In this document: positions 1 through 64,000 of the stretch, piece by piece
Layout of the letters: each line of letters begins with the position of its first letter
Position numbering within the stretch: position 1 is the stretch's first letter
Source: a virus
Length of the DNA stretch: 64,000 nucleotides
IMG/VR virus record: IMGVR_UViG_3300031576_000021
Span: 1-64,000 of that record
Strand: one strand, 5' to 3'
Position numbers and translations under genes: made by a program
Notes under the pieces: generated by a model
The model's database searches: none
Told to the model about the DNA's origin: nothing
Seen by the model: the letters and a program-made list of their open reading frames with translations, nothing else

Positions 1-107
1 CTGCGCCGACGGCCACCGCTCTCGTGACCGAAGACGATCAAGACGATCTGCCGGAGGATTTGGCTCCGGCGGTGCCCAGGCCACAGGCGCCGGAAGCAAC
101 GGAGTAG
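1..107 (+). CDS. C-terminal end of an upstream structural gene (partial)
   Basis: An open frame enters from the left edge and stops at TAG 105-107. The visible 34 residues are acidic and proline-rich (LPEDLAPAVPRPQAPEATE), like the disordered tail of a capsid or portal-region protein. Position just before the neck genes suggests a head protein, but no domain is visible. The stop is followed directly by the Shine-Dalgarno of the next gene. Confidence 0.5.
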   Translation, partial: APTATALVTEDDQDDLPEDLAPAVPRPQAPEATE

Positions 108-119
108 GAGGAGGGGACG

Positions 120-791
120 ATGAGCGATCCACTGCGGGTGCTACGGACCGAGGATTTCAGTGGTGGGGGCGGGCTCCCGCGTCTGCGCGGGGTGCTCAAT
201 CAGCTGCGTGGGATCAAGCTGGTACGGGTTGCCAGTGGCGCCGGCATCACGGCGCGCGTGCTCGGGACACTGACGCTGTCCGATGGGGTCAGCAACACCT
301 TGCGGGTCGATGCCCGGCTCGGCGGGCAGCACGGGAACAACATCCGCGTGACGCGCCTGCGCACGACTGCGGCCAACGGCAATCCCGTCTTCGATTTGAC
401 GGTGCACTATCCCAACGATGCGACGATCGTCGAGCGGTTCCTGGGCGTGTCGATGTTGAACACCCATGCCCGCTACGTCGTCAACGTCGTCAACACCGGA
501 CTCTTCGGCGATCCCGCCAGCGAGTACATCCGCGTGGCGGATCTGGCCAGTGTCAATGCCGAGGATCGTCCCGTGAACGGCGGCCCGACGGTGCTTGCCA
601 GTGGGGCGGGCGAGGCCGCGACGAGCGCGGCGGGTGTGGTGCGTGGGGATGCGATCCTGGGGATCTGGAACCACACGGGAGGCACGTTAATCGATCCGGT
701 GGATTTCAACGCAGTGGGGACCGATCTCGTCGTGTCGACAGCGGGCGTCGCCGCGACTCAGACGTTGCTGCTGCTCGTCGCGCCGAAGTGA
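120..791 (+). CDS. Virion protein with a tail-sheath-like segment
   Basis: 223 residues. An AGGAGGAGGGG purine run just upstream fixes the ATG. Residues about 65-130 (GGQHGNNIRVTRL, then VERFLGVSML and YVVNVVN) follow the order of conserved blocks in contractile tail-sheath proteins (G-x-W-G-N-N-I-x-V, ERF-x-x-LSM, RYVV). The protein is less than half the length of a sheath, and the rest of the tail module is non-contractile. It sits between the head side and the connector gene, so it may be a head decoration or neck protein. Structural role is likely; the exact role is inference. Confidence 0.5.
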   Translation: MSDPLRVLRTEDFSGGGGLPRLRGVLNQLRGIKLVRVASGAGITARVLGTLTLSDGVSNTLRVDARLGGQHGNNIRVTRLRTTAANGNPVFDLTVHYPNDATIVERFLGVSMLNTHARYVVNVVNTGLFGDPASEYIRVADLASVNAEDRPVNGGPTVLASGAGEAATSAAGVVRGDAILGIWNHTGGTLIDPVDFNAVGTDLVVSTAGVAATQTLLLLVAPK

Positions 792-801
792 GAAAGGGCA
801 C

Positions 802-1464
802 GTGCAGGTCCAACTGCAAGCCAATGCGCTCGTCACCCTCGAAGCCTTCAAGGACTGGTTCGATCTGGGCGAAGAGGAGACGACCCGCGACGATACGTTG
901 CGGCTGCTGATCAACAGCGCGAGCGACGAGATCGAGCGGTATTGCCGGCGGACGATCAAGCGCGGCGCGGTCGTCAACGAGGCACATGATGGCGGCAGTC
1001 GCGCGATCTATCTGCGCCGGCCACCGATCGATCTCGCGCAGGCGATCACAGTGTCGATCTACGACGGCGTCTTCACGACGGCACTCGGCTCGGACTCGTT
1101 CGTCGTCAATGCCGAGACTGGGCTGCTCGTGTTGCGGTCGGTCGTCGGGCTCCCGGCAATCTATCGGCCACGCTACGGGGATGAAGGGGCGTTCCCCGAG
1201 GGGGACATGAACGTACTCGCGAGCTACACCGGCGGCTACACGACGGTGCCGTCGAGTGTGCAACTGGCCTGCAACATCGCGGTGGCGGGTGGGTACTACG
1301 AGACGCGTCGCGATCCAAACGTCGCCACGGAATCGGCTGGGAGCAGCTCGAAGACGGTGGCGGCCGTCGCGATCTTGCCGCCGCGGTCGCGGGCGATCCT
1401 CTCCTCCTACGTACAGCCAACCGTGCGCCGGGCGACCGGCGGCGCGGCGGCGATGGGGTTCTGA
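802..1464 (+). CDS. Head-tail connector protein, HK97 gp6-like
   Basis: 220 residues from a GTG start. Residues 9-45 (LVTLEAFKDWFDLGEE, then LLINSASDEIERYCRR) match the N-terminal helices of the gp6 / phiE125 gp8 connector family, which form the ring below the portal. The remainder is beta-rich and about 100 residues longer than minimal gp6 proteins; it carries YDGVFTTALGSDSFVV and a GGYTTVPSSVQLACNIAVAGGYYETRRD segment split by the usual helix. It is followed after one base by the next neck gene, as expected of a connector operon. Confidence 0.75.
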   Translation: MQVQLQANALVTLEAFKDWFDLGEEETTRDDTLRLLINSASDEIERYCRRTIKRGAVVNEAHDGGSRAIYLRRPPIDLAQAITVSIYDGVFTTALGSDSFVVNAETGLLVLRSVVGLPAIYRPRYGDEGAFPEGDMNVLASYTGGYTTVPSSVQLACNIAVAGGYYETRRDPNVATESAGSSSKTVAAVAILPPRSRAILSSYVQPTVRRATGGAAAMGF

Positions 1465-1465
1465 A

Positions 1466-1795
1466 ATGCACCAGGAAACGCTCCATGCGGCCACCGATGA
1501 GAACGCTTTCGAGGGCGCGTGGTTCCCAATCGCTCGCTGGCTGCACAAGACGATCCAAGTGGCCAACCTCGCCGGTGCCGGGACGGTGCAGATCGAAGTA
1601 TCGAGCGACAGCGTGAAACCAGCAGTCGGTGCCGACGGGTTCGTCTTCGCAACCGTGACGGCCGCAAACGTGCTGGAGCCGGTGGTCGTGAACAACTGCT
1701 ATGCCTGGATGCGGGTCGAAAAAACGGTGGGGGGGGCCGGGACCGGCCAGACCCGTGCGACGCTGACGGCCCCTGACTGGGAGGGCCGCGTCTAG
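1466..1795 (+). CDS. Small neck or tail-associated protein, unknown
   Basis: 109 residues from the ATG that follows the connector stop by one base. It looks all-beta (VQIEVSSDSVKPAVGADG, FATVTAANVLEPVVV) with no transmembrane segment or Cys cluster, and reads like a small beta-sandwich virion protein. I do not recognise a family. Placement between a gp6-like connector and a gp10-like protein makes a neck role likely. Confidence 0.6.
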   Translation: MHQETLHAATDENAFEGAWFPIARWLHKTIQVANLAGAGTVQIEVSSDSVKPAVGADGFVFATVTAANVLEPVVVNNCYAWMRVEKTVGGAGTGQTRATLTAPDWEGRV

Positions 1796-1797
1796 CG

Positions 1798-2421
1798 ATG
1801 TTCACCGTGGCCGTCATCGTGCCGAGTCAACAGATGGCGCGGCTGGATCGCCGGCTGGCACAGCTGCCCGACCAGCTGAAGCGGGTGGGTCGCCGGACGT
1901 TGGAGCAGCAAGGAGCGCTGGCGCTGCGGCACTTGATCCGCACCCATCTCTCGGCGCCGCACCCGACGCGCACAGCGGTTTCGCGGCGGACAGGGGCCCT
2001 GATCCGCTCCTATCGCTACCGGGTGCGCCAGCGGGACCAGGCGCTAGAGCTGGCCTTCATTCAGCTCCGCAGCGTGCGGGGGCGGCTGGGGGCACGGCCG
2101 GCGGTCTACGGGCCGGTGCTGGAGCGTGGCGCGATCATCCGGGCCAAACATGGCGGCAACCTGACCATCCCACTGCATCCGCGGGCCGAGGCACGCCGGG
2201 CACGGACGGTAGTGGGGCTGTTCCCGATTACCTCACGACGGGGCAACCACCTGCTCGTCATGCGGCGCGGGGCGGGCATCGAGCCGTGGTACTTGCTGCG
2301 GAAGTCGGTCCGCATTCCCGGCCGGCACATGGTGCGGTCGACCGTGCGGTGGGCCCGGCCGCGTGCCGTGACGGCGCTCCGCGGTGCCTACCGCCGGACG
2401 CTCATGGTGCGCCGTGGCTAG
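1798..2421 (+). CDS. Tail-completion / minor tail protein, HK97 gp10-like
   Basis: 207 residues, very basic. An N-terminal helix (MARLDRRLAQLPDQLKRVGRRTLEQQ) is followed by YGPVLERGAIIRAKHGGNLT, which resembles the loop of gp10-like and minor tail proteins in which a basic IIRAKxGxxL segment precedes a beta-strand. These proteins close the neck between connector and tail tube. The gene overlaps the next by 8 bases, typical of neck operons. Family assignment is by pattern only. Confidence 0.6.
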   Translation: MFTVAVIVPSQQMARLDRRLAQLPDQLKRVGRRTLEQQGALALRHLIRTHLSAPHPTRTAVSRRTGALIRSYRYRVRQRDQALELAFIQLRSVRGRLGARPAVYGPVLERGAIIRAKHGGNLTIPLHPRAEARRARTVVGLFPITSRRGNHLLVMRRGAGIEPWYLLRKSVRIPGRHMVRSTVRWARPRAVTALRGAYRRTLMVRRG

Positions 2422-2902
2422 CCCGAGTCGCGCCACGCCGGTCTCGCTGTCGCTTCGGGCGCAGGTCGAGACGACGCTTCGGAAGATCACACGCGCTAAC
2501 GGCTACAACCACGATTTCACGCCGGCCTCGTTCCATGACCAGGCGTTCGATGCGTTCCAGTCGAAGGTGCTGCCGGCGTGTGGGGTGATCATCGGGCCCG
2601 AGCTGGCAGACCCCGAGGCGACGGTCACGGCGAAGTCCGGACGTATCCTTACGGTGCAGATCGATTGGTGGCTGAACAAGAAGGGGTTTCCATCGCTCCT
2701 CGAAGCGAACGAACGGATGGCAGCCGACCTCGTCGTCGCGATGCTCGCCGACGTGAAGCGTGGCGGGCTCGCCTGGGACACGCGGCTGCAAGACATCGTG
2801 CGGGTCGAGGCCGAGACCGGGGTGATCGAGCGCGGCGGCAGTGCCTTCTTCGATGTGCATTTCCGCTATGCAGTCGGCGCGCCGACGGTGATTGCGGCAT
2901 GA
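2414..2902 (+). CDS. Putative tail terminator protein
   Basis: 162 residues from GTG 2414, chosen because it overlaps the upstream stop in the usual coupled arrangement; an in-frame ATG at 2384 would extend the overlap to 38 bases. The fold pattern (N-terminal helix LRAQVETTLRKI, alternating strands TVQIDWWLNKKG, helix NERMAADLVVAML, C-terminal strand FDVHFRYAVG) fits tail-terminator proteins such as lambda gpU. Position between the gp10-like gene and the tail tube agrees. Not certain without structure prediction. Confidence 0.55.
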   Translation: MASPSRATPVSLSLRAQVETTLRKITRANGYNHDFTPASFHDQAFDAFQSKVLPACGVIIGPELADPEATVTAKSGRILTVQIDWWLNKKGFPSLLEANERMAADLVVAMLADVKRGGLAWDTRLQDIVRVEAETGVIERGGSAFFDVHFRYAVGAPTVIAA

Positions 2903-3954
2903 CGGCGGCGCAGGCACTCGCGCCCACCGCTGACGCTATCCGGGTCGCGTGGGCAGCCTCCACCGCCGAGACCGGCAACGGCATGGGCTACACGCGCATG
3001 AGTCGGGCGCTGCAAGCCGCGTTTGTCGAGGCCGGCGGCGTGATCGATCAGGACGCCGAGCTGGCGTTGCACGTCACCTACGCGCCGCATTTCCAGCCGA
3101 TCCCGGGCCGACGCAACGCTCTGATGACAATGTGGGAATCGGAGCCCGTGCCGGCGCCATTTGTCGCGGCCCTCCAGCGGGCCGATGCGATTATCGCGCC
3201 CTCGCGCTGGGTCGCCGACGTGATGCGCCGCGCGGCGCAAGTCCCCTGCGTCTGGATCGTGCCGCTCGGGATCGATCCGAAGCTCTGGCTGCGCGTGGTC
3301 CGCCACCCGCCGCAGAAGCGGCCATTCCGCTGGCTCTGGGTCGGCGCGCACAATCATCGGAAAGGGTGGCTGCACGTCACCGAAGCGTGGAAGCTCGGTT
3401 TCCTCGGGCGGACCGACTGCGAGCTGTACTTGAAGACGACGGAGATCGATCCCGAGTACGTCGCCGCGTTGGCGGCAGGGTACTCAATCCCCGCGGGCTC
3501 GGTGCGCCGCCAGAACAACGTGGTGCTGGACACGCGGAAGGTATCCGACGCCGAGCTGTTCCAGCTGTACGCGCAGGCCGATGGCTTCGTCTTGCCACAC
3601 ATGGGCGAGGGATACGGCTGCACCCTCAGCGAGGCGATGGCCACGGCGCTGCCGTGTGTGTCGATCTTGACAACCGGCGTGACGCAGTTTGCCGATGCGT
3701 CGGTGTGTCGTCCCGTGACGTGGCACTACGAAGACGTGCAGGTCTGTCCCGTTGCTGGCGACGCGATCGTCACCGTGCGGACGTGTTCGGCGGACATTCC
3801 CGACCTAGTTGCACAGATGGCCTGGGTCATGGCACATCCCATCAAGGCGCGTGAGCTGGGGCTCCGCGCGTCCAAGCGCGTCCACGGCCAGCACACGTGG
3901 GGCGAGGCAGGGCGGCGGTTACTGCGGGCGGTCGGCGAGATCACGAGCGGATGA
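2899..3954 (+). CDS. Glycosyltransferase, GT-B fold (GT4-like)
   Basis: 351 residues from ATG 2899, overlapping the upstream stop as ATGA. Transfers a sugar from an activated donor. The C-terminal half shows the GT4 pattern: WLWVGAHNHRKGWLHVTEAW as the interdomain strand-turn-helix, then VSDAELFQLYAQADGFVLPH and GEGYGCTLSEAMATALPCVS, where the E of GEGYG and the E of SEAMA correspond to the E-x7-E donor site. The N-terminal half has MTMWESEPVP and DAIIAPSRWVADVM, common in this family. It is unusual inside a neck/tail operon; the acceptor could be virion protein or host envelope. Confidence 0.85.
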   Translation: MTAAQALAPTADAIRVAWAASTAETGNGMGYTRMSRALQAAFVEAGGVIDQDAELALHVTYAPHFQPIPGRRNALMTMWESEPVPAPFVAALQRADAIIAPSRWVADVMRRAAQVPCVWIVPLGIDPKLWLRVVRHPPQKRPFRWLWVGAHNHRKGWLHVTEAWKLGFLGRTDCELYLKTTEIDPEYVAALAAGYSIPAGSVRRQNNVVLDTRKVSDAELFQLYAQADGFVLPHMGEGYGCTLSEAMATALPCVSILTTGVTQFADASVCRPVTWHYEDVQVCPVAGDAIVTVRTCSADIPDLVAQMAWVMAHPIKARELGLRASKRVHGQHTWGEAGRRLLRAVGEITSG

Positions 3955-3979
3955 GGGGTAGGGCAAGGAGGAGAAGATC

Positions 3980-4969
3980 ATGCTGACCCGGAACAAGATT
4001 CTGCTGGCCAAGACTGAGGTGACGGAAGGGGTCGATTCCGTCCCGACCGCGGCGACGGATTCGATCTTGGTGATCGAACCCGAAGTCTCGCCCAACTCCG
4101 ACGTGCTGGCGCGGCAGGTGGTCGACGCGAGCTTCTCGCCGTTCGGCAACGTGGTGACCGTCCGCGAGCAAAGCTTCACGTTCGGGACGGAGATGCGTCC
4201 GATCGGCGCCATCCCCACTGCGGCGGCGCCGCTCCGGGAGAATCCCCTCTTCGTGGCGTGCGGCATGTCGCCGAGCTACGCTGCCAGCTCGTGCGTTTAC
4301 CGGCCTCGCACTACCTGGCCGGCGAACAACTCCGTGACGCTCTACGCGTTCATCGACGGCTTGCTGCACGTGGGCATCGGTTGCCGCGGCAATATGTCCC
4401 TCGCCGCCGAGGTGGGACAGTACGGCCGCTACAGTTGGACGATACGCGGCACCTTCGCGCCGCTCACGTTCCCCACGCCCGGGGCCGGCGATGGCATCCG
4501 GGACGCCGCGTTCCCGACGCCGACCTATCAGGCATTCGCCATCGATCCCTACCCGGTGCTCGGCACCGCACTCAGCGTGCTGGGCTACACCGGCTGTGCG
4601 GCGGCCATCAGCATCGACCTCCAGAACGACATTCAACGGCGGGTCTGCATGCAGAACGCCAACGGCGTGGCCAGCTTCATCATCGCCGGGCGCAACCCCA
4701 CGGGCGACGTCGACCCGGAAGCCGTCATCCGCGCCACGTTCGACATGTGGGGCCGGTGGGCGAACGGCACCAAGGGTATGGTCAGTTTCTCGATCGGGAC
4801 GACGATTGCCGCAGCCGGCAACGGCCGCATCCTCGTCGAGGCCCCCGCGTCGCAGATCGGCCAGATGGTCTACCGCGATCGCAACGGCATCCTCGTCTTC
4901 GGCATCCCGTTCGGCCTGAACCGACTCGCGTCTGCGGGCGATGATGAGTTGGCCATTACGTATTCATAA
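3980..4969 (+). CDS. Major tail tube protein
   Basis: 329 residues with a clear GGAGGAG ribosome site 6-8 bases before the ATG. The N-terminus LTRNKILLAKTEVTEGVDSV is typical of phage tail-tube proteins, which begin with a short strand and T-E-x-T-x-G-x-x, and the body is an extended beta-barrel protein. It polymerises as hexameric rings to form the tail. Placement immediately before the tail chaperones and tape measure is the canonical position. Several Cys residues are present, unusual for a cytosolic-assembled tube. Confidence 0.8.
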   Translation: MLTRNKILLAKTEVTEGVDSVPTAATDSILVIEPEVSPNSDVLARQVVDASFSPFGNVVTVREQSFTFGTEMRPIGAIPTAAAPLRENPLFVACGMSPSYAASSCVYRPRTTWPANNSVTLYAFIDGLLHVGIGCRGNMSLAAEVGQYGRYSWTIRGTFAPLTFPTPGAGDGIRDAAFPTPTYQAFAIDPYPVLGTALSVLGYTGCAAAISIDLQNDIQRRVCMQNANGVASFIIAGRNPTGDVDPEAVIRATFDMWGRWANGTKGMVSFSIGTTIAAAGNGRILVEAPASQIGQMVYRDRNGILVFGIPFGLNRLASAGDDELAITYS

Positions 4970-5139
4970 ACGATTCCCAATGGTTACGCTCACCTGCAAA
5001 GTCCGTAGTTCATCATTCCTGGTGAAGCCTTGCGAGGTGAAGCGGGCACGATTCACCGGAACGTAACTGTAGGCGCCGAGCACGCTGAATAGACCGGGCG
5101 GTGGACGCAAGGGCCACCGACCCGCAGGAGGGCATGAGG

Positions 5140-5628
5140 ATGCGAGGAACGAATATCGAGCGCGTGCGCGAGTACGTGCTCAAGGAGGAGCGCGACTCCT
5201 CTACCGACGAGCGGACCACGTTCCTGTATCGGTATCTCGACGCCGAGACGATGTGGGACATGCAGGACGAGCTGATGCAGTACAGCGTCCCGCGCGGTGC
5301 TGGGGCCGATGACGACAGCGACGTGAAGACGAGCGTGTTCCATGGCCGCAACGAGCGGAAGGCGCTCCTCAAGGGGCTCGTTGGCTACCGGAACGTCTAC
5401 GACGAAGACGGCGTGCGGTTGCCAGACGTCGAGAACGCCGACCAGACGCAGAAGAAGCTAGTGCTCTCGATGATGACGGCGACGCAGCGGACGGAGTTGT
5501 CCAGCGTGATTCTGCGCAGCGCGAAGCTGACGGAGAAGCAGAAGGGGGAATCACCTTCGCAGCCTGGGCTCTTGTCAATCGCCGAGCCAGCTGCGGACGC
5601 CCCGCGACCTGCGATTGCCGCAGCCTGA
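5140..5628 (+). CDS. Tail assembly chaperone (gpG-like)
   Basis: 162 residues. ATG 5140 lies 8 bases after AGGAGG (5126-5131); GTG 5101 and ATG 5134 are weaker in-frame alternatives. The protein is acidic and helical (IERVREYVLKEERDSS, DAETMWDMQDELMQYS), the usual character of the first tail chaperone, which coats the tape measure before tube polymerisation. It lies between the tail tube and the tape measure, as in lambda G/T. About 170 bases before it (4970-5139) hold no gene that I can support. Confidence 0.7.
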   Translation: MRGTNIERVREYVLKEERDSSTDERTTFLYRYLDAETMWDMQDELMQYSVPRGAGADDDSDVKTSVFHGRNERKALLKGLVGYRNVYDEDGVRLPDVENADQTQKKLVLSMMTATQRTELSSVILRSAKLTEKQKGESPSQPGLLSIAEPAADAPRPAIAAA

Positions 5629-5891
5629 CGGGCGGGTCGTTCTACACCTATGACGAGCCGCAGCCAGACGGGTCGATCAAGCGCCAGCGGCTCGATGGCT
5701 GCCCGCTCGATCGCATCACCCCGTTCGCAAACAAGGTGTTCCTGCTGCATTCGCACTTCGAGAATGGCGTCTTGCTGGACGAAGGAGGGCTAGGGGCACA
5801 GCGGTACTGGTACCTGGAGGCGATGACGGTGGCGGGGGGTGCGTTGCATGAGGCACAGGAGCGACGGCCCAAGCCGAAGCCGAAGTCGTAG
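5547..5891 (+). CDS. Tail chaperone frameshift extension (gpT-like part)
   Basis: This frame lacks a convincing start but is open from well upstream, overlaps the end of the gpG-like gene and stops at TAG 5889-5891, right before the tape measure. About 114 codons (TGGSFYTYDEPQPDGSIKRQ to the Lys/Pro-rich end) look coding. It is the -1 frame relative to gpG, so a gpG-T fusion of about 249 residues would form by a -1 slip. The G run at 5544-5548 is the most likely slip site, though it is not a textbook heptamer. Confidence 0.6.
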   Translation, partial: GITFAAWALVNRRASCGRPATCDCRSLTGGSFYTYDEPQPDGSIKRQRLDGCPLDRITPFANKVFLLHSHFENGVLLDEGGLGAQRYWYLEAMTVAGGALHEAQERRPKPKPKS

Positions 5892-8800
5892 ATGGACGAG
5901 ACAATCCAGGTCATCCTCGAACTGAAAGCGCGCGGGCTCGACGAGATCCGTCGGGTCCGCGCGACGATCGGCGAGGTCTTCCGGTCCTTGCCGGCGACGG
6001 CCGATGCGGCAGTGCGCCGCGCGGCGCAAGCGATCCGGCAATTCGGGGCCGTAGGCGTAGCCTCCATGGCGGCGCTGGCGACGCAGGCCCGCGCGACTGG
6101 CACGCATCTCGCGACGCTACTTGGAGGGACCGGCGCGCTCGGCGTCGGCCTGGGTGCGTTGGCAGGCCATGCACGCAATGCGACGACCGTCGTGACCTCC
6201 TTCGCGGGGCGGATGGTCGCGGCGGGTGGGTCGATGCTCGCGTTCGTCGCCAAGTCGACGATCTTCAGCGTCATCTTCGCGCGGATCGTCGGCGTATTGG
6301 GTGGGGCACGCGCGGCCGTTGCCGGGTGGGGCACCGCTGTAGGCGCCACCGCCGCGCCGACGGCGGCCGCCGCCGCCAGTGTCGGCACGTTCGCCCGTGG
6401 CCTGTCCGTCGTCAGCCCACTCCTCGGCGTATTCGCCGCACGCGCCGGTGTTGCGTTCGGCCTCTTGAAGCCGCTGGCCCTTGGGTTGGGCATCATGGTC
6501 GGGGCCGTCGGGCTGCTGATCCCCGCGTACATCGGTGCGGTCCGTGCCTCGATTGCGTTCAACCAGTCCCTCGCGGATCTGTCCGCGATCACGGGGGCGA
6601 CCGGAGACGATCTCGAAGTGCTCCGGCATGAGGCGATCCGGCTCAGCGAGACGACGACGCAGAGTGCGACCGACGTCGCTCGCGCCTTCACGTTGATCGC
6701 CTCGAAGAAGCCGGAGCTGCTGGAGAGTAGTGCGGCGCTGGCCGATGTCACGGCGAAGGCGATCACGCTTGCAGAAGCGGCAGGACTCGATGTGCCCGCC
6801 GCAGCGACCGCGCTGACGTCGGCGCTCAACCAGTTCCAGGCGCCCGCGTCGGAAGCGGGGCGGTTCATCAACGTCATGGCGGCCGGGGCAAAGTTCGCGG
6901 CGGCCGAGATCCCCGAGTTGACACAGGCACTCGTGAAGTCCGGGACAGAGGCCAGCGGGGCGGGTCTTTCTTTTGAAGAGTTGAATGCGACGATTCAGGC
7001 GCTGGCCGGCTTTGGGACGCCGATCTCGAAGATCGGCACGAGTTTACGCAATCTCTTCCTGATTGTCGCCAAGGAAGGGCACGGCGCTACGCTGAGTAGC
7101 CAAGGGCTTGCCGCGGCACTCGAAGAGATGGGCATCGGCGTGAACAGTGGGGCACTAGCGGCCAAGCGATTCGGGACGGAAAACGCGACAGTGGCTGTGC
7201 AGGTAGTGCGAGCGAAAGGCGCCATCAAGACATTGCTGACCCAGCTCACCGGCACCAATGTCGCCTACGAGCAGGCGGCTATTCGCACCGACACCCTCGC
7301 GGGCGACATCACGCGGCTCGGTAACGCCTGGGACGCACTCAAGCTAAAGATCGGCTCGACCAACGAGGGCCTGGTCCGCACGGCCATTCAGGGATTCGAG
7401 AAGCTGGTCAAGCTGGCGGGTGATCTAGGCATCGCGCTCGGCTTGATTGGTGAGGCTCCCATCGAGGCGGCTAAAACGACGCTACTCCGACTTGGCGACG
7501 AGTTGAGACAGCTGCGACGTGAGGCGGCCGACGTCGCAAGCGGTGCGGCGGCTGGGGCCTTCACGGACTTTGCGCGAGAGATCGAAGCGAAAGAGCAAGT
7601 GCTCCGGGAGGCGAGTGAACGGTTGCGGCAGCTCATCCGTCCTGGACCTCCTGGCATCACGCCGCCTCAACCACCGGTGGTTGAGGAGCTAGCAGGGGAG
7701 GGGGAGGAATCGAAGATCAAGGCCTTGGCCGAAGCTGTTGAGGACCTGACACGTCGGCAGGAGGCGGCCCAGGCAGTCATCGCTGGCTATGGACAAGGGC
7801 TGAGCGAGGCGGCGATCAACGCGCTGAAGCTCGATGCCGAGGTCGTCAAGTTGACGGCCGATCTCACCGCCAAGGCCCAGGCGGCCGGCGCGTCGACTGT
7901 CGGGCTCGAAGCGATGGCGCGGGCAACGCTGGTGGCCGAGGACGCCGAGAAGCGGCTCGCCGACGCCCGGAAGTTCCAGCGCGATACGATTGGCGAGACG
8001 ACACGCGAAATCGCGTTGCTCAATAGTGGCCTCGACGAGAATGCCCTAGCCATCATCCGGGCCGGGGATGCGGCGGCGAAGGGGGCACCGACCCCGGAGC
8101 TGGCGACGCAAGCCCGTGCCTATGCCGAAGAATTGGAGCGGTTGCGGCAGCAGCAGCAAGCGACGGCGGAGAGTTCGCTGGATCTCGGCGAGACACTCCG
8201 CGAGAGCGTCGGGCAGGTGTTCGACTCGCTGGTCAGCGGCACGCGCAAGATCGGCGACACCCTACAAGGGCTCGGCCTGGCGCTGGGCAAGCGCGTGTTC
8301 GACACGTTCATCAAGTCAAAACTCAAGGACTTCGACGCGAAGATCAACGTCAACATCACCCGCGACGTGCCGAAGATGTTCGAGCGCGGCGGCACGGCTA
8401 TCGTCGCCGCGAATGCGAAAACGATGGGGACGGTGGCGCAGGACGCGACCACGGCGTTTGACACTGTGGGAACCGCCTCGACAGACGCCACGCAGGTGAT
8501 CGCCGATTCGGCGACGCAGGTGCAAGGGTCGTGGGGCGGGTTCTTCGGGTTCTTGTTGCAACTCGCGCAGTCGGTGATCGGGCAAGTAGTCGGGCTGTTC
8601 CAGGGGCTTGCCAGCGTGATCGGGCAGCTGCTCGGCTCGTTCTCCGGCGGCGGCATCCTGGGCGCGGTGGGGTCGGTGTTTGGGGCGATCGGGAGTTTGT
8701 TCGGTGGCAGCAGTGCTGCCGGGCTGAGCAGCTCCAGCAGTACCGGGGTTGGGAGCATCATCGGCGGGTTCGTCAGCGCGGCCAAGGTGTTCGGTGGGGA

Positions 8801-11800
8801 GCTGTTCGCCAGCGTGGCGGAAGTGTTCAAGCCGTTGACCGATGGCCTGAAGATGATCGGAACGAGCATCACCAACTCGCTCGGGAGCGGCGTGAAGACG
8901 CTCATTTCGACGGTGCGAGAAGTAGTGGGTGTCCTGGGCGGGCTGGCGAGCGTCGTTGGGGGCATCGTCGCTGCGGTGCAAGGGCAGGGAGCCCTGAACA
9001 AGGGGATCGGCGCGTTGGGCGCGCTGAGTGGCCTTCAGACGGTCGGCAGCTTTTTCTTCGGGGCGACCGACATCGGGATCGCCATCGCGGGCGCGTTGGC
9101 GCAGACGGGCAACCCCTTCCTCATCTCGCTGGCCAATGCGGTCGGGGCGGGGATTCAGGGACCGGGCGTGCTCGACGCGATCCGGGTCGCCGTGCAGACC
9201 GGCGCGGAAGTCGGCACGGCGGCCGGAGCGGAAGCGGGTGCCGAGGCCGCCGCCGCCGCCGCGCCAGCCGGCGCGAGTATTGTGAGCCTCATCGCGAACG
9301 TTGTTGCAGTCGCCGGCTTGGTCTACTCCGTTGCGACGGCCGCGCATCAGCTCGCGAAGAGCCACGCGGCGCTGACAGAACAAACGCGTGGGGATAGCTC
9401 CGCCGATGTGTTGACGGGGATTCAGGCGGCTATTCTCGCCGGCTTCATCGCGGGCGGGGCGCTGATCGGCTCCATCGTCCCCATCGTCGGCACCGTGGTC
9501 GGCGCGGCCATTGGCGCGGCAGTCGCCACGGCGGTGAACGCGGCACTCACGAAGGGGGTGAGTAAAGGCATCAGCGAGGCCACCAAGGGTGGAGTGCGCC
9601 ACGGACTGGTTCAGGCGGAAGTGGAGGATGCCATTATCGAAAACGTGCAAGGGAATCTCCTCCTGAACATTCTCAGTGGCGGCATGAACATCAAGATCGC
9701 GGAGGTGTTGGGGCCGCTGGTGACTCCAGACATCGAGCGTCTGCTCGATAAGTTCTTCGTCGAGTTCGTGCAGAAAACTACCGGGCAGCGGCTGAATCGG
9801 AACCAAAACGATTTCTTTGGGCAGGGCGTTGGCCCCGCGGGGCGCCCGTTCCTGGATCAGTTCCGTCGTCCTCCTAAGAATGTCGCACAGGTCAATGGGA
9901 CGCCGTTTGGCGGTGCCGCCGGGGAATCGTTTCAGGATGCCCGGGACATAGCGGCACTGATCGCGGGCATCGTCGGTGCGGGCTCCCGCAACGAGGAGCG
10001 CGTGCGGCGCTTCTTCCACATCTTCGCGAATGGGATGGCGACGGCGCGGAAGTCGGCCGAAGAGGTACGCAAGATCATCGACAAGATCGTCGTCAAGGGG
10101 GTCGGGAGTTTGGCTGGGGGACTCCGACTCGTCAATGTGCTGTTCGCCGTCACGGCAAAGCAACTCGCATCGGCGCAGGAGCGTGGGGGGGCGCATGCCG
10201 AGCGGGCGGCACGGCATATTGCGCAGGCCAAGAGGATCGGGGCGTTGGTGACGCGCGCCTTCCAGCCGTTCGTCCCCACGGTCGATCTCCAAGAGATTGT
10301 CGATCGCAACACGAAGGCTGGTGGGGGAATAAACGTCGAGGACGTGCGACGCGATCTGCGGATCGAAGTGCTCCAAGACGCCATCGCAGGCGATCTGGAG
10401 ATTACGAAGAAGCTCGGGCGGAAGCTCGGGGACGTCTTCTTGCTGACGATCAAGAAGATCAGCCGGGACCTCCCCGCCGCCATCGATCTCCTCGGGCTCG
10501 CCTTGGCGATTGCCACGCGCGACCTCAAGCACTCGGGCCGGGTACTCCGTGAGTCCCTGCGGGTGCAGCAGGCGTTGTTCCAGCGTGGGTTGCCGCAACT
10601 ATCCACGGAGCAGGCGGCCGACATCGGGGAGGCCGTGAAAGAGGAGCGACCTGGTCGGGCGCGACGGCGGCTGCGGGATGAGCTGACCCTGGCGGCCATC
10701 GCGGATCAGCTAATCGAGGTGTTCATCCAGTCGGTGACCGACGGCACCGTGGCGCATCTGGAGGCAGCGCAACGCGCCATCGAAGTATCGACGCACGGGT
10801 TTGAGGTCATCGCGTCGGATCTGCCCAAGGGCAAGAAGAAGCGCGAGGAGGCGTTGCAGCAGGCTGAAGAGGCGGCGCTGAAATCGATTGATGCGGTCCA
10901 GGCGTGGGGCGATGCGGTCCTCGCACTCATTCAGCAAGTCGCCGATGGCATCGTGGCGATCGAAGATTACGGGATCGCGCTCGATCAGGAGCTAGCGTCG
11001 CTGCGGGACGTCGAGATCGGGCTGGGCGGGTTCGACGCGGCGTTAGCGAGTGCAACGGAGCGGCTGGCGCTGGCCGTCTCTGCCACGGGGAAACTCGCGG
11101 CGACGGAACGGTTGATGACGCTGGAGCGGGAGAAGGCCGCGGCCCAGATCGAGAACCTGCAAGCCGAGTTGTCTGGCGTGAGTGCCCTCGCCGGGCTCCG
11201 CGATACGGTTCGGGCGCAGATTGCCGACCTGGAGGATCTGTCGTCCGCGGGGGGCTCGTCGCTGGATCTGTTGGCGGAACAGATTGCCGACGCGCGGGGG
11301 CGTTTCTTCGGGGCCGGCACGGACGAGGAGCGGGCCACCGCCGCGCAAGACCTGCAAGGGCTGCTCGCAGAGCAGGTGACGCTTGCGGGCGACACCTTCG
11401 GGCTCGCCTCGTCGGAGTTCGCGGCGATCCGCCAGGCGGCCCTCGATGATCTGCACTCGATCGAGCTGGCGGCCATCGATGCAGAGACGCGCGAGGAAGA
11501 GATTGCCGCCGACATCAAGGCGATTCGGGTAGCACTCGCCGACCGCCTGGAGGCGCTCGGCACGGCTGCGTTGGCGCTTCTCGGAACACAGCTCCAGGAG
11601 CAACGCGACATCCTCTCGACGATCTTTCCCGACCCGGAGGAATTGGACCGGATCTTGTCCGACCCGGCCATTGCCACGCTCGCTGTGCTCGGGAAGCAGA
11701 CGGAGTATCTCGAAGTCATCGCGACGTGGGCGCAGGAGGCCCTCGATGCGCTCGGCAAGAAGGAGCCCAATGGCGACGATGGCAGCGTGGATGTCGGCGG

Positions 11801-12089
11801 GCCGGATGTTGGGGTCTCCGCGGCGACCGGCGGGTACGTCATTCGTGCAGGAAACATCCGCGTGCATCCGCACGAAGTCATCGTGCCGCTCTCGGACAGT
11901 CGGGCGCAGCAAGCGTTGGCGCCGCGCGGGCCAGCGACGGTCATCCACATCAACGTGAATCCGCCGCCCCCGCCCGCTGGCATGACGCAAGCGGAGATGC
12001 TGCTCTACGGCCGCTTGCAAGGGCGGGGCATCGCCGCCGAGCTGGAGGCGTACGAGCAGAGCAAGTCCCGGCGGCGGCGGGCGGTCTAG
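5892..12089 (+). CDS. Tail tape measure protein
   Basis: 2065 residues, starting immediately after the chaperone stop. Sets tail length and enters the host envelope during DNA injection. Residues about 220-400 carry the TP901-type core (SLADLSAITGATGDDLEVLR, TQSATDVARAFTLIASKKPE, LTQALVKSGTEASGAGLSFE). Hydrophobic glycine-rich stretches lie near 85-205, 885-1140 and 1165-1230. Coiled-coil helices fill 535-790 and 1590-1890. The C-terminal region has YVIRAGNIRVHPHEVIVPLS, a motif that ends many tape measures. At about 0.15 nm per residue this length predicts a tail near 300 nm, a family rule of thumb rather than a measurement. Confidence 0.95.
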   Translation: MDETIQVILELKARGLDEIRRVRATIGEVFRSLPATADAAVRRAAQAIRQFGAVGVASMAALATQARATGTHLATLLGGTGALGVGLGALAGHARNATTVVTSFAGRMVAAGGSMLAFVAKSTIFSVIFARIVGVLGGARAAVAGWGTAVGATAAPTAAAAASVGTFARGLSVVSPLLGVFAARAGVAFGLLKPLALGLGIMVGAVGLLIPAYIGAVRASIAFNQSLADLSAITGATGDDLEVLRHEAIRLSETTTQSATDVARAFTLIASKKPELLESSAALADVTAKAITLAEAAGLDVPAAATALTSALNQFQAPASEAGRFINVMAAGAKFAAAEIPELTQALVKSGTEASGAGLSFEELNATIQALAGFGTPISKIGTSLRNLFLIVAKEGHGATLSSQGLAAALEEMGIGVNSGALAAKRFGTENATVAVQVVRAKGAIKTLLTQLTGTNVAYEQAAIRTDTLAGDITRLGNAWDALKLKIGSTNEGLVRTAIQGFEKLVKLAGDLGIALGLIGEAPIEAAKTTLLRLGDELRQLRREAADVASGAAAGAFTDFAREIEAKEQVLREASERLRQLIRPGPPGITPPQPPVVEELAGEGEESKIKALAEAVEDLTRRQEAAQAVIAGYGQGLSEAAINALKLDAEVVKLTADLTAKAQAAGASTVGLEAMARATLVAEDAEKRLADARKFQRDTIGETTREIALLNSGLDENALAIIRAGDAAAKGAPTPELATQARAYAEELERLRQQQQATAESSLDLGETLRESVGQVFDSLVSGTRKIGDTLQGLGLALGKRVFDTFIKSKLKDFDAKINVNITRDVPKMFERGGTAIVAANAKTMGTVAQDATTAFDTVGTASTDATQVIADSATQVQGSWGGFFGFLLQLAQSVIGQVVGLFQGLASVIGQLLGSFSGGGILGAVGSVFGAIGSLFGGSSAAGLSSSSSTGVGSIIGGFVSAAKVFGGELFASVAEVFKPLTDGLKMIGTSITNSLGSGVKTLISTVREVVGVLGGLASVVGGIVAAVQGQGALNKGIGALGALSGLQTVGSFFFGATDIGIAIAGALAQTGNPFLISLANAVGAGIQGPGVLDAIRVAVQTGAEVGTAAGAEAGAEAAAAAAPAGASIVSLIANVVAVAGLVYSVATAAHQLAKSHAALTEQTRGDSSADVLTGIQAAILAGFIAGGALIGSIVPIVGTVVGAAIGAAVATAVNAALTKGVSKGISEATKGGVRHGLVQAEVEDAIIENVQGNLLLNILSGGMNIKIAEVLGPLVTPDIERLLDKFFVEFVQKTTGQRLNRNQNDFFGQGVGPAGRPFLDQFRRPPKNVAQVNGTPFGGAAGESFQDARDIAALIAGIVGAGSRNEERVRRFFHIFANGMATARKSAEEVRKIIDKIVVKGVGSLAGGLRLVNVLFAVTAKQLASAQERGGAHAERAARHIAQAKRIGALVTRAFQPFVPTVDLQEIVDRNTKAGGGINVEDVRRDLRIEVLQDAIAGDLEITKKLGRKLGDVFLLTIKKISRDLPAAIDLLGLALAIATRDLKHSGRVLRESLRVQQALFQRGLPQLSTEQAADIGEAVKEERPGRARRRLRDELTLAAIADQLIEVFIQSVTDGTVAHLEAAQRAIEVSTHGFEVIASDLPKGKKKREEALQQAEEAALKSIDAVQAWGDAVLALIQQVADGIVAIEDYGIALDQELASLRDVEIGLGGFDAALASATERLALAVSATGKLAATERLMTLEREKAAAQIENLQAELSGVSALAGLRDTVRAQIADLEDLSSAGGSSLDLLAEQIADARGRFFGAGTDEERATAAQDLQGLLAEQVTLAGDTFGLASSEFAAIRQAALDDLHSIELAAIDAETREEEIAADIKAIRVALADRLEALGTAALALLGTQLQEQRDILSTIFPDPEELDRILSDPAIATLAVLGKQTEYLEVIATWAQEALDALGKKEPNGDDGSVDVGGPDVGVSAATGGYVIRAGNIRVHPHEVIVPLSDSRAQQALAPRGPATVIHINVNPPPPPAGMTQAEMLLYGRLQGRGIAAELEAYEQSKSRRRRAV

Positions 12090-15000
12090 ATGGCGCTTCC
12101 CGTGACACCGAATCTTGTCGTGCCGAACCCCTGGGTGGTCTGCTTTTTCGATCTCTACTTGCCCGGTGGCGTTCTTCGCGTCTCGTCAGGAGACGAGTAC
12201 GCCCCGGCGGCACTCGGCGGCTATCTCTACCACGCGCGGTTGCTGGAGGTGCCTGCACTCCCCACGCGACTCCCGCGGGATCTCGAAGCCCTCGATGAGC
12301 CGGTCACGATCAGTTTGCAGCTCGGCAACATCGATGGGGTGCTGGACCCGTTTTTCAGCAGCGACATTCGCGGGGCGCTTGCCGTGGGCCACTTGTGGGA
12401 AAAGACGACGGGCCTCGTGAAGCAGAATTACGTGACGGGGGCGATCGTCGGCGGCGCGCAGTCAGACGATTACTCCGCCATCACGCTCGCCGTGACGACG
12501 GACCCCATCGAAGTCGATACGATGACCTTTCCGCGGTGGATCGTCACCACGCCAAACTTCCCCCAGGCTCCGGCGGCTCCGCCGCCTTCCGGCGGGCTCG
12601 GGTCGGTGATCCCCTATCCCCTGGGCCTCGCGCTCCGCGTGCCATGCGTGTATGTGCGCGCGCCGCAGGAAGGCGATCCCGAGGGTGGCTGGGACTATCT
12701 CGTCGGCATCGACAACGTCGGTGTATCACGCCTCTATTCTGGCACCGCGACCATGCCGTTGCTGCGAGGCCGCGACTTCCGGCTCCTGACAACGCGCTAT
12801 CCCATCGCGGGGCTAGCCGGCCGCTACTATACGGCCATCCGGCTCCTCAACGGGCCGGCGCGGGATGGCGCGCGGCTCCTGCCGCTCACGGCCGACGTCG
12901 AAGCCTGTTACCCGCCGGTCAGTCTCACGGCCGATCTCGCGCAGTGGAAATTTCACGGGAGCTTCGCCGATGACATCGGCACGTACGATTTCGCGGTCGG
13001 GCGCACCGCGTTCGGCCCGTCCGATCTCACGACGGGCGATTTCGTCGCCGGGGTCACCGGGTTGCATGTCGGTGCCGTGCGGTTCTCCGGGCAGGCGACT
13101 CCGTATCTGGAGTCGCCGCCGATGGCGATCACGCAGAATTTCTCGCTCTCGTTCTGGATCATGCCGCCCGCATCGGGACAGGCAACGACAGAGTGGGGGA
13201 TCGTGCATGGCCCTGGCGCGGCGCACGGTACCGGGCTCGACGCGGGGGGCTGGGCGATCTCGGTCGATGGGGCAGTCGACCAGCTCATCGTCTGGGCGCG
13301 GCATGTCGGCGACGTCACCTTGATGCCCAAGCTGCTGGTCAACGCGATTTGGGTGCAGGGGTCTGGCGCGTGGTCGTTCTGGCATCTCGAACGCTCGGGG
13401 TCGACGTGGACACTGTATCGGGACGGTAGCAGTACGCCGATCGCCACCGCGACGGACGCGCGCCAGATTCACTATCCCAGTGGAACAAATCCGATGATCG
13501 CCGGGGCCTTCACCCGGACCACCGGCGCTGTCGGCTACTTCCGGGGCACCCTCGGGCCGATCCATTACGCCACGACCCCCAGAACACAGGACTGGGCGCT
13601 GGACTGGTACTGGCGCATGCGTCGGAACCCCGCGCGCTTCGCCCGGGTGGTGCTGACCGATATGGGCCGCGTAATCGACAACACGTCCTTCGCGGCTCTG
13701 GAGACTGCCTTCAATGCCTTGGGGCTGAAAGCCGATCTCTGCCTGACGACCTTGGTTCCTGCCCGGGCCGTCCTCGGCCACTTCGGGGTCTTTCGACGGA
13801 TGCGCTTTTGGCGCGGAGTGACTCTTGCCACGCATGTTGCCGCGATGACGACGGCCCCGACGGCGGCCATCGCGACCTTCGGCGTCGGAGACGCCATCTA
13901 CGCTAATGCGGCCTTACTGGAACGCTCCCGGCGGTCGCTGGCGGAAGCGATCTTGACGTTGACCGTCCAGTATCGACCACAACGGAACGAAGCGGGGGCG
14001 TTCCAGGCATTTATCGGCGGCCCGCTCCCGCCACGGGCGGTGCTCGATCGCGGCCGCCAGCTCGTCACGCGCGAGCTGTCGTTTGTGTACGATGCGTACA
14101 CGGCGGATGACGTGGCGGACTTCGAGGCCAAGATGGCACGGTTGGATGACGAGATCGTGCGCCTCCGGACGGACTTCGCCGGCTGGCCTGTCGAGCCTGG
14201 TGCCGTCGTGCGGGCGATACTCCCGGCGCTGTCGCAGACGGGGGTACAGTTGTCGGCGGCGATCGGGTTTAAGCCATCGGCCCCGGGAATGATCGGGTTC
14301 AAGCCCTCGGCGCCTGGACAAGTCGGCTTCGGCCCGCCGAGTAGCGTGCAGACGCTCGGGACAGCCGGGAGCGAGTACCTCGCGGTCGGACGGGAGCAGC
14401 GTGGGGTGGAGTCCGTACTCGATCTGATCCCCTATGGGCCGGCGCTCTTCATTCGCCAGCCGGGGGTGCTCCCCGTAGAGCCATTGCAGGACACGAGCGC
14501 GGCGCTCGATCTCGGCACTACGCAAACGCTCGCGACTGTCGACGTCGATCCGACGCTGCGGCGGCTGGTCTTTGAATTCCAGCTGCAAGTGTTGACCACG
14601 CTGACGCTCGGGACGCAGTTGTCGGCGATCGGGAGTTTCACCGTGGTTGGCGCGGCCACGGCACTGGACGCGCTCAACCCGACACTGCCCGATCAGCTGA
14701 CGTCGTATCTCGAAACGGCGCAACCCATCGCGACGAGCCCGTTGTTCGCCGGACGCTTCGCCGTCCCGTGGATGCCCGTTGGTATCATCCGCACCGTGAC
14801 TCTCGTTGCGCAGGCGACGCAGACCGGCAGCGGGGGCGACGTCGTGTTGTCCATTGGCCTGCCCGGGATCGTCTCCGGCCAGCAGACCTTCGTCCTGTCC
14901 GCGACGGCGGGCCAGATCAATACGCTGTTGATCGGGCCGCTCATGCGCCCTGATCCGAATAATACTTCCCGCGGCTGGGCGGCGGTGGACCTGGCACAGC

Positions 15001-15362
15001 TGACCGGCACGGTGCTCTGGTACTCGACCGGGGCACCGGCGGTCCGCGTCATGGCGCTCTATGCCACCGTGGTCCAAGATGTGACAGACCCCGGAGATTT
15101 TCGCTTTCTCCGCATCTGGCGTCTTGGCCCGAGTGATACGGCACCTGCCGCGCCGATCGAGACGCAGGAGGCCCTCATCGAAACGATCTCGTTGACGGGT
15201 ATCGAGGACATCGCGCCTGGGCCGGGCCGGTATTGGTATTGGGTCGGCGTCTACGACAGCCTCGGGCGGCTCGTGACGCCCACCCGTGGGATCTACGCTT
15301 CGGGCGGGGCGGCGTTCGCCAACGGGCTGATCGGTCCCGTATCATCGCCGACGTGGACGTGA
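12090..15362 (+). CDS. Large tail-tip protein with LamG-like domain
   Basis: 1090 residues, starting on the base after the tape-measure stop. Without a signal peptide, so likely a virion protein. Residues about 285-500 form a concanavalin/LamG-type module (NFSLSFWIMPPASGQA, GGWAISVDGAVDQLIVW, WTLYRDGSSTPI), which binds glycans in other proteins. Residues 725-754 are three 10-residue repeats related to IGFKPSAPG. The last third is beta-rich and ends in fibronectin-like strands. Position after the tape measure suggests a distal-tail or receptor-binding protein. Confidence 0.7.
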   Translation: MALPVTPNLVVPNPWVVCFFDLYLPGGVLRVSSGDEYAPAALGGYLYHARLLEVPALPTRLPRDLEALDEPVTISLQLGNIDGVLDPFFSSDIRGALAVGHLWEKTTGLVKQNYVTGAIVGGAQSDDYSAITLAVTTDPIEVDTMTFPRWIVTTPNFPQAPAAPPPSGGLGSVIPYPLGLALRVPCVYVRAPQEGDPEGGWDYLVGIDNVGVSRLYSGTATMPLLRGRDFRLLTTRYPIAGLAGRYYTAIRLLNGPARDGARLLPLTADVEACYPPVSLTADLAQWKFHGSFADDIGTYDFAVGRTAFGPSDLTTGDFVAGVTGLHVGAVRFSGQATPYLESPPMAITQNFSLSFWIMPPASGQATTEWGIVHGPGAAHGTGLDAGGWAISVDGAVDQLIVWARHVGDVTLMPKLLVNAIWVQGSGAWSFWHLERSGSTWTLYRDGSSTPIATATDARQIHYPSGTNPMIAGAFTRTTGAVGYFRGTLGPIHYATTPRTQDWALDWYWRMRRNPARFARVVLTDMGRVIDNTSFAALETAFNALGLKADLCLTTLVPARAVLGHFGVFRRMRFWRGVTLATHVAAMTTAPTAAIATFGVGDAIYANAALLERSRRSLAEAILTLTVQYRPQRNEAGAFQAFIGGPLPPRAVLDRGRQLVTRELSFVYDAYTADDVADFEAKMARLDDEIVRLRTDFAGWPVEPGAVVRAILPALSQTGVQLSAAIGFKPSAPGMIGFKPSAPGQVGFGPPSSVQTLGTAGSEYLAVGREQRGVESVLDLIPYGPALFIRQPGVLPVEPLQDTSAALDLGTTQTLATVDVDPTLRRLVFEFQLQVLTTLTLGTQLSAIGSFTVVGAATALDALNPTLPDQLTSYLETAQPIATSPLFAGRFAVPWMPVGIIRTVTLVAQATQTGSGGDVVLSIGLPGIVSGQQTFVLSATAGQINTLLIGPLMRPDPNNTSRGWAAVDLAQLTGTVLWYSTGAPAVRVMALYATVVQDVTDPGDFRFLRIWRLGPSDTAPAAPIETQEALIETISLTGIEDIAPGPGRYWYWVGVYDSLGRLVTPTRGIYASGGAAFANGLIGPVSSPTWT
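14262..14351 (+). repeat. Three 30-bp repeats inside the tail-tip gene
   Basis: Three in-frame 30-bp units encode IGFKPSAPGM, IGFKPSAPGQ and VGFGPPSSVQ. The first two are near identical at DNA level; the third has diverged. They probably form a flexible Pro/Gly hinge between the helical and beta-rich parts of the protein. Confidence 0.8.
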
Positions 15363-15376
15363 GGAGGGGTAGGGGA

Positions 15377-16261
15377 ATGACACACCGATGGCTAGGCGCG
15401 CTGGCACTGCTCGTCGCAACGGCCGCGCAGGCGCAGTTTCCCGGCGGCATCTACGATTTCGTGCTGCAACGGCGCTGCATTACAGGCACGCTGAATCCCT
15501 GGGGCACGTGCACAATCGACGCGAACTGCGGGACCGGCGGGGTGTGTCTCGAAGCCTATGTCCCGTCCGACTTCGACTCGCTCGCGATCGAGGTGGAACA
15601 GGTAGAGATTTTCCTCGGCGTCAACGGCGGCAACATCATCCTCCGCTCGGCGCACAATACGGCCGCGGAAGTCCGGGCGCTCATGGACGCGGGGCAGTTC
15701 TCCGGCACGGGGCCGCTGCTCTTCGGGACGGGCCCGACCATCGATCGCCTGATTCCCGTTGCGTATACCATGGCGCAGCTCCCGGCGGCGGGGACGTCGA
15801 CCGGGTCCGTCTACTACGTGACCAATTCCGGCGGGGCGTGTACGGGGGCGACGGGGACCATGCGCGTCATCTGTGTCGACATCGGGACGGGCTACGCGAT
15901 CGTGGGTGGCACCGCGGGCGCGGCGTCCGACGAGCCGTATTGCCAGTCGATTGACCCGCTGCGCGCCACGACCGATCACAAAATGCTCGCGGCGTGGCCG
16001 ATCCTGCGCTCCGTCCGCAACTTCGGCTGCCGCTGTCGGGGGGTCTGCACGACCCCGGCGCAGATCGCACTGGAGGACTCCGCCCTGGCGCCGATCGGGG
16101 CGGCGTCGACCTGCGCGGCGAATGCCAACATGGTTTTTCTTGACGTGTCCACCGATGTCGATGGCGACCTCTCGATTGGCGAGCCCGTCATGTTCTTCGT
16201 CAATAACAATCCCGTGCCAGACGGAGCCGACGAGTACCTGATATGCGTCACCTTCGAGTAG
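15377..16261 (+). CDS. Exported Cys-rich protein, unknown
   Basis: 294 residues from ATG 15377 after a GAGGAGGGG site. Residues 1-20 (MTHRWLGALALLVATAAQAQ) are a textbook Sec signal peptide with cleavage after AQA. The mature part has more than ten Cys; residues 27-55 contain CTIDANCGTGGVC, the C-x4-D-x-C-x2-G-x2-C style motif common in exported proteins of Myxococcota and related phyla. Disulfides would form only outside the cytoplasm, so a secreted or surface role fits better than a cytosol-assembled tail protein. Overlaps the next gene by 19 bases. No known family recognised. Confidence 0.7.
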   Translation: MTHRWLGALALLVATAAQAQFPGGIYDFVLQRRCITGTLNPWGTCTIDANCGTGGVCLEAYVPSDFDSLAIEVEQVEIFLGVNGGNIILRSAHNTAAEVRALMDAGQFSGTGPLLFGTGPTIDRLIPVAYTMAQLPAAGTSTGSVYYVTNSGGACTGATGTMRVICVDIGTGYAIVGGTAGAASDEPYCQSIDPLRATTDHKMLAAWPILRSVRNFGCRCRGVCTTPAQIALEDSALAPIGAASTCAANANMVFLDVSTDVDGDLSIGEPVMFFVNNNPVPDGADEYLICVTFE

Positions 16262-19200
16262 TCGCATTCGTCCTGCTGCTCTGTGTCGAAGCGCTCGCGC
16301 ACATCAGCGCGCGTCGGGGGACGGGTCAGCTCTGCGCGGACTGCGCGCCGAATTGGTCGGGCTACTGCGAAAGTATCCACCCGTTCGAGCCACCGGATGC
16401 GATCGACACAAGCGGCTTCCGGGATCGGTCGGGCAACAGCCGGACGTTCTCCGCCTCGACCACGTGCGTGAACTGCCTCATGGATACGACGCTATTCCCG
16501 CACGGGCTGGTGAGCCTGTCGGTGCCAGCGACTGGCTCGCGGCAGGCGACCTGTGCGCATCCGAGCTGCCTGCCGCTGCGCTTTGGGGATGCGCTCGGCG
16601 ATTTCACGATGTTCATGTGGCTGCGCGTGCCGACGCTGCCGTCCCTGGCGCAGACGCTCTGGTCGAATAATCCAAGCGCCACGACGACGGATGGCTACGA
16701 GTTGTTGCTGAATCCTGTTGCCACGTTCACCTGGCGGCAGAACGTCGGCTCCAACCCATCGCCGCAAGACCTGACGTTGACGACGACCCAGACGTTCGCG
16801 ACGGGCCTGTGGCACGGGATCGCTCTGCGCGCCAATGCTGAGACGAACCTCGTGAACTTTTGGTACGACGGCGTGCTCGATGCCGGCTCAGTCCTTGCCT
16901 CGCCGCCGGGATGGGACGGGCTCACGGGGACCACGGGGCCGATCCTCGGCGACAATACCGGCACAACCGTCGCCTACAACGTCGACGAGATGGCCTGGTG
17001 CCTCGACGACTGGAGCGACGATTCGATCCGGCGTGCGTTGGCGTGCGGGCTCGATGGTGGCAGTTGCCGTTGTAGCGGGGCCGCCTATCTCGTCGCGGGG
17101 CAGCATGCGAACAACGGCGGGCCGATCGTTGGGACGCTCCCGCCGTGTAATCAGGAAGCGCCGCTCACGCTCGACGGCCCGCCACGCTACGCGACCGACT
17201 ACACGCCCCACGTCACGACGGCGGGGGGTGGCGGGGCGTGGCGGTTCGAGCACACCGTCGACACGCCGACGGGGATTGGGATCGACGGGATCGTGCGTGA
17301 CCAGACCGGGCGCGGGAACAATCTCGATTGCCAGGAGTGCACGCTCGATCGGGCCGCGCCGCGTACCCAGGGCGTCTCGTTCTATCGCGGCAACACGCTG
17401 GGCTCGGCCGCCTACTGCCGCAACCTGAGCGGGAATATCTGCACGTTCCAGACGGATTTTCGGACGGCGGTGCAGCAGTACACGGCGGCGTGCCGGCTGC
17501 GCTGGGGCGTCGACGAGGCGAATGCCCACCCGCTGATCTGGACGAATGCGGATGTCGCGACGACCGGTGGCCTGCGCTTGCTGTTGCAGAGTACGGCGGG
17601 GGGCGGGGTGTATCGCGTGGAGCATCGGACGGCCGCGGGCGTCGTCGGCTGTAACGGGACGACGAATCCTGGCGGGACGACGGAGCATCACGTCGCCATC
17701 CGGTACGACGGGATCAATCTCGGGCTCGTCGTCGATGGGGTCACGGAATGCTCGGTCGCCTCGGGACCCATGAACGACTACACGACGGGCGTCCTCACGT
17801 TCGATGACGGGAGCGGTGCGGCGCTCAGTCTCGATGACTGCTTTTTCACGCGCAATCAGGCGTGGGACAATGACACGCTGCGCCAGGTCGCCATCTGCAA
17901 TTCGGACGGGCGGTGGTGTGCGTGCTCCGCGTCGCTCCCCAGCTCCTATCTCGCAGCCTTCCGCCACTCGTCCCAGAATGGGCCGATCACGGGGACGCTG
18001 CGTGCGTGCAATGCCGCCGGGCCGGTCCTGCTGACGACGACCTCGACCACGTCGCCCACGACCTCGACGACTTCGACTAGCTCGACGACGAGCACCAGCA
18101 CCTCGACGAGTTCCACGACCACGACGACGCTGGTCACGGGGCTGCTCTGGATCGACGGCGGCTGCCCGACGAGTGGGACGGGCGCGTCGCAGAGTTGCGG
18201 GGCGACGGGGCCGTTCCTGACGCCCGGCGAGGCCGCGGCCGCGGGCGTCGCGGGCAACCGGGCGATTCAGCGCGGCGCACATGCGGCGCATGGGACGTGT
18301 CCCGGCCACAACGGGATCTACGAGGGCGAGATTTACATTGCCCCCGCGCGGCCGGCGGGGATCGCCACCGGCGACGTCTGGGCCTGTACACTCGGCGCTC
18401 CCTGCATCCTCGAAGGCTGCCGGGCGGCAGACTGTGGTGCGAATGAAGTGCCGGTCAATCGTGGCATGTGGCGGTTGACTGGCTGGACCGATCGGACGGG
18501 GGGCGTCTGGTCGCGCACCGACGTCGGGGCGGTTCCCCACGCCGTGAGCGACGGGAATGGGCGCGCGAACGATCCGGGGATTCTCGTGCAGAATGGGCTC
18601 CCGTTGCACTACTCGGGCGACAACATCACGACGCCGATGGATGGCTACTGGTCCTTCCAGAGCCAAACGCTTGAGGTCTACGTCAACCCGGTTGGCACGG
18701 CCGATCCTGCGAGCGCGGTGTATGTTCCCTTCGTCGATTTCGCCCTGTACGTGCGCGCCCCGTCGGCCTATCTGACGGTGCGGCACATGCTCTTCGAGGG
18801 CGCTCGGGGGAATACGGTCGACGTCGGCGCGGCAGGGGCTTCGGTGCTCGGCTATCAGCAGACGAACACCGAAATTCGCTTGAGCCGCCGTAACTGCTTC
18901 CACGCACACTCAGCGACGGCGCTTCGATTCAACGACAACGTGTGCGAGTGGATTGCCCGGGGCGGGAGCTGGTATCTCAACAGCGGGGATGGCGGCTTCG
19001 GCTTCCGCGCGTTTATCCTGAATGGCGGCGAGGCCCGCCGCAATACGGTGCGGCACATCGGGACGGAGGGGACTGTCCGGCTCTCCTCTGGGAATCGGTG
19101 CATCTGCCGGACGGCGGCCGACTGCGGCCTCGGGGACGTCTGCACGAGTGGTTCCTGCGTCGATCAATCGACCCCTGACAGTGTCTGCCCGGCCGGGGGC

Positions 19201-20301
19201 GGCACGGCCTGCACGGTCTGCACGGCGAATAGTCAATGCCTGCTCGGCGCGTGCGTGAACACGGCGACGCCCTGGCAGTGCTCCTGGTGCGACGCGACCT
19301 GGAATGCCCCGGCGGATACGTACTACTCGACGACGGGGATCGGCATGCAGATCAAGCAAACCGACACCTGGCTGTTCGAGGACAACGTCGTCAGCGACAT
19401 TCAAGGCGGTGCCTTTTCGATTGATACTTCCCGGCGCGTCATCGTGCAGGGGGCCACGGTCTCCCAGGTCGGCACCTGTATCGGGCAACGGAACTTTACG
19501 GCGGCTCCGCCCACGCTGTGCGACAACAGCAACGCGGCGCACTTCTGCGCAGCCGCCGGCAACATCTATCGGAACAACACCTGTATCGACGCAGGAGGAG
19601 ACGATCGCACGGGCTGCGCGATCGGCATCAACCAAGTCGATTCCTCGGTATGGCCGAGCGGGATCACCTTCGGGAACCAGACCTACAACAACACGCTGAT
19701 CCGCCCTGGCTTCTGCGGGGTCCTCCTCGCCTCCGATGCGGTCTGCCTGACGCCGACCTGTACGGCTACGTCAAGCGCCGTCACCGTCGAGCCGTCGGAT
19801 AGTTTGGTCGCGAACAATTCGCAAGACGGCGTGAAGATTAGCGCCGACGTGACGAACCTCACGCGCTGCCTGATCGCAGCCGATGCGTCGAGCACCGGAG
19901 GCGACAACCGATTCCGCAATAATATCTGCCGTGGCATGACTGACGAGGCACTTGTTGTCGGGAGTGGAGCCGTTGGCGATGTGACGTTTAACAACGATCT
20001 GATCGACGACCCTGGCGCCTCTCCACTGGTTCGGTGGAGTGCGACGCTGCCGACCAGCGGGCAGCCGACCGGGGGCACGCTCTACGATCTCCTCACGGGC
20101 ACGGGCAGTTTCTGCGAGGCGCAGGTGCAAGAGTGTCAGGGCGTGATGGGGTTGGCGAACTTCGTGTCGGCGACGGATCTCCATATTCAGGCGACGAGTG
20201 CCGCGCAAGGGATCGGGGCGACGCTGACCGAGTTCTCCGTCGATCGGGACGGGCAGACGCGCGTGCCGCCGTGGGACGCCGGAATGGATCAAGCGCCGTG
20301 A
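16243..20301 (+). CDS. Exported LamG / Thr-linker / beta-helix protein
   Basis: 1352 residues. Residues 1-20 (MRHLRVVAFVLLLCVEALAH) are a signal peptide. Two LamG-like modules follow (about 35-290 with GDFTMFMWLRVP; about 345-580 with YTAACRLRWGVDEANAHPLI). A Thr/Ser-only linker spans residues 597-631, then a right-handed beta-helix-like region runs to the end (VRHMLFEGARGNTVDVG, SDIQGGAFSIDTSRRVIVQG). Residues about 950-1010 hold CRTAADCGLGDVC-type motifs. It has dozens of Cys. The beta-helix half is paralogous to the protein at 59245-61173. It looks like a secreted adhesin or depolymerase; virion location is not shown. Confidence 0.75.
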   Translation: MRHLRVVAFVLLLCVEALAHISARRGTGQLCADCAPNWSGYCESIHPFEPPDAIDTSGFRDRSGNSRTFSASTTCVNCLMDTTLFPHGLVSLSVPATGSRQATCAHPSCLPLRFGDALGDFTMFMWLRVPTLPSLAQTLWSNNPSATTTDGYELLLNPVATFTWRQNVGSNPSPQDLTLTTTQTFATGLWHGIALRANAETNLVNFWYDGVLDAGSVLASPPGWDGLTGTTGPILGDNTGTTVAYNVDEMAWCLDDWSDDSIRRALACGLDGGSCRCSGAAYLVAGQHANNGGPIVGTLPPCNQEAPLTLDGPPRYATDYTPHVTTAGGGGAWRFEHTVDTPTGIGIDGIVRDQTGRGNNLDCQECTLDRAAPRTQGVSFYRGNTLGSAAYCRNLSGNICTFQTDFRTAVQQYTAACRLRWGVDEANAHPLIWTNADVATTGGLRLLLQSTAGGGVYRVEHRTAAGVVGCNGTTNPGGTTEHHVAIRYDGINLGLVVDGVTECSVASGPMNDYTTGVLTFDDGSGAALSLDDCFFTRNQAWDNDTLRQVAICNSDGRWCACSASLPSSYLAAFRHSSQNGPITGTLRACNAAGPVLLTTTSTTSPTTSTTSTSSTTSTSTSTSSTTTTTLVTGLLWIDGGCPTSGTGASQSCGATGPFLTPGEAAAAGVAGNRAIQRGAHAAHGTCPGHNGIYEGEIYIAPARPAGIATGDVWACTLGAPCILEGCRAADCGANEVPVNRGMWRLTGWTDRTGGVWSRTDVGAVPHAVSDGNGRANDPGILVQNGLPLHYSGDNITTPMDGYWSFQSQTLEVYVNPVGTADPASAVYVPFVDFALYVRAPSAYLTVRHMLFEGARGNTVDVGAAGASVLGYQQTNTEIRLSRRNCFHAHSATALRFNDNVCEWIARGGSWYLNSGDGGFGFRAFILNGGEARRNTVRHIGTEGTVRLSSGNRCICRTAADCGLGDVCTSGSCVDQSTPDSVCPAGGGTACTVCTANSQCLLGACVNTATPWQCSWCDATWNAPADTYYSTTGIGMQIKQTDTWLFEDNVVSDIQGGAFSIDTSRRVIVQGATVSQVGTCIGQRNFTAAPPTLCDNSNAAHFCAAAGNIYRNNTCIDAGGDDRTGCAIGINQVDSSVWPSGITFGNQTYNNTLIRPGFCGVLLASDAVCLTPTCTATSSAVTVEPSDSLVANNSQDGVKISADVTNLTRCLIAADASSTGGDNRFRNNICRGMTDEALVVGSGAVGDVTFNNDLIDDPGASPLVRWSATLPTSGQPTGGTLYDLLTGTGSFCEAQVQECQGVMGLANFVSATDLHIQATSAAQGIGATLTEFSVDRDGQTRVPPWDAGMDQAP

Positions 20302-20310
20302 GGTGAGCCG

Positions 20311-21066
20311 ATGCCGAAATCCTACACGATAGCCACGAGTTTCCTGCCGTACACGCCAAGCGCACAGAGCGAGGCGAGTGCGGAGTACCCGGCCGCGAAC
20401 GTCGCGTTGGTCACGCGCCCGCGCATGCTTTGGCGGTCGACGGCCCCGCCGCACTACATCGAAGCCGATCTCGGGAGCGCGCAGTCCCCCACCGGGTTCT
20501 TCGTGCACAACACGAATGTATCGAGCTGGGTGGTGGCACTCTCGGATACGCCAGGGACGGGTGGGGATGTGCTCGGGGTGTTCATCACCGGCATGGACCC
20601 CCGGACGGGACGTGCCCGCGGCTGTTTCCGACTGACCCCGCCAACGCCGCGGCGGTACTTGCGGCTGACGCCATTCACGTTTTTCGCGGGAGCGTATGGC
20701 GAACTCGGCGCGTTGGCCGTGCCCGTGCTTGTCGATCTCGACGACTACGTCGGGGCGGAGCTTCAGTGGGAGCCGCGGCACGACATCCTCACGCATCGCT
20801 ACCCTGGGAGTGGGGTGCAACACGAGATCCGCGGGCCGCGCTATCTCGTGACGCGACTCGCGCACGACCAGGGGTGGGTGCAGGCGGGCTCGATCCAGTC
20901 GCAGTTGCTCACCGTCGTCGGCGCGAAACCGGGCCCTATTCTCGTGTGGGAGGCGTGGCGGAACACGGCGCTCCACGCCTATCTGTGCCATGCGAGCGAG
21001 CCGGTGGCGTTTCGGGAGGGGAATGCGCTGTTCAGCGCGGAGATTGCCCTTGAGGAGTACATCTGA
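20311..21066 (+). CDS. Putative tail-associated beta-sandwich protein
   Basis: 251 residues starting nine bases after the beta-helix gene, ATG preceded by GAGGTGAG. The first half reads like a galactose-binding (discoidin-type) sandwich: YIEADLGSAQSPTGFFVHNT is the pattern in which DLG leads into a strand, and RRYLRLTPFTFFAG follows. The second half (HEIRGPRYLVTRLAHDQGWV) is unassigned. No signal peptide. Likely the last tail gene. Family call is by pattern only. Confidence 0.6.
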   Translation: MPKSYTIATSFLPYTPSAQSEASAEYPAANVALVTRPRMLWRSTAPPHYIEADLGSAQSPTGFFVHNTNVSSWVVALSDTPGTGGDVLGVFITGMDPRTGRARGCFRLTPPTPRRYLRLTPFTFFAGAYGELGALAVPVLVDLDDYVGAELQWEPRHDILTHRYPGSGVQHEIRGPRYLVTRLAHDQGWVQAGSIQSQLLTVVGAKPGPILVWEAWRNTALHAYLCHASEPVAFREGNALFSAEIALEEYI

Positions 21067-21122
21067 ATGTTGTACCTGGGCCGGGCATGCGCTAGGGGGA
21101 TTGTCAGGAAGGTGGGTGGGGG

Positions 21123-21338
21123 ATGAGGGCCATACGCATCGTGTCGTGTGTCTTGGTGGCGACTGGGATCGGCTGCGCCCGGCCGTTGCATCCCGACAGC
21201 GTGTCGCTGACCACGTTCCAGAGCGACGTCGCCTCGCAGAACGGCAAGACGAGCACGGGGGTGGGGGTCACGGCGACTTGGAATTTCTCGCCGGTGCCGG
21301 TGGTGATCGTCGCCCCGGTACCGAAAGCGGAGCCATGA
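21123..21338 (+). CDS. Small lipoprotein
   Basis: 71 residues. MRAIRIVSCVLVATGIGCAR is a lipoprotein signal peptide with the lipid-modified Cys at residue 18. The mature 54 residues begin RPLHPDSVSLTTFQSDV. It overlaps the next gene as ATGA. A diverged relative sits at 62225-62353 with the same PDSV-x-L-x-x-FQS motif. Its size, lipidation and position ahead of small membrane proteins would suit an outer-membrane spanin subunit, but this is unproven. Confidence 0.7.
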   Translation: MRAIRIVSCVLVATGIGCARPLHPDSVSLTTFQSDVASQNGKTSTGVGVTATWNFSPVPVVIVAPVPKAEP

Positions 21339-21739
21339 GACAGCGCTGGCGCGCGCTCCATCCCATCATCCGACTGACGGTGCTGACGCATCTCTGTTGG
21401 GCCATGCTCATTGTCGTGCAGGTGGGGCGCGGTGAGCCCATCAAGCTGATCACCGCGATGGCGTCATTCTCCGCTGCGCTCCCTAATCCCATGATGCAGG
21501 CGCTGGCGCTGAGCGGCATCGCCTTCATGGCACTCTGGGCGGGCGGCCCCGGGCGGCGGGCGTTCTGTTGGGCGCTGGGGCAGCAAGCCGTGATGACGCT
21601 CGGCTGCGTCGACATTCTCACGAGCGCGCTCACGGGGCGCTACCCCGATGGGTATGAAACGCACGGCCTCTTCATTCTCCGTGACCAGCTCCCGTGGGTG
21701 CTGCTTACGTACTACCACACCAAGGCGATGTTGCGATGA
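21335..21739 (+). CDS. Multi-pass membrane protein, holin candidate
   Basis: 134 residues, coupled to the lipoprotein stop. Hydrophobic segments lie at about 12-30, 48-68, 72-90 and 115-130, with Arg-rich loops between them (GPGRR). Position between a lipoprotein and coiled-coil membrane proteins, ahead of a peptidase, suggests a lysis role such as holin. No family motif seen. Confidence 0.6.
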   Translation: MRQRWRALHPIIRLTVLTHLCWAMLIVVQVGRGEPIKLITAMASFSAALPNPMMQALALSGIAFMALWAGGPGRRAFCWALGQQAVMTLGCVDILTSALTGRYPDGYETHGLFILRDQLPWVLLTYYHTKAMLR

Positions 21740-21778
21740 CGGACTACGCGATCTCGCGATGACGGACTACGCGATCTC
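21733..21778 (+). repeat. 23-bp tandem duplication over a start codon
   Basis: The unit GCGATGACGGACTACGCGAT plus CTC occurs twice back to back (21733-21755, 21756-21778). Each copy contains an ATG. Translation from the first copy stops after eight codons; the second copy opens the next gene. Looks like a recent slippage duplication. Confidence 0.9.
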
Positions 21779-22058
21779 GCTCCCCGCGCTCTCGTTCCTC
21801 TTCACCGTCATCGTCTCCAGCCTGACCATCTATCTTGGCCAGCGAGCAACGCGCAGTGCCCAGCGCAGCCAAGAAGAGCTGCGGCTCGACACGGCCCGCC
21901 GTGGGCATGTGGATATGCTCGAAGGACGGGTGCAGCGGTTGGAGCGCGAGAACGAACGGTTGCAGGCAGGGCATGACGAGTGCCAACGCTCGCTGGCATT
22001 GGCCCACGAGCGCATCATCACGCTGCTCAGTACCCAAGCGACGAAAGGAACAACGTGA
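21759..22058 (+). CDS. Membrane-anchored coiled-coil protein
   Basis: 99 residues from the ATG in the second repeat copy. One transmembrane helix at residues 8-27 (LPALSFLFTVIVSSLTIYLG) is followed by a charged coiled coil (VDMLEGRVQRLERENERLQ). This layout, cytoplasmic tail-TM-periplasmic coil, is that of inner-membrane spanin subunits. With the lipoprotein upstream a spanin pair is possible, but order and spacing are atypical. Confidence 0.6.
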   Translation: MTDYAISLPALSFLFTVIVSSLTIYLGQRATRSAQRSQEELRLDTARRGHVDMLEGRVQRLERENERLQAGHDECQRSLALAHERIITLLSTQATKGTT

Positions 22059-22381
22059 TGGGCGCACACCTGTCCGCATGGACCGACACGCAGAAGGCGC
22101 TGGGCAAGGTCGGCGGGGCCAGCCTGGCAACGCTTGTGCTCGCCGGCGCGCTCCAGCAGAACACGTGGGCTGTGCAGTCGCTCGAAGCAACGATCGTGCG
22201 GCAGAACGAAACGCGCGTCGAGCAGCTTGAGGAACGGCAGAAGGCGCTTGATCGGGAACGCGAAGAACGTGAGAAGCGACAACGGGAGGAACTGGCCCTG
22301 GCGAAGGACTCGACCGACACGTTGCGGCGGCTGCTCGAATTGCGCGAGGCCGAGACCGCGCGGCTAGGGGGGAGCCGATGA
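22058..22381 (+). CDS. Second membrane/coiled-coil protein
   Basis: 107 residues; ATG overlaps the upstream stop (TGATG) and follows AAGGAA. A modestly hydrophobic segment at residues 15-34 (ALGKVGGASLATLVLAGALQ) precedes a long, highly charged helix (EERQKALDREREEREKRQRE). Function unknown; probably part of the same envelope or lysis cluster. Confidence 0.6.
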   Translation: MGAHLSAWTDTQKALGKVGGASLATLVLAGALQQNTWAVQSLEATIVRQNETRVEQLEERQKALDREREEREKRQREELALAKDSTDTLRRLLELREAETARLGGSR

Positions 22382-22414
22382 GCAAGAAGCAAACAGGTCG
22401 GATGGGATTGGCTC

Positions 22415-22489
22415 ATGGTGATCGAAGCGCTGGTGGTCGCGGGCCTGCTATTCATGCTGATCGCGGTGTTGGTGGGGTGCACGTCGTGA
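22415..22489 (+). CDS. 24-residue hydrophobic peptide
   Basis: MVIEALVVAGLLFMLIAVLV followed by GCTS and TGA. The peptide is a single hydrophobic helix ending in a lipobox-like GC. It lies in the lysis-like cluster where such small proteins are common. No strong ribosome site, and an overlapping frame from ATG 22378 is also open, so the call is tentative. Confidence 0.35.
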   Translation: MVIEALVVAGLLFMLIAVLVGCTS

Positions 22490-22550
22490 GTAGCCCGATC
22501 ACTGGTCGACGCGCGCACCTGCGCCTGGAGCGTGGCATATGGAGGGCGGC

Positions 22551-22979
22551 ATGATCGTCCCGCGGTTCGTCGGGCGAGTCGACACGCACCAGTGGCAGGA
22601 TTGGGACGTGTTCGACCAGGCGCTCGTGTACGAGGGGTCAGTTACGGTCGTGGTGCCCGCCGGATTTCTCACCGACTGGGCGAGCATTCCGCGAGTCTTG
22701 CGTACCATCTTCGAGCCGCGTGACCCGCGGTGGAGTGCCGCTGCGGCGGTGCACGACCGCTGTTACGAACAGGGCAAGGTGTCGCGCATGGTGGCTGATT
22801 GCCTGCTCTACGAAGCCATGAGTGCCGAACAGCCCACCGGCAAGCCCCCCGTGTGTGCGCCGATCCGGCGCGTGTTCTTCCACGGCGTGTGGCTTGCTGG
22901 CGCACGGTCGTATCGGACGGGAGCTGAGCGGCAGCGGGAACGCTTGCTGGCCTACGCGGCGTTTGAGCGGCGAGCTTAA
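22551..22979 (+). CDS. DUF1353 family protein
   Basis: 142 residues from ATG 22551, chosen because GGAGG lies five bases upstream; ATG 22539 is in frame too. VPAGFLTDWASIPRVLRTIF followed by SAAAAVHDRCYE is the DUF1353 signature (hydrophobic strand, TDWASIP, then HD-x-x-Y). Family members occur widely in phages, usually near lysis or tail genes; the biochemical role is unknown. The conserved D, H and D hint at a hydrolase or metal site. Confidence 0.85.
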   Translation: MIVPRFVGRVDTHQWQDWDVFDQALVYEGSVTVVVPAGFLTDWASIPRVLRTIFEPRDPRWSAAAAVHDRCYEQGKVSRMVADCLLYEAMSAEQPTGKPPVCAPIRRVFFHGVWLAGARSYRTGAERQRERLLAYAAFERRA

Positions 22980-23021
22980 GCCGACGTGCTCCATGATCGA
23001 GCGGGATCGGCAGCTGCGACC

Positions 23022-24626
23022 ATGAGCGCTGCGCGGCTCATCACGATAGGAGAGCCACTCCCGCGTGGGCTTGCCGGGCTCGTCGAGCGCTTCGGCGATC
23101 CCCTGCCGTACGTCAATGACAAGCCCCGATGGGAGGCGCTGACGCTCGCGACGCGTCCATTACCAACGGCCCTCGTCTATGCGTACGGACCCCAGCGCAT
23201 CACGCGCGTGCGGGCGCATCGGCTGCTCGTCGATCATCTGGTGGAGACGCTCATGGCGTGCCTTGCCAGCGGCGTGTCGGCGGAACGGCTCGTCTACGGT
23301 GGCGCGTATTGCTGGCGAGCGAAACGTAGGGCGGAGATGCTCTCCACGCACTGCCTGGTTGGGGATTCCTTGGTCACGACGCCGGCCGGCCCGGTGCCAA
23401 TCGCCGAGCTACACGAGGGCGACTCGCTCTTTACATATCCAGCGGTCGAGACGCGCAGCGTGTCGCGCGTGTTCGCTCCGCGGCATGAGCCGACGCGCAC
23501 CATTCGCACTCGAACGCGGGCACTGACAGCCTCAGACGAGCACCCGTTCTTGGTACTCCGTGGCAATACGGTCGGAAGGGGCAAGAAGCATGATAAGCGA
23601 TACTGGACCGAGTGGGTAACGGCACAGAAGCTGCGGCTCGGTGATTGGTTGATTCTGGCGCAGCGGCTACCGACGCCATCGGCTACCGGGGAACTTGGTC
23701 CACTCGAAGCGGAGGTGATCGGCGCGTTCCTTGGTGATGGGAATGTAGTGCATCGCCGCACTGGCGTCTTGGCCGGAGTGGCCTTCTCAATTCCGGCGTC
23801 CGACGGCTATCGTGAGCGCGCCGCGGTCCTTTTGGAAGAATGCTTCAGGCTGCCGCCCCGAGTGAATGCCTACGGATTGTATTACGACCGTGCTGCGATT
23901 GCTCAATGGTTCGTAGACCGGGGCGTCGATCATCCGGCACGCGACAAATTCGTCCCCCCGGCGGTGTGGCGCGCATCGGAAGTGGCACAGTTAGCGTTCT
24001 TGCGCGGCTATATATGCACGGACGGCTGCGTGACCTCATCGGGAGGTCTGGCATTCAAGGCAGGTAGCGAACGATTGATCTGCGAAGTGCGCGCGCTGTG
24101 CCTGAGCCTCGGTTTTGGAGTCAGCAATGTGCAGGCCGAAGAGGGTGGACCACGCCTCATCAAGGGGGTCGCAACGGTATCGCGACGCCAGTGGCGTTTC
24201 TCTGCCCGCGATCGCCGCGGGGTGCTGACGCCCCTTCATCATGGTCGACATGACGCGAGACTTCTGGAGCGCCGCAGCCATCTACGGAGACATCGCCACG
24301 GCCGATCGCGTGGGCGCGGTAGCGCGTGGTTGCCGCAAGGGTTTGGCGTCGAGTCGGTTGCCGCGATTGCGGACGCAGGCCGTCGGGAGGTTTACGACCT
24401 GACAGTAGACGCAGACCACAACTTCATTGCCGAAGGGCTAGTAGTCTCGAATTGTTGGGGCATCGCAATCGATCTCGACCCGGCGAACAATCCGATGGGC
24501 ACACGTTGGCGCAACGATGGTAGCATGCTCGATGAGCGAATCATCTCGACGTTCCTGGCGCACGGCTGGTACTGGGGCGACACGTTTCGCGATCCCCAGC
24601 ACTGGCAGTTCTGTGTCGACTATTAG
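23022..24626 (+). CDS. M15-type peptidoglycan peptidase interrupted by an intein
   Basis: 534 residues from ATG 23022 (GTG 22986 is an alternative start). After removal of residues 111-477 the host protein is 167 residues, normal for phage M15/VanY-like endopeptidases. The joined sequence reads STH then CWGIAIDLDP, the zinc-site motif S-x-H-x-x-G-x-A-x-D, with H and D as metal ligands. The intein sits between that His and the next residue, so the enzyme is inactive until splicing. Context after membrane proteins and DUF1353 supports a role as endolysin. Confidence 0.8.
   Translation: MSAARLITIGEPLPRGLAGLVERFGDPLPYVNDKPRWEALTLATRPLPTALVYAYGPQRITRVRAHRLLVDHLVETLMACLASGVSAERLVYGGAYCWRAKRRAEMLSTHCLVGDSLVTTPAGPVPIAELHEGDSLFTYPAVETRSVSRVFAPRHEPTRTIRTRTRALTASDEHPFLVLRGNTVGRGKKHDKRYWTEWVTAQKLRLGDWLILAQRLPTPSATGELGPLEAEVIGAFLGDGNVVHRRTGVLAGVAFSIPASDGYRERAAVLLEECFRLPPRVNAYGLYYDRAAIAQWFVDRGVDHPARDKFVPPAVWRASEVAQLAFLRGYICTDGCVTSSGGLAFKAGSERLICEVRALCLSLGFGVSNVQAEEGGPRLIKGVATVSRRQWRFSARDRRGVLTPLHHGRHDARLLERRSHLRRHRHGRSRGRGSAWLPQGFGVESVAAIADAGRREVYDLTVDADHNFIAEGLVVSNCWGIAIDLDPANNPMGTRWRNDGSMLDERIISTFLAHGWYWGDTFRDPQHWQFCVDY
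23352..24452 (+). other. Intein with DOD homing endonuclease (367 aa)
   Basis: Begins at Cys1 (CLVGDSLVTTPAGPVPIAEL), has TxxH-type block B (TASDEHPFLV) and ends HNFIAEGLVVSN before Cys+1. LAGLIDADG motifs: VIGAFLGDGNV and LAFLRGYICTDGCV. Between about 24200 and 24340 the frame becomes Arg/His-rich, while an adjacent frame reads MVDMTRDFWSAAAIYGDIAT; two compensating frameshifts may be present. Block F and G are intact, so splicing may be retained. Confidence 0.9.
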
Positions 24627-24674
24627 GTCGGGTTGACAGCCCCACGTTGCGGTCTGCTATAGGAGGGTTCCGTC

Positions 24675-25040
24675 ATGACGAAGGTCGAGGAAGCGTTGGC
24701 CGAGGTGAGGAATGCGCTGGCCGAGTTCGAGCCGCGTCTCGCCGGGCTGCGGGATTTCGAGCGATTGCTCACCGTGGCCGACGATGGGCAGGAAGCAAAG
24801 ACAGTCATCGGAAGCGCGATCGAGACGTACACCATTCGGATCGCGCGGTTGGCCGATGCCCGGAACACGCTCCAAGCGCTCCTCGCTGACGCGCATCCCA
24901 ACCCGATTGTCGTGCTGGTCCCCCCGACCGTCCATGCTGTCCTCGCGGGCAACGTGGGGACCGTCGAGGCGGCCTTCAGTCAGTTCCGTCCGCAGACCGA
25001 GGCCACCGCCGGATCGGTCGAGTTCGTAGAGCCCGCGTAA
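24675..25040 (+). CDS. Small helical protein, unknown
   Basis: 121 residues with a strong AGGAGGG site before the ATG. Residues 1-75 are predicted helical and acidic (VEEALAEVRNALAEFEPRLA), then a short beta-rich end (PNPIVVLVPPTVHAVLAGN). No family recognised. It forms a pair with the next gene before the terminator. Confidence 0.6.
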   Translation: MTKVEEALAEVRNALAEFEPRLAGLRDFERLLTVADDGQEAKTVIGSAIETYTIRIARLADARNTLQALLADAHPNPIVVLVPPTVHAVLAGNVGTVEAAFSQFRPQTEATAGSVEFVEPA

Positions 25041-25059
25041 GGGCAAGAAGGAGTAGCGT

Positions 25060-25377
25060 ATGGCGACACAGATCCCGGTTGGTGGAGTCAAACATTTCCG
25101 GTCGGTGTGGCGGGACGCCGCCGGCAACGTGGCCACCGTCGACACCCGGACGAGTCCCGGGCTCGTGACGGTCAGCGACCCCGCGTTGGGGGCGATCGAG
25201 AACCTGTCGGCCGATGGGCTGGAAGGCGACCTGCGTGTGCTCGCGCTGGGGACCGGCCAAGTCTCGATCACGGTCGACGCCGATCTCGGCGATGGTGTCC
25301 GCGCGTTGATCGCGCTCGGCGACTTCGAGGGCGTTCCCGGCGAGGCCGTAGTCGGTACCGTCGAGTTCAGCGGCTAG
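25060..25377 (+). CDS. Small beta-rich protein, Ig-like
   Basis: 105 residues. Alternating strands (HFRSVWRDAAGNVATVDTRT, GLVTVSDPALGAIENLS, VSITVDADLGDGVRALIAL) give a bacterial Ig-like sandwich look, similar to small phage decoration or surface proteins. It is the last gene before the strong terminator at 25401. Function unknown. Confidence 0.6.
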   Translation: MATQIPVGGVKHFRSVWRDAAGNVATVDTRTSPGLVTVSDPALGAIENLSADGLEGDLRVLALGTGQVSITVDADLGDGVRALIALGDFEGVPGEAVVGTVEFSG

Positions 25378-25400
25378 GTCTGCTCCTTCCCCAGCCACGG

Positions 25401-25433
25401 GGCCCCGGATGGACTGAGCCACCATCCGGGGCC
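25401..25433 (+). terminator. Strong hairpin terminator of the structural/lysis block
   Basis: GGCCCCGGATGG (25401-25412) pairs perfectly with CCATCCGGGGCC (25422-25433) around a 9-nt loop. Only TT follows directly, so it may be a partly Rho-assisted terminator. It sits 24 bases after a stop and 15 bases before a promoter, marking a transcription-unit boundary. Confidence 0.75.
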
Positions 25434-25447
25434 TTCCCATCCGCCAC

Positions 25448-25477
25448 TTGACACAAGCCCGAGCATGGGGCTATACG
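25448..25477 (+). promoter_or_regulatory. Sigma70-type promoter
   Basis: TTGACA (25448-25453), 18-nt spacer, TATACG (25472-25477). The predicted start point, about 7 nt downstream, coincides with ATG 25485, so the transcript would be leaderless. Belongs to a TTGACACAA promoter set. Confidence 0.7.
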
Positions 25478-25484
25478 GCGCGAC

Positions 25485-25934
25485 ATGCTGACTCCCGAGG
25501 GGCTGACCGAGGACATGCAGGCCGCCATCGAGCGCCCCGGAGCGCCCTGCGTCGTCTGCAAAGCGCCGAACGACGAGGTGGGGCTGTGTCGCGACCCCTA
25601 CTGCCTGGCGTACGTGCCGGCCCCATGGCCGGTTGCGCCGCGCGGCTCTCTTTTCCAGCGGTGGCGGATGCGACGACGGGCGCGTCGGGTGGTAGCCGAC
25701 CTCACGAGCCGCGAAGGGACCGCCCGGCGGCTGCTCGCAAACACGCTGTCGCGGGTGGCGCTGCTCGTCCTGCTCGGTACGGGAGCATGCAGCACCGACC
25801 CATGCGCCGGCAGGTCGACGACGCCTGAACGACTCGCCGATGGAAGCTGGAGCATCGAGTGTATCCCGCCCGTCCTTTCTGTGGCATGTGCGATCATCTG
25901 GCTCGGCGCTGCTGCTGGGCTGTGGAAACCATGA
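25485..25934 (+). CDS. Zinc-finger / membrane protein, unknown
   Basis: 149 residues, first gene after the terminator and possibly leaderless. Residues 22-39 hold CVVCKAP and CRDPYC, a four-Cys zinc knuckle. Hydrophobic segments lie at about 90-107 (VALLVLLGTGACSTDPC) and 130-147 (LSVACAIIWLGAAAGLW). The combination of a soluble zinc knuckle and membrane anchor is not one I can name. Confidence 0.55.
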   Translation: MLTPEGLTEDMQAAIERPGAPCVVCKAPNDEVGLCRDPYCLAYVPAPWPVAPRGSLFQRWRMRRRARRVVADLTSREGTARRLLANTLSRVALLVLLGTGACSTDPCAGRSTTPERLADGSWSIECIPPVLSVACAIIWLGAAAGLWKP

Positions 25935-26791
25935 CCGACCTAAAGCAAGACGTGCGTGCCCTAGCCGATGCGTTGGCGATCGCGCGGCCGTTCGCGCTCC
26001 TCGATCTCGAAACGACTGGCACCGATCCGAAAGAGGATCGTATCGTCGAGGTGGCCGTCATCCGGTGCGTCCCCGTCGAGGCCGATGTGCCGGCCGTCGA
26101 AACCTACGTGCGGCGCGTGAACCCCGGTGTGCCGATCCCGGCCGAGGCGAGCGCCATCCACGGCATCACCGATGCCGACGTACGCGACGCGCCGACGTTC
26201 GTACAGATCGCGCCGGCTGTCCGCGGCATGCTCACCGGAGCCGATTTCGCGGGGTTCAATCTACTCAGATTCGACCTGCCACTCCTCGCGGCCGAGTTCG
26301 AGCGGGTCGGTATGCAGTTCGACCCACACCTCTCCGGCCGGCGCGTGATCGATGTGCAGCGGCTCTACCACCTAATGCATCCTCGCGATTTGTGCGCCGC
26401 GCGGCGCACCTATCTCGACGAAGATGCGGCCGACGCGCATGGCGCGCTCGCCGATGCGTCGGCGACGGGCCGGGTGCTCCTCGCCCAGCTGATCTATCAT
26501 CGCGAGGAATTCGCCGAGGGGGGTGCTTTCCTGCCGCGCGATCTCGATGCGCTCAATACGCTCAGCCGTGGCGCGCAGGCGAATTGGCTGGACCCCGAGG
26601 GCGCGCTCGTTTGGAGCACGGCCGGCGAGGTGGTGTTCACGTTCGGCAAGCACAAGGGGAAGACGCTGCGCGAGGTGGCGCAGACGACGGACTATCTGTC
26701 GTGGATCGTGCGGGAGCGGGTGAAGAACCGCGTGGTGCAGCAGGTCGCGAGTTCGGCGCTCGGTGGGGTGTTCCCCTGTCGGCCGACGTAG
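25931..26791 (+). CDS. DnaQ-like 3'-5' exonuclease (DEDDh)
   Basis: 286 residues from ATG 25931, overlapping the upstream stop as ATGA. Removes 3' nucleotides from DNA, either as proofreader or in repair. ExoI LLDLETTG (D25, E27), ExoII NLLRFDLPLL (N110, D115) and ExoIII HGALADAS (H170, D175) give the DEDDh set. Residues about 232-262 (FGKHKGKTLREVAQTTDYLS) form the small C-terminal module often fused to phage and ExoX-like exonucleases. No polymerase gene is visible in the window for it to partner. Confidence 0.9.
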   Translation: MTDLKQDVRALADALAIARPFALLDLETTGTDPKEDRIVEVAVIRCVPVEADVPAVETYVRRVNPGVPIPAEASAIHGITDADVRDAPTFVQIAPAVRGMLTGADFAGFNLLRFDLPLLAAEFERVGMQFDPHLSGRRVIDVQRLYHLMHPRDLCAARRTYLDEDAADAHGALADASATGRVLLAQLIYHREEFAEGGAFLPRDLDALNTLSRGAQANWLDPEGALVWSTAGEVVFTFGKHKGKTLREVAQTTDYLSWIVRERVKNRVVQQVASSALGGVFPCRPT

Positions 26792-26793
26792 CC

Positions 26794-27513
26794 ATGCGCC
26801 TGTGCATCATCACCTGCATGCGGGACGCGCTGCCGTTCCTGCCGCTCTACCGGGAGCAGCTACGGCGGTGGACGCTCCAGCCGGCGGTGATCGTGGTCGG
26901 AGAGAACGGCTCGGACGATGGGACGCGCGCCTGGCTCGACCGCTGGGCGATCGACGACGACGCCCGCGTGGATGCGTTCTCGTTTGACCCGCCACCTGGA
27001 CCGAAGCTGGAGCGCGTGGCCACGGCCGAGCGCGCGGCGCACATGGCGCGCGTCTGGAACACCTGCCTGGAACGCGCCCTGGAGCACGACTGGACGCATG
27101 CCGTCGTGATGTCCATCCAGAAGTATGCCCCGGCGTCGGTGATTGCGCGGCTGGCGGCCCTAGATCGAGACATCGTAGCGCCCCTGATCATGTTCCCCAT
27201 GGGCGCGACGCGGATCTTCTACGATACGTGGTGCTTCCAGGCGCTCGACGGCACGCGTTTCTCCGCGCATGAACCGAGCGGCGATTCCGTGGAGGAAGTC
27301 GCGGGCGTCGGTGGCTGCTATCTGGTGCGCCGCGCCGTCTATGAAGCGGGCTGTCGGTTGGCGCCGACCGATGGCACGTTCTGCGAGTCGGTGGCGTTCT
27401 GCGAGCAGGCACGGGCGCGAGGATTCCAGGTCTGGGTGGATCGGCGGGAGCCGACCGCCTGGGCGTACTGGACGCCGGGGCCCTATCGCGCCAGGCTGGC
27501 TACGGATGGATGA
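26794..27513 (+). CDS. GT-A glycosyltransferase (GT2-like)
   Basis: 239 residues. MRLCIITCMRDALPFLPLYR opens the Rossmann-like nucleotide-sugar domain; VVGENGSDDGTRAWLDRW is the GT2 NGSxDGT signature. The expected DxD is replaced here by MSIQKYAP in the corresponding strand, which may weaken metal binding. The C-terminal half (EVAGVGGCYLVRRAVYEAG) matches the acceptor-side G-G-x-x-L-x-R segment of GT2 enzymes. Second glycosyltransferase of the window, in a replication operon rather than the tail block. Confidence 0.75.
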   Translation: MRLCIITCMRDALPFLPLYREQLRRWTLQPAVIVVGENGSDDGTRAWLDRWAIDDDARVDAFSFDPPPGPKLERVATAERAAHMARVWNTCLERALEHDWTHAVVMSIQKYAPASVIARLAALDRDIVAPLIMFPMGATRIFYDTWCFQALDGTRFSAHEPSGDSVEEVAGVGGCYLVRRAVYEAGCRLAPTDGTFCESVAFCEQARARGFQVWVDRREPTAWAYWTPGPYRARLATDG

Positions 27514-27724
27514 CAAGTACGAAGTCCCTGGCCTGGCCCGTGCGCTCCGCGAGACAAAAGGCGGCGCGCTGATCGTCGAAGTCACGGCCGACGACGGCGG
27601 CACCGAGGAGCTGTGCATCCCGCAGAGCCAGGTCCACGAAAACTCCGAAGTCTGGAAGCCCGGCGACGAGGGCACGCTCGTCGTGACGGGGTGGCTAGCG
27701 AGGCAACGCGAATGGATGGAATGA
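27506..27724 (+). CDS. Small acidic protein, unknown
   Basis: 72 residues, overlapping the end of the glycosyltransferase by 8 bases. Beta-rich and acidic (LIVEVTADDGGTEELCIPQS), with a C-terminal GTLVVTGWLARQREW. Possibly a small OB- or SH3-like fold. No family recognised. Confidence 0.55.
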   Translation: MDDKYEVPGLARALRETKGGALIVEVTADDGGTEELCIPQSQVHENSEVWKPGDEGTLVVTGWLARQREWME

Positions 27725-27781
27725 GGGGCTAAGATACGGCAAGAACGGGTCGAAGCGATCATTGAGGCCGAGACCGTCGGA

Positions 27782-28000
27782 TTGCGCGACCGCGTGATCG
27801 TCCGACTCGCCGAGGAGTTTCCGGACGTACGGTGGAGCTCGGCGGTTGGGCATCCGCCGATGGTGCGGGTCCAGCACAGCGGGCCGCCATTGCTCATGCC
27901 GGAGCGTGGCGACGAGCACCCGCGGGTGGACAGATCAAAGCTGTCGATCACGTGGTCGTTGGAGCAGGTGACGGGCACGTGGAACGAAGACGATACATGA
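27782..28000 (+). CDS. Small protein, unknown; start uncertain
   Basis: 72 residues from TTG 27782; the frame is open back to 27725 (IRQERVEAIIEAETVGLRDR) without ATG, GTG or TTG earlier, so the true start may be a rare codon. Sequence looks coding (VIVRLAEEFPDVRWSSAVGH). Stop is 41 bases before the next promoter. Function unknown. Confidence 0.45.
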   Translation: MRDRVIVRLAEEFPDVRWSSAVGHPPMVRVQHSGPPLLMPERGDEHPRVDRSKLSITWSLEQVTGTWNEDDT

Positions 28001-28041
28001 GACGTCGTGCCCGACCTGCCCGCCCCCTCAAAAGGCATCAC

Positions 28042-28070
28042 TTGACACAATCTCGCTAACAGGCTAAAAG
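28042..28070 (+). promoter_or_regulatory. Sigma70-type promoter
   Basis: TTGACA (28042-28047), 17-nt spacer, TAAAAG (28065-28070). Predicted transcription start falls on ATG 28078. Same TTGACACAA extension as the other promoters of the set. Confidence 0.65.
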
Positions 28071-28077
28071 GTGGGGC

Positions 28078-28257
28078 ATGGCAAACCGCAATCTCGATCC
28101 GATGACCGCCGACTCCGACCGCGACTATCTGGACGCGATCGGTCATCCGGCAGACGCGCATCGCCCGGGGACACGCGAGCCGCGCGGCTGTCGTGCCCCC
28201 CTCCCCTGCGAGTGCTGGACGTGCGATCCGCGGGAGGATGACGATGTCACCTTCTGA
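28078..28257 (+). CDS. 59-residue leaderless protein, Cys pair
   Basis: MANRNLDPMTADSDRDYLDA opens a small acidic protein that ends with LPCECWTCDPREDDDVTF. The three Cys near the C-terminus could bind metal. It sits immediately behind a promoter with no room for a leader, and overlaps the next gene by 14 bases. Unknown function. Confidence 0.5.
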   Translation: MANRNLDPMTADSDRDYLDAIGHPADAHRPGTREPRGCRAPLPCECWTCDPREDDDVTF

Positions 28258-28696
28258 GGCGTTGCCCGCGCACCCTCGCCAGCCCGATCCGACGCGAGCG
28301 CATTGTCGGAACGGCGAAGAGCAGTGCCACGGCTGCGCCTGCTGCGTGAAGGCGGCGAGCGTCGGGCTCATGCGCCTCCTCTGGCGGTGCTGCTGTTGTG
28401 GCGTGTCGGCGACGACGGTCCGCCAGCGCGAAGGCCACACGTACTGTAGCGGCGACTGTTTCCAGACGGCGACGGTCGTGGCCGGCGGCACGGTGTACTA
28501 CCGCGACTGCGTCATCACGTACGAGCCGAAGCCGATCCCGACGACGTCGTGCGACTTCGGCTGGGCACACGACGACTACGACGGCGCGCCGATCGACTCG
28601 GAAGATGGCTACGCGGCCGATAGCCGGTCCGGGTACGCCGGGTCGGTCGCCGCGTGCAAGGCCGAGATCGACGCGATGCACGAGGCGTCGTCATGA
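28244..28696 (+). CDS. Cys-rich zinc-binding protein
   Basis: 150 residues from ATG 28244 with GGGAGG upstream. Cys clusters: CRNGEEQCHGCACC, then WRCCCCGVSATTVRQREGHT and YCSGDC, a treble-clef-like set of at least ten Cys in residues 22-73. The C-terminal half is acidic and Tyr-rich (YDGAPIDSEDGYAADSRSGY). Probably a zinc-stabilised phage accessory protein; function unknown. Confidence 0.6.
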   Translation: MSPSEALPAHPRQPDPTRAHCRNGEEQCHGCACCVKAASVGLMRLLWRCCCCGVSATTVRQREGHTYCSGDCFQTATVVAGGTVYYRDCVITYEPKPIPTTSCDFGWAHDDYDGAPIDSEDGYAADSRSGYAGSVAACKAEIDAMHEASS

Positions 28697-28803
28697 GGGC
28701 CACTCGCAGGGGGCTCGTGATCGCCGCATTGTTCGGGCTGGGCTGCGGCCACGTCCTGAGTCGCGTGCTCGATCAGGTGGCACGCTATCTCGGGACGCCA
28801 TGA
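28693..28803 (+). CDS. 36-residue membrane or lipoprotein peptide
   Basis: MRATRRGLVIAALFGLGCGH is a short signal/lipobox-like segment (FGLGC) followed by a small helix. ATGA overlap with the gene before and stop/start overlap with a possible ATG after it support translation. Function unknown. Confidence 0.45.
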   Translation: MRATRRGLVIAALFGLGCGHVLSRVLDQVARYLGTP

Positions 28804-28826
28804 GCCGCGCGGCGCAAGGGGGTGTG

Positions 28827-29093
28827 ATGGACGACCAGGAAGACAAGCGGGACGCGGCACTCCGGGCCGTACTCCTGTTCTACGAAGCACCCTACTGGTC
28901 GGACAGCATCCAGAACCCGACGACAGCAATTCATCACCGCATCGCGGCCCAGCTCGTCGTCGAGAACGCCGATCAGGTGGCGACCTATCTCGTCGAGCAC
29001 ATGACTCCCGGCACGATCCGTGTGGCCTGCGTCGATGGCACGCTCGCGGTCCTGGCGCCAGACGGGACGGGGCTGCGGCTGGTGCAGGCATGA
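28827..29093 (+). CDS. Small protein, unknown
   Basis: 88 residues from ATG 28827 after AAGGGGG; ATG 28800, overlapping the previous stop, is an alternative. DAALRAVLLFYEAPYWSDSI and QLVVENADQVATYLVEHM suggest helices; the end (IRVACVDGTLAVLAPDGTGL) is beta. Coupled to the helicase gene as ATGA. Unknown function. Confidence 0.5.
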   Translation: MDDQEDKRDAALRAVLLFYEAPYWSDSIQNPTTAIHHRIAAQLVVENADQVATYLVEHMTPGTIRVACVDGTLAVLAPDGTGLRLVQA

Positions 29094-31108
29094 TCCTGCA
29101 CCGCGAAGAGGCGACCTGGGTGGCCGACTCCTCGTTCGAGGAGAAGGACGTGGTCAAGGCGGCGCGGTTCCGCTGGGACCCAGCGAAACGTCGCTGGTGG
29201 ACGGATCAGCTGGACCGCGCGGCGCTCCTCGCGGCGTACGCCGACGACGACTGCCGGTCTGAGCTGACCGCGCGGCGCGAAGCGATGGAAGCGGCGAAGG
29301 CGGCGAGTCGGGCGACTGATGCGGCGATCGACCTGCCCTGTCCCGATGGGCTCGCCTACCTGCCCTTCCAGCGGGCGGGCATCGCGTACCTGCTGGAACG
29401 GCCGGCGGCGCTCCTCGCGGACGAAATGGGGCTCGGGAAGACGGTCGAAATTCTCGGCGTCATCAACGCGGACAGCGCCGCGCGGCGCAACCTCGTAGTC
29501 TGCCCCGCGCATCTGCGGCTCAACTGGCAGCGCGAGGCCGAGCGGTGGCTGGTCCGCCCGACGCGCATCCTCGTCGCGACCGCGGCCTCATGGCCGGCGG
29601 ATGTCGAGCCCGACGATCGGGATGTCCTCGTGATCGGGCACTACGAGACGTGCGTGAAGCACGCCGCCACGATGCAAGCGATCGACTGGCATGTCGTGGC
29701 GATTGATGAAACCCACTACATCAAGAATCCAAAGGCGAAGCGCTCGATGGCCGTGTACGGCATCCCGGCGCGGCGCCGCATTCTGGCGACCGGCACACCG
29801 ATCGTGAACCGGCCGAAAGAATTGTGGCCGCTGCTCAACCAGCTCGACCCGACGGGGTGGCCCAAGTTTTTCTCGTTTGCGATGCGCTACTGCGCGGCGA
29901 CGCAGAACCGTTGGGGCTGGGATTTCTCCGGCGCATCAAACCTCGACGAGCTACAGGACCGGCTGCGCGAGACGATTATGGTCCGTCGGCTGAAGCGTGA
30001 CGTGCTGACTGAGTTGCCGGCGAAGACGCGGCAGATCATCGAGCTACCCGTCAACGGCTGCGCCAAGGCGGTTGCCAAGGAACGGGCGGCGCTCGCCAAG
30101 CTGCTCAAGTCGGACGATCCATACGCGGCGGCCGTCAACGCGCTCGACGATGGGCCCGGCGCGCTGTTCACCGAGATGGCGGCGATTCGGCACGCGACGG
30201 CCATCGCCAAGGTGCCGGCCGTGATCGAGCATGTGATCGACGCGCTCGATTCACACGCCAAGGTGGTTTTGTTTTGCCATCACCATGATGTCGCTGATGC
30301 GTTGGTCGCGGGACTCGCGGCGTTCAAGGCCATCCGGGCGACCGGCCAGGACAGCGTCGAGGAGCGCCAGGCGGCGGTCAACGTCTTCCAGTCGGATGTG
30401 AATGTGCGCGTCATCGTGTGCAGCCTGTACGGCGCGGGCACGGGATTCACCCTCACGGCCGCCAACCTCGTCGTCTTCGCGGAGTTGGACTGGGTGCCCG
30501 GCACGATCACGCAAGCCGAGGATCGGCTCCACCGGATCGGCCAGACGGGCAACGTGCTCGTGCATCATCTCGTGATCGACGGCACGCTCGACTGCCGGCT
30601 GGCGCGGGTGCTGGTGAGCAAGCAAAAGATCGCCGACGCGGCGCTCGACAACCCGCACGACGACCGGGTGGCGTTGGCCGAAGAGGCGGCGCGCGCGGCC
30701 ATCGTGGCGGCCGAGAAGCGCGACGGTGCCCGCCTAACCACCGAGCAGCGCGAGGCCACCCTAGGCCCCCTGCCCGACTGCCCGGAGGGCCGCTACGCGC
30801 TCCCAAGCGCCACCGGCGCCAACGATCTCGACTTCTACCGGGTGGATCGGCCGACGGAGGGGCAGTGGGCCGGGCGGGTGTTCGTGACCCGCGTCCTCGG
30901 CGGGCACTCGACGCTCGACCCCGCGCTCCGTGTCCCCCGCTGGGCAGTGCGCAGCGTGCTGGAGCGGATCGTGGCAGCTGGCCCGCGCGAGGCGGCGATG
31001 CGCTACGGGCAGGAGCTGGGACACTGCGGGCGCTGTGGACGCTCGCTCACGGACGATCAGAGTCGCACGATCGGCCTAGGGGCGACGTGCGCAGCAGCGT
31101 GGAGGTGA
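29090..31108 (+). CDS. SNF2-family DNA translocase/helicase
   Basis: 672 residues. Moves along duplex DNA using ATP; SMARCAL1-like members anneal or remodel forks. Walker A LLADEMGLGKT (109-118), motif II DETH (205-208, DEAH variant), motif III ATGTPIVNRPKELW, and the C-terminal RecA lobe with VCSLYGAGTGFTLTAANLVV and motif VI QAEDRLHRIGQ. An extra C-terminal zinc knuckle (HCGRCGRSLTDDQSRTIGLG) is common in phage SNF2 proteins. Unlike its paralog at 34662 it has no intein at motifs III or VI. Coupled to the gene before it. Confidence 0.92.
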   Translation: MILHREEATWVADSSFEEKDVVKAARFRWDPAKRRWWTDQLDRAALLAAYADDDCRSELTARREAMEAAKAASRATDAAIDLPCPDGLAYLPFQRAGIAYLLERPAALLADEMGLGKTVEILGVINADSAARRNLVVCPAHLRLNWQREAERWLVRPTRILVATAASWPADVEPDDRDVLVIGHYETCVKHAATMQAIDWHVVAIDETHYIKNPKAKRSMAVYGIPARRRILATGTPIVNRPKELWPLLNQLDPTGWPKFFSFAMRYCAATQNRWGWDFSGASNLDELQDRLRETIMVRRLKRDVLTELPAKTRQIIELPVNGCAKAVAKERAALAKLLKSDDPYAAAVNALDDGPGALFTEMAAIRHATAIAKVPAVIEHVIDALDSHAKVVLFCHHHDVADALVAGLAAFKAIRATGQDSVEERQAAVNVFQSDVNVRVIVCSLYGAGTGFTLTAANLVVFAELDWVPGTITQAEDRLHRIGQTGNVLVHHLVIDGTLDCRLARVLVSKQKIADAALDNPHDDRVALAEEAARAAIVAAEKRDGARLTTEQREATLGPLPDCPEGRYALPSATGANDLDFYRVDRPTEGQWAGRVFVTRVLGGHSTLDPALRVPRWAVRSVLERIVAAGPREAAMRYGQELGHCGRCGRSLTDDQSRTIGLGATCAAAWR

Positions 31109-31111
31109 ATC

Positions 31112-31405
31112 ATGATCGACTACAGCCGGGTGCGTGTGGACATTCGCGAAGCCGTCTTGCGCTACATCAACGACGGGTGGCAGCCCGGTGGCTTCCTCAC
31201 GGCGGTGCTGAGTAACAATCTGCGCGACGCCTTCGGGCGCGCGGACGCAGAAAACTTCGCCACGCTCGGCGACCTCGTCGGCTGGCTCTACAACCACGCG
31301 CCGAGTCCCTGCTGGGGCTCGCCGGAAAAAGTGGCGGCGTGGCTGGCTCAAGAGCCGTCGTATGTCGCGGGGGGGATGCCGGTGATCACCTGGGACGGCG
31401 TGTGA
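31112..31405 (+). CDS. Small protein, unknown
   Basis: 97 residues with a GGAGGTG ribosome site. Mostly helical (VRVDIREAVLRYINDGWQPG, LRDAFGRADAENFATLGDLV). Ends at a TGATG junction with the next gene. It resembles no family I can name; translation is well supported by its signals. Confidence 0.6.
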   Translation: MIDYSRVRVDIREAVLRYINDGWQPGGFLTAVLSNNLRDAFGRADAENFATLGDLVGWLYNHAPSPCWGSPEKVAAWLAQEPSYVAGGMPVITWDGV

Positions 31406-31587
31406 TGACCGGCTATCTCCACAGCGAGGAGCGGGACTTAGGAGCGTATCCGATCGGACAGCGCACATACTGGCGCATCGTGCAGCGATGGACGCGGCGC
31501 GCGTACTGGCACGGGGTCATCGTCGGGTCGCTCGCAACGACGATGGCGGTGCTCGTGCTCCTCGTGCTCGCGGTCTGGGTGGATTGA
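31405..31587 (+). CDS. Single-pass membrane protein
   Basis: 60 residues; start overlaps the previous stop. A C-terminal transmembrane helix (IVGSLATTMAVLVLLVLAVW) follows a basic region (YWRIVQRWTRRAYWHG), so the N-terminus should stay in the cytoplasm. Function unknown. Confidence 0.55.
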   Translation: MTGYLHSEERDLGAYPIGQRTYWRIVQRWTRRAYWHGVIVGSLATTMAVLVLLVLAVWVD

Positions 31588-31850
31588 TGGACTACGATCG
31601 AGAGGATCGGTGGGCGAGTCGCGGCGTCGCGGTGGCGACGCTCCACGGGACGCGGTTCTTCCTGACGGCCACCGGCTGCGGTACGGACGTGCCCGACAAC
31701 GCCAAGGTCTTCCGCTCGCTGGCGGACGCGCAGCAGGCGTGCGACGCGGCGAACATCGACCCGGCCTGGGGCGAGCTGCGCGGGAAGTGGGAGGCCCTCA
31801 TCCCGTACCTGGCGTTCCCACTTGACGACGCCCCCCGTTCGGGCGCATGA
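31587..31850 (+). CDS. Small protein, unknown
   Basis: 87 residues, start overlapping the previous stop (TGATG) and end overlapping the next ATGA. Mixed alpha/beta (VAVATLHGTRFFLTATGCGT, FRSLADAQQACDAANI). No family recognised. Confidence 0.5.
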   Translation: MDYDREDRWASRGVAVATLHGTRFFLTATGCGTDVPDNAKVFRSLADAQQACDAANIDPAWGELRGKWEALIPYLAFPLDDAPRSGA

Positions 31851-32908
31851 CGGCCACCTACAAAAGAAAGGGGCCGCCCCCGGGGGAGGGAGCGACCCCA
31901 ACGCCTACAAAACGAAAGGCCGTAGGTGTTGGGGTAGCACCAGATGCGCTGCGCGTCAACCCTCCCGCACCGTGGGCGGTGGAAGGGTGTGGGTGCATGC
32001 GGAACGACAAACGGCTGCGAGTCGAGAGGTTGCTCCGACTCTACCGTCGACATGCGGGTGGCTGGCGCGGGTACTCGACCGCCAGCCAGGCGACGTTGGC
32101 CCGGAGGCTCGGGGTATCCCGCCGGACGATCCGACGGCTCACCACCACACTTTCAGAGGCGTCTGCCGTGACCGTAACGCGGCGCGGCAAGATGCTCTCA
32201 AACCAGGTGGAAGTGATGGGACAATTCCAGGCCAAAGTGATGGGACAATTGTCCCCGGAGCGAACTCTTACGCTGAGCGGTGGCCATGCCAAGCAGTGCA
32301 ACGGGGTAGTAGTATCGAACAACAGAAGTGCGCCATGCGGCGCACGTTGGGGGGGACGGATGCCACCACGACCGATCGGAAACGCGATCCGGGCCGCAGA
32401 GTCGGCAGCAAAGGGCCGTGTCGAGGCCACCCGTGCCGCTGGAGGCACGAGCCGGGCGATAGCGGCCACCTGGGAGCGGGCCTGCCGGGCGGCCTTCCCT
32501 GACGCGCCCTTGCGGGTTCTGGTGACCGGGAAGGACCTGAAGCAGGCGAAGGGGCTGCTGGCTGAGTACGGCACGACGGCGCTTGGGCTGGTCGAGTGGG
32601 GGGTGACGCAGTGGGCCGTGTTGCGGGGCCTGGGGGCCTGGTGGGCACGGGGGCTATCCCCGACGCCGACGTGGGCTGAATTTTACCGGTACCGGGAGGC
32701 GATCGCTGCCCACATGGGAGCCGCGCGGCTCCCCGTCGATCCGGTGCAGGCGGGGTACGAGGCCGAGTACGAGCGGAGCAACGAGCGGCGTATCTGTGCC
32801 CTGCTGTTGCGCGACCCTACCCTGACGCCGGAGCATCGGGCCGAAGTAGAGCGCAGGGCGGCGGGATGTGGGATGACGCCGGCCGTCTCGAAAGCGATCG
32901 GTTGGTGA
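31847..32908 (+). CDS. Replication-initiator-like protein with N-terminal HTH
   Basis: 353 residues; an internal ATG at 31996 (MRNDKRLRVE) may be the real start because residues 1-50 are Pro/Lys-rich and low complexity. The winged-helix (STASQATLARRLGVSRRTIR) is DNA-binding, as in phage replication proteins that recognise the origin. A basic linker with two MGQ repeats follows, then a helical C-terminal domain (VLVTGKDLKQAKGLLAEYGT, WAEFYRYREAIAAHMGA). It precedes a DnaC-like helicase loader by one small gene, the usual O-P arrangement. An origin may lie inside this gene. Confidence 0.6.
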   Translation: MTATYKRKGPPPGEGATPTPTKRKAVGVGVAPDALRVNPPAPWAVEGCGCMRNDKRLRVERLLRLYRRHAGGWRGYSTASQATLARRLGVSRRTIRRLTTTLSEASAVTVTRRGKMLSNQVEVMGQFQAKVMGQLSPERTLTLSGGHAKQCNGVVVSNNRSAPCGARWGGRMPPRPIGNAIRAAESAAKGRVEATRAAGGTSRAIAATWERACRAAFPDAPLRVLVTGKDLKQAKGLLAEYGTTALGLVEWGVTQWAVLRGLGAWWARGLSPTPTWAEFYRYREAIAAHMGAARLPVDPVQAGYEAEYERSNERRICALLLRDPTLTPEHRAEVERRAAGCGMTPAVSKAIGW

Positions 32909-33087
32909 TGATAATCACCGAGCGCGGCTACTGCGTCCGCGACGACTGCCACCATCAGCCCTGGTGGCATGAACCGTCGGGCATGGATCGCGCGACCGGG
33001 ATACCGACGTCGTGTGGCAAGTGTGAGCTGTGTCCGTGCGTCGAGTACGTGGAGGAGACCCAACCACGATCGGATGGTTTGTGCTGA
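32908..33087 (+). CDS. Small zinc-binding protein
   Basis: 59 residues starting in the previous stop (TGATG). CVRDDCHHQPWWH and CGKCELCPC give Cys/His pairs spaced like a zinc ribbon. Lies between initiator-like and helicase-loader genes. Function unknown. Confidence 0.5.
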   Translation: MIITERGYCVRDDCHHQPWWHEPSGMDRATGIPTSCGKCELCPCVEYVEETQPRSDGLC

Positions 33088-33148
33088 TCGGCTTCCAGGC
33101 GTCCGATGGTAGTTTGACTATGCGAGCTAACCAACATCCGGGGGACCG

Positions 33149-33796
33149 ATGGGGTGCGAAGACGGGGACTGCGTGCGGGGGTGTCATCGGGGGTTCGTCT
33201 TTGAGCGTCGCGAGGATGGGTCGCGCTACACGACGCGCTGCCCGGAATGGAGGCCCCGCGTTGCTGTCGATACGACGGGGCTCGGCGCGCTGCGTGCCAG
33301 GACCTTCGAGACCTACCACCCGCAGACGCCTAGCCAGCGGAACGCGCTCGCGACGGTACGCTCGGCGACGACGGCCGGCACGGGACTCGTGCTCTCTGGA
33401 CCGCCGGGCGTCGGTAAGACGCACCTCGTCGCGGCGGCAACCGCATGTGCGCCGCGCGGCGCACTCTTCCGGCGGGTGGCCGACGTGATCGATACGTTGC
33501 GGGCAGCCGAGATGGCAGACGATGGGGACCGGCGCGCGGCCCTGCGTGAGGTGATGGCCGCGCCATTCCTCGCGCTCGACGATCTCGGCGCGGAGCGACC
33601 GACACCGTTCGGGCTCGAACGGCTCTGCCTGCTCCTCGACAATCGCGTGAACGAAGCGCGGCAGACGTTCGTGACGACAAACTATGCAGCGAAGGATCTG
33701 GCGGCGACACTCAGTGGGGTGGCGGGCGCGCGGCTCGTGTCGCGGCTGCGGGCCGTCGGGGCGTGGGTGATGATCGATGGCCCAGACGGGCGGTGA
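33149..33796 (+). CDS. DnaC-like AAA+ helicase loader
   Basis: 215 residues. Loads the replicative helicase at the origin. Residues 3-12 (CEDGDCVRGC) with C31 resemble the small zinc site at the N-terminus of phage DnaC/DnaI proteins. Walker A GPPGVGKT (84-91), Walker B FLALDDLG (D144, D145), sensor-1 FVTTNYAAKDLA and the Arg-rich end RLVSRLRAVG complete the AAA+ set. Context directly after an initiator-like gene supports the role. No helicase or primase is visible nearby. Confidence 0.88.
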   Translation: MGCEDGDCVRGCHRGFVFERREDGSRYTTRCPEWRPRVAVDTTGLGALRARTFETYHPQTPSQRNALATVRSATTAGTGLVLSGPPGVGKTHLVAAATACAPRGALFRRVADVIDTLRAAEMADDGDRRAALREVMAAPFLALDDLGAERPTPFGLERLCLLLDNRVNEARQTFVTTNYAAKDLAATLSGVAGARLVSRLRAVGAWVMIDGPDGR

Positions 33797-33799
33797 CAC

Positions 33800-34021
33800 C
33801 TGCCTCGAAGCGAAAGCGAACAGTCAGGCGACACTGGGCCGCGCGGCGCAACGTGGGTAGCTGAGCATCTGGCCGGCGGCGACTTCAGGGTCTGGGTTGA
33901 TGGGTTGCACATCATCGTCCGCTGTCTGGAGTGCAAAGCCGAAGTGCTGGTGCCGCCCGACGTACTGGCGGCGTGGCCGGAGGATGTGACGGTAGATGTC
34001 CATGGGCACTGGAACGATTGA
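33800..34021 (+). CDS. Small CxxC protein, start unclear
   Basis: The frame stopping at TGA 34019-34021 looks coding: WVAEHLAGGDFRVWVDGLHI then VRCLECKAEVLVPPDVLAAW. No ATG, GTG or early TTG exists after the previous stop; CTG 33800 is the first plausible start. The CLEC pair suggests a zinc knuckle. Real but incompletely defined gene. Confidence 0.35.
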   Translation: MPRSESEQSGDTGPRGATWVAEHLAGGDFRVWVDGLHIIVRCLECKAEVLVPPDVLAAWPEDVTVDVHGHWND

Positions 34022-34042
34022 CCGCGCACGGGAGGTGGCAGC

Positions 34043-34249
34043 GTGAAAATCCACGGCATTGAGTATTCGCAGGAGGATCTAGATCGCATGGCCGGCGACT
34101 GCGTGACGCGGGTCGGCAACACGATCGAGGATGTGCTCGGGAAGATTGGGCACCTCGGGCCGGCATTCACGATCCGGGTGGCGCGAGGAATCCTGCGTGT
34201 GGCGCTCGTGCGTACTGTGCCACTGTGCCGCGGAGCGAAGGCAAGCTGA
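34043..34249 (+). CDS. Small helical protein, unknown
   Basis: 68 residues from GTG 34043 behind GGGAGGTGG. Two amphipathic helices (YSQEDLDRMAGDCVTRVGNT, IEDVLGKIGHLGPAFTIRVA). No family recognised. Confidence 0.5.
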   Translation: MKIHGIEYSQEDLDRMAGDCVTRVGNTIEDVLGKIGHLGPAFTIRVARGILRVALVRTVPLCRGAKAS

Positions 34250-34311
34250 GTCTATGGATGTTCGCGGCGCTGTGCCTACGCTCACTGCCCGCGGAGAGGG
34301 AACATTAAACC

Positions 34312-34665
34312 ATGGCGATTGACCGGCTCGTCGCCGATCTCTCGCGGCTGCGCATCCGCTACCAGACGGAGCGCGAGCTACAGGAAGCGCTCGCTGAGGC
34401 GTTGCTCGAAGAAGGCTGGCCGGTCGAAGAGGAGCACGTCATCGCCGCCGGCCGCGTCGACCTCTGGTGCGACGGCATCGCCATCGAGATCAAATGCAAG
34501 GGGAGCCACGGCGAGGTGCTCCGCCAGGTGCATCGGTACGCCAGCGATCCGGCCGTGACCGGCGTGATCCTCGTGACCGACAAGCTCCAGCATGCGCGCG
34601 GCTACCCGGCGACGATGGCCGAGAAGCCGGTGCGGGTCGTGTGCCTCCTGGGCGGGATGCGATGA
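34312..34665 (+). CDS. PD-(D/E)xK superfamily nuclease
   Basis: 117 residues. An N-terminal helix with E (TERELQEALAEALLEEGW) precedes GRVDLWCDGIAIEIKCKG, the PD-(D/E)xK core with D50, E59 and K61, followed by VLRQVHRYASDPAVTGVILV as the helix and strand of the fold. Size and layout match small phage nucleases of the VRR/Hjc type. Coupled by ATGA to the intein-bearing helicase, which suggests they act together on branched DNA. Confidence 0.75.
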   Translation: MAIDRLVADLSRLRIRYQTERELQEALAEALLEEGWPVEEEHVIAAGRVDLWCDGIAIEIKCKGSHGEVLRQVHRYASDPAVTGVILVTDKLQHARGYPATMAEKPVRVVCLLGGMR

Positions 34666-37600
34666 GTGGGACAACTATAGGACAGATGGCGGATAACTGT
34701 CGGCCCGACGGTGCGCTTACCTACGTCGCCGGGAGCTGGGAAGTTACGGCACCGCCGCACATCCTGCAACGCCTGAAACGGGTGTTCGCCGGCATTCACG
34801 AGCGGAACATCCACATTGCCCGGCTCTCCGACACGCCGGCCGTCGCGTACGATCTGCAATGGTTCTTGCAGCGCCATCCGCTGACCATCTCGCGGGAGAA
34901 CAGCGCCCGGTTGACGCAGCGGGCGGCGGCCTACGCGCAGCGGCAAGAGGACGTGCAGGCCATCCTCACGCACGGGCCACGCGAGACGTTCCCGCTAGCG
35001 TTGCCGCCACGGGACTACCAGCGCGTCGCGGCCGAGCTGGTGCTGCGCACGGGTGGGTTACTCCTCAGTGACGACGTTGGCATTGGCAAAACGGCGGTGG
35101 GCATCTGTCTGCTTGTGCAGAAGGTTGCGCGGCCTGCTCTTGTGGTGACGCTCACGCACCTAACGCTCCAGTGGGCCGCTGAGATTCGGAAGTTCGCGCC
35201 ACAGCTGCGCACGCACATCGTGCGACGCGGGACGCCATATCGCATGGCCGATGCGCGTGGCGAGCCGGACGTCGTGATCATGAACTACCACAAACTCGCC
35301 GGATGGGCGGGAGCGCTGGCGCCCGTCATGCGCGCGATCGTGTTCGATGAAGTGCAAGAACTGCGGACGGGGGAGAACGCGAATGGCAACCCAGTCCAGA
35401 AGTACGTTGCGGCCAAACAGATCGCGCTGCGGTGTGCGTATCGGCTCGGACTGAGTGTTGGTCCGCGCAGCGTCGTGGAATTGCGTGGTGGACCGTTCGG
35501 GGACGGGTGGGTGGGCTCCATCGAGGATGCCTGGGGTCTGGCTCGCGACGCGGCACCGCACTTCAAATGGCGTACTGGAGGCTACGAGCTACTGACGGAG
35601 GTCGCGGCAGAATCGCGTGGATGGGACGATGCGCGCGGCGTCTTTTGCTGGAAACCCGTACGGACATTCATTCGGCATTTATGCGATCGTGGTGTGCGCG
35701 AAGTGCAGTGTGGTGGGCAGCGCTTAACGTTGACGGACGACCACGCAATCTATCGCGCAACGCAAGCCGGCTTCGAGTCTGTGAGGGCGGACGCACTCGC
35801 CCCTGGGGATATTGTGCCGGTCGACACGGGGGGCGGGTGGACGTCGGGCATGCATGAGCAGCCATTTGACGTGACGGCGCTGCACGTCGACCGCGCGCAG
35901 ATCAATGTCAACCTGTCGCGTGTCTCGCGACGCGTCGTGGGCATGCGTCCTTGGGAATGGCGGAATTGCCACACGGAGGCGACGTACGGCCCGCGGCTGC
36001 CGCTGCGGGTCTACCGGCAGCATCGTGAGCGATTCCCGGTAGTCGGGCCGGTCTATGTCGGTCGTGGTCGTGCAGCGGCGTTGCCTGCTGCCCTCCGACT
36101 GAGCGACATGGCATATGTCTTGGGATTTTATCTCGGGGACGGCTGGGTGAGCGGGCCGCGCGTATGCTTTGCGGTCGAGCAGGCTCGCGTCGCGGACTTC
36201 ACGGAGCGGCTGGAGGCGTTGCCATTCGGATTGCGTCCCAAGGTGCGCACGATGCGTGGCGCGTCGGTGGAAATTCGCTGCACGCACGTACTCCTTGCTG
36301 AAGTGCTTCGGCAGGTCGTGCCCGGCCGCTGCTATGACAAGGCCATTCCGGCGGAATGGATCATGACGTGGCCGGAAGCGGCGCGACGCGAGTTGGCGCG
36401 TGGGTTGGTTGATTCGGATGGCCATGTGTCGCGACCCGGACGGCGGTGGGGCGCAGCCTACTCCACGACGTCATCCATCCTAGCCATGGGGTTCATGACG
36501 CTGCTGCGCAGCCTCGGCGTTCGGCCCGGCCTGCATGTGCGCATTCCCATGGATGGAGGAGTGATCGATGGTCGACAGATTCGCGGGCGCCGCGTGAGCT
36601 ACCAGGTGTATTGGAGTTGGGCCGCGTTTGTCGGTGCGCATGGCCGATACGTCGGGCATCGTTACCGGCACGGCTCGCGGCTGACGTTTAACGAAGCGCG
36701 CGTCTCGGGATCGCACAGTGTGCCGCCACCGCGGTACGTCTATGACCTGGAAATGGATGGGCACCCGTCGTTCGTTGCGAACGGGTTGCTTGTGCACAAT
36801 TCGGCCACCCCATTCTACAACTACGGCGGCGAGCTGTGGAACGTCTTGAACGTCCTACAGCCGGGCTGCCTCGGCTCACGCCTGGAGTTCGACATCGCCT
36901 ACACGACGCGCGTCGGCAACGGCAAGACGGCGATCCGCGAGCCGCGCGCCTTCGGCACGTTCCTCCGCAGCGAGGGGATCATGCTCCGGCGCACGCGCGA
37001 AGACGTCGGCCGCGAGCTGCCGCCCGTGATTCGCATCCCGCACGTCATCGAGGCCGATGCGTCGGTCCTCGACAAGATCAAGACCAGTGCGGCCGAGCTG
37101 GCGCGAATCATTCTGGGAGCGAGCGAGCAATTCCGTGGGCAGAAGATGCAAGCAGCGGAGGAACTGTCGAGCCAGCTACGACAGCATACGGGGCTGGCAA
37201 AGGCCCCCTTTGTGGCTGCCTTCGTCCGCATGCTGGTCGAGCAGGGCGAGCAAGTCGTGCTCTTTGGATGGCACCATGCCTGCTACAGTCTCTGGCGAGA
37301 ATTACTCACGCCGTGCGGCGTGGTCTTCTACACGGGAGCGCAGTCCGTCCCGCAGAGGGAAGAGGCCCGCAAGACGTTTCTCGACGGCACGGCCAAAGTG
37401 CTGGTCATGTCGCTGCGGGCTGGCGCTGGTCTCGACGGATTGCAAGGTGCCTGCCGCACGGTCGTCTTCGGCGAGCTGGACTGGAGCCCGGGGGCCATGG
37501 AGCAGTGCCTCTCGGGAGATACCGAGATCCTGACGCCAGACGGATTCCGTGGACCGGACGACATCTCCGTCGGCGATCTGGTCTGTGGCTTCGAGCCAAG

Positions 37601-38945
37601 CACCGGCTCGATGCGATGGGTGCCGGCGCAGGCTAAGACCGACCGGCAGCGCGGACCAACGGAGCGCATGTACGCAACCGCCACCGAAAAGATCGACGTC
37701 CGCGTAACCGAAGACCACCAGATGTTGGTACGACGACAGCAGCGCACAACGCACGGGGTGCGCCGGTCCACATGGGCATTCTCGACCGCCCGTGACGTTG
37801 CCAACAGGCACCGTCGATATATCCCGACCTGTGGACAGCAAAACGCGGCCGGCGTGCCGTTAACAGCACATGAACTCCGGCTGATTGGGTGGTTCCTGTC
37901 TGACGGCAACCTGAATCTCCATTCACGCACGCTCACAATTTATCAGGCCGCCCACCAGCCGTGGAACGCTAACATCATCGACACGCTGGACGGATGTGGC
38001 CTTAAGTGGTCGCGATTCCAACGAACCAGCCCGAAAGGGACGTTGATGAACTGGTACATGGTGCCGCGCGGGACGTTGAGGCCCTGGTCACGACGAGACA
38101 CGATCACGATGCGCGACATGCTGGCCGATGGGGCAACCTATACCACGATCGCTGCGGCGCTCGGGCGTTCGGCTGCGGCGATTGGAAAGAAGGCAAGGCG
38201 CGTGGATTCCTGGCATCGTGGCGCAGAGCGCGTGGGCCGTGGCTGGGATCATCTGGGCGAATATCTCGACAAAGATTTGAGCCCCAGACTTGAGTTGGCG
38301 ACCTCTGAGCAGTTGGAGCACCTCATCGAAGGGATACATCTCGGAGATGGGAGCAAGAACGACAAGCACGTGCGGCGGATCTACAGCATCAACAAGCGAT
38401 TCCTTGACCGCCTCCAGTCGCTCTGCGTGCGACGCGGGCTCTCGGCGCATATCTCTCCTCCGCGCGGTGGCGGCAAACCAATCTATACGATCTTCATTTC
38501 ACGCAGCGCAGATGCCGTGCTCCCGCGCGGCGTAAAGCCAAATGCATTCGGGATCGTATCCAGCAGTCCCAGTGAGCGAGTCTGGTGCGTGACGAACGCT
38601 CTTGGCACGCTGGTTACACGGCGCCACGGAAAGGTCGCGATCGTCGGCAACTGTGTGGGGCGTGTGCATCGTGATGGGCAGGCCGAACCCGTACGGGCGT
38701 TCTTCCTCTACGCCGAAACCGGGTCCGATCCGATCATGATCGACGTGCTCGGCGTCAAGCGGCAGCAGATCGAGAACGTGCGGGACCCCGACGCCGATTT
38801 CATCGAGAAGCTAGAGGTGTCGGGCGACCACGTCCGGCGGCTGGCCGAGGCGTATCTGGCGGGACTTGACACAAGGGCCGCAATAGGCCATAACGGACCC
38901 AAAGCGGCGCCACGGAGCGCCATGGTGGCTGCACGGAAGGTATGA
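34662..38945 (+). CDS. SNF2-family helicase carrying two inteins
   Basis: 1427 residues; 596 without inteins. Walker [13 protein letters not shown] (133-144) and motif [10 protein letters not shown] lie in the first part. Intein 1 (residues 265-713) splits motif III: YRLGL joins [14 protein letters not shown]. Intein 2 (949-1330) splits motif VI: GAMEQ joins [13 protein letters not shown]. Both sites lie in the ATPase core, so function depends on two splicing events. The C-terminal tail ([12 protein letters not shown]) is disordered. Paralog of the SNF2 gene at 29090. Coupled to a nuclease upstream; the next gene overlaps its stop. Confidence 0.9.
35454..36800 (+). other. Intein 1 of the SNF2 helicase (449 aa, Ser1)
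   Basis: Starts with Ser ([13 protein letters not shown]) rather than Cys, with block [12 protein letters not shown] endonuclease motifs are [12 protein letters not shown] and [12 protein letters not shown]. Block [21 protein letters not shown] ends in HN before Ser+1 of SATP. All splicing residues appear intact. Confidence 0.9.
37506..38651 (+). other. Intein 2 of the SNF2 helicase (382 aa)
   Basis: Starts [20 protein letters not shown], with block [12 protein letters not shown] motifs [11 protein letters not shown] and [12 protein letters not shown] flank an inserted HTH-like helix pair ([20 protein letters not shown]). Ends VAIVGN before Cys+1; the usual penultimate His is Gly, as known in some phage inteins. 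Confidence 0.88.
38866..38894 (+). promoter_or_regulatory. Sigma70-type promoter inside the helicase end
   Basis: TTGACA (38866-38871), 17-nt spacer, CATAAC (38889-38894). It lies within the last codons of the helicase gene and would drive 38942 onward with a leader of about 40 nt that includes GGAAGG. Shares the TTGACACAA extension. Confidence 0.55.
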
Positions 38946-39400
38946 GTGTTCTCAATCGGTGGGCAAACGCGGTGCTGCGCGAGAGTGTGGCCCGCGTCAT
39001 AGCGCGCCAGGAGGGCCGCATGATACGGGAAGCACAGGACGAAGATTCTCGGCGCGCACAGCTAGTGGCGCTGGTCGATCAGGCCGGCGACTTGCTGCGG
39101 GCCAAGGGCGAGGCCGAGCGGCACTACAACGATGCGCGGAGCGAGATCGCATCGCTTCTGGGGCTGCTCGATCTGACCGAGATCGAAGGCGAGCGGTTCG
39201 CCGCCAGCATGAAAGAGAAGATCGAGCACTACATCGACCCGGTGGCGTTCATCGCCGAGACGACGCAGAAGGTGCAGCGCCAGTGCTTGGCAGTCGTGAT
39301 GGTCAAGGCGAGGGAGGCGCTTGGTCCCGAGCGGTACTCCGCATTGGAGCGGAGCCGCGAGGGGCGGCCGTCGTTGCGGGTGACGGAGCGGAAGCTATGA
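38942..39400 (+). CDS. Coiled-coil protein, unknown
   Basis: 152 residues; ATG overlaps the helicase stop. The N-terminus ([20 protein letters not shown]) is closely related to that of the next gene. The middle ([40 protein letters not shown]) is helical with coiled-coil character. Function unknown; may form a complex with the pentapeptide protein through the shared N-terminal peptide. Confidence 0.6.
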
Positions 39401-40068
39401 AAATTCTCAATCGGTGGACCCAGGCCGTGCTACGCGAGAGTGCGGCTGATACGCTCCGTGACGCAGTGCTGGAGGCGGTGGCGTGCGGCGCGGACCTCGG
39501 CGACGCGGACCTCCGCGACGCGGACCTCGGCGGCGCGGACCTCCGCGGCGCGGACCTCGGCGGCGCGGACCTCGGCGGCGCGGACCTCGGCGGCGCGAAC
39601 CTCGGCGGCGCGGACCTCGGCGGCGCGGACCTCCGCGGCGCGAACCTCCGCGGCGCGAACCTCCGCGGCGCGGACCTCCGCGGCGCGGACCTCGGCGACG
39701 CGAACCTCCGCGGCGCGGACCTCGGCGACGCGAACCACTCCGCGCCGCTCCGCATGGCGCGGAACGATTTATGGGCCGTACTCGACGCGGCCCCGAACGA
39801 AGTGGCGGGGCTCCTCGCCGCGGTGGAGGAGGGGCGGGTCAATGGATCTACCTACGAAGGGGACTGCGCGTGCTTACTCGGGACGATCGGCAACGTTCGT
39901 GGCTGCCGCTACGATGTACTCGGCATTCTGCCGGACAGCAGCCGGCCCGCCGAACGCTGGTTCCTGTCGCTCACGCCCGGTCACACGCCAGAAATCTCGG
40001 TGTACGCTGCCCTTACGGCCGCATGGATCAAGGAATGGCGGCTGCGACACACGGAGAGTGCTGGATGA
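39397..40068 (+). CDS. Pentapeptide-repeat protein with phage C-terminal domain
   Basis: 223 residues, ATGA overlap. Residues 1-17 ([17 protein letters not shown]) match the start of the gene before. Residues about 31-113 are pentapeptide repeats ([15 protein letters not shown]), which form a square right-handed helix that in other proteins mimics DNA. The C-terminal 100 residues ([34 protein letters not shown]) form a compact domain often attached to phage pentapeptide proteins. Gyrase or DNA mimicry is possible but not shown. Confidence 0.85.
39485..39735 (+). repeat. 15-bp tandem repeat coding for pentapeptides
   Basis: About 17 near-identical 15-bp units of the type GCGGACCTCGGCGGC or GCGGACCTCCGCGGC. 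DNA identity is far higher than protein function would require, which indicates recent slippage or gene conversion. Confidence 0.9.
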
Positions 40069-40259
40069 TCATGACGACGTTGTCACAGACGGCGGTGGCT
40101 GCCGTCGGCGACCTCGACCTGACGACCCGCGATGTCGTCGAGGAGTTGATCGCCGACGCAGACGACGGAGGAGCGCTCCTCGCGGAGCTAGAGGATCTAC
40201 GCGGGCAGCTGGCGAAGTCGGTGGAAGCCCTCGACGTGCTGCTGCGGGAGTTCGCATGA
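40065..40259 (+). CDS. Small acidic helical protein
   Basis: 64 residues from ATG 40065 (ATG 40071 is also in frame). Very acidic: [40 protein letters not shown]. Coupled at both ends by ATGA. Function unknown; could be a small partner of the following DNA-metabolism gene. Confidence 0.5.
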
Positions 40260-41233
40260 CGCTCGCGACGTCCGTCGCGGCCCAACCGCGTCAAGAGCTG
40301 GCCGAGGCCGAACGGGGTGTGGCGATCATCGAGCTGCGCTCGATCGATGTCCAGGCGGAAGCGGCCTTCCTCAAAGAGTTGCAGGCATTCGTGCAGGTCG
40401 TCATGCGCGAGGGGACCGACTACGGCGTTATCCCGGGCACGAAGAAGAAGTCGCTGTGGAGTGCCGGGGCCGACAAGCTGATTCAGGTCTATCACATGGC
40501 GCCGAAGTACGAGGAGATGGCGTCAGCCGAGCGTTGGCCTGCCGGGACCGACAACGGCTTCATCATGTACCGCTTCCGCTGCGACCTCTACGATCTCCAG
40601 AGCGGCCTCTATCTCGGCACGGGGTTCGGCGCGTGCAATTCGATGGAGGAGAAATACCGCTGGCGACGCGGCTACCCGAAGTGTCCGAAGTGCAGCAAAC
40701 CAGCGATCGTTTGGTCGCAGCGTGACAGCAATTACTGGTGCCACTACGAGCAAGGCGGATGCCGGCGGTCGTTCGACAAGGACGATGGCGTGATCCTCGC
40801 GCAGCTACCCGTCTGGGATGAGAACGACGACGTTGCCGGGTTGCAGAACACGATCTACAAGATGTCGGCCAAGCGGGCGAAGGTGGCGGCGGTGCAGTCG
40901 CGGACCCGATCCAGCGGCCTCTTCGACGAGCGCGGCGACCACGGCGACGAGCCGCGTGGGCGTGGCGATCTCCGCGACGGCGACCCAGGTGTGGACGCTG
41001 GCGGCGACGAGGGGAAGCCGCCTCCCGAGGGGAGTGTTCCGTCCGATGGGGAGATGCTGAACGATGCCGAGCGCCAGGAAATCAACCGTGGCCTTGGAGC
41101 CGCGCGGCTCACATTGCGCCATCTGATCGACTTCCTCGGGCCTCATGGCGTCGAGAGCATCGGGAATGGTATCCCTCGGCGGCTCAAGCCGGCGATCGAG
41201 CAATGGATGCACGACCATACCGAGAAACGATGA
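40256..41233 (+). CDS. Phage DNA-metabolism protein with zinc ribbon
   Basis: 325 residues. The N-terminal half has FVQVVMREGTDYGVIPGTKK and SLWSAGADKLIQVYHMAPKY, a motif pair seen in an uncharacterised phage family near recombination genes. A zinc ribbon follows at 141-170 (CPKCSKPAIVWS and CHYEQGGCRRSF). NTIYKMSAKRAKVAAV precedes a Gly/Asp-rich linker and a helical end. Neighbourhood (RecA-like, RuvC, nucleases) suggests ssDNA or recombination work, but function is not established. Confidence 0.55.
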   Translation: MTLATSVAAQPRQELAEAERGVAIIELRSIDVQAEAAFLKELQAFVQVVMREGTDYGVIPGTKKKSLWSAGADKLIQVYHMAPKYEEMASAERWPAGTDNGFIMYRFRCDLYDLQSGLYLGTGFGACNSMEEKYRWRRGYPKCPKCSKPAIVWSQRDSNYWCHYEQGGCRRSFDKDDGVILAQLPVWDENDDVAGLQNTIYKMSAKRAKVAAVQSRTRSSGLFDERGDHGDEPRGRGDLRDGDPGVDAGGDEGKPPPEGSVPSDGEMLNDAERQEINRGLGAARLTLRHLIDFLGPHGVESIGNGIPRRLKPAIEQWMHDHTEKR

Positions 41234-41234
41234 C

Positions 41235-41322
41235 GTGCCGGCGTCGGCACGGCCGGGGGCTTCCGCTTACACCCGCCCCACCGCGAACCGGAGGCGGGCT
41301 GGCGACGGATCGCTAGCCCGCC
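41235..41322 (+). terminator. Two hairpins between operon segments
   Basis: GTGCCG-GCGT-CGGCAC (41235-41250) is a 6-bp hairpin. GGCGGGCTGGCG (41293-41304) pairs with CGCTAGCCCGCC (41311-41322) as a 12-bp stem with one G-T pair and a 6-nt loop. No T run follows, so attenuation or RNA processing is as likely as termination. This 101-base gap has no gene. Confidence 0.45.
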
Positions 41323-41334
41323 CCTGGGGATGAC

Positions 41335-41850
41335 ATGACAGACGAGCGACGACGACAGTATCAAGCCGCCTACTATCAGCGGACGAAGACGAAGCGCCGG
41401 GCGGCATGGCTCCATCGCTACCAGACGGACCCCACGTTTCGGAAGCGGCACCAGAAGTCCGCGCGGCTGCATAGCCGGCTCGTGACGTCGTTGCGGAAGC
41501 TGGAGCCCAAGCCGGAACGCCCGACCGGCCGAACGCGGGCCTTGCCGCGTGTGGTCACGATCGACGGACGGCAAGTGCGGGTCTACACGGTGGGCGACAT
41601 CGCCGTACTCGTGAACCGCGGCGTGAAGGCGGTCCGGTTCTGGGTGACGCAGGGTTCGTTACCCGCGCCAGCTTACCGGGACAAGGGCCGCGGCTGGTTT
41701 CTGTTTAGCGAGGCGCAGCGGGGCGTGATCGAGCGGGCGGCAACCGAGAGTGGAATCGGCGCGCTGCGCGGGGCCAACCCGTTCGCGCCGGAGACCCGTT
41801 CGGCGCTCGCGCAGTTCTTCGCGCTCGCACGCAAGCGGTGGCCAGCATGA
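41335..41850 (+). CDS. MerR/excisionase-like HTH protein
   Basis: 171 residues. A very basic N-terminus (RRRQYQAAYYQRTKTKRRAA) is followed at 80-130 by VYTVGDIAVLVNRGVKAVRF and WVTQGSLPAPAYRDKGRGWF, the winged-helix pattern of MerR and excisionase proteins, where a Y-T-V-G-D-x-A helix reads DNA. Probably a regulator. It follows two hairpins, which may control it. Confidence 0.65.
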   Translation: MTDERRRQYQAAYYQRTKTKRRAAWLHRYQTDPTFRKRHQKSARLHSRLVTSLRKLEPKPERPTGRTRALPRVVTIDGRQVRVYTVGDIAVLVNRGVKAVRFWVTQGSLPAPAYRDKGRGWFLFSEAQRGVIERAATESGIGALRGANPFAPETRSALAQFFALARKRWPA

Positions 41851-42044
41851 GCGCGCGTCGCCGCCGTATCGGTAGCCGGCCGTATCACATGGCCGACAAG
41901 ATCAGCGAGGACGGCCGCGTGTCGGCAGTCTGCTTCACGTCGCGCCGGGCAATCAACCTGAAGCTCGCCTATTGGACGAATCGGTGGGAAGCGGTGACGT
42001 GCAAGAAATGCCTGGCGCTGCGCCCTAGGGAGGGAACCATATGA
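41847..42044 (+). CDS. Small basic protein with CxxC
   Basis: 65 residues, coupled by ATGA. MSARRRRIGSRPYHMADKIS, then INLKLAYWTNRWEAVTCKKC. One CKKC pair and an upstream Cys suggest metal binding or a disulfide. Unknown function. Confidence 0.5.
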   Translation: MSARRRRIGSRPYHMADKISEDGRVSAVCFTSRRAINLKLAYWTNRWEAVTCKKCLALRPREGTI

Positions 42045-42184
42045 CGCTACTCGTGGCCTGTATTATTTCCGCTGGATTCACCATCCCGATCGGCTGGCGC
42101 TTCGTGCGGGTGGATGTCAGCCCCGCAGATCGTGGGAGGCTCGAAGCGGCAAGGGGGAGTGAATGGCCGAACCAGAGATCGTGA
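42041..42184 (+). CDS. 47-residue membrane peptide
   Basis: MTLLVACIISAGFTIPIGWR is one short hydrophobic segment, then a charged tail. GGGAGGG lies at the right distance upstream and the ATG overlaps the previous stop. Overlaps the next gene by 22 bases. Unknown function. Confidence 0.45.
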   Translation: MTLLVACIISAGFTIPIGWRFVRVDVSPADRGRLEAARGSEWPNQRS

Positions 42185-42546
42185 CTATCCGTGGGTTGGT
42201 GATGCCGGAGATCCTCGATCTCGGGGAGCAGCTGATTACCGTCCGAGCGTTGCCGACCAACGTGGCCCGCGCGACGGTGGGGATCGACTACACGTTGACC
42301 GTGAAGACGGGCGCCAGCGAAGACGTGGCCGGTGGGGTGCAGTTCATGAAGGTGAGCCACTCGCTACACGTCCAGTGCTTGCCCGAGGAGGAGCCGCTCG
42401 TACGGAAGGCCGCCTCGGAGTACCTCGCGCGGGTGTGTGCGGCCGAGCGCGACGCGATCGTGGCCGAGTACGGGCTCCCGGCACCGGGACGACCAATAGC
42501 GGAACGGTCGCCGGAGACCGATGGCGCGCAAGCCAAAGTCGGCTAA
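42163..42546 (+). CDS. Small protein before the recombinase, unknown
   Basis: 127 residues after AAGGGGGAG. Beta strands (IVTIRGLVMPEILDLGEQLI, TVGIDYTLTVKTGASEDVAG) are followed by a helix (LVRKAASEYLARVCAAERDA). It overlaps the RecA-like gene by 26 bases, so it may be translated with it. No family recognised. Confidence 0.55.
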   Translation: MAEPEIVTIRGLVMPEILDLGEQLITVRALPTNVARATVGIDYTLTVKTGASEDVAGGVQFMKVSHSLHVQCLPEEEPLVRKAASEYLARVCAAERDAIVAEYGLPAPGRPIAERSPETDGAQAKVG

Positions 42547-43720
42547 GGCGAAAGCCGAGAAAGCGCCCAAGGCGCCCAAAGCGAAGAAGCCGAAGAAGGT
42601 TGCTGCCGTCGCGGGCGAGACGATCGCCGACGTGGTCGTTGATCTGGAAGAGAAGCACGGGCCGAATCTCTTGATCCCGGCGTCGAAGATCGGGTCGCTG
42701 CGTCGGCATCCGACGGGCATCTTCGCACTCGACCTGGCGCTCGCGGGTGGATTCGCACAGGGGCGGTACTCGCTGATCTGGGGTCGGAAGGGCGGCGGCA
42801 AGACGACGTTGCTGCTCAAGCTGGTTGCCGAGTATCAGCGACGCTGCGGACTCTGTCTCCGAATAGACGAACGATGCGCTTGCAAGGGCGGCCCGCGCAA
42901 GCCGCGGATCTGGTGGGGCGACATCGAACGGGCCTGGGATAGTGACTGGGCGGTGGCGTGCGGCGTTCAGCTGATCCATCCCGACGGCGACGACTGGGTG
43001 CACATCACCCGACCCGACTACGCCGAGCAGGCAATCGATATCGCCCATGCGGTCATGCGCGTGCCCGAGGTGGGGATCGGCGTCATCGATTCGCTGGCGC
43101 AGATGAATCCGACGGCCGAGGTCGAAGAGTCGGCCATGCAGCAGTTCCAGGCGTTGAAGGCACGCACGATCAGCCGGCTCTTGACGAAGGTGTCGTCGGC
43201 GCTGAACCAACGCGGGCGGACGTGCGAGATTGCGCCATCGTTCTTCTGTATCAATCAGATGCGTGAGAAGCTGAGTGCGGGCCGGACCATCGAGATCCGG
43301 CCGGGGGGCCACTACCAAACCTTCGCCGCAAGCACGGTGCTACGCATCCGGCCACGGGTCGGCGAGCAGACGGCGGCCTACGAATGGGAGACCGAGAAGC
43401 CGAAGGAGCTGACGGCGCCGTCGCGGGTCGTGACGGCGTTCCTGGTCGAGGAGTCGAAGGTGTCACCGCCACGGATTCACGGCGAGTACGCCATGTTTCT
43501 GCGTGGGGAGCGGCAGGGACAGACCGACGATCTTGGGACCGTGATCGAGCAAGCCTACCGCTATGGGCTGATCCCGCGGGACGGCACGAAAATCCCGCTC
43601 CATGACCAAACGTTCGGCACGCGGGAGGAATTGTCCGCGCACTGGTTGCAGAATCCGGCAGACTTCGCTACAGCCCGCGAGCAGGTGATCGCCCTCGCCA
43701 ATGGGCCGGCACGAGTATGA
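42521..43720 (+). CDS. RecA-like recombinase
   Basis: 399 residues. Catalyses strand exchange on ssDNA filaments. A Lys/Ala-rich tail (1-30) precedes the core: IFALDLALAGGFAQGRYSLI, Walker A GRKGGGKT (88-95), Walker B GIGVIDSLAQMNP, and a loop with SFFCINQMREK. Between Walker A and B, C109, C112, C119 and C121 form an inserted four-Cys cluster not present in bacterial RecA. The C-terminal end (FGTREELSAHWLQNPADFAT) is helical. It resembles phage UvsX/RecA-type proteins; a role in recombination-dependent replication is likely. Confidence 0.85.
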   Translation: MARKPKSAKAKAEKAPKAPKAKKPKKVAAVAGETIADVVVDLEEKHGPNLLIPASKIGSLRRHPTGIFALDLALAGGFAQGRYSLIWGRKGGGKTTLLLKLVAEYQRRCGLCLRIDERCACKGGPRKPRIWWGDIERAWDSDWAVACGVQLIHPDGDDWVHITRPDYAEQAIDIAHAVMRVPEVGIGVIDSLAQMNPTAEVEESAMQQFQALKARTISRLLTKVSSALNQRGRTCEIAPSFFCINQMREKLSAGRTIEIRPGGHYQTFAASTVLRIRPRVGEQTAAYEWETEKPKELTAPSRVVTAFLVEESKVSPPRIHGEYAMFLRGERQGQTDDLGTVIEQAYRYGLIPRDGTKIPLHDQTFGTREELSAHWLQNPADFATAREQVIALANGPARV

Positions 43721-43740
43721 GGGCGAAGTGAGGGACGGGC

Positions 43741-44088
43741 GTGCGATGGAAGGTGGGCGAACGGGCGAGCATCCCGCGACGCATGACGCGGGAAGGGCGG
43801 CAGTGGCGCGACTGCCTACTCACGCTGGTCCGGGCGTATCAGGAATGGGACGGTACGCCGACGACGGAGCCGTCGGTCGAGATCGATCCGGGCAGTACCA
43901 GCGCCGAGATCGTCCGCAAGCGGCTGCAACGCTTCGTCGACTACCATCCCGACGTGCTGCGCGGCTGGAAGATTCGCACGGCGAATCGGGCTCGTGGAAA
44001 CGGGCAGTACCTGTTCGTCTGGCTGCGGAGGGCTCGTGGTAGCGGCGTCAAAGATCAGCCGGAGGCACGAGGAGCGGGTCGCTCGTGA
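43741..44088 (+). CDS. Small DNA-metabolism protein, unknown
   Basis: 115 residues from GTG 43741; a nearer ATG at 43717 stops after four codons. EIDPGSTSAEIVRKRLQRFV and DVLRGWKIRTANRARGNGQY look like a helix and a basic loop for nucleic acid. Overlaps the nuclease gene. No family recognised. Confidence 0.5.
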   Translation: MRWKVGERASIPRRMTREGRQWRDCLLTLVRAYQEWDGTPTTEPSVEIDPGSTSAEIVRKRLQRFVDYHPDVLRGWKIRTANRARGNGQYLFVWLRRARGSGVKDQPEARGAGRS

Positions 44089-44491
44089 GGTTGGGGGTCG
44101 CCGGCAGCCGGGGAGTGGCAACCGCTCCGGGTTCGAGGGCGACATCCGGACCGAGCGGTGGCTGATCGAGCACAAGTACACGACAACGGCGAGCTTTCGA
44201 GTGACTCCCGCCCTGCTCGCGAAGATCGAAGGCGAGGCGAGCCTGCGGTACCCGCCGCTCCAGCCGGCCGTCATCGTCGCCTATGTGCGCCGCGCGGCGC
44301 CCATCTATCCGATCGCCCGGTGGTGGCTCTGTCGAGCGTGTGACGTTGCGGACCCTCCATCGAGGGTGGTGGAAGTCATTGAAGGATGGGTAGTCACGCT
44401 CAGCGGCCTGTTGGAGTTACGGCGGGCGGGGCGCATGGTGGTTCTTCCCGACCAGCGGTGGGTGGCCATGCCCTTCGAGATGACATGCTAG
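44036..44491 (+). CDS. Hjc-like PD-(D/E)xK endonuclease
   Basis: 151 residues from GTG 44036 with GGAGGG close upstream. SGNRSGFEGDIRTERWLIEH then KYTTTASFRV is the small-resolvase pattern: GS-x-N-x-x-G, then D (of GDIRT), E (WLIEHK) and K. PALLAKIEGEASLRYPPLQP and VIVAYVRRAAPIYPIARWWL continue the fold. Probably cuts branched DNA. Lies between RecA-like, Cas4-like and RuvC genes. Confidence 0.6.
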   Translation: MVAASKISRRHEERVAREVGGRRQPGSGNRSGFEGDIRTERWLIEHKYTTTASFRVTPALLAKIEGEASLRYPPLQPAVIVAYVRRAAPIYPIARWWLCRACDVADPPSRVVEVIEGWVVTLSGLLELRRAGRMVVLPDQRWVAMPFEMTC

Positions 44492-45309
44492 CCAGCGCGC
44501 TCAGTCGTCGCGGCCAGATGCCCGGCCGCGCCAGCCAAGAGCGGCTCCGCGCGGCGCCGCGTATCCGCAGCGTCGGCAGCGGCGCGCTGTCCGAGGCGTT
44601 GACCAAGGCCCTCATCCTAGAGGAGCCGGACCGGATCGCCTCGAAGCGGATGCACGCGAGCATGCTCGCGGACCTGTGCACGCGCGAGCGAGTGCTGGTG
44701 AAGCAGCACGACGTGCATCCGACCAAGGTCTACCCGGCGTCACTGCGGGTGCGCTTCGATCTTGGGACGTTCGCCCATGACGTGGTCCGCAACAGCTATC
44801 TCGCGGACCAGCTGTGGGGCGACTGGCGCTGTCTCGCCTGTGGCTGGATGGCCGAAGGCTATCGACCCAGCGCGGAGCATGGCGATCACCGCTGTACGAG
44901 CGACGTCTGGCGGTACATCGAACGCGAGGTCGAGCGCGATGGCGTGGTCGGGCATCTCGACGCCATGGAGCACGATCGCCTGCTCGGACCCGGCGTGACC
45001 GAGATCAAGACCATGGAGAGCGCCCGATTCCAGCACGGCGCGTTGCCGCTGAAGGAGCACACGATCGTGCTGCAAGTGTATCTCTGGCTGACCGGCTTCC
45101 GTTGGGGGCGGCTCCTCTACGTGAGCACGGGAATCGAGAAGGTCTCGCCGTTTAAGGACTACGTGTTCCGGTACGATTTGCGCACCGCGCGGCGCATCGC
45201 GCAGATCGCGGCCGAGGAGTCTGCTGGCGGGAAGCGGGCGTGTCGGACCGCAACCGACGCGCGGGCGCTTGCCTGTCCCGTACGGCGGCCATGCTGGGAG
45301 GGGTCATGA
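44485..45309 (+). CDS. Cas4/RecB-type PD-(D/E)xK exonuclease
   Basis: 274 residues. RVRFDLGTFAHDVVRNSY supplies the N-terminal His helix, VVGHLDAMEHDRLLGPGVTE then IKTMESARFQH supplies D, E and K, and LQVYLWLTGFRWGRLLYVS is the QxxxY helix. C119 and C122 plus later Cys (CRTATDARALACPVRRPCWE) could hold an iron-sulfur cluster as in Cas4. No CRISPR array or cas1 is present, so a role in DNA end processing for recombination is preferred. Confidence 0.75.
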   Translation: MLASALSRRGQMPGRASQERLRAAPRIRSVGSGALSEALTKALILEEPDRIASKRMHASMLADLCTRERVLVKQHDVHPTKVYPASLRVRFDLGTFAHDVVRNSYLADQLWGDWRCLACGWMAEGYRPSAEHGDHRCTSDVWRYIEREVERDGVVGHLDAMEHDRLLGPGVTEIKTMESARFQHGALPLKEHTIVLQVYLWLTGFRWGRLLYVSTGIEKVSPFKDYVFRYDLRTARRIAQIAAEESAGGKRACRTATDARALACPVRRPCWEGS

Positions 45310-45869
45310 GGCGAGTAGCTACCCGGGTGGCACGACCGGAACCTGGGATGGGCGTCGGGATCGACCTCTCGTTTGCGCGTAGCGCGATAGCATGGCGCCG
45401 CGATGGAAAGGTCGAATGCCCAGTCTTCCTGACGCAGGTCAGCGACTGTGCATCGGAGCGCGAGAAAGCGGAGCGACTCTACGAGATCACGTCGTGGGTG
45501 ACGCGCACGGTGCGTGAGATCAATCCGGCGTGGATCGCGCTGGAAAACTACGCCTACGCGGGCCCGAAGCTGGTGCCGCTCGCGGAGTTGGGTGGTGCGG
45601 TGAAGCACGAGTTGCTCCGTATCCTCGGCATGGCGGTGATTCCTGTGCCGGTCACGACGGCGCGTCTGCTCGTCTTCGGCAAAGGGAACCTGAAGAAACC
45701 GGACGTCGTAAGGCTGGCACGCGATGCCGAGCCACGACTGCGCCAGGGTGGCGACGACGAGTGCGACGCCTGGGTGGTGCTCCGCGCCGTTGAGCGTGCC
45801 TACGAAATCACCACGGCACAGGAGCCCGAGAAGCGGCTGTACGCAAGCGCCGTACGGCTCCTTGGATGA
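45306..45869 (+). CDS. RuvC-like Holliday junction resolvase
   Basis: 187 residues, ATGA overlap with the gene before. RNase-H fold catalytic residues: D20 in GIDLSFARSAIAW, E80 in WIALENYAYAG, and the D/E set at 150-154 (GGDDECDAWVVL). Resolves four-way junctions made by recombination and before packaging. Its neighbours are nucleases, recombinase and an OB-fold protein. Confidence 0.88.
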   Translation: MRRVATRVARPEPGMGVGIDLSFARSAIAWRRDGKVECPVFLTQVSDCASEREKAERLYEITSWVTRTVREINPAWIALENYAYAGPKLVPLAELGGAVKHELLRILGMAVIPVPVTTARLLVFGKGNLKKPDVVRLARDAEPRLRQGGDDECDAWVVLRAVERAYEITTAQEPEKRLYASAVRLLG

Positions 45870-46147
45870 GGGGACGGATCAACGTGCTCGTGCTAAGCGG
45901 TACGGTTGGCGACGGACCTTTTCAAAGCGAGATCCCCGACGAGACCGTGTTCCGCATGGATCAGGCCACCGACGCGCCCGCCGACCCGATCTTGAGCCTC
46001 TCAATCGTTGGGCGTGGTCCCCAAGCCGCGTACGCGCAGGAGCGGCTCAAGCGTGGCTCGCAGGTCGTGGTGCAGGGGCAGTTGATTCCATGGTATGGCG
46101 GGACGGTCGCGGTCGTAGCAGAGCGCATCAAGCTCGTAACCGGCTGA
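45866..46147 (+). CDS. OB-fold ssDNA-binding-like protein
   Basis: 93 residues, ATGA overlap. RINVLVLSGTVGDGPF opens with the SSB-type strand (N-x-x-x-L-x-G-x-V), and LSLSIVGRGPQAAYAQERLK then GSQVVVQGQLIPWYGGTVAV follow the SSB order (strand, K/R-G-x-x-V-x-V-x-G). Aromatic DNA-contact residues are few and there is no acidic tail, so it is a reduced SSB. Confidence 0.7.
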   Translation: MRGRINVLVLSGTVGDGPFQSEIPDETVFRMDQATDAPADPILSLSIVGRGPQAAYAQERLKRGSQVVVQGQLIPWYGGTVAVVAERIKLVTG

Positions 46148-46167
46148 CAAGCCGATAGGGGGGTGGC

Positions 46168-46917
46168 ATGGGCTCAGACATCGGGACGCGGTTCGGCAAG
46201 CAGATTCAGCTGGCGCTGGAGTTCTGCTCGGGGGAGAAGACGCCGAAGACGGCACGCGCCGAGATCGTCAGGCTGGTGCAAGGGCTGCGGGATGCCGGAG
46301 AGTGCTCGCGCTACTTGCAAGGCGGGATCTTCGGGCGGGTCCGCGACGGCAAGTTGTGGCTCGGCCGGGACAACGAAGATCAGACATTCGGCGAGTGGGT
46401 CGAGGAGCAGTTCGGCATCCAGCGCAAGACGGCGGCACATTACATCGTGATGTACGAGCGTGCTACGCTGCTCGGGCTGGGACCCGACAAGATCGACACG
46501 CTGGGATGGACGAAGGCCCGCGCCGTCCTGCGCATCGCCACTCGCGAGAGCCTGGATGCGTGGCTGGACCGTGCCGAGAAGAAGACACAGAAAGAGCTGG
46601 AGCACGAGGTGTCCGACGCGCGAAAGTCTCGGCGCGCGACCCCATCAGATGACGCGCCCGCACGGCTCGATGTGCTGAAGTTCATGGTCACGGCCGATGA
46701 GCGTCAGAATATCGAAGGATGCGTCGAGACGGCGTGCGACACGCTGCGGGCCGGACAATCTGGTATCGTCTTCGCTCGTGGCACAGCGCTGAACGCGATT
46801 TGCAGCGAATGGACATTGAGTCGCATGGACGCGGAGCGAAGTCTCCAGTGGTTCGTCGAGCAAGTCGAGCGACGGTTCGGGGTCGAGATCACGGTGCGTG
46901 AGCGGAAGACGGGGTGA
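46168..46917 (+). CDS. HTH DNA-binding protein, unknown role
   Basis: 249 residues after GGGGGG purine site. EDQTFGEWVEEQFGIQRKTA and AHYIVMYERATLLGLGPDKI form an HTH-like stretch of the kind in ParB/DUF3102-type plasmid and phage proteins; TLGWTKARAVLRIATRESLD follows. The C-terminal part (FMVTADERQNIEGCVETACD) is helical. May regulate or organise replication. Family call is tentative. Confidence 0.5.
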   Translation: MGSDIGTRFGKQIQLALEFCSGEKTPKTARAEIVRLVQGLRDAGECSRYLQGGIFGRVRDGKLWLGRDNEDQTFGEWVEEQFGIQRKTAAHYIVMYERATLLGLGPDKIDTLGWTKARAVLRIATRESLDAWLDRAEKKTQKELEHEVSDARKSRRATPSDDAPARLDVLKFMVTADERQNIEGCVETACDTLRAGQSGIVFARGTALNAICSEWTLSRMDAERSLQWFVEQVERRFGVEITVRERKTG

Positions 46918-46920
46918 TGC

Positions 46921-47406
46921 ATGCCGGTAGGCGACTGGAAGATTGATGTGGAGCTAGTGCTCGACCGACTGACGATCGAGCGCATCCGGACGCATCGGCA
47001 GACGGCCGTGATCGTCGACGAGAGTGTCGAGATCGCGGCCGAGACGTACGTGCGATTCATCGAATCACGCGACATGGATGCGGCCACTATCGAGTGCGCC
47101 GTGGCCTATGTGCAGCCGATCCCTGGCGTCGGCAAGATGGCGTGCGTCGCGACGAAGCATCACAAGATCCTCATGCCGTGGGAGTGCCAGTTCCTGTACG
47201 TGATCTGGGGGGCCCCGGGCCAGGCGGACCCGAGCCAGATCAACGGCTCGCACGAGCCGACCGTCGGGCAGCTTGCCGCACTCGCGTTTGGCCTTGAAGC
47301 CAAAGCGCGGTTTGAGCGGACGCACGATCTCGCCAAGGCCCTGCAACAGGGCCAGCACGTCGTCGGCGCGACACGTGTCCCGCCTGGGAACGGCCGGAGG
47401 CAGTGA
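46921..47406 (+). CDS. Phage protein, unknown
   Basis: 161 residues, four bases after the previous stop. Contains KMACVATKHHKILMPWECQF and YVIWGAPGQADPSQINGSHE, with a helical C-terminus (LAALAFGLEAKARFERTHDL). Mixed alpha/beta, no recognised family. Followed by a 160-base stretch (47407-47566) that contains weak in-frame starts for the methyltransferase. Confidence 0.5.
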   Translation: MPVGDWKIDVELVLDRLTIERIRTHRQTAVIVDESVEIAAETYVRFIESRDMDAATIECAVAYVQPIPGVGKMACVATKHHKILMPWECQFLYVIWGAPGQADPSQINGSHEPTVGQLAALAFGLEAKARFERTHDLAKALQQGQHVVGATRVPPGNGRRQ

Positions 47407-47566
47407 CGATGATCACGCCGCCGCCCGTGCGTCGGATTCGCCCCAGGCCGATGGCACGTCTGGTGGCCAGAGAGGAGCCAATAAGCAGGCTTCAGCCCGA
47501 TCGGTCTTCGACATGCCGTGCGATATCAACGCGGCAGCTACGCAAGGTGATGGAGATTCCGCGGCA

Positions 47567-48805
47567 ATGACGACGACATGGCAGAGTCGAATTGTCGAGC
47601 ACGGCGAGGTCGATCCGCGTCTGCTCATTCCGCATCCGAAGAACTGGAAGATTCACCCAGCGTTCCAGCGGGCGGTCATGGGCGATGCGCTTAGTGAAGT
47701 AGGGTGGTTGCAAACGGTTGTGGTGAATCGCCCGACGGGAAACATCATCGATGGGCACATGCGCGTGCAGCTCGCGATCGAAGGTGGAGAGCCAACAATC
47801 CCTGTCACCTACGTGGACCTGTCCGCACATGACGAAGCCAAGGCCCTGGCGCTCTTCGATCCAGTCGGCGCGCTCGCTCGCGAACACAACCCGATCATGG
47901 AGGAACTGATCAGGCAGGTGGATACGGATAGCATCAACATTCGGCGGATGCTCGATGCGTATGGACAACCAGCCCTGAAGGCGGGACAGACAGACCCCGA
48001 TGATGTCCCAACGGCCACCCGGCGCATCGTGCAGCCCGGGGACGTGTGGCAACTTGGCGAGCACCTCCTCTTGTGTGGGTCGTGTGAACAGTTGGGCTCC
48101 GTCGTCCCACCCGAGACTGCCACGCTTCTCGTGACCGATCCTCCCTATGGCGTGTCATATGGCGACAAGAATGCGTTCTTGAATGCGATTGCCCCGGGCA
48201 ATCGCATTCAAGAGCCCATCGAAGGAGACCATCAGACACCTGATGAGATGAGTGTGCTCTGGCGTGCCACGTTCGGCGCCATTCGCTGTCTGCTGGCACC
48301 TGGGGCGGCCTATTATGTCACGGGTCCGCAGGGCGGCGATCTCCTCCTCCTCCTCCTCCTCCTCCTCCTCCTCGCACTTCGCGACTCCGGCTTTCCGCTG
48401 CGGCATATGCTGGTGTGGGTCAAGAACGGGCATGTCTTGGGTCGTAGCGACTACCACTACCAGCATGAGCCGATTCTCTACGGATGGGTCGACGGAGGGG
48501 CGCATCACGCAGTCGCGGATCGTTCAGAGACGTCCACATGGTTCATTCCCAAACCGCAGGTCTCCGAGCTTCACCCGACGATGAAGCCCGTGGCCTTGTG
48601 GGCACGGGCCATCCAGAATAGCAGCGATGAGGGTGGGACGATCGTTGATCCGTTTCTCGGGAGCGGCACGGCCTTCATTGCGGCTGAGCAAACTCACCGA
48701 CGATGTGTCGGTGCCGAGATCAGTCCGGTGTACTGCGATGTGAGCATTCAGCGCTGGCAGTCATTCACCGGCCAGGTGGCGACGAGGGTAGCCCATGGCG
48801 GATGA
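47567..48805 (+). CDS. ParB-domain / N6-adenine DNA methyltransferase
   Basis: 412 residues from ATG 47567; ATG 47513 is in frame. Residues 15-75 are a ParB/sulfiredoxin-like domain (LLIPHPKNWKIHPAFQRAVM, NIIDGHMRVQLAIEGGEPTI). The methyltransferase part has motif IV TDPPYGVSY and motif I VDPFLGSGTAFIAAE, in beta-class order (IV before I). It would protect phage DNA from restriction or mark it for regulation. An 11-Leu run near residue 260 comes from a CTC repeat. Start choice is uncertain because the preceding 50 codons are also open. Confidence 0.88.
   Translation: MTTTWQSRIVEHGEVDPRLLIPHPKNWKIHPAFQRAVMGDALSEVGWLQTVVVNRPTGNIIDGHMRVQLAIEGGEPTIPVTYVDLSAHDEAKALALFDPVGALAREHNPIMEELIRQVDTDSINIRRMLDAYGQPALKAGQTDPDDVPTATRRIVQPGDVWQLGEHLLLCGSCEQLGSVVPPETATLLVTDPPYGVSYGDKNAFLNAIAPGNRIQEPIEGDHQTPDEMSVLWRATFGAIRCLLAPGAAYYVTGPQGGDLLLLLLLLLLLALRDSGFPLRHMLVWVKNGHVLGRSDYHYQHEPILYGWVDGGAHHAVADRSETSTWFIPKPQVSELHPTMKPVALWARAIQNSSDEGGTIVDPFLGSGTAFIAAEQTHRRCVGAEISPVYCDVSIQRWQSFTGQVATRVAHGG
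48177..48213 (+). repeat. 17-bp perfect inverted repeat inside the methyltransferase
   Basis: TCTTGAATGCGATTGCC pairs with its exact complement across a 3-nt loop, just after motif IV. It encodes FLNAIAPGNRIQE. Could be chance from codon choice or a functional RNA or DNA hairpin. Confidence 0.8.
48341..48373 (+). repeat. (CTC)11 microsatellite
   Basis: Eleven consecutive CTC codons encode poly-Leu. Copy changes stay in frame, so they would lengthen or shorten one helix rather than switch the gene off. Confidence 0.95.
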
Positions 48806-49376
48806 TGCAGTCCGTGCAATCCCCCGCATCCTGCCGCTCGACTGGGACCCGCAGCGTCGACCAGAGGGTGGCGGACGGCCCCCGCGTCTGACAGAGGGGG
48901 TAGCGCAGGCCCTCTACAAAGGGCTTGTCTTCGGCTTGCCGCATCCCATTGCCGCAAGTCAGGCGCACATCCATCCCGACACATTCCAGACCTGGCTGCG
49001 ACGTGGGCGAATCGAGCAGGCTGATCCCACAAGCGCCTATGGCTGTTTCTATCTCGCAATGCAGCAAGCGAAGCGCGAGTGCGAAGCGGAACTCATCGGA
49101 CGTATTCGCGTGGCCGGCATCCGGCATTGGACGGCGAACGCCTGGCTATTGGAGCGGAAATGGCCGGAGCGCTGGGGCCGGCACTTCCGTGTCGAGGCGG
49201 ATCGTGGGGGCATCACCGTGGGGCAGGTCGCTCCGCTGGGCGAGCAAGTGCGAGCGTTGCGCAAGGAGCGCGGGCAGTTCCTTTCGGTCGTCGAGCGGGC
49301 GATGGCGTTGCTGACGGACCAGCGGGCGGACGTGACGGCAGAAGGGGAGTTGACACAAGAGACGGTAACGGGGTAA
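48795..49376 (+). CDS. Small-terminase-like HTH protein
   Basis: 193 residues, overlapping the methyltransferase by 11 bases. GLPHPIAASQAHIHPDTFQT then WLRRGR is the DNA-binding HTH of phBC6A51-type terminase small subunits, and YLAMQQAKRECEAELIGRIR then WTANAWLLERKWPERWGRH is the typical central region. Binds the pac site and hands DNA to the large subunit. The large subunit is not in this window, which is unusual this close. Confidence 0.7.
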   Translation: MADDAVRAIPRILPLDWDPQRRPEGGGRPPRLTEGVAQALYKGLVFGLPHPIAASQAHIHPDTFQTWLRRGRIEQADPTSAYGCFYLAMQQAKRECEAELIGRIRVAGIRHWTANAWLLERKWPERWGRHFRVEADRGGITVGQVAPLGEQVRALRKERGQFLSVVERAMALLTDQRADVTAEGELTQETVTG

Positions 49377-49379
49377 AGT
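49350..49379 (+). promoter_or_regulatory. Sigma70-type promoter
   Basis: TTGACA (49350-49355), 18-nt spacer, TAAAGT (49374-49379). It lies at the end of the terminase-like gene and would drive 49397 with a leader of about 11 nt. Shares the TTGACACAA extension. An ATG at 49380 stops after five codons. Confidence 0.6.
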
Positions 49380-49396
49380 ATGGCCCTGGGGGCGTG

Positions 49397-49711
49397 ATGG
49401 CGAGTCGATGTCAGTATTGCCGCGGCGAGATCATCTTCGCGCGGACGAAAGCAGGGAAGGCGCTACCGATCGACCTCCATCCGTTGCCACGCGAAGCCGT
49501 CCCGCCCGCATACCGTTGGCAGATCGAGGTCCGCGGGCATGTGCGACGCGATCCCACCGGCACGCGGCCGACGGTCCTCGTGTCGCACTTCACGGTGTGT
49601 CCCGTGCGCCTGAAGCCGGAGACGCTGGCGCGTCTGTTGAGTGGCCGATGCTTGCCGAGCGGGCGAAGCGCCACGGAGGGACGGCATGGCACTGAGAACG
49701 CCCGAGCGTGA
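49397..49711 (+). CDS. Zinc-ribbon phage protein
   Basis: 104 residues. MASRCQYCRGEIIFARTKAG then KALPIDLHP and later LVSHFTVCPVR: a CxxC knuckle close to the N-terminus plus HFxxCP, a pattern of small phage proteins. A paralog with the same plan is at 52579-52938. Unknown role. Confidence 0.6.
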   Translation: MASRCQYCRGEIIFARTKAGKALPIDLHPLPREAVPPAYRWQIEVRGHVRRDPTGTRPTVLVSHFTVCPVRLKPETLARLLSGRCLPSGRSATEGRHGTENARA

Positions 49712-49922
49712 ATCGTCTGGAAGCGCGGCACTTACGAAGCGACGACGGGGCTCGATGGACTGGTGCGTCGTCGAAGGCTCCACGATGCACTGCTGCCGCT
49801 GTGGCGCACGCAAGGACCTGAGCGACTACAACGGGAAAGAGATGCACGTCTTCCTGCTGTTCCTGAAGGCGCACGAGGAGGAGCATCGGCGCTGCCGGCC
49901 CAGAGAGGCGGGTGCGGCATGA
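49686..49922 (+). CDS. Small Cys-containing protein
   Basis: 78 residues from ATG 49686; a shorter start at 49755 (MDWCVVEGSTMHCCRCGARK) covers the part that looks coding. CCRCGARKDLSDYN is a zinc knuckle and HEEEHRRC may complete it. ATGA overlap with the next gene. Unknown role. Confidence 0.5.
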   Translation: MALRTPERESSGSAALTKRRRGSMDWCVVEGSTMHCCRCGARKDLSDYNGKEMHVFLLFLKAHEEEHRRCRPREAGAA

Positions 49923-50845
49923 CACGTGGGCAGCAAATCGTTGCGGGCTTCCGCGACTACTCGGACCCCGAGTTGCAGATACAACTCGCGCAGAAGATCG
50001 ACGAGGCGCTCGCCGTCACGGCCGTGTCGGTGAGTCACTACTGCTACCTGCCCCACTGCGGCTACATCTGCCCCAAGCATCGCGTGGTGCGCCAGTACGA
50101 GACCGTGCCGACCCCGCTCTCTGCGCTGCACCTCCCGACATGCAACGTCAACGGCTGCGGCGAGGTCCTGCTGTCGCTGTGTGCGTGTGACGACAAGGAG
50201 AATCGCGCCGAGATTGATCGCCTTGGGGCTGCCAGCCGCGAGGCCACTATACGCGCCGACCGTCTGGCCGAGCTGCTCTATCTCGAATCCAATGAGCGCG
50301 TGCTGGTGATGAAACGCCTACAGAATGCGGAAGCGGCGGCCCGGTGCTATCCGGGAGGCCCGGACGAGGTAGCGGATACGATCGACTCCCGCCGCGCCAA
50401 GCTCCCCGCGGGCCATTTGCCGTGCGGAGGGTGCGGCGGTCCGCACCGTTTTGATACGACGGTGCCGAGCGCAGCATGGAACGCCGTCATTCGGGCGGCC
50501 GGGCTCTCGGACTTCCTCTGCACAACCTGCATCGTCGAGCATTTCGTCACCGCCGGCATCAGCTTCACCGCCCAGCTATGGAGTACCGAGCCGGACTTCT
50601 ACGGCGTGCCGATCGAAGTGCGTGTGCGCGGGGAAGTGGCGCAGACGGCAGCGTTGGTGTCAGAAGAGAATACTGCACTGCGGTACGAGCGGAGCCAGCT
50701 TGTCGAGGAGCGCGACCGTCTGCGCTTCGCGGTGATTCAGACGCTAGGCGACGCACATCAGCTTGGGGAAGTATCGGATCGCTCCATCAAGTACTGCTCG
50801 GACGCCATCGCGAAGAAGCCGGCCGAGCCGACGGGAGGCGCATGA
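49919..50845 (+). CDS. Cys-rich helical protein, unknown
   Basis: 308 residues. N-terminal part YCYLPHCGYICPKHRVVRQY and CNVNGCGEVLLSLCACDDKE holds eight or more Cys in a metal-binding arrangement; a middle helix (LGAASREATIRADRLAELLY); another CxxC pair set at CGGCGGPHRF and FLCTTCIVEHF. C-terminal coiled coil (EENTALRYERSQLVEERDRL). It may be a zinc-stabilised scaffold. Function unknown. Confidence 0.55.
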   Translation: MTRGQQIVAGFRDYSDPELQIQLAQKIDEALAVTAVSVSHYCYLPHCGYICPKHRVVRQYETVPTPLSALHLPTCNVNGCGEVLLSLCACDDKENRAEIDRLGAASREATIRADRLAELLYLESNERVLVMKRLQNAEAAARCYPGGPDEVADTIDSRRAKLPAGHLPCGGCGGPHRFDTTVPSAAWNAVIRAAGLSDFLCTTCIVEHFVTAGISFTAQLWSTEPDFYGVPIEVRVRGEVAQTAALVSEENTALRYERSQLVEERDRLRFAVIQTLGDAHQLGEVSDRSIKYCSDAIAKKPAEPTGGA

Positions 50846-52521
50846 TCCACCTCGGCGCCGGGTTCCCGATCAATCTCGATCGCCTCATCAGCACGCGGCT
50901 CCTCGTCCAAGCGTCGAGTGGCGGCGGTAAGTCGTGGTGCCTCCGGCGCATCCTTGAGCAGACCCATGGGCATGTGCAGCAACTCGTGATCGATCCCGAG
51001 GGTGAGTTCGCGTCGCTCCGTGAGCGCTTCGACTATGTGCTGGCGTCCCCGAAGGGCGGCGACACGGCAGCGGACCCACGGACGGCCGCGTTGTTGGCCG
51101 AGCGGCTCCTTGAGCTGCGCGTCTCGGCGATCCTCGATCTCTACGACATGATGCCACGGGATCGCCCGGTCTTCGTACAGCGGTTCCTCGTGGCCATCAT
51201 CGAAGCCGACCGGAAGCTCTGGCACCCGGCACTCATCCTCCTCGACGAAGCACATGTGTTCGCGCCCGAGAAGGGTGACGCGGTGAGCGCCGACGCCGTC
51301 GCCGCGCTCATGTCCCGTGGGCGCAAGCGCGGATTCTGCGGCGGGCTCGCCACCCAACGGCTCTCGTCGCTCTCGAAGGACGCCGCCGCGCAGTGCCAGA
51401 ACGTGCTGATCGGCCGTACGACACTGGACACGGACATGAAGCGCGCGGCCTATTCCCTCGGCTTCACGGGCAAGCACAATGCGCAGCAGCTTCGTGACCT
51501 GGACGACGGGGAGTTCTTCGCCTACGGGCCCGCGCTCTCGCGCGCTGTGACGAAGGTGCGGGTAGGGCCCGTGCTGACGACGCACCCGAAGGCAGGCGGG
51601 AAGCAGGCGTTCAAGCCGCCGCCGCCGACCGCGCAAGTCAAGGCGCTCCTCCCCCAGCTCGCCGACCTCCCCGCCGAGGCCGAGGCCCGCGAGAAATCGG
51701 TAGCCGATCTGAAGGCCGAGCTAGCGCAGGCACGGCGGGAGATAGCCGCGGCCAAGCGGGCGCAGCCGACGCAACCCGTAGCGAAGGCCGAGCGGGTCGA
51801 GGTGCCCGTGGTGCTGCCTGCCGCCGTGAAGGCGCTCACGGCGGCCTGCGCCCAGCTCGAACGTGCCGCTGCGAAGCTCGCGCAGCACGGCGAAACCATA
51901 CGTGAGGATGGGCAGCGGGCGATGAGCGAAGGGAGCGCGATTCGCGTGGCTTTGATGAAAGCCACCCCGGCGCCGTCCCGCGCAGGTACGCCGCCGCCAG
52001 CTGTGCGAGTGGTGCCCCCTGCGCGACAACATGCCGTATCGCCCGGCAACGGAGACGCGCGCCTCGGTGGCGGCGAGCGTATCGTCCTCGTGGCTGTTGC
52101 GCAGTACACGCCCTCCAATGGAGGCGCCACCCGTGAGCAGGTGAGCGTCCTCACCGGCTACAAGCGATCGACGCGGGACGCCTATCTGAAACGGCTCGGT
52201 ACTCGTGGCTTCGTCGAGGTCGGCATCGATCGGGTGCTCGCCACCGACTCCGGGTTTGCCGTGCTCGGCAACGACTACACGCCACTCCCGATCGGCAATG
52301 CCCTGCGCGCCTACTGGCTGGCCCGGCTGCCCGAAGGCGAGCGGCGGTGCCTCGAAGCGCTGCCAGACCACCCGGTGGCCATTGAGCGCGAGGCCGTCGG
52401 CGACGTGACCGGGTACAAGCGCAGTACGCGCGATGCGTACCTCGGCCGGCTCGCGGCACGGCGACTCGTGGAGCCGGTTGGGCGCGGGCAGGTACGCGCC
52501 TGCGCGGAGCTGTTCGGATGA
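50842..52521 (+). CDS. HerA-like ATPase with tandem winged helices
   Basis: 559 residues, ATGA overlap. Residues 1-240 form a HerA/FtsK-type DUF87 domain: Walker A ASSGGGKS (24-31), Walker B LILLDEAHVFAP (about 132-143), FCGGLATQRLSSL as sensor and Arg region. These motors pump DNA or process ends with a nuclease. A coiled-coil/linker follows (AEAREKSVADLKAELAQARR), then two winged-helix units at 430-560 that share the identical block TGYKRSTRDAYL. The Cas4-like nuclease at 44485 could be its partner. Confidence 0.8.
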   Translation: MIHLGAGFPINLDRLISTRLLVQASSGGGKSWCLRRILEQTHGHVQQLVIDPEGEFASLRERFDYVLASPKGGDTAADPRTAALLAERLLELRVSAILDLYDMMPRDRPVFVQRFLVAIIEADRKLWHPALILLDEAHVFAPEKGDAVSADAVAALMSRGRKRGFCGGLATQRLSSLSKDAAAQCQNVLIGRTTLDTDMKRAAYSLGFTGKHNAQQLRDLDDGEFFAYGPALSRAVTKVRVGPVLTTHPKAGGKQAFKPPPPTAQVKALLPQLADLPAEAEAREKSVADLKAELAQARREIAAAKRAQPTQPVAKAERVEVPVVLPAAVKALTAACAQLERAAAKLAQHGETIREDGQRAMSEGSAIRVALMKATPAPSRAGTPPPAVRVVPPARQHAVSPGNGDARLGGGERIVLVAVAQYTPSNGGATREQVSVLTGYKRSTRDAYLKRLGTRGFVEVGIDRVLATDSGFAVLGNDYTPLPIGNALRAYWLARLPEGERRCLEALPDHPVAIEREAVGDVTGYKRSTRDAYLGRLAARRLVEPVGRGQVRACAELFG

Positions 52522-52578
52522 GCGTGGGGTGGAGCATCCGCGGCGTCCGTGGTAGAGCGACCAGTGGAGGGGATGCGG

Positions 52579-52938
52579 ATGGCGGATGGACGGGAGGGCG
52601 CAAGCAATGACCGGGTACGGGGTCCATGTCGCTACTGCCCGGCACAAATCATCTGGGGGTTCCACAAGCCGACGCGGCGGATGCTACTGTTCGACCAGGA
52701 ACTGTTCTGGCGCCGCGAGGTGCAGCCACGACGGCGGTGGTACCTCCTGCCCGATGCGCGTGGCTTCCGGGCGTACCTGGAGCACGAGGTGCCGGCCGGG
52801 AGCGACGTCAACCTCGATCGGGTCTATGTCGTCCACTTCGCGACCTGTCCCGGCCGCCGGCAGCAAAGCACTGAGCACCTGGAAGATGCCGTGCTGGCCC
52901 GCTACGAGGAGTATCGTCGGATGATGGTGACTCCATGA
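52579..52938 (+). CDS. Zinc-ribbon phage protein, second copy
   Basis: 119 residues from ATG 52579, eight bases after GGAGG; ATGs at 52549 and 52573 are in frame. CRYCPAQIIWGFHKPTRRML and VYVVHFATCPGRR match the plan of 49397-49711 (CxYC, II-W/F, HFxxCP). ATGA overlap with the next small gene. Unknown role. Confidence 0.6.
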   Translation: MADGREGASNDRVRGPCRYCPAQIIWGFHKPTRRMLLFDQELFWRREVQPRRRWYLLPDARGFRAYLEHEVPAGSDVNLDRVYVVHFATCPGRRQQSTEHLEDAVLARYEEYRRMMVTP

Positions 52939-52997
52939 GCGTGATCCTGTGCGTGGCGGTAGTGACGGCTGCGGCCGTGTGGTGGGCAGCGCGATGA
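52935..52997 (+). CDS. 20-residue hydrophobic peptide
   Basis: MSVILCVAVVTAAAVWWAAR, a single membrane-like helix, in ATGA overlap on both sides. The coupling is the main support. Function unknown. Confidence 0.4.
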   Translation: MSVILCVAVVTAAAVWWAAR

Positions 52998-53173
52998 TCC
53001 TGGCTAAGCGCGAGACCACGATGGGCATGGGCGTCACATGCGGACTCAAGTCGGTTGGCGAGGGGCGCGTCTATGACGTCGCGCCATTGGTATCTGGTAT
53101 TCAGCACGCCGCGCGGCATCCTGCGGTACGCTGGGTCGATCACGCAGGCGAACCGAGCCGTGCTCGAGCGTAA
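52994..53173 (+). CDS. Small protein, unknown
   Basis: 59 residues overlapping the stop of the peptide before it. MILAKRETTMGMGVTCGLKS then ARHPAVRWVDHAGEPSRARA. The overlapping frame from 53073 also looks coding, so the C-terminal half may be spurious. Confidence 0.35.
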   Translation: MILAKRETTMGMGVTCGLKSVGEGRVYDVAPLVSGIQHAARHPAVRWVDHAGEPSRARA

Positions 53174-53219
53174 GCGCAGCCTCACGCTCCACGTCTGGTG
53201 CTGTCCTAATTCGGCGTGA
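53073..53219 (+). pseudogene. 48-residue gene split by the insertion element
   Basis: MTSRHWYLVFSTPRGILRYA opens a frame that runs into the element at codon 42. Removing the element and one target copy joins 53073-53196 to 55799-55821 in frame (RKRSLTLHVYGDVRYG), with a TGA that overlaps the ATG of the next gene at 55814, the usual spacing here. In its present state the last seven codons come from the element. Function unknown. Confidence 0.6.
53189..53196. repeat. Target site duplication, left copy
   Basis: CCACGTCT directly before the left end of the element. The second copy lies at 55791-55798, directly after the right end. Confidence 0.85.
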
Positions 53220-53374
53220 AGTGTCCTAGTATGCGCGCCCATCGGCATGGACCCGATGGGCGACATCTCGGCGGAGCTGCTGACGGCCGACCAGATTGAG
53301 CCGGCGGGACTATCGGCAGACTTTCACGGGGTCTTTAGACGCCTCTCCTTATCACGCCATTCCGGGAAGCCAGG

Positions 53375-53418
53375 GGTGCTGTCCTACTTAGGACACTCCC
53401 GCATCGAAATTAGGACAG
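53375..53418. repeat. Internal copy of element end sequences
   Basis: GGTGCTGTCCTA recurs at 53375-53386, within the 16-bp inverted repeat TGTCCTACTTAGGACA (53380-53395). A second TAGGACA follows at 53411-53417. The arrangement TTAGGACACT, eleven bases, TTAGGACAG recurs in the same orientation at 55075-55105. The transposase stop lies inside this block. Confidence 0.75.
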
Positions 53419-54375
53419 TCCCCCCTTGATGACCCGCAAGTGGTTCGGGCGCGGTCCTCGCGGCCCGCGGAAGCTCCCCCGCCGCTCGCCCTTCGCCTGC
53501 GCGGCGGTGGACCCTGCCGGGATCGGCGCGGGCGCAGTCGGCTCCGGTGCCTCGAACGCGGCGTGCAGTAGCTCGGCGATCGACCACACGTGATCCGTCA
53601 GGCCCGCCTCCATGGCGGGAGTACACCGCAGCGTCTCGTGGACGCGGCAGAAGTTGAAGTGGGCGACGAACAGCCCCACGGCTGCTTCCAGGTTCCGCAG
53701 CCGCTTCGAATGCGAGATGGTCAACCGGGCGAAGCGCTTGAGCGACACGCGCACCGACAGATTCAGCCGCTCGCTGTAGGACGTGCTGATTTCCCCCCAG
53801 GCCGGATCGCCCAACACGGCAGTCTTGGTCACGCGACTGATCTTGCCGGGCGAGTAGCGCAACGCGGCCTGCTGCGCCTGGGGCACCGTGTAGTCCTTGT
53901 CCACGGTGCCGAAATCCACGTCGGCGCCGAAGTGCCGCGAGATGGCCTCGGGGTAGCCGTTCCATGCGTCGGTGCTGATCTGCGGACGGCCCAGCACCCG
54001 CAACCGGAGGTCCTGCGCGAACGCGTCGGCGTTGTCGCCCGTGCGCTTCCCGACCCGGTACGAGAGAATGAGCTTGGACACCGCGTCCATGGCGAGAAAG
54101 ACGTACTGGTCGCCGTACTCCCTCGGGTCGTCCTGCCGAAGCCGGCGCTGCTTCTTCTGCACGAACGTCCATAGCTCGTCGGCCTGGATGAGCGTCGCGC
54201 GCACGTCCCGCACGCGGGCATCGTGCAGCCGGGCGCACGCTTCGCCCACCGTGACGCCCAGCCGCATGATCGTGTCCCGGTGGACATCGAGCAGCCGCTC
54301 GGCCGCCCGAATGCTCACGCCGTCCACGAGGGCTGCGGCGACTTGGGCTTTCTTCTCAAATGGCAGCGTGTGCAT
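53410..54375 (-). CDS. IS1-family DDE transposase
   Basis: 321 residues from MHTLPFEKKAQVAAALVDGV, the usual start of this group; the frame is open for 58 more codons upstream but those overlap operator sites. N-terminal HTH (SIRAAERLLDVHRDTIMRLG), then catalytic D66 (IQADELWTFVQKKQRR), D136 (ISTDAWNGY) and E202 (STSYSERLNLSVR). The C-terminal HFNFCRVHETLRCTPAMEAG is typical. It cuts and joins element ends. Divergent from the gene at 54451; both probably share the operators between them. Confidence 0.9.
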   Translation of the reverse strand: MHTLPFEKKAQVAAALVDGVSIRAAERLLDVHRDTIMRLGVTVGEACARLHDARVRDVRATLIQADELWTFVQKKQRRLRQDDPREYGDQYVFLAMDAVSKLILSYRVGKRTGDNADAFAQDLRLRVLGRPQISTDAWNGYPEAISRHFGADVDFGTVDKDYTVPQAQQAALRYSPGKISRVTKTAVLGDPAWGEISTSYSERLNLSVRVSLKRFARLTISHSKRLRNLEAAVGLFVAHFNFCRVHETLRCTPAMEAGLTDHVWSIAELLHAAFEAPEPTAPAPIPAGSTAAQAKGERRGSFRGPRGPRPNHLRVIKGGLS

Positions 54376-54382
54376 GGGGACA

Positions 54383-54444
54383 TTTGTAGCTACAAACGCG
54401 CCACAAGTCAAGGGGTGGACTTCACGCCCATTTGTCGCTACAAA
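54383..54444. promoter_or_regulatory. Paired palindromic operators
   Basis: TTTGTAGCTACAAA (54383-54396) is a perfect 14-bp palindrome; TTTGTCGCTACAAA (54431-54444) is the same with one change. They lie 48 bases apart in the gap between divergent genes, where a small repressor would control both. Confidence 0.7.
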
Positions 54445-54450
54445 CGGTTC

Positions 54451-54624
54451 ATGCCACGTCGCAAGGTCAAGGCCGAACGTAAGGAAGCGGTTGTCCGGTT
54501 GCGGGTGACGGAGGAACAGCGCCGCATGTTGTTCGCGGCAGCCCAGCACGCCGGGTTGGAGTTGAGCGCCTGGTTGCGTTCACTTGGGTTGCGGGAGGCC
54601 CGCCGAATCGAATCGTCCGCGTAG
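54451..54624 (+). CDS. Ribbon-helix-helix-like small protein
   Basis: 57 residues. MPRRKVKAERKEAVVRLRVT is a basic arm and strand, followed by EEQRRMLFAAAQHAGLELSA and a second helix WLRSLGLREARR, the plan of MobC/ParD-like RHH repressors. It starts seven bases after the second palindrome, so it probably represses itself and the transposase. Confidence 0.65.
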   Translation: MPRRKVKAERKEAVVRLRVTEEQRRMLFAAAQHAGLELSAWLRSLGLREARRIESSA

Positions 54625-54778
54625 GGGGGGGGCTTGCGGTCAAGGCTCGTGCGGATTAGGTGGCAGGGTCGCCGCCTGAAACCCTAAGCGCTTGGCTGAC
54701 TTGGGTGCGTCTTGGGTATGGCCTTGATCGCGGGAACGCGATAGGTAGGCCAAAGAGGGAAGAGAAGAGCCCCTTGGC

Positions 54779-54870
54779 GGCGAGGTGTGTGAGCCAGGTT
54801 GAAACAGTCGGACTCAAAATCCGGTGAGCGCTTACCCGCTCCGTCCGTTCGAATCGGACCCTCGCCGCCA
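54779..54870 (+). tRNA. tRNA-Leu (CAA)
   Basis: Full class II cloverleaf: acceptor GGCGAGG/CCTCGCC, 3-bp D stem TGT/ACA, anticodon stem TCGGA/TCCGG with loop CTCAAAA (anticodon CAA, 54815-54817), long variable arm GAGCG/CGCTC, T arm GTCCG-TTCGAAT-CGGAC, discriminator G and encoded CCA. Reads TTG codons. It lies inside the insertion element, so it is probably host-derived cargo rather than a native phage tRNA. Confidence 0.92.
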
Positions 54871-55231
54871 AGGCGCTTTTCTCTCGGTACGTGCCCCTTC
54901 TGCCCCTGCGCCAGCATGTGCTGCGTGCAAGCTGGCAGCGCGTGCTAGCTATCGCATCTATTGGCCTGTTGCCGTCCTTGTGTCAAGCTGCGCTTGACTA
55001 GCCCGCGACCAACGGTCGCGCATGCTTGTTCGTGTTCCAACGCATTTCCCTAGGCTTAGCGGCGACCGTTCAACTTAGGACACTGGTTCATTCGACTTAG
55101 GACAGATAGCCCCTAATTCGGACAGCGTCAAGCCAGGCACCCGTTTGGGGCATTGGGGGGGGCTTGATCAATTGCGGTGCTTGATTAATTGTTAAGGGCC
55201 CCATATGTAGGGGGGGCAGGCCGCAGGGGCA
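54871..55231. other. Gene-free arm of the element with hairpins and repeats
   Basis: No gene seen. Contains GTCAAGC-TGC-GCTTGAC (54982-54998), CGCGACC-AAC-GGTCGCG (55004-55020), two TAGGACA copies at 55076 and 55098 in end-like spacing, and a direct repeat GCTTGATYAATTG (55162-55174, 55179-55191) in an A/T-rich patch. Confidence 0.6.
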
Positions 55232-55432
55232 CTAGGGGGTCCAGGGAGGGGCCGTGGGGAAGTTGTAGGATTCGTAGCTCTGAGAGGCCGGATATTCCCC
55301 GACGATGCGTACTTTCGCGGCATGGCGCGATGCGGCCTCAAGCGATCGCGCCACACTCGCGTCGCGCCTCGTGCCATCCAGCTCGATGAAGAACATGTAC
55401 GTTTCCGGCTGCCCGTGAACCGGCCTGGAGAT
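55232..55432 (-). pseudogene. pheA: Prephenate dehydratase C-terminal fragment
   Basis: 66 codons on the minus strand: SRPVHGQPETYMFFIELDGT, then SVARSLEAASRHAAKVRIVG EYP. This is the ACT-domain end of PheA, where ESRP, FF-x-x-x-x-G and a terminal V-x-G-x-YP are conserved. The upstream part of the gene is missing or out of frame. PheA makes phenylpyruvate for Phe synthesis and binds Phe through this domain. A chromosomal remnant captured by the element. The rest of the arm to 55778 holds no supported gene. Confidence 0.7.
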
Positions 55433-55790
55433 GATCACGGAGGAGCTGCGTCTCGACGTCAAGCTCGCCCTGGTGGGCCATGATCGCGGCAGGATCAACG
55501 GGCCGCGCGGGGAATCGGTGCGTCGGATGAACACGACATCGACAGCTCGACGACGACAACCTCAACGGAGGACATATCTGGACGATTGCCGAGCTGGCGG
55601 ACGCGGCCCTGACTGCGTCCGACGCCGACGCCGCTCCCCACGCCAGATCAGCAGACGTTCCCCGGCATGAGCGCGGCACAGGCGAAGAACGATCCGAAGG
55701 GCGTCACGTTGCGGCGGCTCCGCCTCACGATAATAAGGGGCGGGCGGAAATGAAGACACGACGCGCGAGTGTCCTACTTAGGACAGCACC

Positions 55791-55798
55791 CCACGTCT
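55791..55798. repeat. Target site duplication, right copy
   Basis: CCACGTCT directly after the right end of the element, identical to 53189-53196. Confidence 0.85.
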
Positions 55799-55813
55799 AT
55801 GGGGACGTGCGGT

Positions 55814-56068
55814 ATGGGTGACGACCAGCTCCTCTATCGCGGACTCGGCGAGCGTCACGACGAGACGCACGAGTTCATCCGCAAGCGGATCGAGCTGGGG
55901 CTGTCCGTGGAAGGAGCCGCGCGGCGCATGGGACTATCGCCCGATGTTGTCGAGGCACTCGAAGCGGGCAATCTCGTGTGCCGGGACGCGGACGGCTGGA
56001 AGCGGGTCCTGGCCCTGCTCGACGATCCCGAGGCCGAAGACTTGACACAAGACGAGAGAACCGGCTAG
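55814..56068 (+). CDS. Small HTH-like protein
   Basis: 84 residues from ATG 55814; an in-frame GTG at 55769 lies in the element and is not used. RIELGLSVEGAARRMGLSPD then VVEALEAG is an XRE-like helix-turn-helix. The ATG overlaps the stop of the restored split gene. It may regulate neighbouring genes. A promoter sits in its last codons. Confidence 0.5.
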   Translation: MGDDQLLYRGLGERHDETHEFIRKRIELGLSVEGAARRMGLSPDVVEALEAGNLVCRDADGWKRVLALLDDPEAEDLTQDERTG

Positions 56069-56071
56069 AGG
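56042..56071 (+). promoter_or_regulatory. Sigma70-type promoter
   Basis: TTGACA (56042-56047), 18-nt spacer, TAGAGG (56066-56071). Start point falls on ATG 56079, so leaderless. Shares the TTGACACAA extension. Confidence 0.6.
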
Positions 56072-56078
56072 GCAGCCC

Positions 56079-56765
56079 ATGGGGTTCCTCTACATCGCGT
56101 CGCACGGCGAGGGTGACGAGCGGGAGTTCATCGGCGCGGTCGATCCCGTGACGCAAGAGTGGATGCCCTTTCTGGCCGAGACCGAGGATGACCTGGTGAC
56201 ACTGCGCGAGTATGCGCGGGCGTTTGCCGACCAGACCGGCGTGCGGGTGCTGCTCCGACGGTTCGAGACCGCCGCCGAGGAAATGATCGAGCCGTCGGGA
56301 GGGCATGATGGCGGAAGAGACGAGTCCGAAGCGCGGCCGGAAGCTGGTGAAGAATCGGCTACTGGCGCAGATCGACAAGGTGATGCGGGTCCTGGGCGAG
56401 ATGACGCCGGAGGAGCTGGCGTTGGCGAAGCCGCACCTGGAGAAGGAGTACCCAGCACTGTTCCGGTAGTATGCCGCATGGCCCCACTGGATCATCTTTG
56501 CGGGTGCGGCCACACCGCCGATCATCACATGTGGGCAACGGGATTCGGCCCATGTCTCACCGATCGTTACGAGCATCTGGGGGTTGAGCGGTCGTGCGTT
56601 TTCTTCGACGGTTGCAAACTGACCATCGCGTGTGTGATCGCCGTCGTGCATGAGCCCGGTGATTTGCCGGCCTTCATGACCGGCACCGCCGACGTGCTTC
56701 GGCATCCGTGCGGCCATGTTGCCCGAGGAGAGCGATGCCCTGGCGAGGTCGAGGTGCCAGTATGA
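56079..56765 (+). CDS. Two-part protein with an embedded gene in another frame
   Basis: 228 codons without a stop. Residues 1-72 (MGFLYIASHGEGDEREFIGA) and 134-228 (from MAPLDHLCGCGHTADHHMW) look like two normal small proteins; the second has C/H zinc ligands (CGCGHTADHH) and an ATG at 56478. The Gly/Asp-rich middle is the shadow of a convincing gene at 56308-56469. So it may be read as two genes that lack an intervening stop, or as a fusion. Confidence 0.5.
   Translation: MGFLYIASHGEGDEREFIGAVDPVTQEWMPFLAETEDDLVTLREYARAFADQTGVRVLLRRFETAAEEMIEPSGGHDGGRDESEARPEAGEESATGADRQGDAGPGRDDAGGAGVGEAAPGEGVPSTVPVVCRMAPLDHLCGCGHTADHHMWATGFGPCLTDRYEHLGVERSCVFFDGCKLTIACVIAVVHEPGDLPAFMTGTADVLRHPCGHVARGERCPGEVEVPV
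56308..56469 (+). CDS. 53-residue basic protein, overlapping frame
   Basis: MAEETSPKRGRKLVKNRLLA then QIDKVMRVLGEMTPEELALA looks like a real small helical protein; ATG 56305 is one codon earlier. It follows GGGAGGG. Fully embedded in another open frame. Function unknown. Confidence 0.5.
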   Translation: MAEETSPKRGRKLVKNRLLAQIDKVMRVLGEMTPEELALAKPHLEKEYPALFR

Positions 56766-57121
56766 CCGGCGCAGCGGCAGCGGCCCTGCTCGGGCTGGAA
56801 GCGGCGTACGTCGAGGCGATGGTGTCCCGCGACGCCGTGGCGTTGTGCGCGGCGGTGCCGGCCGCGTTCCGGGCGAAGGCTAAAGCAGCGCATCCGGATG
56901 CTGGCGGTACGGCGGGCGAGATGCGGCGCTTGATCGAGGCGCGCGACGTCCTGCTCGAATGGCGCCCGCGCCGGCCGATCCTTCGGCCGATCAAAGTCAA
57001 CGTGACCGAGGGCATGGCGATGCCGGTGGAGATGCGCGAGGCGCTTCACCGGGGATTCGTCGATGCGTGGGGCGAATACAAACGGACAGGACAACGGTCG
57101 AGAGTGACCGTGCGATGGTAA
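56762..57121 (+). CDS. J-domain-like protein
   Basis: 119 residues, ATGA overlap. Residues 35-70 (AAFRAKAKAAHPDAGGTAGE then MRRLIEARDVLLEW) contain the HPD motif at 44-46 with helix II before and helix III after, the core of the DnaJ J-domain that stimulates Hsp70. The first helix is shortened. Phages use J-proteins to recruit host DnaK. The C-terminal part (VKVNVTEGMAMPVEMREALH) is unassigned. Confidence 0.65.
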   Translation: MTGAAAAALLGLEAAYVEAMVSRDAVALCAAVPAAFRAKAKAAHPDAGGTAGEMRRLIEARDVLLEWRPRRPILRPIKVNVTEGMAMPVEMREALHRGFVDAWGEYKRTGQRSRVTVRW

Positions 57122-57131
57122 GGAGGGTCGG

Positions 57132-57410
57132 ATGAAGCCGAGACTGTATCTTCACGTGGTGTTCGATGCAGCGCAGAAGCTGTGGCAAGTGAAGCGGGCG
57201 AATCGGTCGCGGATGGCGCGTGCCGAGCGGGGCGCGATGCCCATCCGGCAGGAGCCGACGAAGTCCCTAGTGCTCGCGTGGGCGCGGATCTACGGCCGTG
57301 AGTGTTGGGACGTGCATCAGCAGCCCGTGCAGCTGGTCATTCACAATCGTAACGGTCGTTTCCAGCCGGATGCGACCTATGGGGCCGACCCCAGGAAGAG
57401 CAAGGGCTGA
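57132..57410 (+). CDS. Small DUF2188-like protein
   Basis: 92 residues, AAGGAGGG upstream. LYLHVVFDAAQKLWQVKRAN then PTKSLVLAWARIYGREC and QLVIHNRNGRFQPDATYGAD follow the DUF2188 order: strand-WxV, helix, strand with I-H-x-x-x-G-x-x. Role unknown. Ends at a TGATG junction. Confidence 0.5.
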   Translation: MKPRLYLHVVFDAAQKLWQVKRANRSRMARAERGAMPIRQEPTKSLVLAWARIYGRECWDVHQQPVQLVIHNRNGRFQPDATYGADPRKSKG

Positions 57411-57982
57411 TGCTCGCCATCCTCGACAAGATCGCGGAGCTACGGCGCCGGCTCGTGTCGGAGGTATGGATCGAACGGGCAGCGGTAGCCCTCGCCGAAT
57501 CGTACTTGGCCGAAATGGCCGAGATCGCCGAGGTCGACGAGCAGCACCACAAGCTGGCGTGGGCCGAGCTACGGAACGTCGAGCGGGTGCTCGAAGGCAG
57601 TCAGACGGACCGGCAGGCCGAAGTCACAGGGAGTGCACCGGCCTACGGCCCCGGCTATACGCGCCCGTACCCGCCCGTCGTGGCGGAGAGGCTACTGACC
57701 GAGCTGGCGAAGCATCGGCGACTGTACGAAATGGAGCGCGGCGCGCGAGTCGACATGGAAAAGAAGGTGGCCGCAGTCGAAGCCACGATCCAGGCGCGCG
57801 TAGCGGAGGCGACGAAGACGATTCACGCGGCGATCGGCGCGTGCGAACTGCGCCTCGATGCGACGCAGGCGGCGCTCGCGAAGTCGCTGGCGGCTCACGA
57901 ATACGCGGTGCATCTCAAGACTTGTCGCCTAGCCCGAACCAAGCGGGGTCCGTGCAGCTGCGGACTGGCGGAACTGCTGTGA
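57410..57982 (+). CDS. Coiled-coil protein with C-terminal Cys
   Basis: 190 residues. Helical throughout: LAILDKIAELRRRLVSEVWI, RGARVDMEKKVAAVEATIQA, ending in CRLARTKRGPCSCGLAELL, where three Cys may bind zinc. GTGA overlap with the next gene. Function unknown. Confidence 0.5.
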   Translation: MLAILDKIAELRRRLVSEVWIERAAVALAESYLAEMAEIAEVDEQHHKLAWAELRNVERVLEGSQTDRQAEVTGSAPAYGPGYTRPYPPVVAERLLTELAKHRRLYEMERGARVDMEKKVAAVEATIQARVAEATKTIHAAIGACELRLDATQAALAKSLAAHEYAVHLKTCRLARTKRGPCSCGLAELL

Positions 57983-58368
57983 GCCAAGCCGACCTCTTCG
58001 ACACGCCGAGCAAGAGCCCGCTCACTCGGTACATGCAGGGGGCACCGCCGGTTCGCTCTGTCGAGGCCACTCAGAAGGCGCTGGGCGCAATGGATCGGCA
58101 CGTGTCGGAAGAATGGCGGCAGGCGGCGTTGACGGCCCTGCGCCTCGTCGCTTGGCGGCTCGACGAGTTCACGACCGACGACGTCCAGGGGCAGATGCGC
58201 CGCGCGGCTCCTCCCGGGGACCCCCGGGCCTGGGGGATCGTCATGCAGGAGGCAGCCCGCCGTGGCTGGATCACGCGCACCGAACGGGTCCGCGCCAGCC
58301 AGCAGACGGCGAACCACGGGCGGCACAAGCAGGTCTGGCTGAGCCGGATCGTGCAGCACGATGCGTGA
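57979..58368 (+). CDS. Winged-helix-like phage protein
   Basis: 129 residues from GTG 57979 in the stop of the gene before. LRLVAWRLDEFTTDDVQGQM then DPRAWGIVMQEAARRGWITR is the pattern of small winged-helix phage proteins (helix, turn, helix, wing with R). Ends in a basic VWLSRIVQ strand. Probably DNA-binding; role unknown. Confidence 0.55.
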   Translation: MSQADLFDTPSKSPLTRYMQGAPPVRSVEATQKALGAMDRHVSEEWRQAALTALRLVAWRLDEFTTDDVQGQMRRAAPPGDPRAWGIVMQEAARRGWITRTERVRASQQTANHGRHKQVWLSRIVQHDA

Positions 58369-58407
58369 AGTGGGTGCACTCACGATAAGGCACCAACGGC
58401 GACGCTC

Positions 58408-58644
58408 GTGAGCTGGTTGCCGGTGGTGCATATGGTGGCGGAACTGAAAGAGTGGATCTTCCCGCCGCAGCTGGCGGATGATCCGCAGCACCGCGCGGCG
58501 TTTCTTACCGAAGAAGCCGATCGGATACGAGCCGAGGCTGGCGATCGTACCAAGTCTCCTGACGAACGCGACCGGCTGACGCAGTTGTGCGTGAAGTTCT
58601 ACGAGCGGGCGCGGTCGTTGCGGTTGAGCACTGAAGAGAGATGA
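58408..58644 (+). CDS. Small helical protein
   Basis: 78 residues from GTG 58408 (ATG 58432 is in frame). VAELKEWIFPPQLADDPQHR then AAFLTEEADRIRAEAGDR is helical and acidic. ATGA overlap with the next gene. Unknown function. Confidence 0.5.
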   Translation: MSWLPVVHMVAELKEWIFPPQLADDPQHRAAFLTEEADRIRAEAGDRTKSPDERDRLTQLCVKFYERARSLRLSTEER

Positions 58645-59078
58645 CCGCCTCGCGACAGACCGAGTGGGAGCACACGCTGGCGTGGATCGCCCAGCATACG
58701 GGGCCCGCCCATACTGTGCGGTGGGGGTTTGAAGGGACGGGACGGCTGCGGTGCCGGTGCGGACGCACCACAATGACGCCGCTTACCGGACTCACACGAC
58801 GCGGCTGGTGGGAGCGTGGCGCCGGTGCCGTGATTCTTGTCTTCCTGAGCTGGGCCACGGGCGCCGTCTTCATGTGGCTGGCGACCTCTCTCCCCGGATG
58901 GTCCCCGCGGGCGATGCCCGCCACGGTGGCGATGCCGGCTTGTCCGGAGGAGGGCAACATGATGTGGCCTGCGAACAACCTTCAGCGCATTGAGACGCCG
59001 GCAACAGAGACGCTCCTCTCGTCCCCGCCATCTACTGCCCCATTGATCCCCGATCCGTGTGAGGGCGATCTTGGCTGA
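58641..59078 (+). CDS. Membrane protein with CxC motif
   Basis: 145 residues. LRCRCGRTTMTPLTGL is a metal-knuckle-like region; one transmembrane helix at 60-82 (GAGAVILVFLSWATGAVFMW). The Pro-rich end (TPATETLLSSPPSTAPLIPD) would be outside. TGATG overlap with the next small gene. Unknown function. Confidence 0.5.
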   Translation: MTASRQTEWEHTLAWIAQHTGPAHTVRWGFEGTGRLRCRCGRTTMTPLTGLTRRGWWERGAGAVILVFLSWATGAVFMWLATSLPGWSPRAMPATVAMPACPEEGNMMWPANNLQRIETPATETLLSSPPSTAPLIPDPCEGDLG

Positions 59079-59248
59079 TGGACGTGGTGGGGCTACTACT
59101 GTTGATCGCGGTCGGCTTCGCGCTTGGTGCGCTGCTATCGACCTTTGGGTTTCAAGCTATCCATAAGCACGGGCACTACGGCCACACGCGCTGCGCGGAG
59201 TGTAGCCGGAGAGGTGGACCCAGAAGAGCGAAAGGGGAACGGTCATGA
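59078..59248 (+). CDS. 56-residue membrane peptide with CxxC
   Basis: MDVVGLLLLIAVGFALGALL is one transmembrane helix; CAECSRRGG and a His cluster (HKHGHYGH) follow. The ATG overlaps the stop of the gene before and its stop overlaps the ATG of the next. Unknown function, could bind metal. Confidence 0.5.
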   Translation: MDVVGLLLLIAVGFALGALLSTFGFQAIHKHGHYGHTRCAECSRRGGPRRAKGERS

Positions 59249-61173
59249 CGAACAAGCGGTGGACAGTGGAGCGGTGGACAGTAGTCGAAGTGCTCGTGGT
59301 GGTGCTGACCGTGGCCGCAGTCTGTCTCTTGCTCGGACGCTCGGCGTTTGCGGCCACACGCCTTGTCGACGGCGCCTGCGCTACCTCGGGGTCAGGGGCG
59401 GGCCGTGTCTGCGGAACGGCAGGACCCTTCCGCACGATCGCCGAGGGCGTGCTTGCCATGCAGCCAGGCGACACCCTGGCGATGCGCGGGGCGCACGACG
59501 GCTTCGACGGCGTGTACTACGAACCCGTCACGCTGCGCGGCGGCGGCCTCCCTGGGAAGGCGCTGGTCTGTACCGCTGCCCAGCGCTGCCTCATCACGAG
59601 CTGCGCGCCGCCGGACTGCCCGACGGCCGAGCACGCCACGGTGCGCGTCATGGAGTCGCTCACGGAATGGGCGCCCTATCCGGGCTTCCCAGGCGCCTAC
59701 GGCCAAGCGACTACGGTTGCCACGGATCTCGACGCGAACGACGTGCGCGACTCCCGCGCGGGTGATCCCCGGATGGTCATGCAGCGGAGCGGCGACACCT
59801 TCGTCCCGCTCGCCTACGCGGGGGACGGAATGATCCCTGGCGACGGCCGCTGGTCGTTCACGGCCGATGGGACGCATGTCGTCACGGTCAACCCGATCGG
59901 TGACGCCCCGATCGCCGATGTGTTCGTGCCACGCTACAGCTACGGCGTGCTGCTCGGGGCACCGTCCGCGCATGTCACGCTGCGGAACTTTACCGTCCAG
60001 GGGCCGCGACATGTCGGCATCCAGTCCTATGCAAGCCCCCCTGGCATGACCGGGCTCGTGATCGAGGACGTGACGGTGCAGTTCTTTCCCCGCCACGGCA
60101 TCCGCACGACGAACGGGGCCATCGCGCCCGTGATCCGACGCGTCCGCGTCGAGCAGGGCTGCCGCGGCCTGTCCTGGGCGCTCTCGACGGGCGATGGCTG
60201 CTTCGGCTACCGGCTGTTCTCGATCCACGGTGGGCAGGTGACGGAGAACTACGCTGGCCATCTTGGGAGCGCCGGCCGTATCCGGCTCTCGAACCCGACG
60301 AACCCGACCGGCTCGCCCTGGCCCTGTCCCTGGTGCGATCTGCCGTGGAACACGACCGGCGCGACGGAAGTCTCGACGACGGGCGTCGCCTTCAACGTGA
60401 AGCAAACGGGTTTGGTCGGTGCCGACGGCGTCTCGGCGCTCTCGGAGACGCTCGTCGAGGGCAACCGCGTCGAGGATATTTCCTTCGCCGCGTTCTCGAT
60501 CGACACGGCGTTCGGTGTGCGCGTGCGCGGCAACGTGATCTTTCGCGCCCGCATGGGGATGACGCAGGACGTGTTCACGCCGAGCGGGCAGTGGCAGCAG
60601 GCGTACGACAATACCTACGAGTGGAGCCAGATCGAAGATGCCGAGATCGGGTTCAGCGTACAGGACACGCCGGTTCCTGCCGGCCATCGGCTTGCGCAAT
60701 TCGGTCCTGACAATCTGTTCATCCGCACGGGGACGCCCTGGCGGCCGTTGCCGAGCGGCGTCCTCGTCGTCGGCGAAAACCGGGTGCAGGACGGTCCGGC
60801 CACCACGTCGAGTACATCGTCCAGCACGAGCACGAGCAGTACGAGCCTCCCACCAACGACCACGAGCAGTAGCTCCTCGTCGTCCAGTAGCACGTCAACC
60901 AGCAGCTCGTCTTCTTCGACGAGTAGCAGTAGCTCGTCGTCCTCGTCGAGCACCAGTAGCAGCACCAGCTCGACGGCTCCCCCGACCACGTTGCCGCCGA
61001 CAACCACCACGCTTCAGCCCACGCCCACGACGACGCTGCCCTGTCGCACACTGAATCAGCGGTGCACCAAGGACGGCCCGGATCGCCTCTGCTGCGCTAC
61101 GACCCTCAAGGGTGTGCCGCTGGAGTGCCGCGGACGGGCGCTGACCGCGACGTGCCACAAGGTGCAATCATAA
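59245..61173 (+). CDS. Exported beta-helix protein with Ser/Thr tail
   Basis: 642 residues. Signal peptide up to about residue 36 (VLVVVLTVAAVCLLLGRSAF), then a right-handed beta-helix-like body (VTLRNFTVQGPRHVGIQSYA, VRVRGNVIFRARMGMTQDV), a Ser/Thr/Pro tail from about 518 to 592 and a Cys-rich end (CRTLNQRCTKDGPDRLCCAT). The body aligns block by block with the second half of 16243-20301 (GDGCFGYRLFSIHGGQVTEN against GDGGFGFRAFILNGGEARRN). Probably a secreted surface protein; function not known. Confidence 0.75.
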   Translation: MTNKRWTVERWTVVEVLVVVLTVAAVCLLLGRSAFAATRLVDGACATSGSGAGRVCGTAGPFRTIAEGVLAMQPGDTLAMRGAHDGFDGVYYEPVTLRGGGLPGKALVCTAAQRCLITSCAPPDCPTAEHATVRVMESLTEWAPYPGFPGAYGQATTVATDLDANDVRDSRAGDPRMVMQRSGDTFVPLAYAGDGMIPGDGRWSFTADGTHVVTVNPIGDAPIADVFVPRYSYGVLLGAPSAHVTLRNFTVQGPRHVGIQSYASPPGMTGLVIEDVTVQFFPRHGIRTTNGAIAPVIRRVRVEQGCRGLSWALSTGDGCFGYRLFSIHGGQVTENYAGHLGSAGRIRLSNPTNPTGSPWPCPWCDLPWNTTGATEVSTTGVAFNVKQTGLVGADGVSALSETLVEGNRVEDISFAAFSIDTAFGVRVRGNVIFRARMGMTQDVFTPSGQWQQAYDNTYEWSQIEDAEIGFSVQDTPVPAGHRLAQFGPDNLFIRTGTPWRPLPSGVLVVGENRVQDGPATTSSTSSSTSTSSTSLPPTTTSSSSSSSSSTSTSSSSSSTSSSSSSSSSSTSSSTSSTAPPTTLPPTTTTLQPTPTTTLPCRTLNQRCTKDGPDRLCCATTLKGVPLECRGRALTATCHKVQS

Positions 61174-61202
61174 TCGGCTTCGACAGAGGCAGGCGGCCCA
61201 GC

Positions 61203-61358
61203 ATGCCCACTAAACCCAAACGCGAGTGTCCGAGCCCTCGTGCCGATGCCGAGCGTGGGATTCACTGTGAACACTGGTACGACGGCGATTCGTGCTGCCG
61301 TTGTCACGCGCCGGCGATGACTGACCAGGAAAAGCGCGCGCAGGGCATGGTGGAATGA
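61203..61358 (+). CDS. 51-residue zinc-binding peptide
   Basis: MPTKPKRECPSPRADAERGI then HCEHWYDGDSCCRCHAPAMT: Cys/His spacing of a small zinc knuckle. The end overlaps the next gene as ATGA. Unknown function. Confidence 0.45.
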   Translation: MPTKPKRECPSPRADAERGIHCEHWYDGDSCCRCHAPAMTDQEKRAQGMVE

Positions 61359-62062
61359 CCCCCAACGAACAAGAACGCCTCCTCGCCATCCTCGAAGGGC
61401 GGGAGGTGGGAAGAATCTGTCCAATATGTGAAGGCGGAAGATCGACTTCACGTCCATGCTCCAATTGTAAGGGTGTCGGTCGCGTCCGTACGCAGCCCGA
61501 GGGGCGGATTGAGGAAGCGGCGGCAACACTGCATCGCGCTCGGGATTCCTGGCAGCACGACGCGAAAATCTACGCGGAGAACGCGGCCAAGAATGCAGCC
61601 GAACGCGACACGGCCCTGGCTCGTGCAGAGTGGGCAGAAGCGCGCGTGAGCGAATTGGTGACGACGCTGGACACGTACGTCGGCACGCCATGTGAGCAGA
61701 TACGCCACCGTGAGCAGGTCGAAGCCTACGAGCAGCAAGGAGCGAAGCTGGCGGAGATGTCCATAGCAGGCTACCAAATGTCAGCAGAGCTGGAACACTA
61801 CCGGCAAGAGGAATGCCCACGATTGACACGCGAACGCAACGCGGCTCTGGCCCGTGCGGAGCGGGCGGAAGCGGACAAGACAGCCTGCCTCGAAGCCGTG
61901 CGGGCGATGCATCGCGCGGGAGAGGCCCTCGCCGAAGAACTCCAAGAAGATGACCCATTCATGGCGGAGCAGATTGCTTGGTTCAACACCGCGCTTGACT
62001 GCGCCGAAAAAACGATCAAGGACTTCGATTCCCTATTCCGGAAGCGACCCGGTGGCTGGTAA
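61355..62062 (+). CDS. DnaJ-type zinc finger / coiled-coil protein
   Basis: 235 residues. Residues 22-45 (CPICEGGRSTSRPCSNCKGV then GRV) are CxxC-x-G / CxxC-x-G-x-G motifs of the DnaJ Cys-rich domain. A long coiled coil follows (AKNAAERDTALARAEWAEAR, RERNAALARAERAEADKTAC). No J-domain here, but one is encoded at 56762. May act as an adapter to unfolded proteins; unproven. Confidence 0.55.
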   Translation: MTPNEQERLLAILEGREVGRICPICEGGRSTSRPCSNCKGVGRVRTQPEGRIEEAAATLHRARDSWQHDAKIYAENAAKNAAERDTALARAEWAEARVSELVTTLDTYVGTPCEQIRHREQVEAYEQQGAKLAEMSIAGYQMSAELEHYRQEECPRLTRERNAALARAERAEADKTACLEAVRAMHRAGEALAEELQEDDPFMAEQIAWFNTALDCAEKTIKDFDSLFRKRPGGW

Positions 62063-62295
62063 TGGCGGTTGAACGCATAGAGGAGGCCATTACCGGAAAG
62101 GCGGGAGGAGCGGTGACGGTGCCGGGGCACTCGCTCGCGCCACAATCTCGACAGGTCGAGCGTTTTCTTGTAGAGCGTCTCCATGTCGGGTGGGGGCCCG
62201 GCCGGGAAGGATGGGTGGAAGTTGTTGAGACCGCGGGTGGCCCTCGTCATGCTGAGCGCAATCGGCGTGTGTCAGCGGCCGTTCTATCCCGATAG
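62062..62295 (+). CDS. Possible small protein overlapping a lipoprotein
   Basis: 77 codons; ATG overlaps the stop before. VERFLVERLHVGWGPGREGW could be coding, but the end overlaps the lipoprotein frame at 62225 and reads Arg-rich, as shadows do. Low support. Confidence 0.3.
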   Translation: MAVERIEEAITGKAGGAVTVPGHSLAPQSRQVERFLVERLHVGWGPGREGWVEVVETAGGPRHAERNRRVSAAVLSR

Positions 62296-62353
62296 CGTGC
62301 CGCTCTCCATGTTTCAGAGTGGTATGGCCTTTCAGGACGGCCACACGAGGTAA
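62225..62353 (+). CDS. Small lipoprotein, paralog of 21123-21338
   Basis: 42 residues from TTG 62225 (ATG 62183 in frame would add 14). LRPRVALVMLSAIGVCQRPF has a lipobox ending at Cys16, then YPDSVPLSMFQSGMAFQDGH, matching HPDSVSLTTFQSDVASQNGK of the first copy. It is shorter at the C-terminus. It precedes a membrane protein, as the first copy does. Confidence 0.6.
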   Translation: MRPRVALVMLSAIGVCQRPFYPDSVPLSMFQSGMAFQDGHTR

Positions 62354-62355
62354 TA

Positions 62356-62904
62356 ATGACGCTGTTCAACGGCACTTTGCGCGCCTTCTCTCTCGCCATT
62401 CTCTCCGCGGTGATGCTCGCCCTCGGTATTGCGCTCCTCCAATGGGCACTTGACGTGGGGCCGTGGCGCGAATTGATGCCGCACTACGTGTGCTGGCAAG
62501 AGCGCACCGGGCTGATTTGGACGACCGCTGTGGCGGATTGCGCGATCTGGGTCGCGTACTGGAGCTTTCCGCTACAGATCGCTTGGCTCACGCGGTTCGG
62601 CCACCTGCCCTTTCCGGGGCTCATGTGGATGATCGGCACCTTCGTGATGGCGTGCGGGGCCACTCATGCGATGGATCTGTGGACGATCTGGACGCCGACC
62701 TATTATGCCGCGGCCGTCGTCAAGATGCTCACCGCGATCGTCTCGCTGACGTGCGTCGGTGTCACGGCGGTCGGCATCGGCTCTCTCGGGCGGCAGCGGC
62801 CGGAGACCGCGGCGCGGCTGCGCCGACTCGCAGAACGTGTTCGAGAGGTGGATCCCGATGCGGCGGCGATCCTAGACCAGTTGGCGCGGAGCTTCCATGC
62901 CTGA
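62356..62904 (+). CDS. Membrane protein with ETR1-like ethylene/copper-binding domain
   Basis: 182 residues. Hydrophobic helices at about 8-30, 54-78, 86-107 and 115-141. The second holds D61, Y68 and P72 in the spacing of Arabidopsis ETR1 D25, Y32 and P36; the third holds V97, C100 and H104 in MACGATHAMDLW, matching ETR1 I62, C65 and H69 (CGATHLINLW). C65 and H69 bind the Cu(I) that binds ethylene. No kinase or GAF domain follows; the end is a charged helix (RQRPETAARLRRLAERVREV). Overlaps the next gene by 8 bases. Ligand and role here are inference. Confidence 0.8.
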   Translation: MTLFNGTLRAFSLAILSAVMLALGIALLQWALDVGPWRELMPHYVCWQERTGLIWTTAVADCAIWVAYWSFPLQIAWLTRFGHLPFPGLMWMIGTFVMACGATHAMDLWTIWTPTYYAAAVVKMLTAIVSLTCVGVTAVGIGSLGRQRPETAARLRRLAERVREVDPDAAAILDQLARSFHA

Positions 62905-63184
62905 CGTGACGGCACAGGATGGCGTCGTGAACGCGCTGCACACGCTCGCGCAGCAGGTCGCCATTATGAACGAACGGCAGATAGCGTCGCAACGGACGCT
63001 CGACATGATCGTGCAGGTTGTGCAGGGGGCGCCCAACATTCCAGGGAGTGGGTTGACGGAACGGCTTGCTCGCGTCGAATCAAGCCAGGGCTACCATTGG
63101 TCGTTCGCTGGTGCGTTCATGACAGCGGTATTCACGCTTGCAGGTGTTCTGGGCGCTTCCCTGCTTGCGGGGCTGGCGCGCTGA
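62897..63184 (+). CDS. Helical protein with C-terminal membrane anchor
   Basis: 95 residues. Coiled coil (VNALHTLAQQVAIMNERQIA, TERLARVESSQGYH) then a membrane helix near the end (FMTAVFTLAGVLGASLLAGL). Start lies inside the ETR1-like gene. Looks like a class III holin or membrane adapter; may be a partner of the ETR1-like protein. Confidence 0.55.
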   Translation: MPDVTAQDGVVNALHTLAQQVAIMNERQIASQRTLDMIVQVVQGAPNIPGSGLTERLARVESSQGYHWSFAGAFMTAVFTLAGVLGASLLAGLAR

Positions 63185-63254
63185 TATGTCGCGCGGCCAT
63201 TCTTCCTCTTGCGAGCGCATCATTCAGTTGCTCAGCCGAGCATGAGAGGATGGG

Positions 63255-63365
63255 ATGATGAGAGGAAACCTGGATAAAGGCCGCGACCAGAAGGCGCGGG
63301 AGATCGCCAAGCAAACAGCTAAACAGTATCGAGAGGATGGCATTGGCCGAGACATGCGCGCGTGA
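63255..63365 (+). CDS. 36-residue basic peptide
   Basis: MMRGNLDKGRDQKAREIAKQ then TAKQYREDGIGRDMRA, a charged helix. GAGAGGATGGG precedes the ATG. Overlaps the next gene. Unknown function. Confidence 0.45.
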   Translation: MMRGNLDKGRDQKAREIAKQTAKQYREDGIGRDMRA

Positions 63366-63465
63366 CCCCGGGTTCTACGGCGGCACGTTCTGTATCCAGT
63401 GTCGCCAGCACTTGCCTGTTGCTGAGTTCACCTGGCTGGATAGCGACGAGGTCGTGGGCTCATGA
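63337..63465 (+). CDS. 42-residue zinc-knuckle phage peptide
   Basis: MALAETCARDPGFYGGTFCI then QCRQHLPVAEFTWLD. The block PGFYGGTFCxxCxxHxPVxEF is a recurring small phage protein; the two Cys and the His may bind zinc. Overlaps both neighbours. Function unknown. Confidence 0.6.
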   Translation: MALAETCARDPGFYGGTFCIQCRQHLPVAEFTWLDSDEVVGS

Positions 63466-64000
63466 TGGACGACGAACAGAGGGGGCAGAGGCGCATCGTC
63501 CTGGCCGCGATGCTGTTCTGCTTCGCGGTGTCCGGGCCGCCGCGAGCCTTCGGGCAAACGTTCGACTGCTCCGAACTGTTGGGGTTCAGCCAGACGGGAC
63601 AATGGGCGCGCACACCCGAATTCCTCTCGCGGATCGACGACGCGCGGTGGCAGACGCGGATTGCTCCGTCGAAGCACCTGATAGCCATCGCCGACCCGAA
63701 CGATTCGATCTGGACGATGCAACCGCAATCCCCGTGTGCGAACGGCAGCCTCTCGCCGGATCGGATGATCCTCACCGCGACACTCAACTACTTCGCCACC
63801 TCCGACGTAGACGTGGTAGCGCGGCTCCGCGCGGCCATCGTCACCATCCGACAGCAGCGGCCGAACGCGCGCGCGATCGCCTTGCAGCCCGTCGTCGGCG
63901 GGCCGGATGATGCGCTCTGCGGCTCAGGGACGAGTCGGGTGCGGGCGGCGTGGAATCATCCGTTCCTCGACCGAGCAATCGCGACGGTGCTCGGGGATGC
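63462..64000 (+). CDS. Exported protein, SGNH-like pattern (partial)
   Basis: 179 codons visible; runs off the right edge. RRIVLAAMLFCFAVSGPPRA ends in a signal peptide. LGFSQTGQWARTP could be the G-x-S block, RLRAAIVTIRQQRPNARAIA the helix before a strand, and LDRAIATVLGD a helix near the end of SGNH hydrolases, but the D-x-x-H block is not yet visible. Start ATG 63462 overlaps the gene before. Confidence 0.5.
   Translation, partial: MMDDEQRGQRRIVLAAMLFCFAVSGPPRAFGQTFDCSELLGFSQTGQWARTPEFLSRIDDARWQTRIAPSKHLIAIADPNDSIWTMQPQSPCANGSLSPDRMILTATLNYFATSDVDVVARLRAAIVTIRQQRPNARAIALQPVVGGPDDALCGSGTSRVRAAWNHPFLDRAIATVLGD

What the first reader, a model, noticed from the sequence alone, without database searches (positions are those of the whole stretch)
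62356..62904. Phage-encoded stand-alone ethylene-receptor-like domain
A 182-residue membrane protein keeps the residues that in plant ETR1 form the copper/ethylene site: D, Y and P in one helix (61, 68, 72) and C and H in the next (100, 104) inside CGATH. Spacing is the same as in ETR1 (D+7=Y, D+11=P; C+4=H), and the Ile at C-3 is Val. In known cases the domain is fused to a kinase or other output domain; here it ends in a short charged helix and is coupled to a coiled-coil membrane protein. It may sense ethylene or copper, hold copper, or use the fold in lysis. I know of no described phage example, but could not search.
Basis: partly seen in the sequence, partly recalled or inferred. Interest (0 to 1): 0.92.

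Follow-up and report, generated by a model that had tools for sequence, protein, structure and literature searches.

The report
Ethylene-receptor domain carried by phages
A bacterial virus carries, as a small protein of its own, the copper-and-ethylene-binding membrane domain of plant ethylene receptors; about twenty other phages do too, several of them close to the gene that bursts the host cell, so phages may have turned this sensor into part of their lysis machinery.

Summary
Window 62356-62904 (+) encodes a 182-aa protein whose residues 53-136 match Pfam ETR1_N (E = 1.4e-22). Five of the seven residues that ETR1 needs for ethylene are identical (D61, Y68, P72, C100, H104); two are replaced (I35 to F71, I62 to V97). 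It is stand-alone and overlaps by 8 nt a small coiled-coil membrane protein (62897-63184).

It is not a singleton. Pattern scans of IMG/VR gave 17 further distinct stand-alone ETR1_N proteins, most on clear phage contigs. The cultured Maribacter phages Molly and Colly have one, annotated 'hypothetical'. In bacterial genomes 91 of 93 such frames continue into long proteins. Cys and His were also kept in all 11 phage hits found without selecting for them; the Asp varies (D/N/H). In five lineages an endolysin lies within 2.5 kb, directly downstream in Molly.

Best reading: a captured sensor domain reused in a two-gene membrane module that forms or controls the lysis hole, metal site probably retained. 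Homology is near certain; the lysis role is plausible but unproven, and weakest for this phage, whose endolysin lies 38 kb away. Ethylene sensing is untested. I found no published phage example.

The parts
62356..62904 (+). g69: stand-alone ETR1_N (ethylene-binding-domain) membrane protein, 182 aa: an extra N-terminal hydrophobic helix (10-28), three core helices (about 51-80, 87-112, 116-140), charged C-terminal helix
   Evidence: ORF, Pfam PF25487 E=1.4e-22, AF2 model pLDDT 84.6
62512..62763 (+). ETR1_N profile match (residues 53-136)
62536..62571 (+). codons of D61, Y68, F71, P72 (ETR1 D25, Y32, I35, P36)
   Evidence: alignments; residue counts
62644..62667 (+). codons of V97, C100, H104 (ETR1 I62, C65, H69), CGATH motif
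62347..62350 (+). GAGG, likely ribosome-binding site of g69
   Evidence: sequence
62897..63184 (+). g70: 95-aa partner, N-terminal coiled-coil-like part and one C-terminal TM segment; overlaps g69 by 8 nt, GGAG upstream of its ATG
   Evidence: the same kind of neighbour in most relatives
21335..22381 (+). g16-g18: small membrane proteins next to this phage's endolysin; g16 resembles the gene directly downstream of the ETR1_N gene in L031 and L034
   Evidence: BLASTP E=2e-9 and 1e-7
23022..24626 (+). g20: M15 peptidase endolysin interrupted by an intein (the phage's recognised lysis enzyme, 38 kb from g69)
   Evidence: Pfam Peptidase_M15_4, Intein_splicing, LAGLIDADG_3

Best explanation
The gene is a captured bacterial ethylene-receptor sensor domain (ETR1_N) without its kinase. 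With a co-translated TM + coiled-coil partner it forms a two-gene inner-membrane module. Most likely mechanism (inferred): the protein, predicted to have its charged tail in the cytoplasm and from a domain family known to dimerise, acts as a holin or as a subunit that sets when the holin fires; the partner's coiled coil, on the same cytoplasmic side, is its regulator or output. The Cys/His metal site (probably Cu(I), as in ETR1) is kept because a bound metal stabilises the helix bundle or makes triggering sensitive to copper, redox state or a small gas. Shown here: homology, stand-alone architecture, recurrence in phages, the partner gene, conservation of Cys, His and Tyr, and endolysin proximity in five lineages. 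Inferred: topology, metal binding, the lysis role, any ligand sensing.
For: Pfam ETR1_N in all 18 proteins of the phage set. Stand-alone in 17 viral frames against 2 of 93 bacterial ones. Immediate downstream 1-TM + coiled-coil gene in 7 of 15 loci by a strict rule against 4% of other genes, P about 8e-7, usually with a 4-nt overlap. Endolysin close by: Molly/Colly gp064 (TM + coiled coil, 4-nt overlap) - gp065 (ETR1_N, E=1.5e-16) - gp066 (Amidase_3), gene to gene; L036 ETR1_N - coiled coil/TM - lysozyme, L037, L030; GH25 2.4 kb away in L025. The authors of Molly list an amidase and no holin, and note 1-4 TMD proteins beside the lysins (PMC8776804). Lambda S105, the model class I holin, has three TMDs, N-out/C-in, and accumulates as dimers (PMC10865782). 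Cys/His kept in 11 of 11 phage hits from a pattern that does not contain them. Phage set not one clade: starred branches force at least 4 label changes, suggesting repeated capture.
Against: In this phage the module is 38 kb from the endolysin, which has its own small membrane proteins (g16-g18). No holin family in PHROGs matches the domain protein. L048/L049 have it between terminase and portal, and several contigs show no recognised endolysin nearby. Molly gp065 has about 150 extra C-terminal residues. Small TM + coiled-coil genes are common in late phage regions. Capsid relatives of this phage (44-61% identity) lack the gene (0 of 18), so it is accessory. Cys/His conservation in most hits is partly built into the search patterns. 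This member has a fourth hydrophobic segment.
Confidence: 0.5

Rival explanations
1. Host-signalling decoy: the phage domain forms mixed dimers with the host's own ETR1_N kinases and silences or redirects their signalling during infection; lysis-gene proximity is incidental late-operon placement.
For: ETR1-family receptors work as dimers (PMC12643061), and bacterial ETR1_N proteins are mostly long sensor proteins. A truncated sensor is a plausible dominant negative. Several captures from different bacterial groups could track hosts.
Against: Sequence divergence is high (21-30% identity of this protein to the other phage members); a decoy should stay close to its host partner. The constant companion is a phage TM + coiled-coil gene, and in Molly/L036/L037 the endolysin, not an early gene.
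Confidence: 0.15
2. True small-molecule sensor: the pair senses ethylene (or Cu(I), O2/redox) and passes the signal through the partner's cytoplasmic coiled coil to control phage behaviour other than lysis.
For: This protein keeps D, Y, P, C, H; the Cu site in ETR1 is Asp25/Cys65/His69 (PMC12643061). AzoEtr1(1-130) from Azospirillum, without its kinase, binds ethylene when expressed as a GST fusion in yeast (PMC11819568), so the domain alone can bind.
Against: The Asp is N or H in 9 of 18 phage proteins against 5 exceptions in 114 bacterial ones. No output domain is recognised. I35 and I62 are replaced in this protein.
Confidence: 0.17
3. Envelope moron: copper sequestration, or superinfection exclusion by a small membrane protein, unconnected with lysis.
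For: Accessory gene, absent from capsid relatives; small membrane protein in a stretch of short accessory genes.
Against: Does not explain the repeated endolysin and coiled-coil partner neighbours.
Confidence: 0.13

Closest known systems
Plant ETR1 and bacterial ethylene receptors (SynEtr1, AzoEtr1), Pfam PF25487 ETR1_N
   Same: Profile match E=1.4e-22; D-x6-Y-x3-P and C-x3-H spacing; helix order; PHxxC loop shared with the bacterial members
   Different: No GAF/PAS/kinase; extra N-terminal helix; Phe for I35 and Val for I62; paired with a coiled-coil membrane protein; phage-encoded
Class I holins (lambda S105)
   Same: Small; predicted three-helix core with the charged tail in the cytoplasm; endolysin neighbour in several relatives
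   Different: No similarity to any PHROG holin; carries a conserved Cys/His/Tyr site; this member has a fourth hydrophobic segment and lies away from its endolysin
XhlA-type and Rz-type TM + coiled-coil lysis proteins (for the partner gene)
   Same: Short, one TM, coiled coil, late region, beside lysis genes in some relatives; weak PHROG hits to Rz-like spanin for the L033 partner
   Different: No significant family match for g70 (phrog_9869, unknown function, E=0.0088); charge pattern in most relatives places the coil in the cytoplasm, unlike an i-spanin
Maribacter phages Molly_1 gp065 and Colly_1 gp063 (cultured)
   Same: Phage protein whose only recognised domain is ETR1_N, with an overlapping TM + coiled-coil neighbour
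   Different: Endolysin directly downstream; Asn at the Asp position; longer C-terminal region; annotated only as hypothetical protein

Membership tests
ETR1_N domain family (PF25487) | Match to the profile above the curated cut-off | tested here: met
   80.2 bits against 27; all 18 phage-set proteins match at E<=0.001
ETR1_N domain family (PF25487) | Same three-dimensional fold, Cys/His facing Asp/Tyr | tested here: inconclusive
   Model pLDDT 84.6 with helices in the expected order, but no ETR1_N relative found in the PDB and no coordinates to measure
Ethylene receptor | Seven residues required in ETR1 (D25, Y32, I35, P36, I62, C65, H69) | tested here: inconclusive
   5 of 7 identical; I35 is F71, I62 is V97
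Ethylene receptor | Attached signalling output (histidine kinase or other) | tested here: not met
   Frame ends 46 aa after the domain; no other Pfam domain
Ethylene receptor | Copper-dependent ethylene binding | not testable with these tools
   Needs a binding assay
Class I holin | Three TM segments, N-out/C-in, charged C-terminus | tested here: inconclusive
   Three-helix core and charged tails across the set, but this member has four hydrophobic segments; topology only predicted
Class I holin | Gene next to the endolysin | tested here: not met
   Not met for this phage (38 kb apart); adjacent or within 2.5 kb in five relative lineages
Class I holin | Similarity to a described holin family | tested here: not met
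   No PHROG match at E<=0.01 for any of 16 members; only weak matches to families of unknown function for g69
Class I holin | Timed membrane permeabilisation | not testable with these tools
   Needs an expression assay

The most novel reading that the evidence does not exclude
Phages have repeatedly recruited the ethylene-receptor domain as a metal-loaded lysis device, whose firing depends on bound Cu(I) and possibly on ethylene, oxygen or redox state: a metallo-holin or a metal-gated holin regulator working with a coiled-coil partner.
Probability: 0.25. Interest if true: 0.93.

Novelty: new variant of a known kind. Interest (0 to 1): 0.8.

Why it matters
ETR1_N is known as the input domain of ethylene receptors in plants, fungi and bacteria. 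Finding it repeatedly as a free-standing phage protein, in some phages beside the endolysin, points to a new use of the fold and possibly to a lysis clock that reads copper, redox state or a gas. Cultured phages (Molly, Colly) with the same arrangement and no recognised holin make it testable now. Small single-domain phage versions may also be useful for solving the structure of this domain, for which no PDB relative was found.

Tried and rejected
Single-sequence scans of IMG/VR and GTDB with g69 found nothing: too divergent; conserved-residue DNA patterns worked instead. The only INPHARED hit to g69, in Burkholderia phage Paku, was chance (E=9, inside the terminase). L042 and L044 matched a pattern but not the profile and were dropped. 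L015 is a full ETR1_N kinase on a 279-kb contig; L201 is frameshifted in bacterial-looking surroundings; L013 (350 kb, bacterial-like neighbours) and L014 (plasmid-type replication gene) may not be phages. Spanin role for the partner: most have positive charges on the C-terminal side of the TM, which puts the coil in the cytoplasm. Looking for g70 or g16 in capsid relatives gave nothing. Foldseek against PDB and BFVD gave no significant match, uninformative for PDB because no ETR1_N relative was found there. The tree is short and has long phage branches, so individual placements are not trusted, only that the phages do not form one clade.

Full report
1. The observation. The window is bases 1-64000 of an 88,217-bp virus record whose two ends share a 124-bp repeat. 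It encodes a tape-measure protein, a portal and a weak HK97-type capsid match, so it is a tailed phage, probably complete. ORF 62356-62904 is as described. Pfam places residues 53-136 in ETR1_N at E = 1.4e-22. Against plasmid-borne bacterial sensor proteins the best tblastn E-value is 8e-13; aligned with eight of them it shows the conserved PHxxC, D61, Y68, P72, CGxxH and W112-x-P114-x-Y116. Of the seven residues required in ETR1 (named from general knowledge; that there are seven is stated in PMC11819568) it has five; F71 and V97 replace two isoleucines. ETR1's copper ligands are given as Asp25, Cys65 and His69 in PMC12643061.

2. It is a recurrent phage protein. No PHROG family matches g69 or 15 relatives at E<=0.01, and g69 itself has no phage relative in INPHARED. 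Patterns built on conserved codons found 13 IMG/VR contigs, then 5 more confirmed, then 2 more usable; some are near-copies of each other. All 18 proteins in the final alignment match ETR1_N. Hallmarks on the contigs include terminase (L048, L050), tail proteins (L035, L046, L202) and endolysins. Using two of these phage proteins as queries, INPHARED gave Maribacter phages Molly_1 to 5 and Colly_1; gp065 of Molly_1 matches ETR1_N at 1.5e-16. Two IMG/VR contigs (L013, L014) have surroundings that may not be phage.

3. Stand-alone is the phage form. In 114 ETR1_N frames from GTDB genomes, 93 closed, all but two continue at least 150 aa past the Cys; the one true kinase among the viral hits is L015. 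Counting 17 short and 1 long against 2 and 91 gives P = 7e-17, with the caution that the two sets came from slightly different patterns and that rows share ancestry.

4. Which residues are kept. In the 18-protein alignment C46, Y68, C100, H104 and Y116 are invariant; position 61 is D 9, N 5, H 4. C100, H104 and Y116 were in most search patterns, so I ran a pattern from the N-terminal half only. After removing the kinase (L015) and a frameshifted copy (L201), 11 of 11 hits had C-x3-H. In bacteria position 61 is D in 109 of 114. So the Cys/His pair is under constraint while the Asp is relaxed to other possible ligands. That fits retained metal binding better than uniform ethylene sensing (inference).

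5. The partner. g70 overlaps g69 by 8 nt. Most relatives have a short gene with one TM segment and a coiled coil next to the domain gene, typically with a 4-nt overlap. By a strict automatic rule 7 of 15 immediate downstream genes qualify, against 15 of 374 other genes, P about 8e-7. Charges beside the TM segment mostly put the coil in the cytoplasm, where the tail of the domain protein is also predicted.

6. Lysis neighbours. Molly_1: gp064 (TM + coiled coil), 4-nt overlap, gp065 (ETR1_N), 3-nt gap, gp066 endolysin (Amidase_3, E = 2.8e-13); Colly has the same order. L036: domain, coiled coil/TM with 4-nt overlap, then a lysozyme fragment; L037: lysozyme 0.9 kb on; L030: endolysin (phrog_465, E = 1.2e-10) 1.6 kb on; L025: GH25 2.4 kb on. 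The Molly paper lists an amidase but no holin and mentions 1-4 TMD proteins beside the lysins (PMC8776804). No holin is annotated anywhere in the Molly_1 record. In this window's phage the endolysin g20 lies at 23 kb with its own small membrane genes; the first of these, g16, is similar to the gene just downstream of the ETR1_N gene in L034 and L031 (E = 2e-9 and 1e-7). Separate operons of holin-like genes away from the lysin have been proposed in other phages (PMC9671378).

7. Origin. In a 128-row tree the phage rows are not one clade; well-supported branches force at least four label changes, and none of 200 bootstrap trees has a single one. Several captures from bacterial sensor proteins are likely, but the alignment is short and phage branches are long. 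Capsid relatives of this phage lack the gene (0 of 18); it is accessory.

8. Mechanism and limits. Size, predicted topology, charged tail and endolysin neighbours are what a class I holin would show (S105: three TMDs, N-out/C-in, dimers; PMC10865782), and the coiled-coil partner would be a regulator. None of this is shown experimentally, this member fails the adjacency test, and it has a fourth hydrophobic segment. I therefore hold 'member of the ETR1_N family' at about 0.98, 'metal site retained' at about 0.75, 'holin or holin regulator' at about 0.5, and 'ethylene is the physiological ligand' at about 0.15 to 0.2. These figures are judgements, not computed values.

9. Prior knowledge. A full-text search for ethylene receptor, bacteriophage and ethylene-binding domain together found only one unrelated paper; a broader search listed none that combined the receptor with prophage or holin among its top rows. 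The library is open-access only, so absence is not proof.

Noticed in passing
window 23022-24626: The M15 endolysin gene is interrupted by an intein with a LAGLIDADG endonuclease domain.
   Followed up: partly
window 34662-38945 and genome 74740-77724 (L003:6441-9422): Two more inteins: in an SNF2-type helicase and in a 994-aa protein in the terminase position. Three inteins in one 88-kb phage.
   Followed up: no
window 59245-61173 and 63462 onward (genome 63462-64289): Two secreted-looking proteins end in Ser/Thr-rich linkers followed by short Cys-rich tails with a CC pair; could be host-derived surface or extracellular modules.
   Followed up: no
window 53410-54549 (-) and 54779-54870: IS1-like transposase match, borderline, in a minus-strand gene beside a tRNA-Leu (CAA) gene.
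   Followed up: no
L036:6851-7279: The lysozyme next to the ETR1_N gene appears split into two short frames, by a real frameshift or a sequencing error.
   Followed up: no
L025:248-1307: Two adjacent PAS-like small proteins lie between the ETR1_N/coiled-coil module and the GH25 endolysin: further sensor-like pieces in a phage lysis neighbourhood (judged from the sequence only).
   Followed up: no
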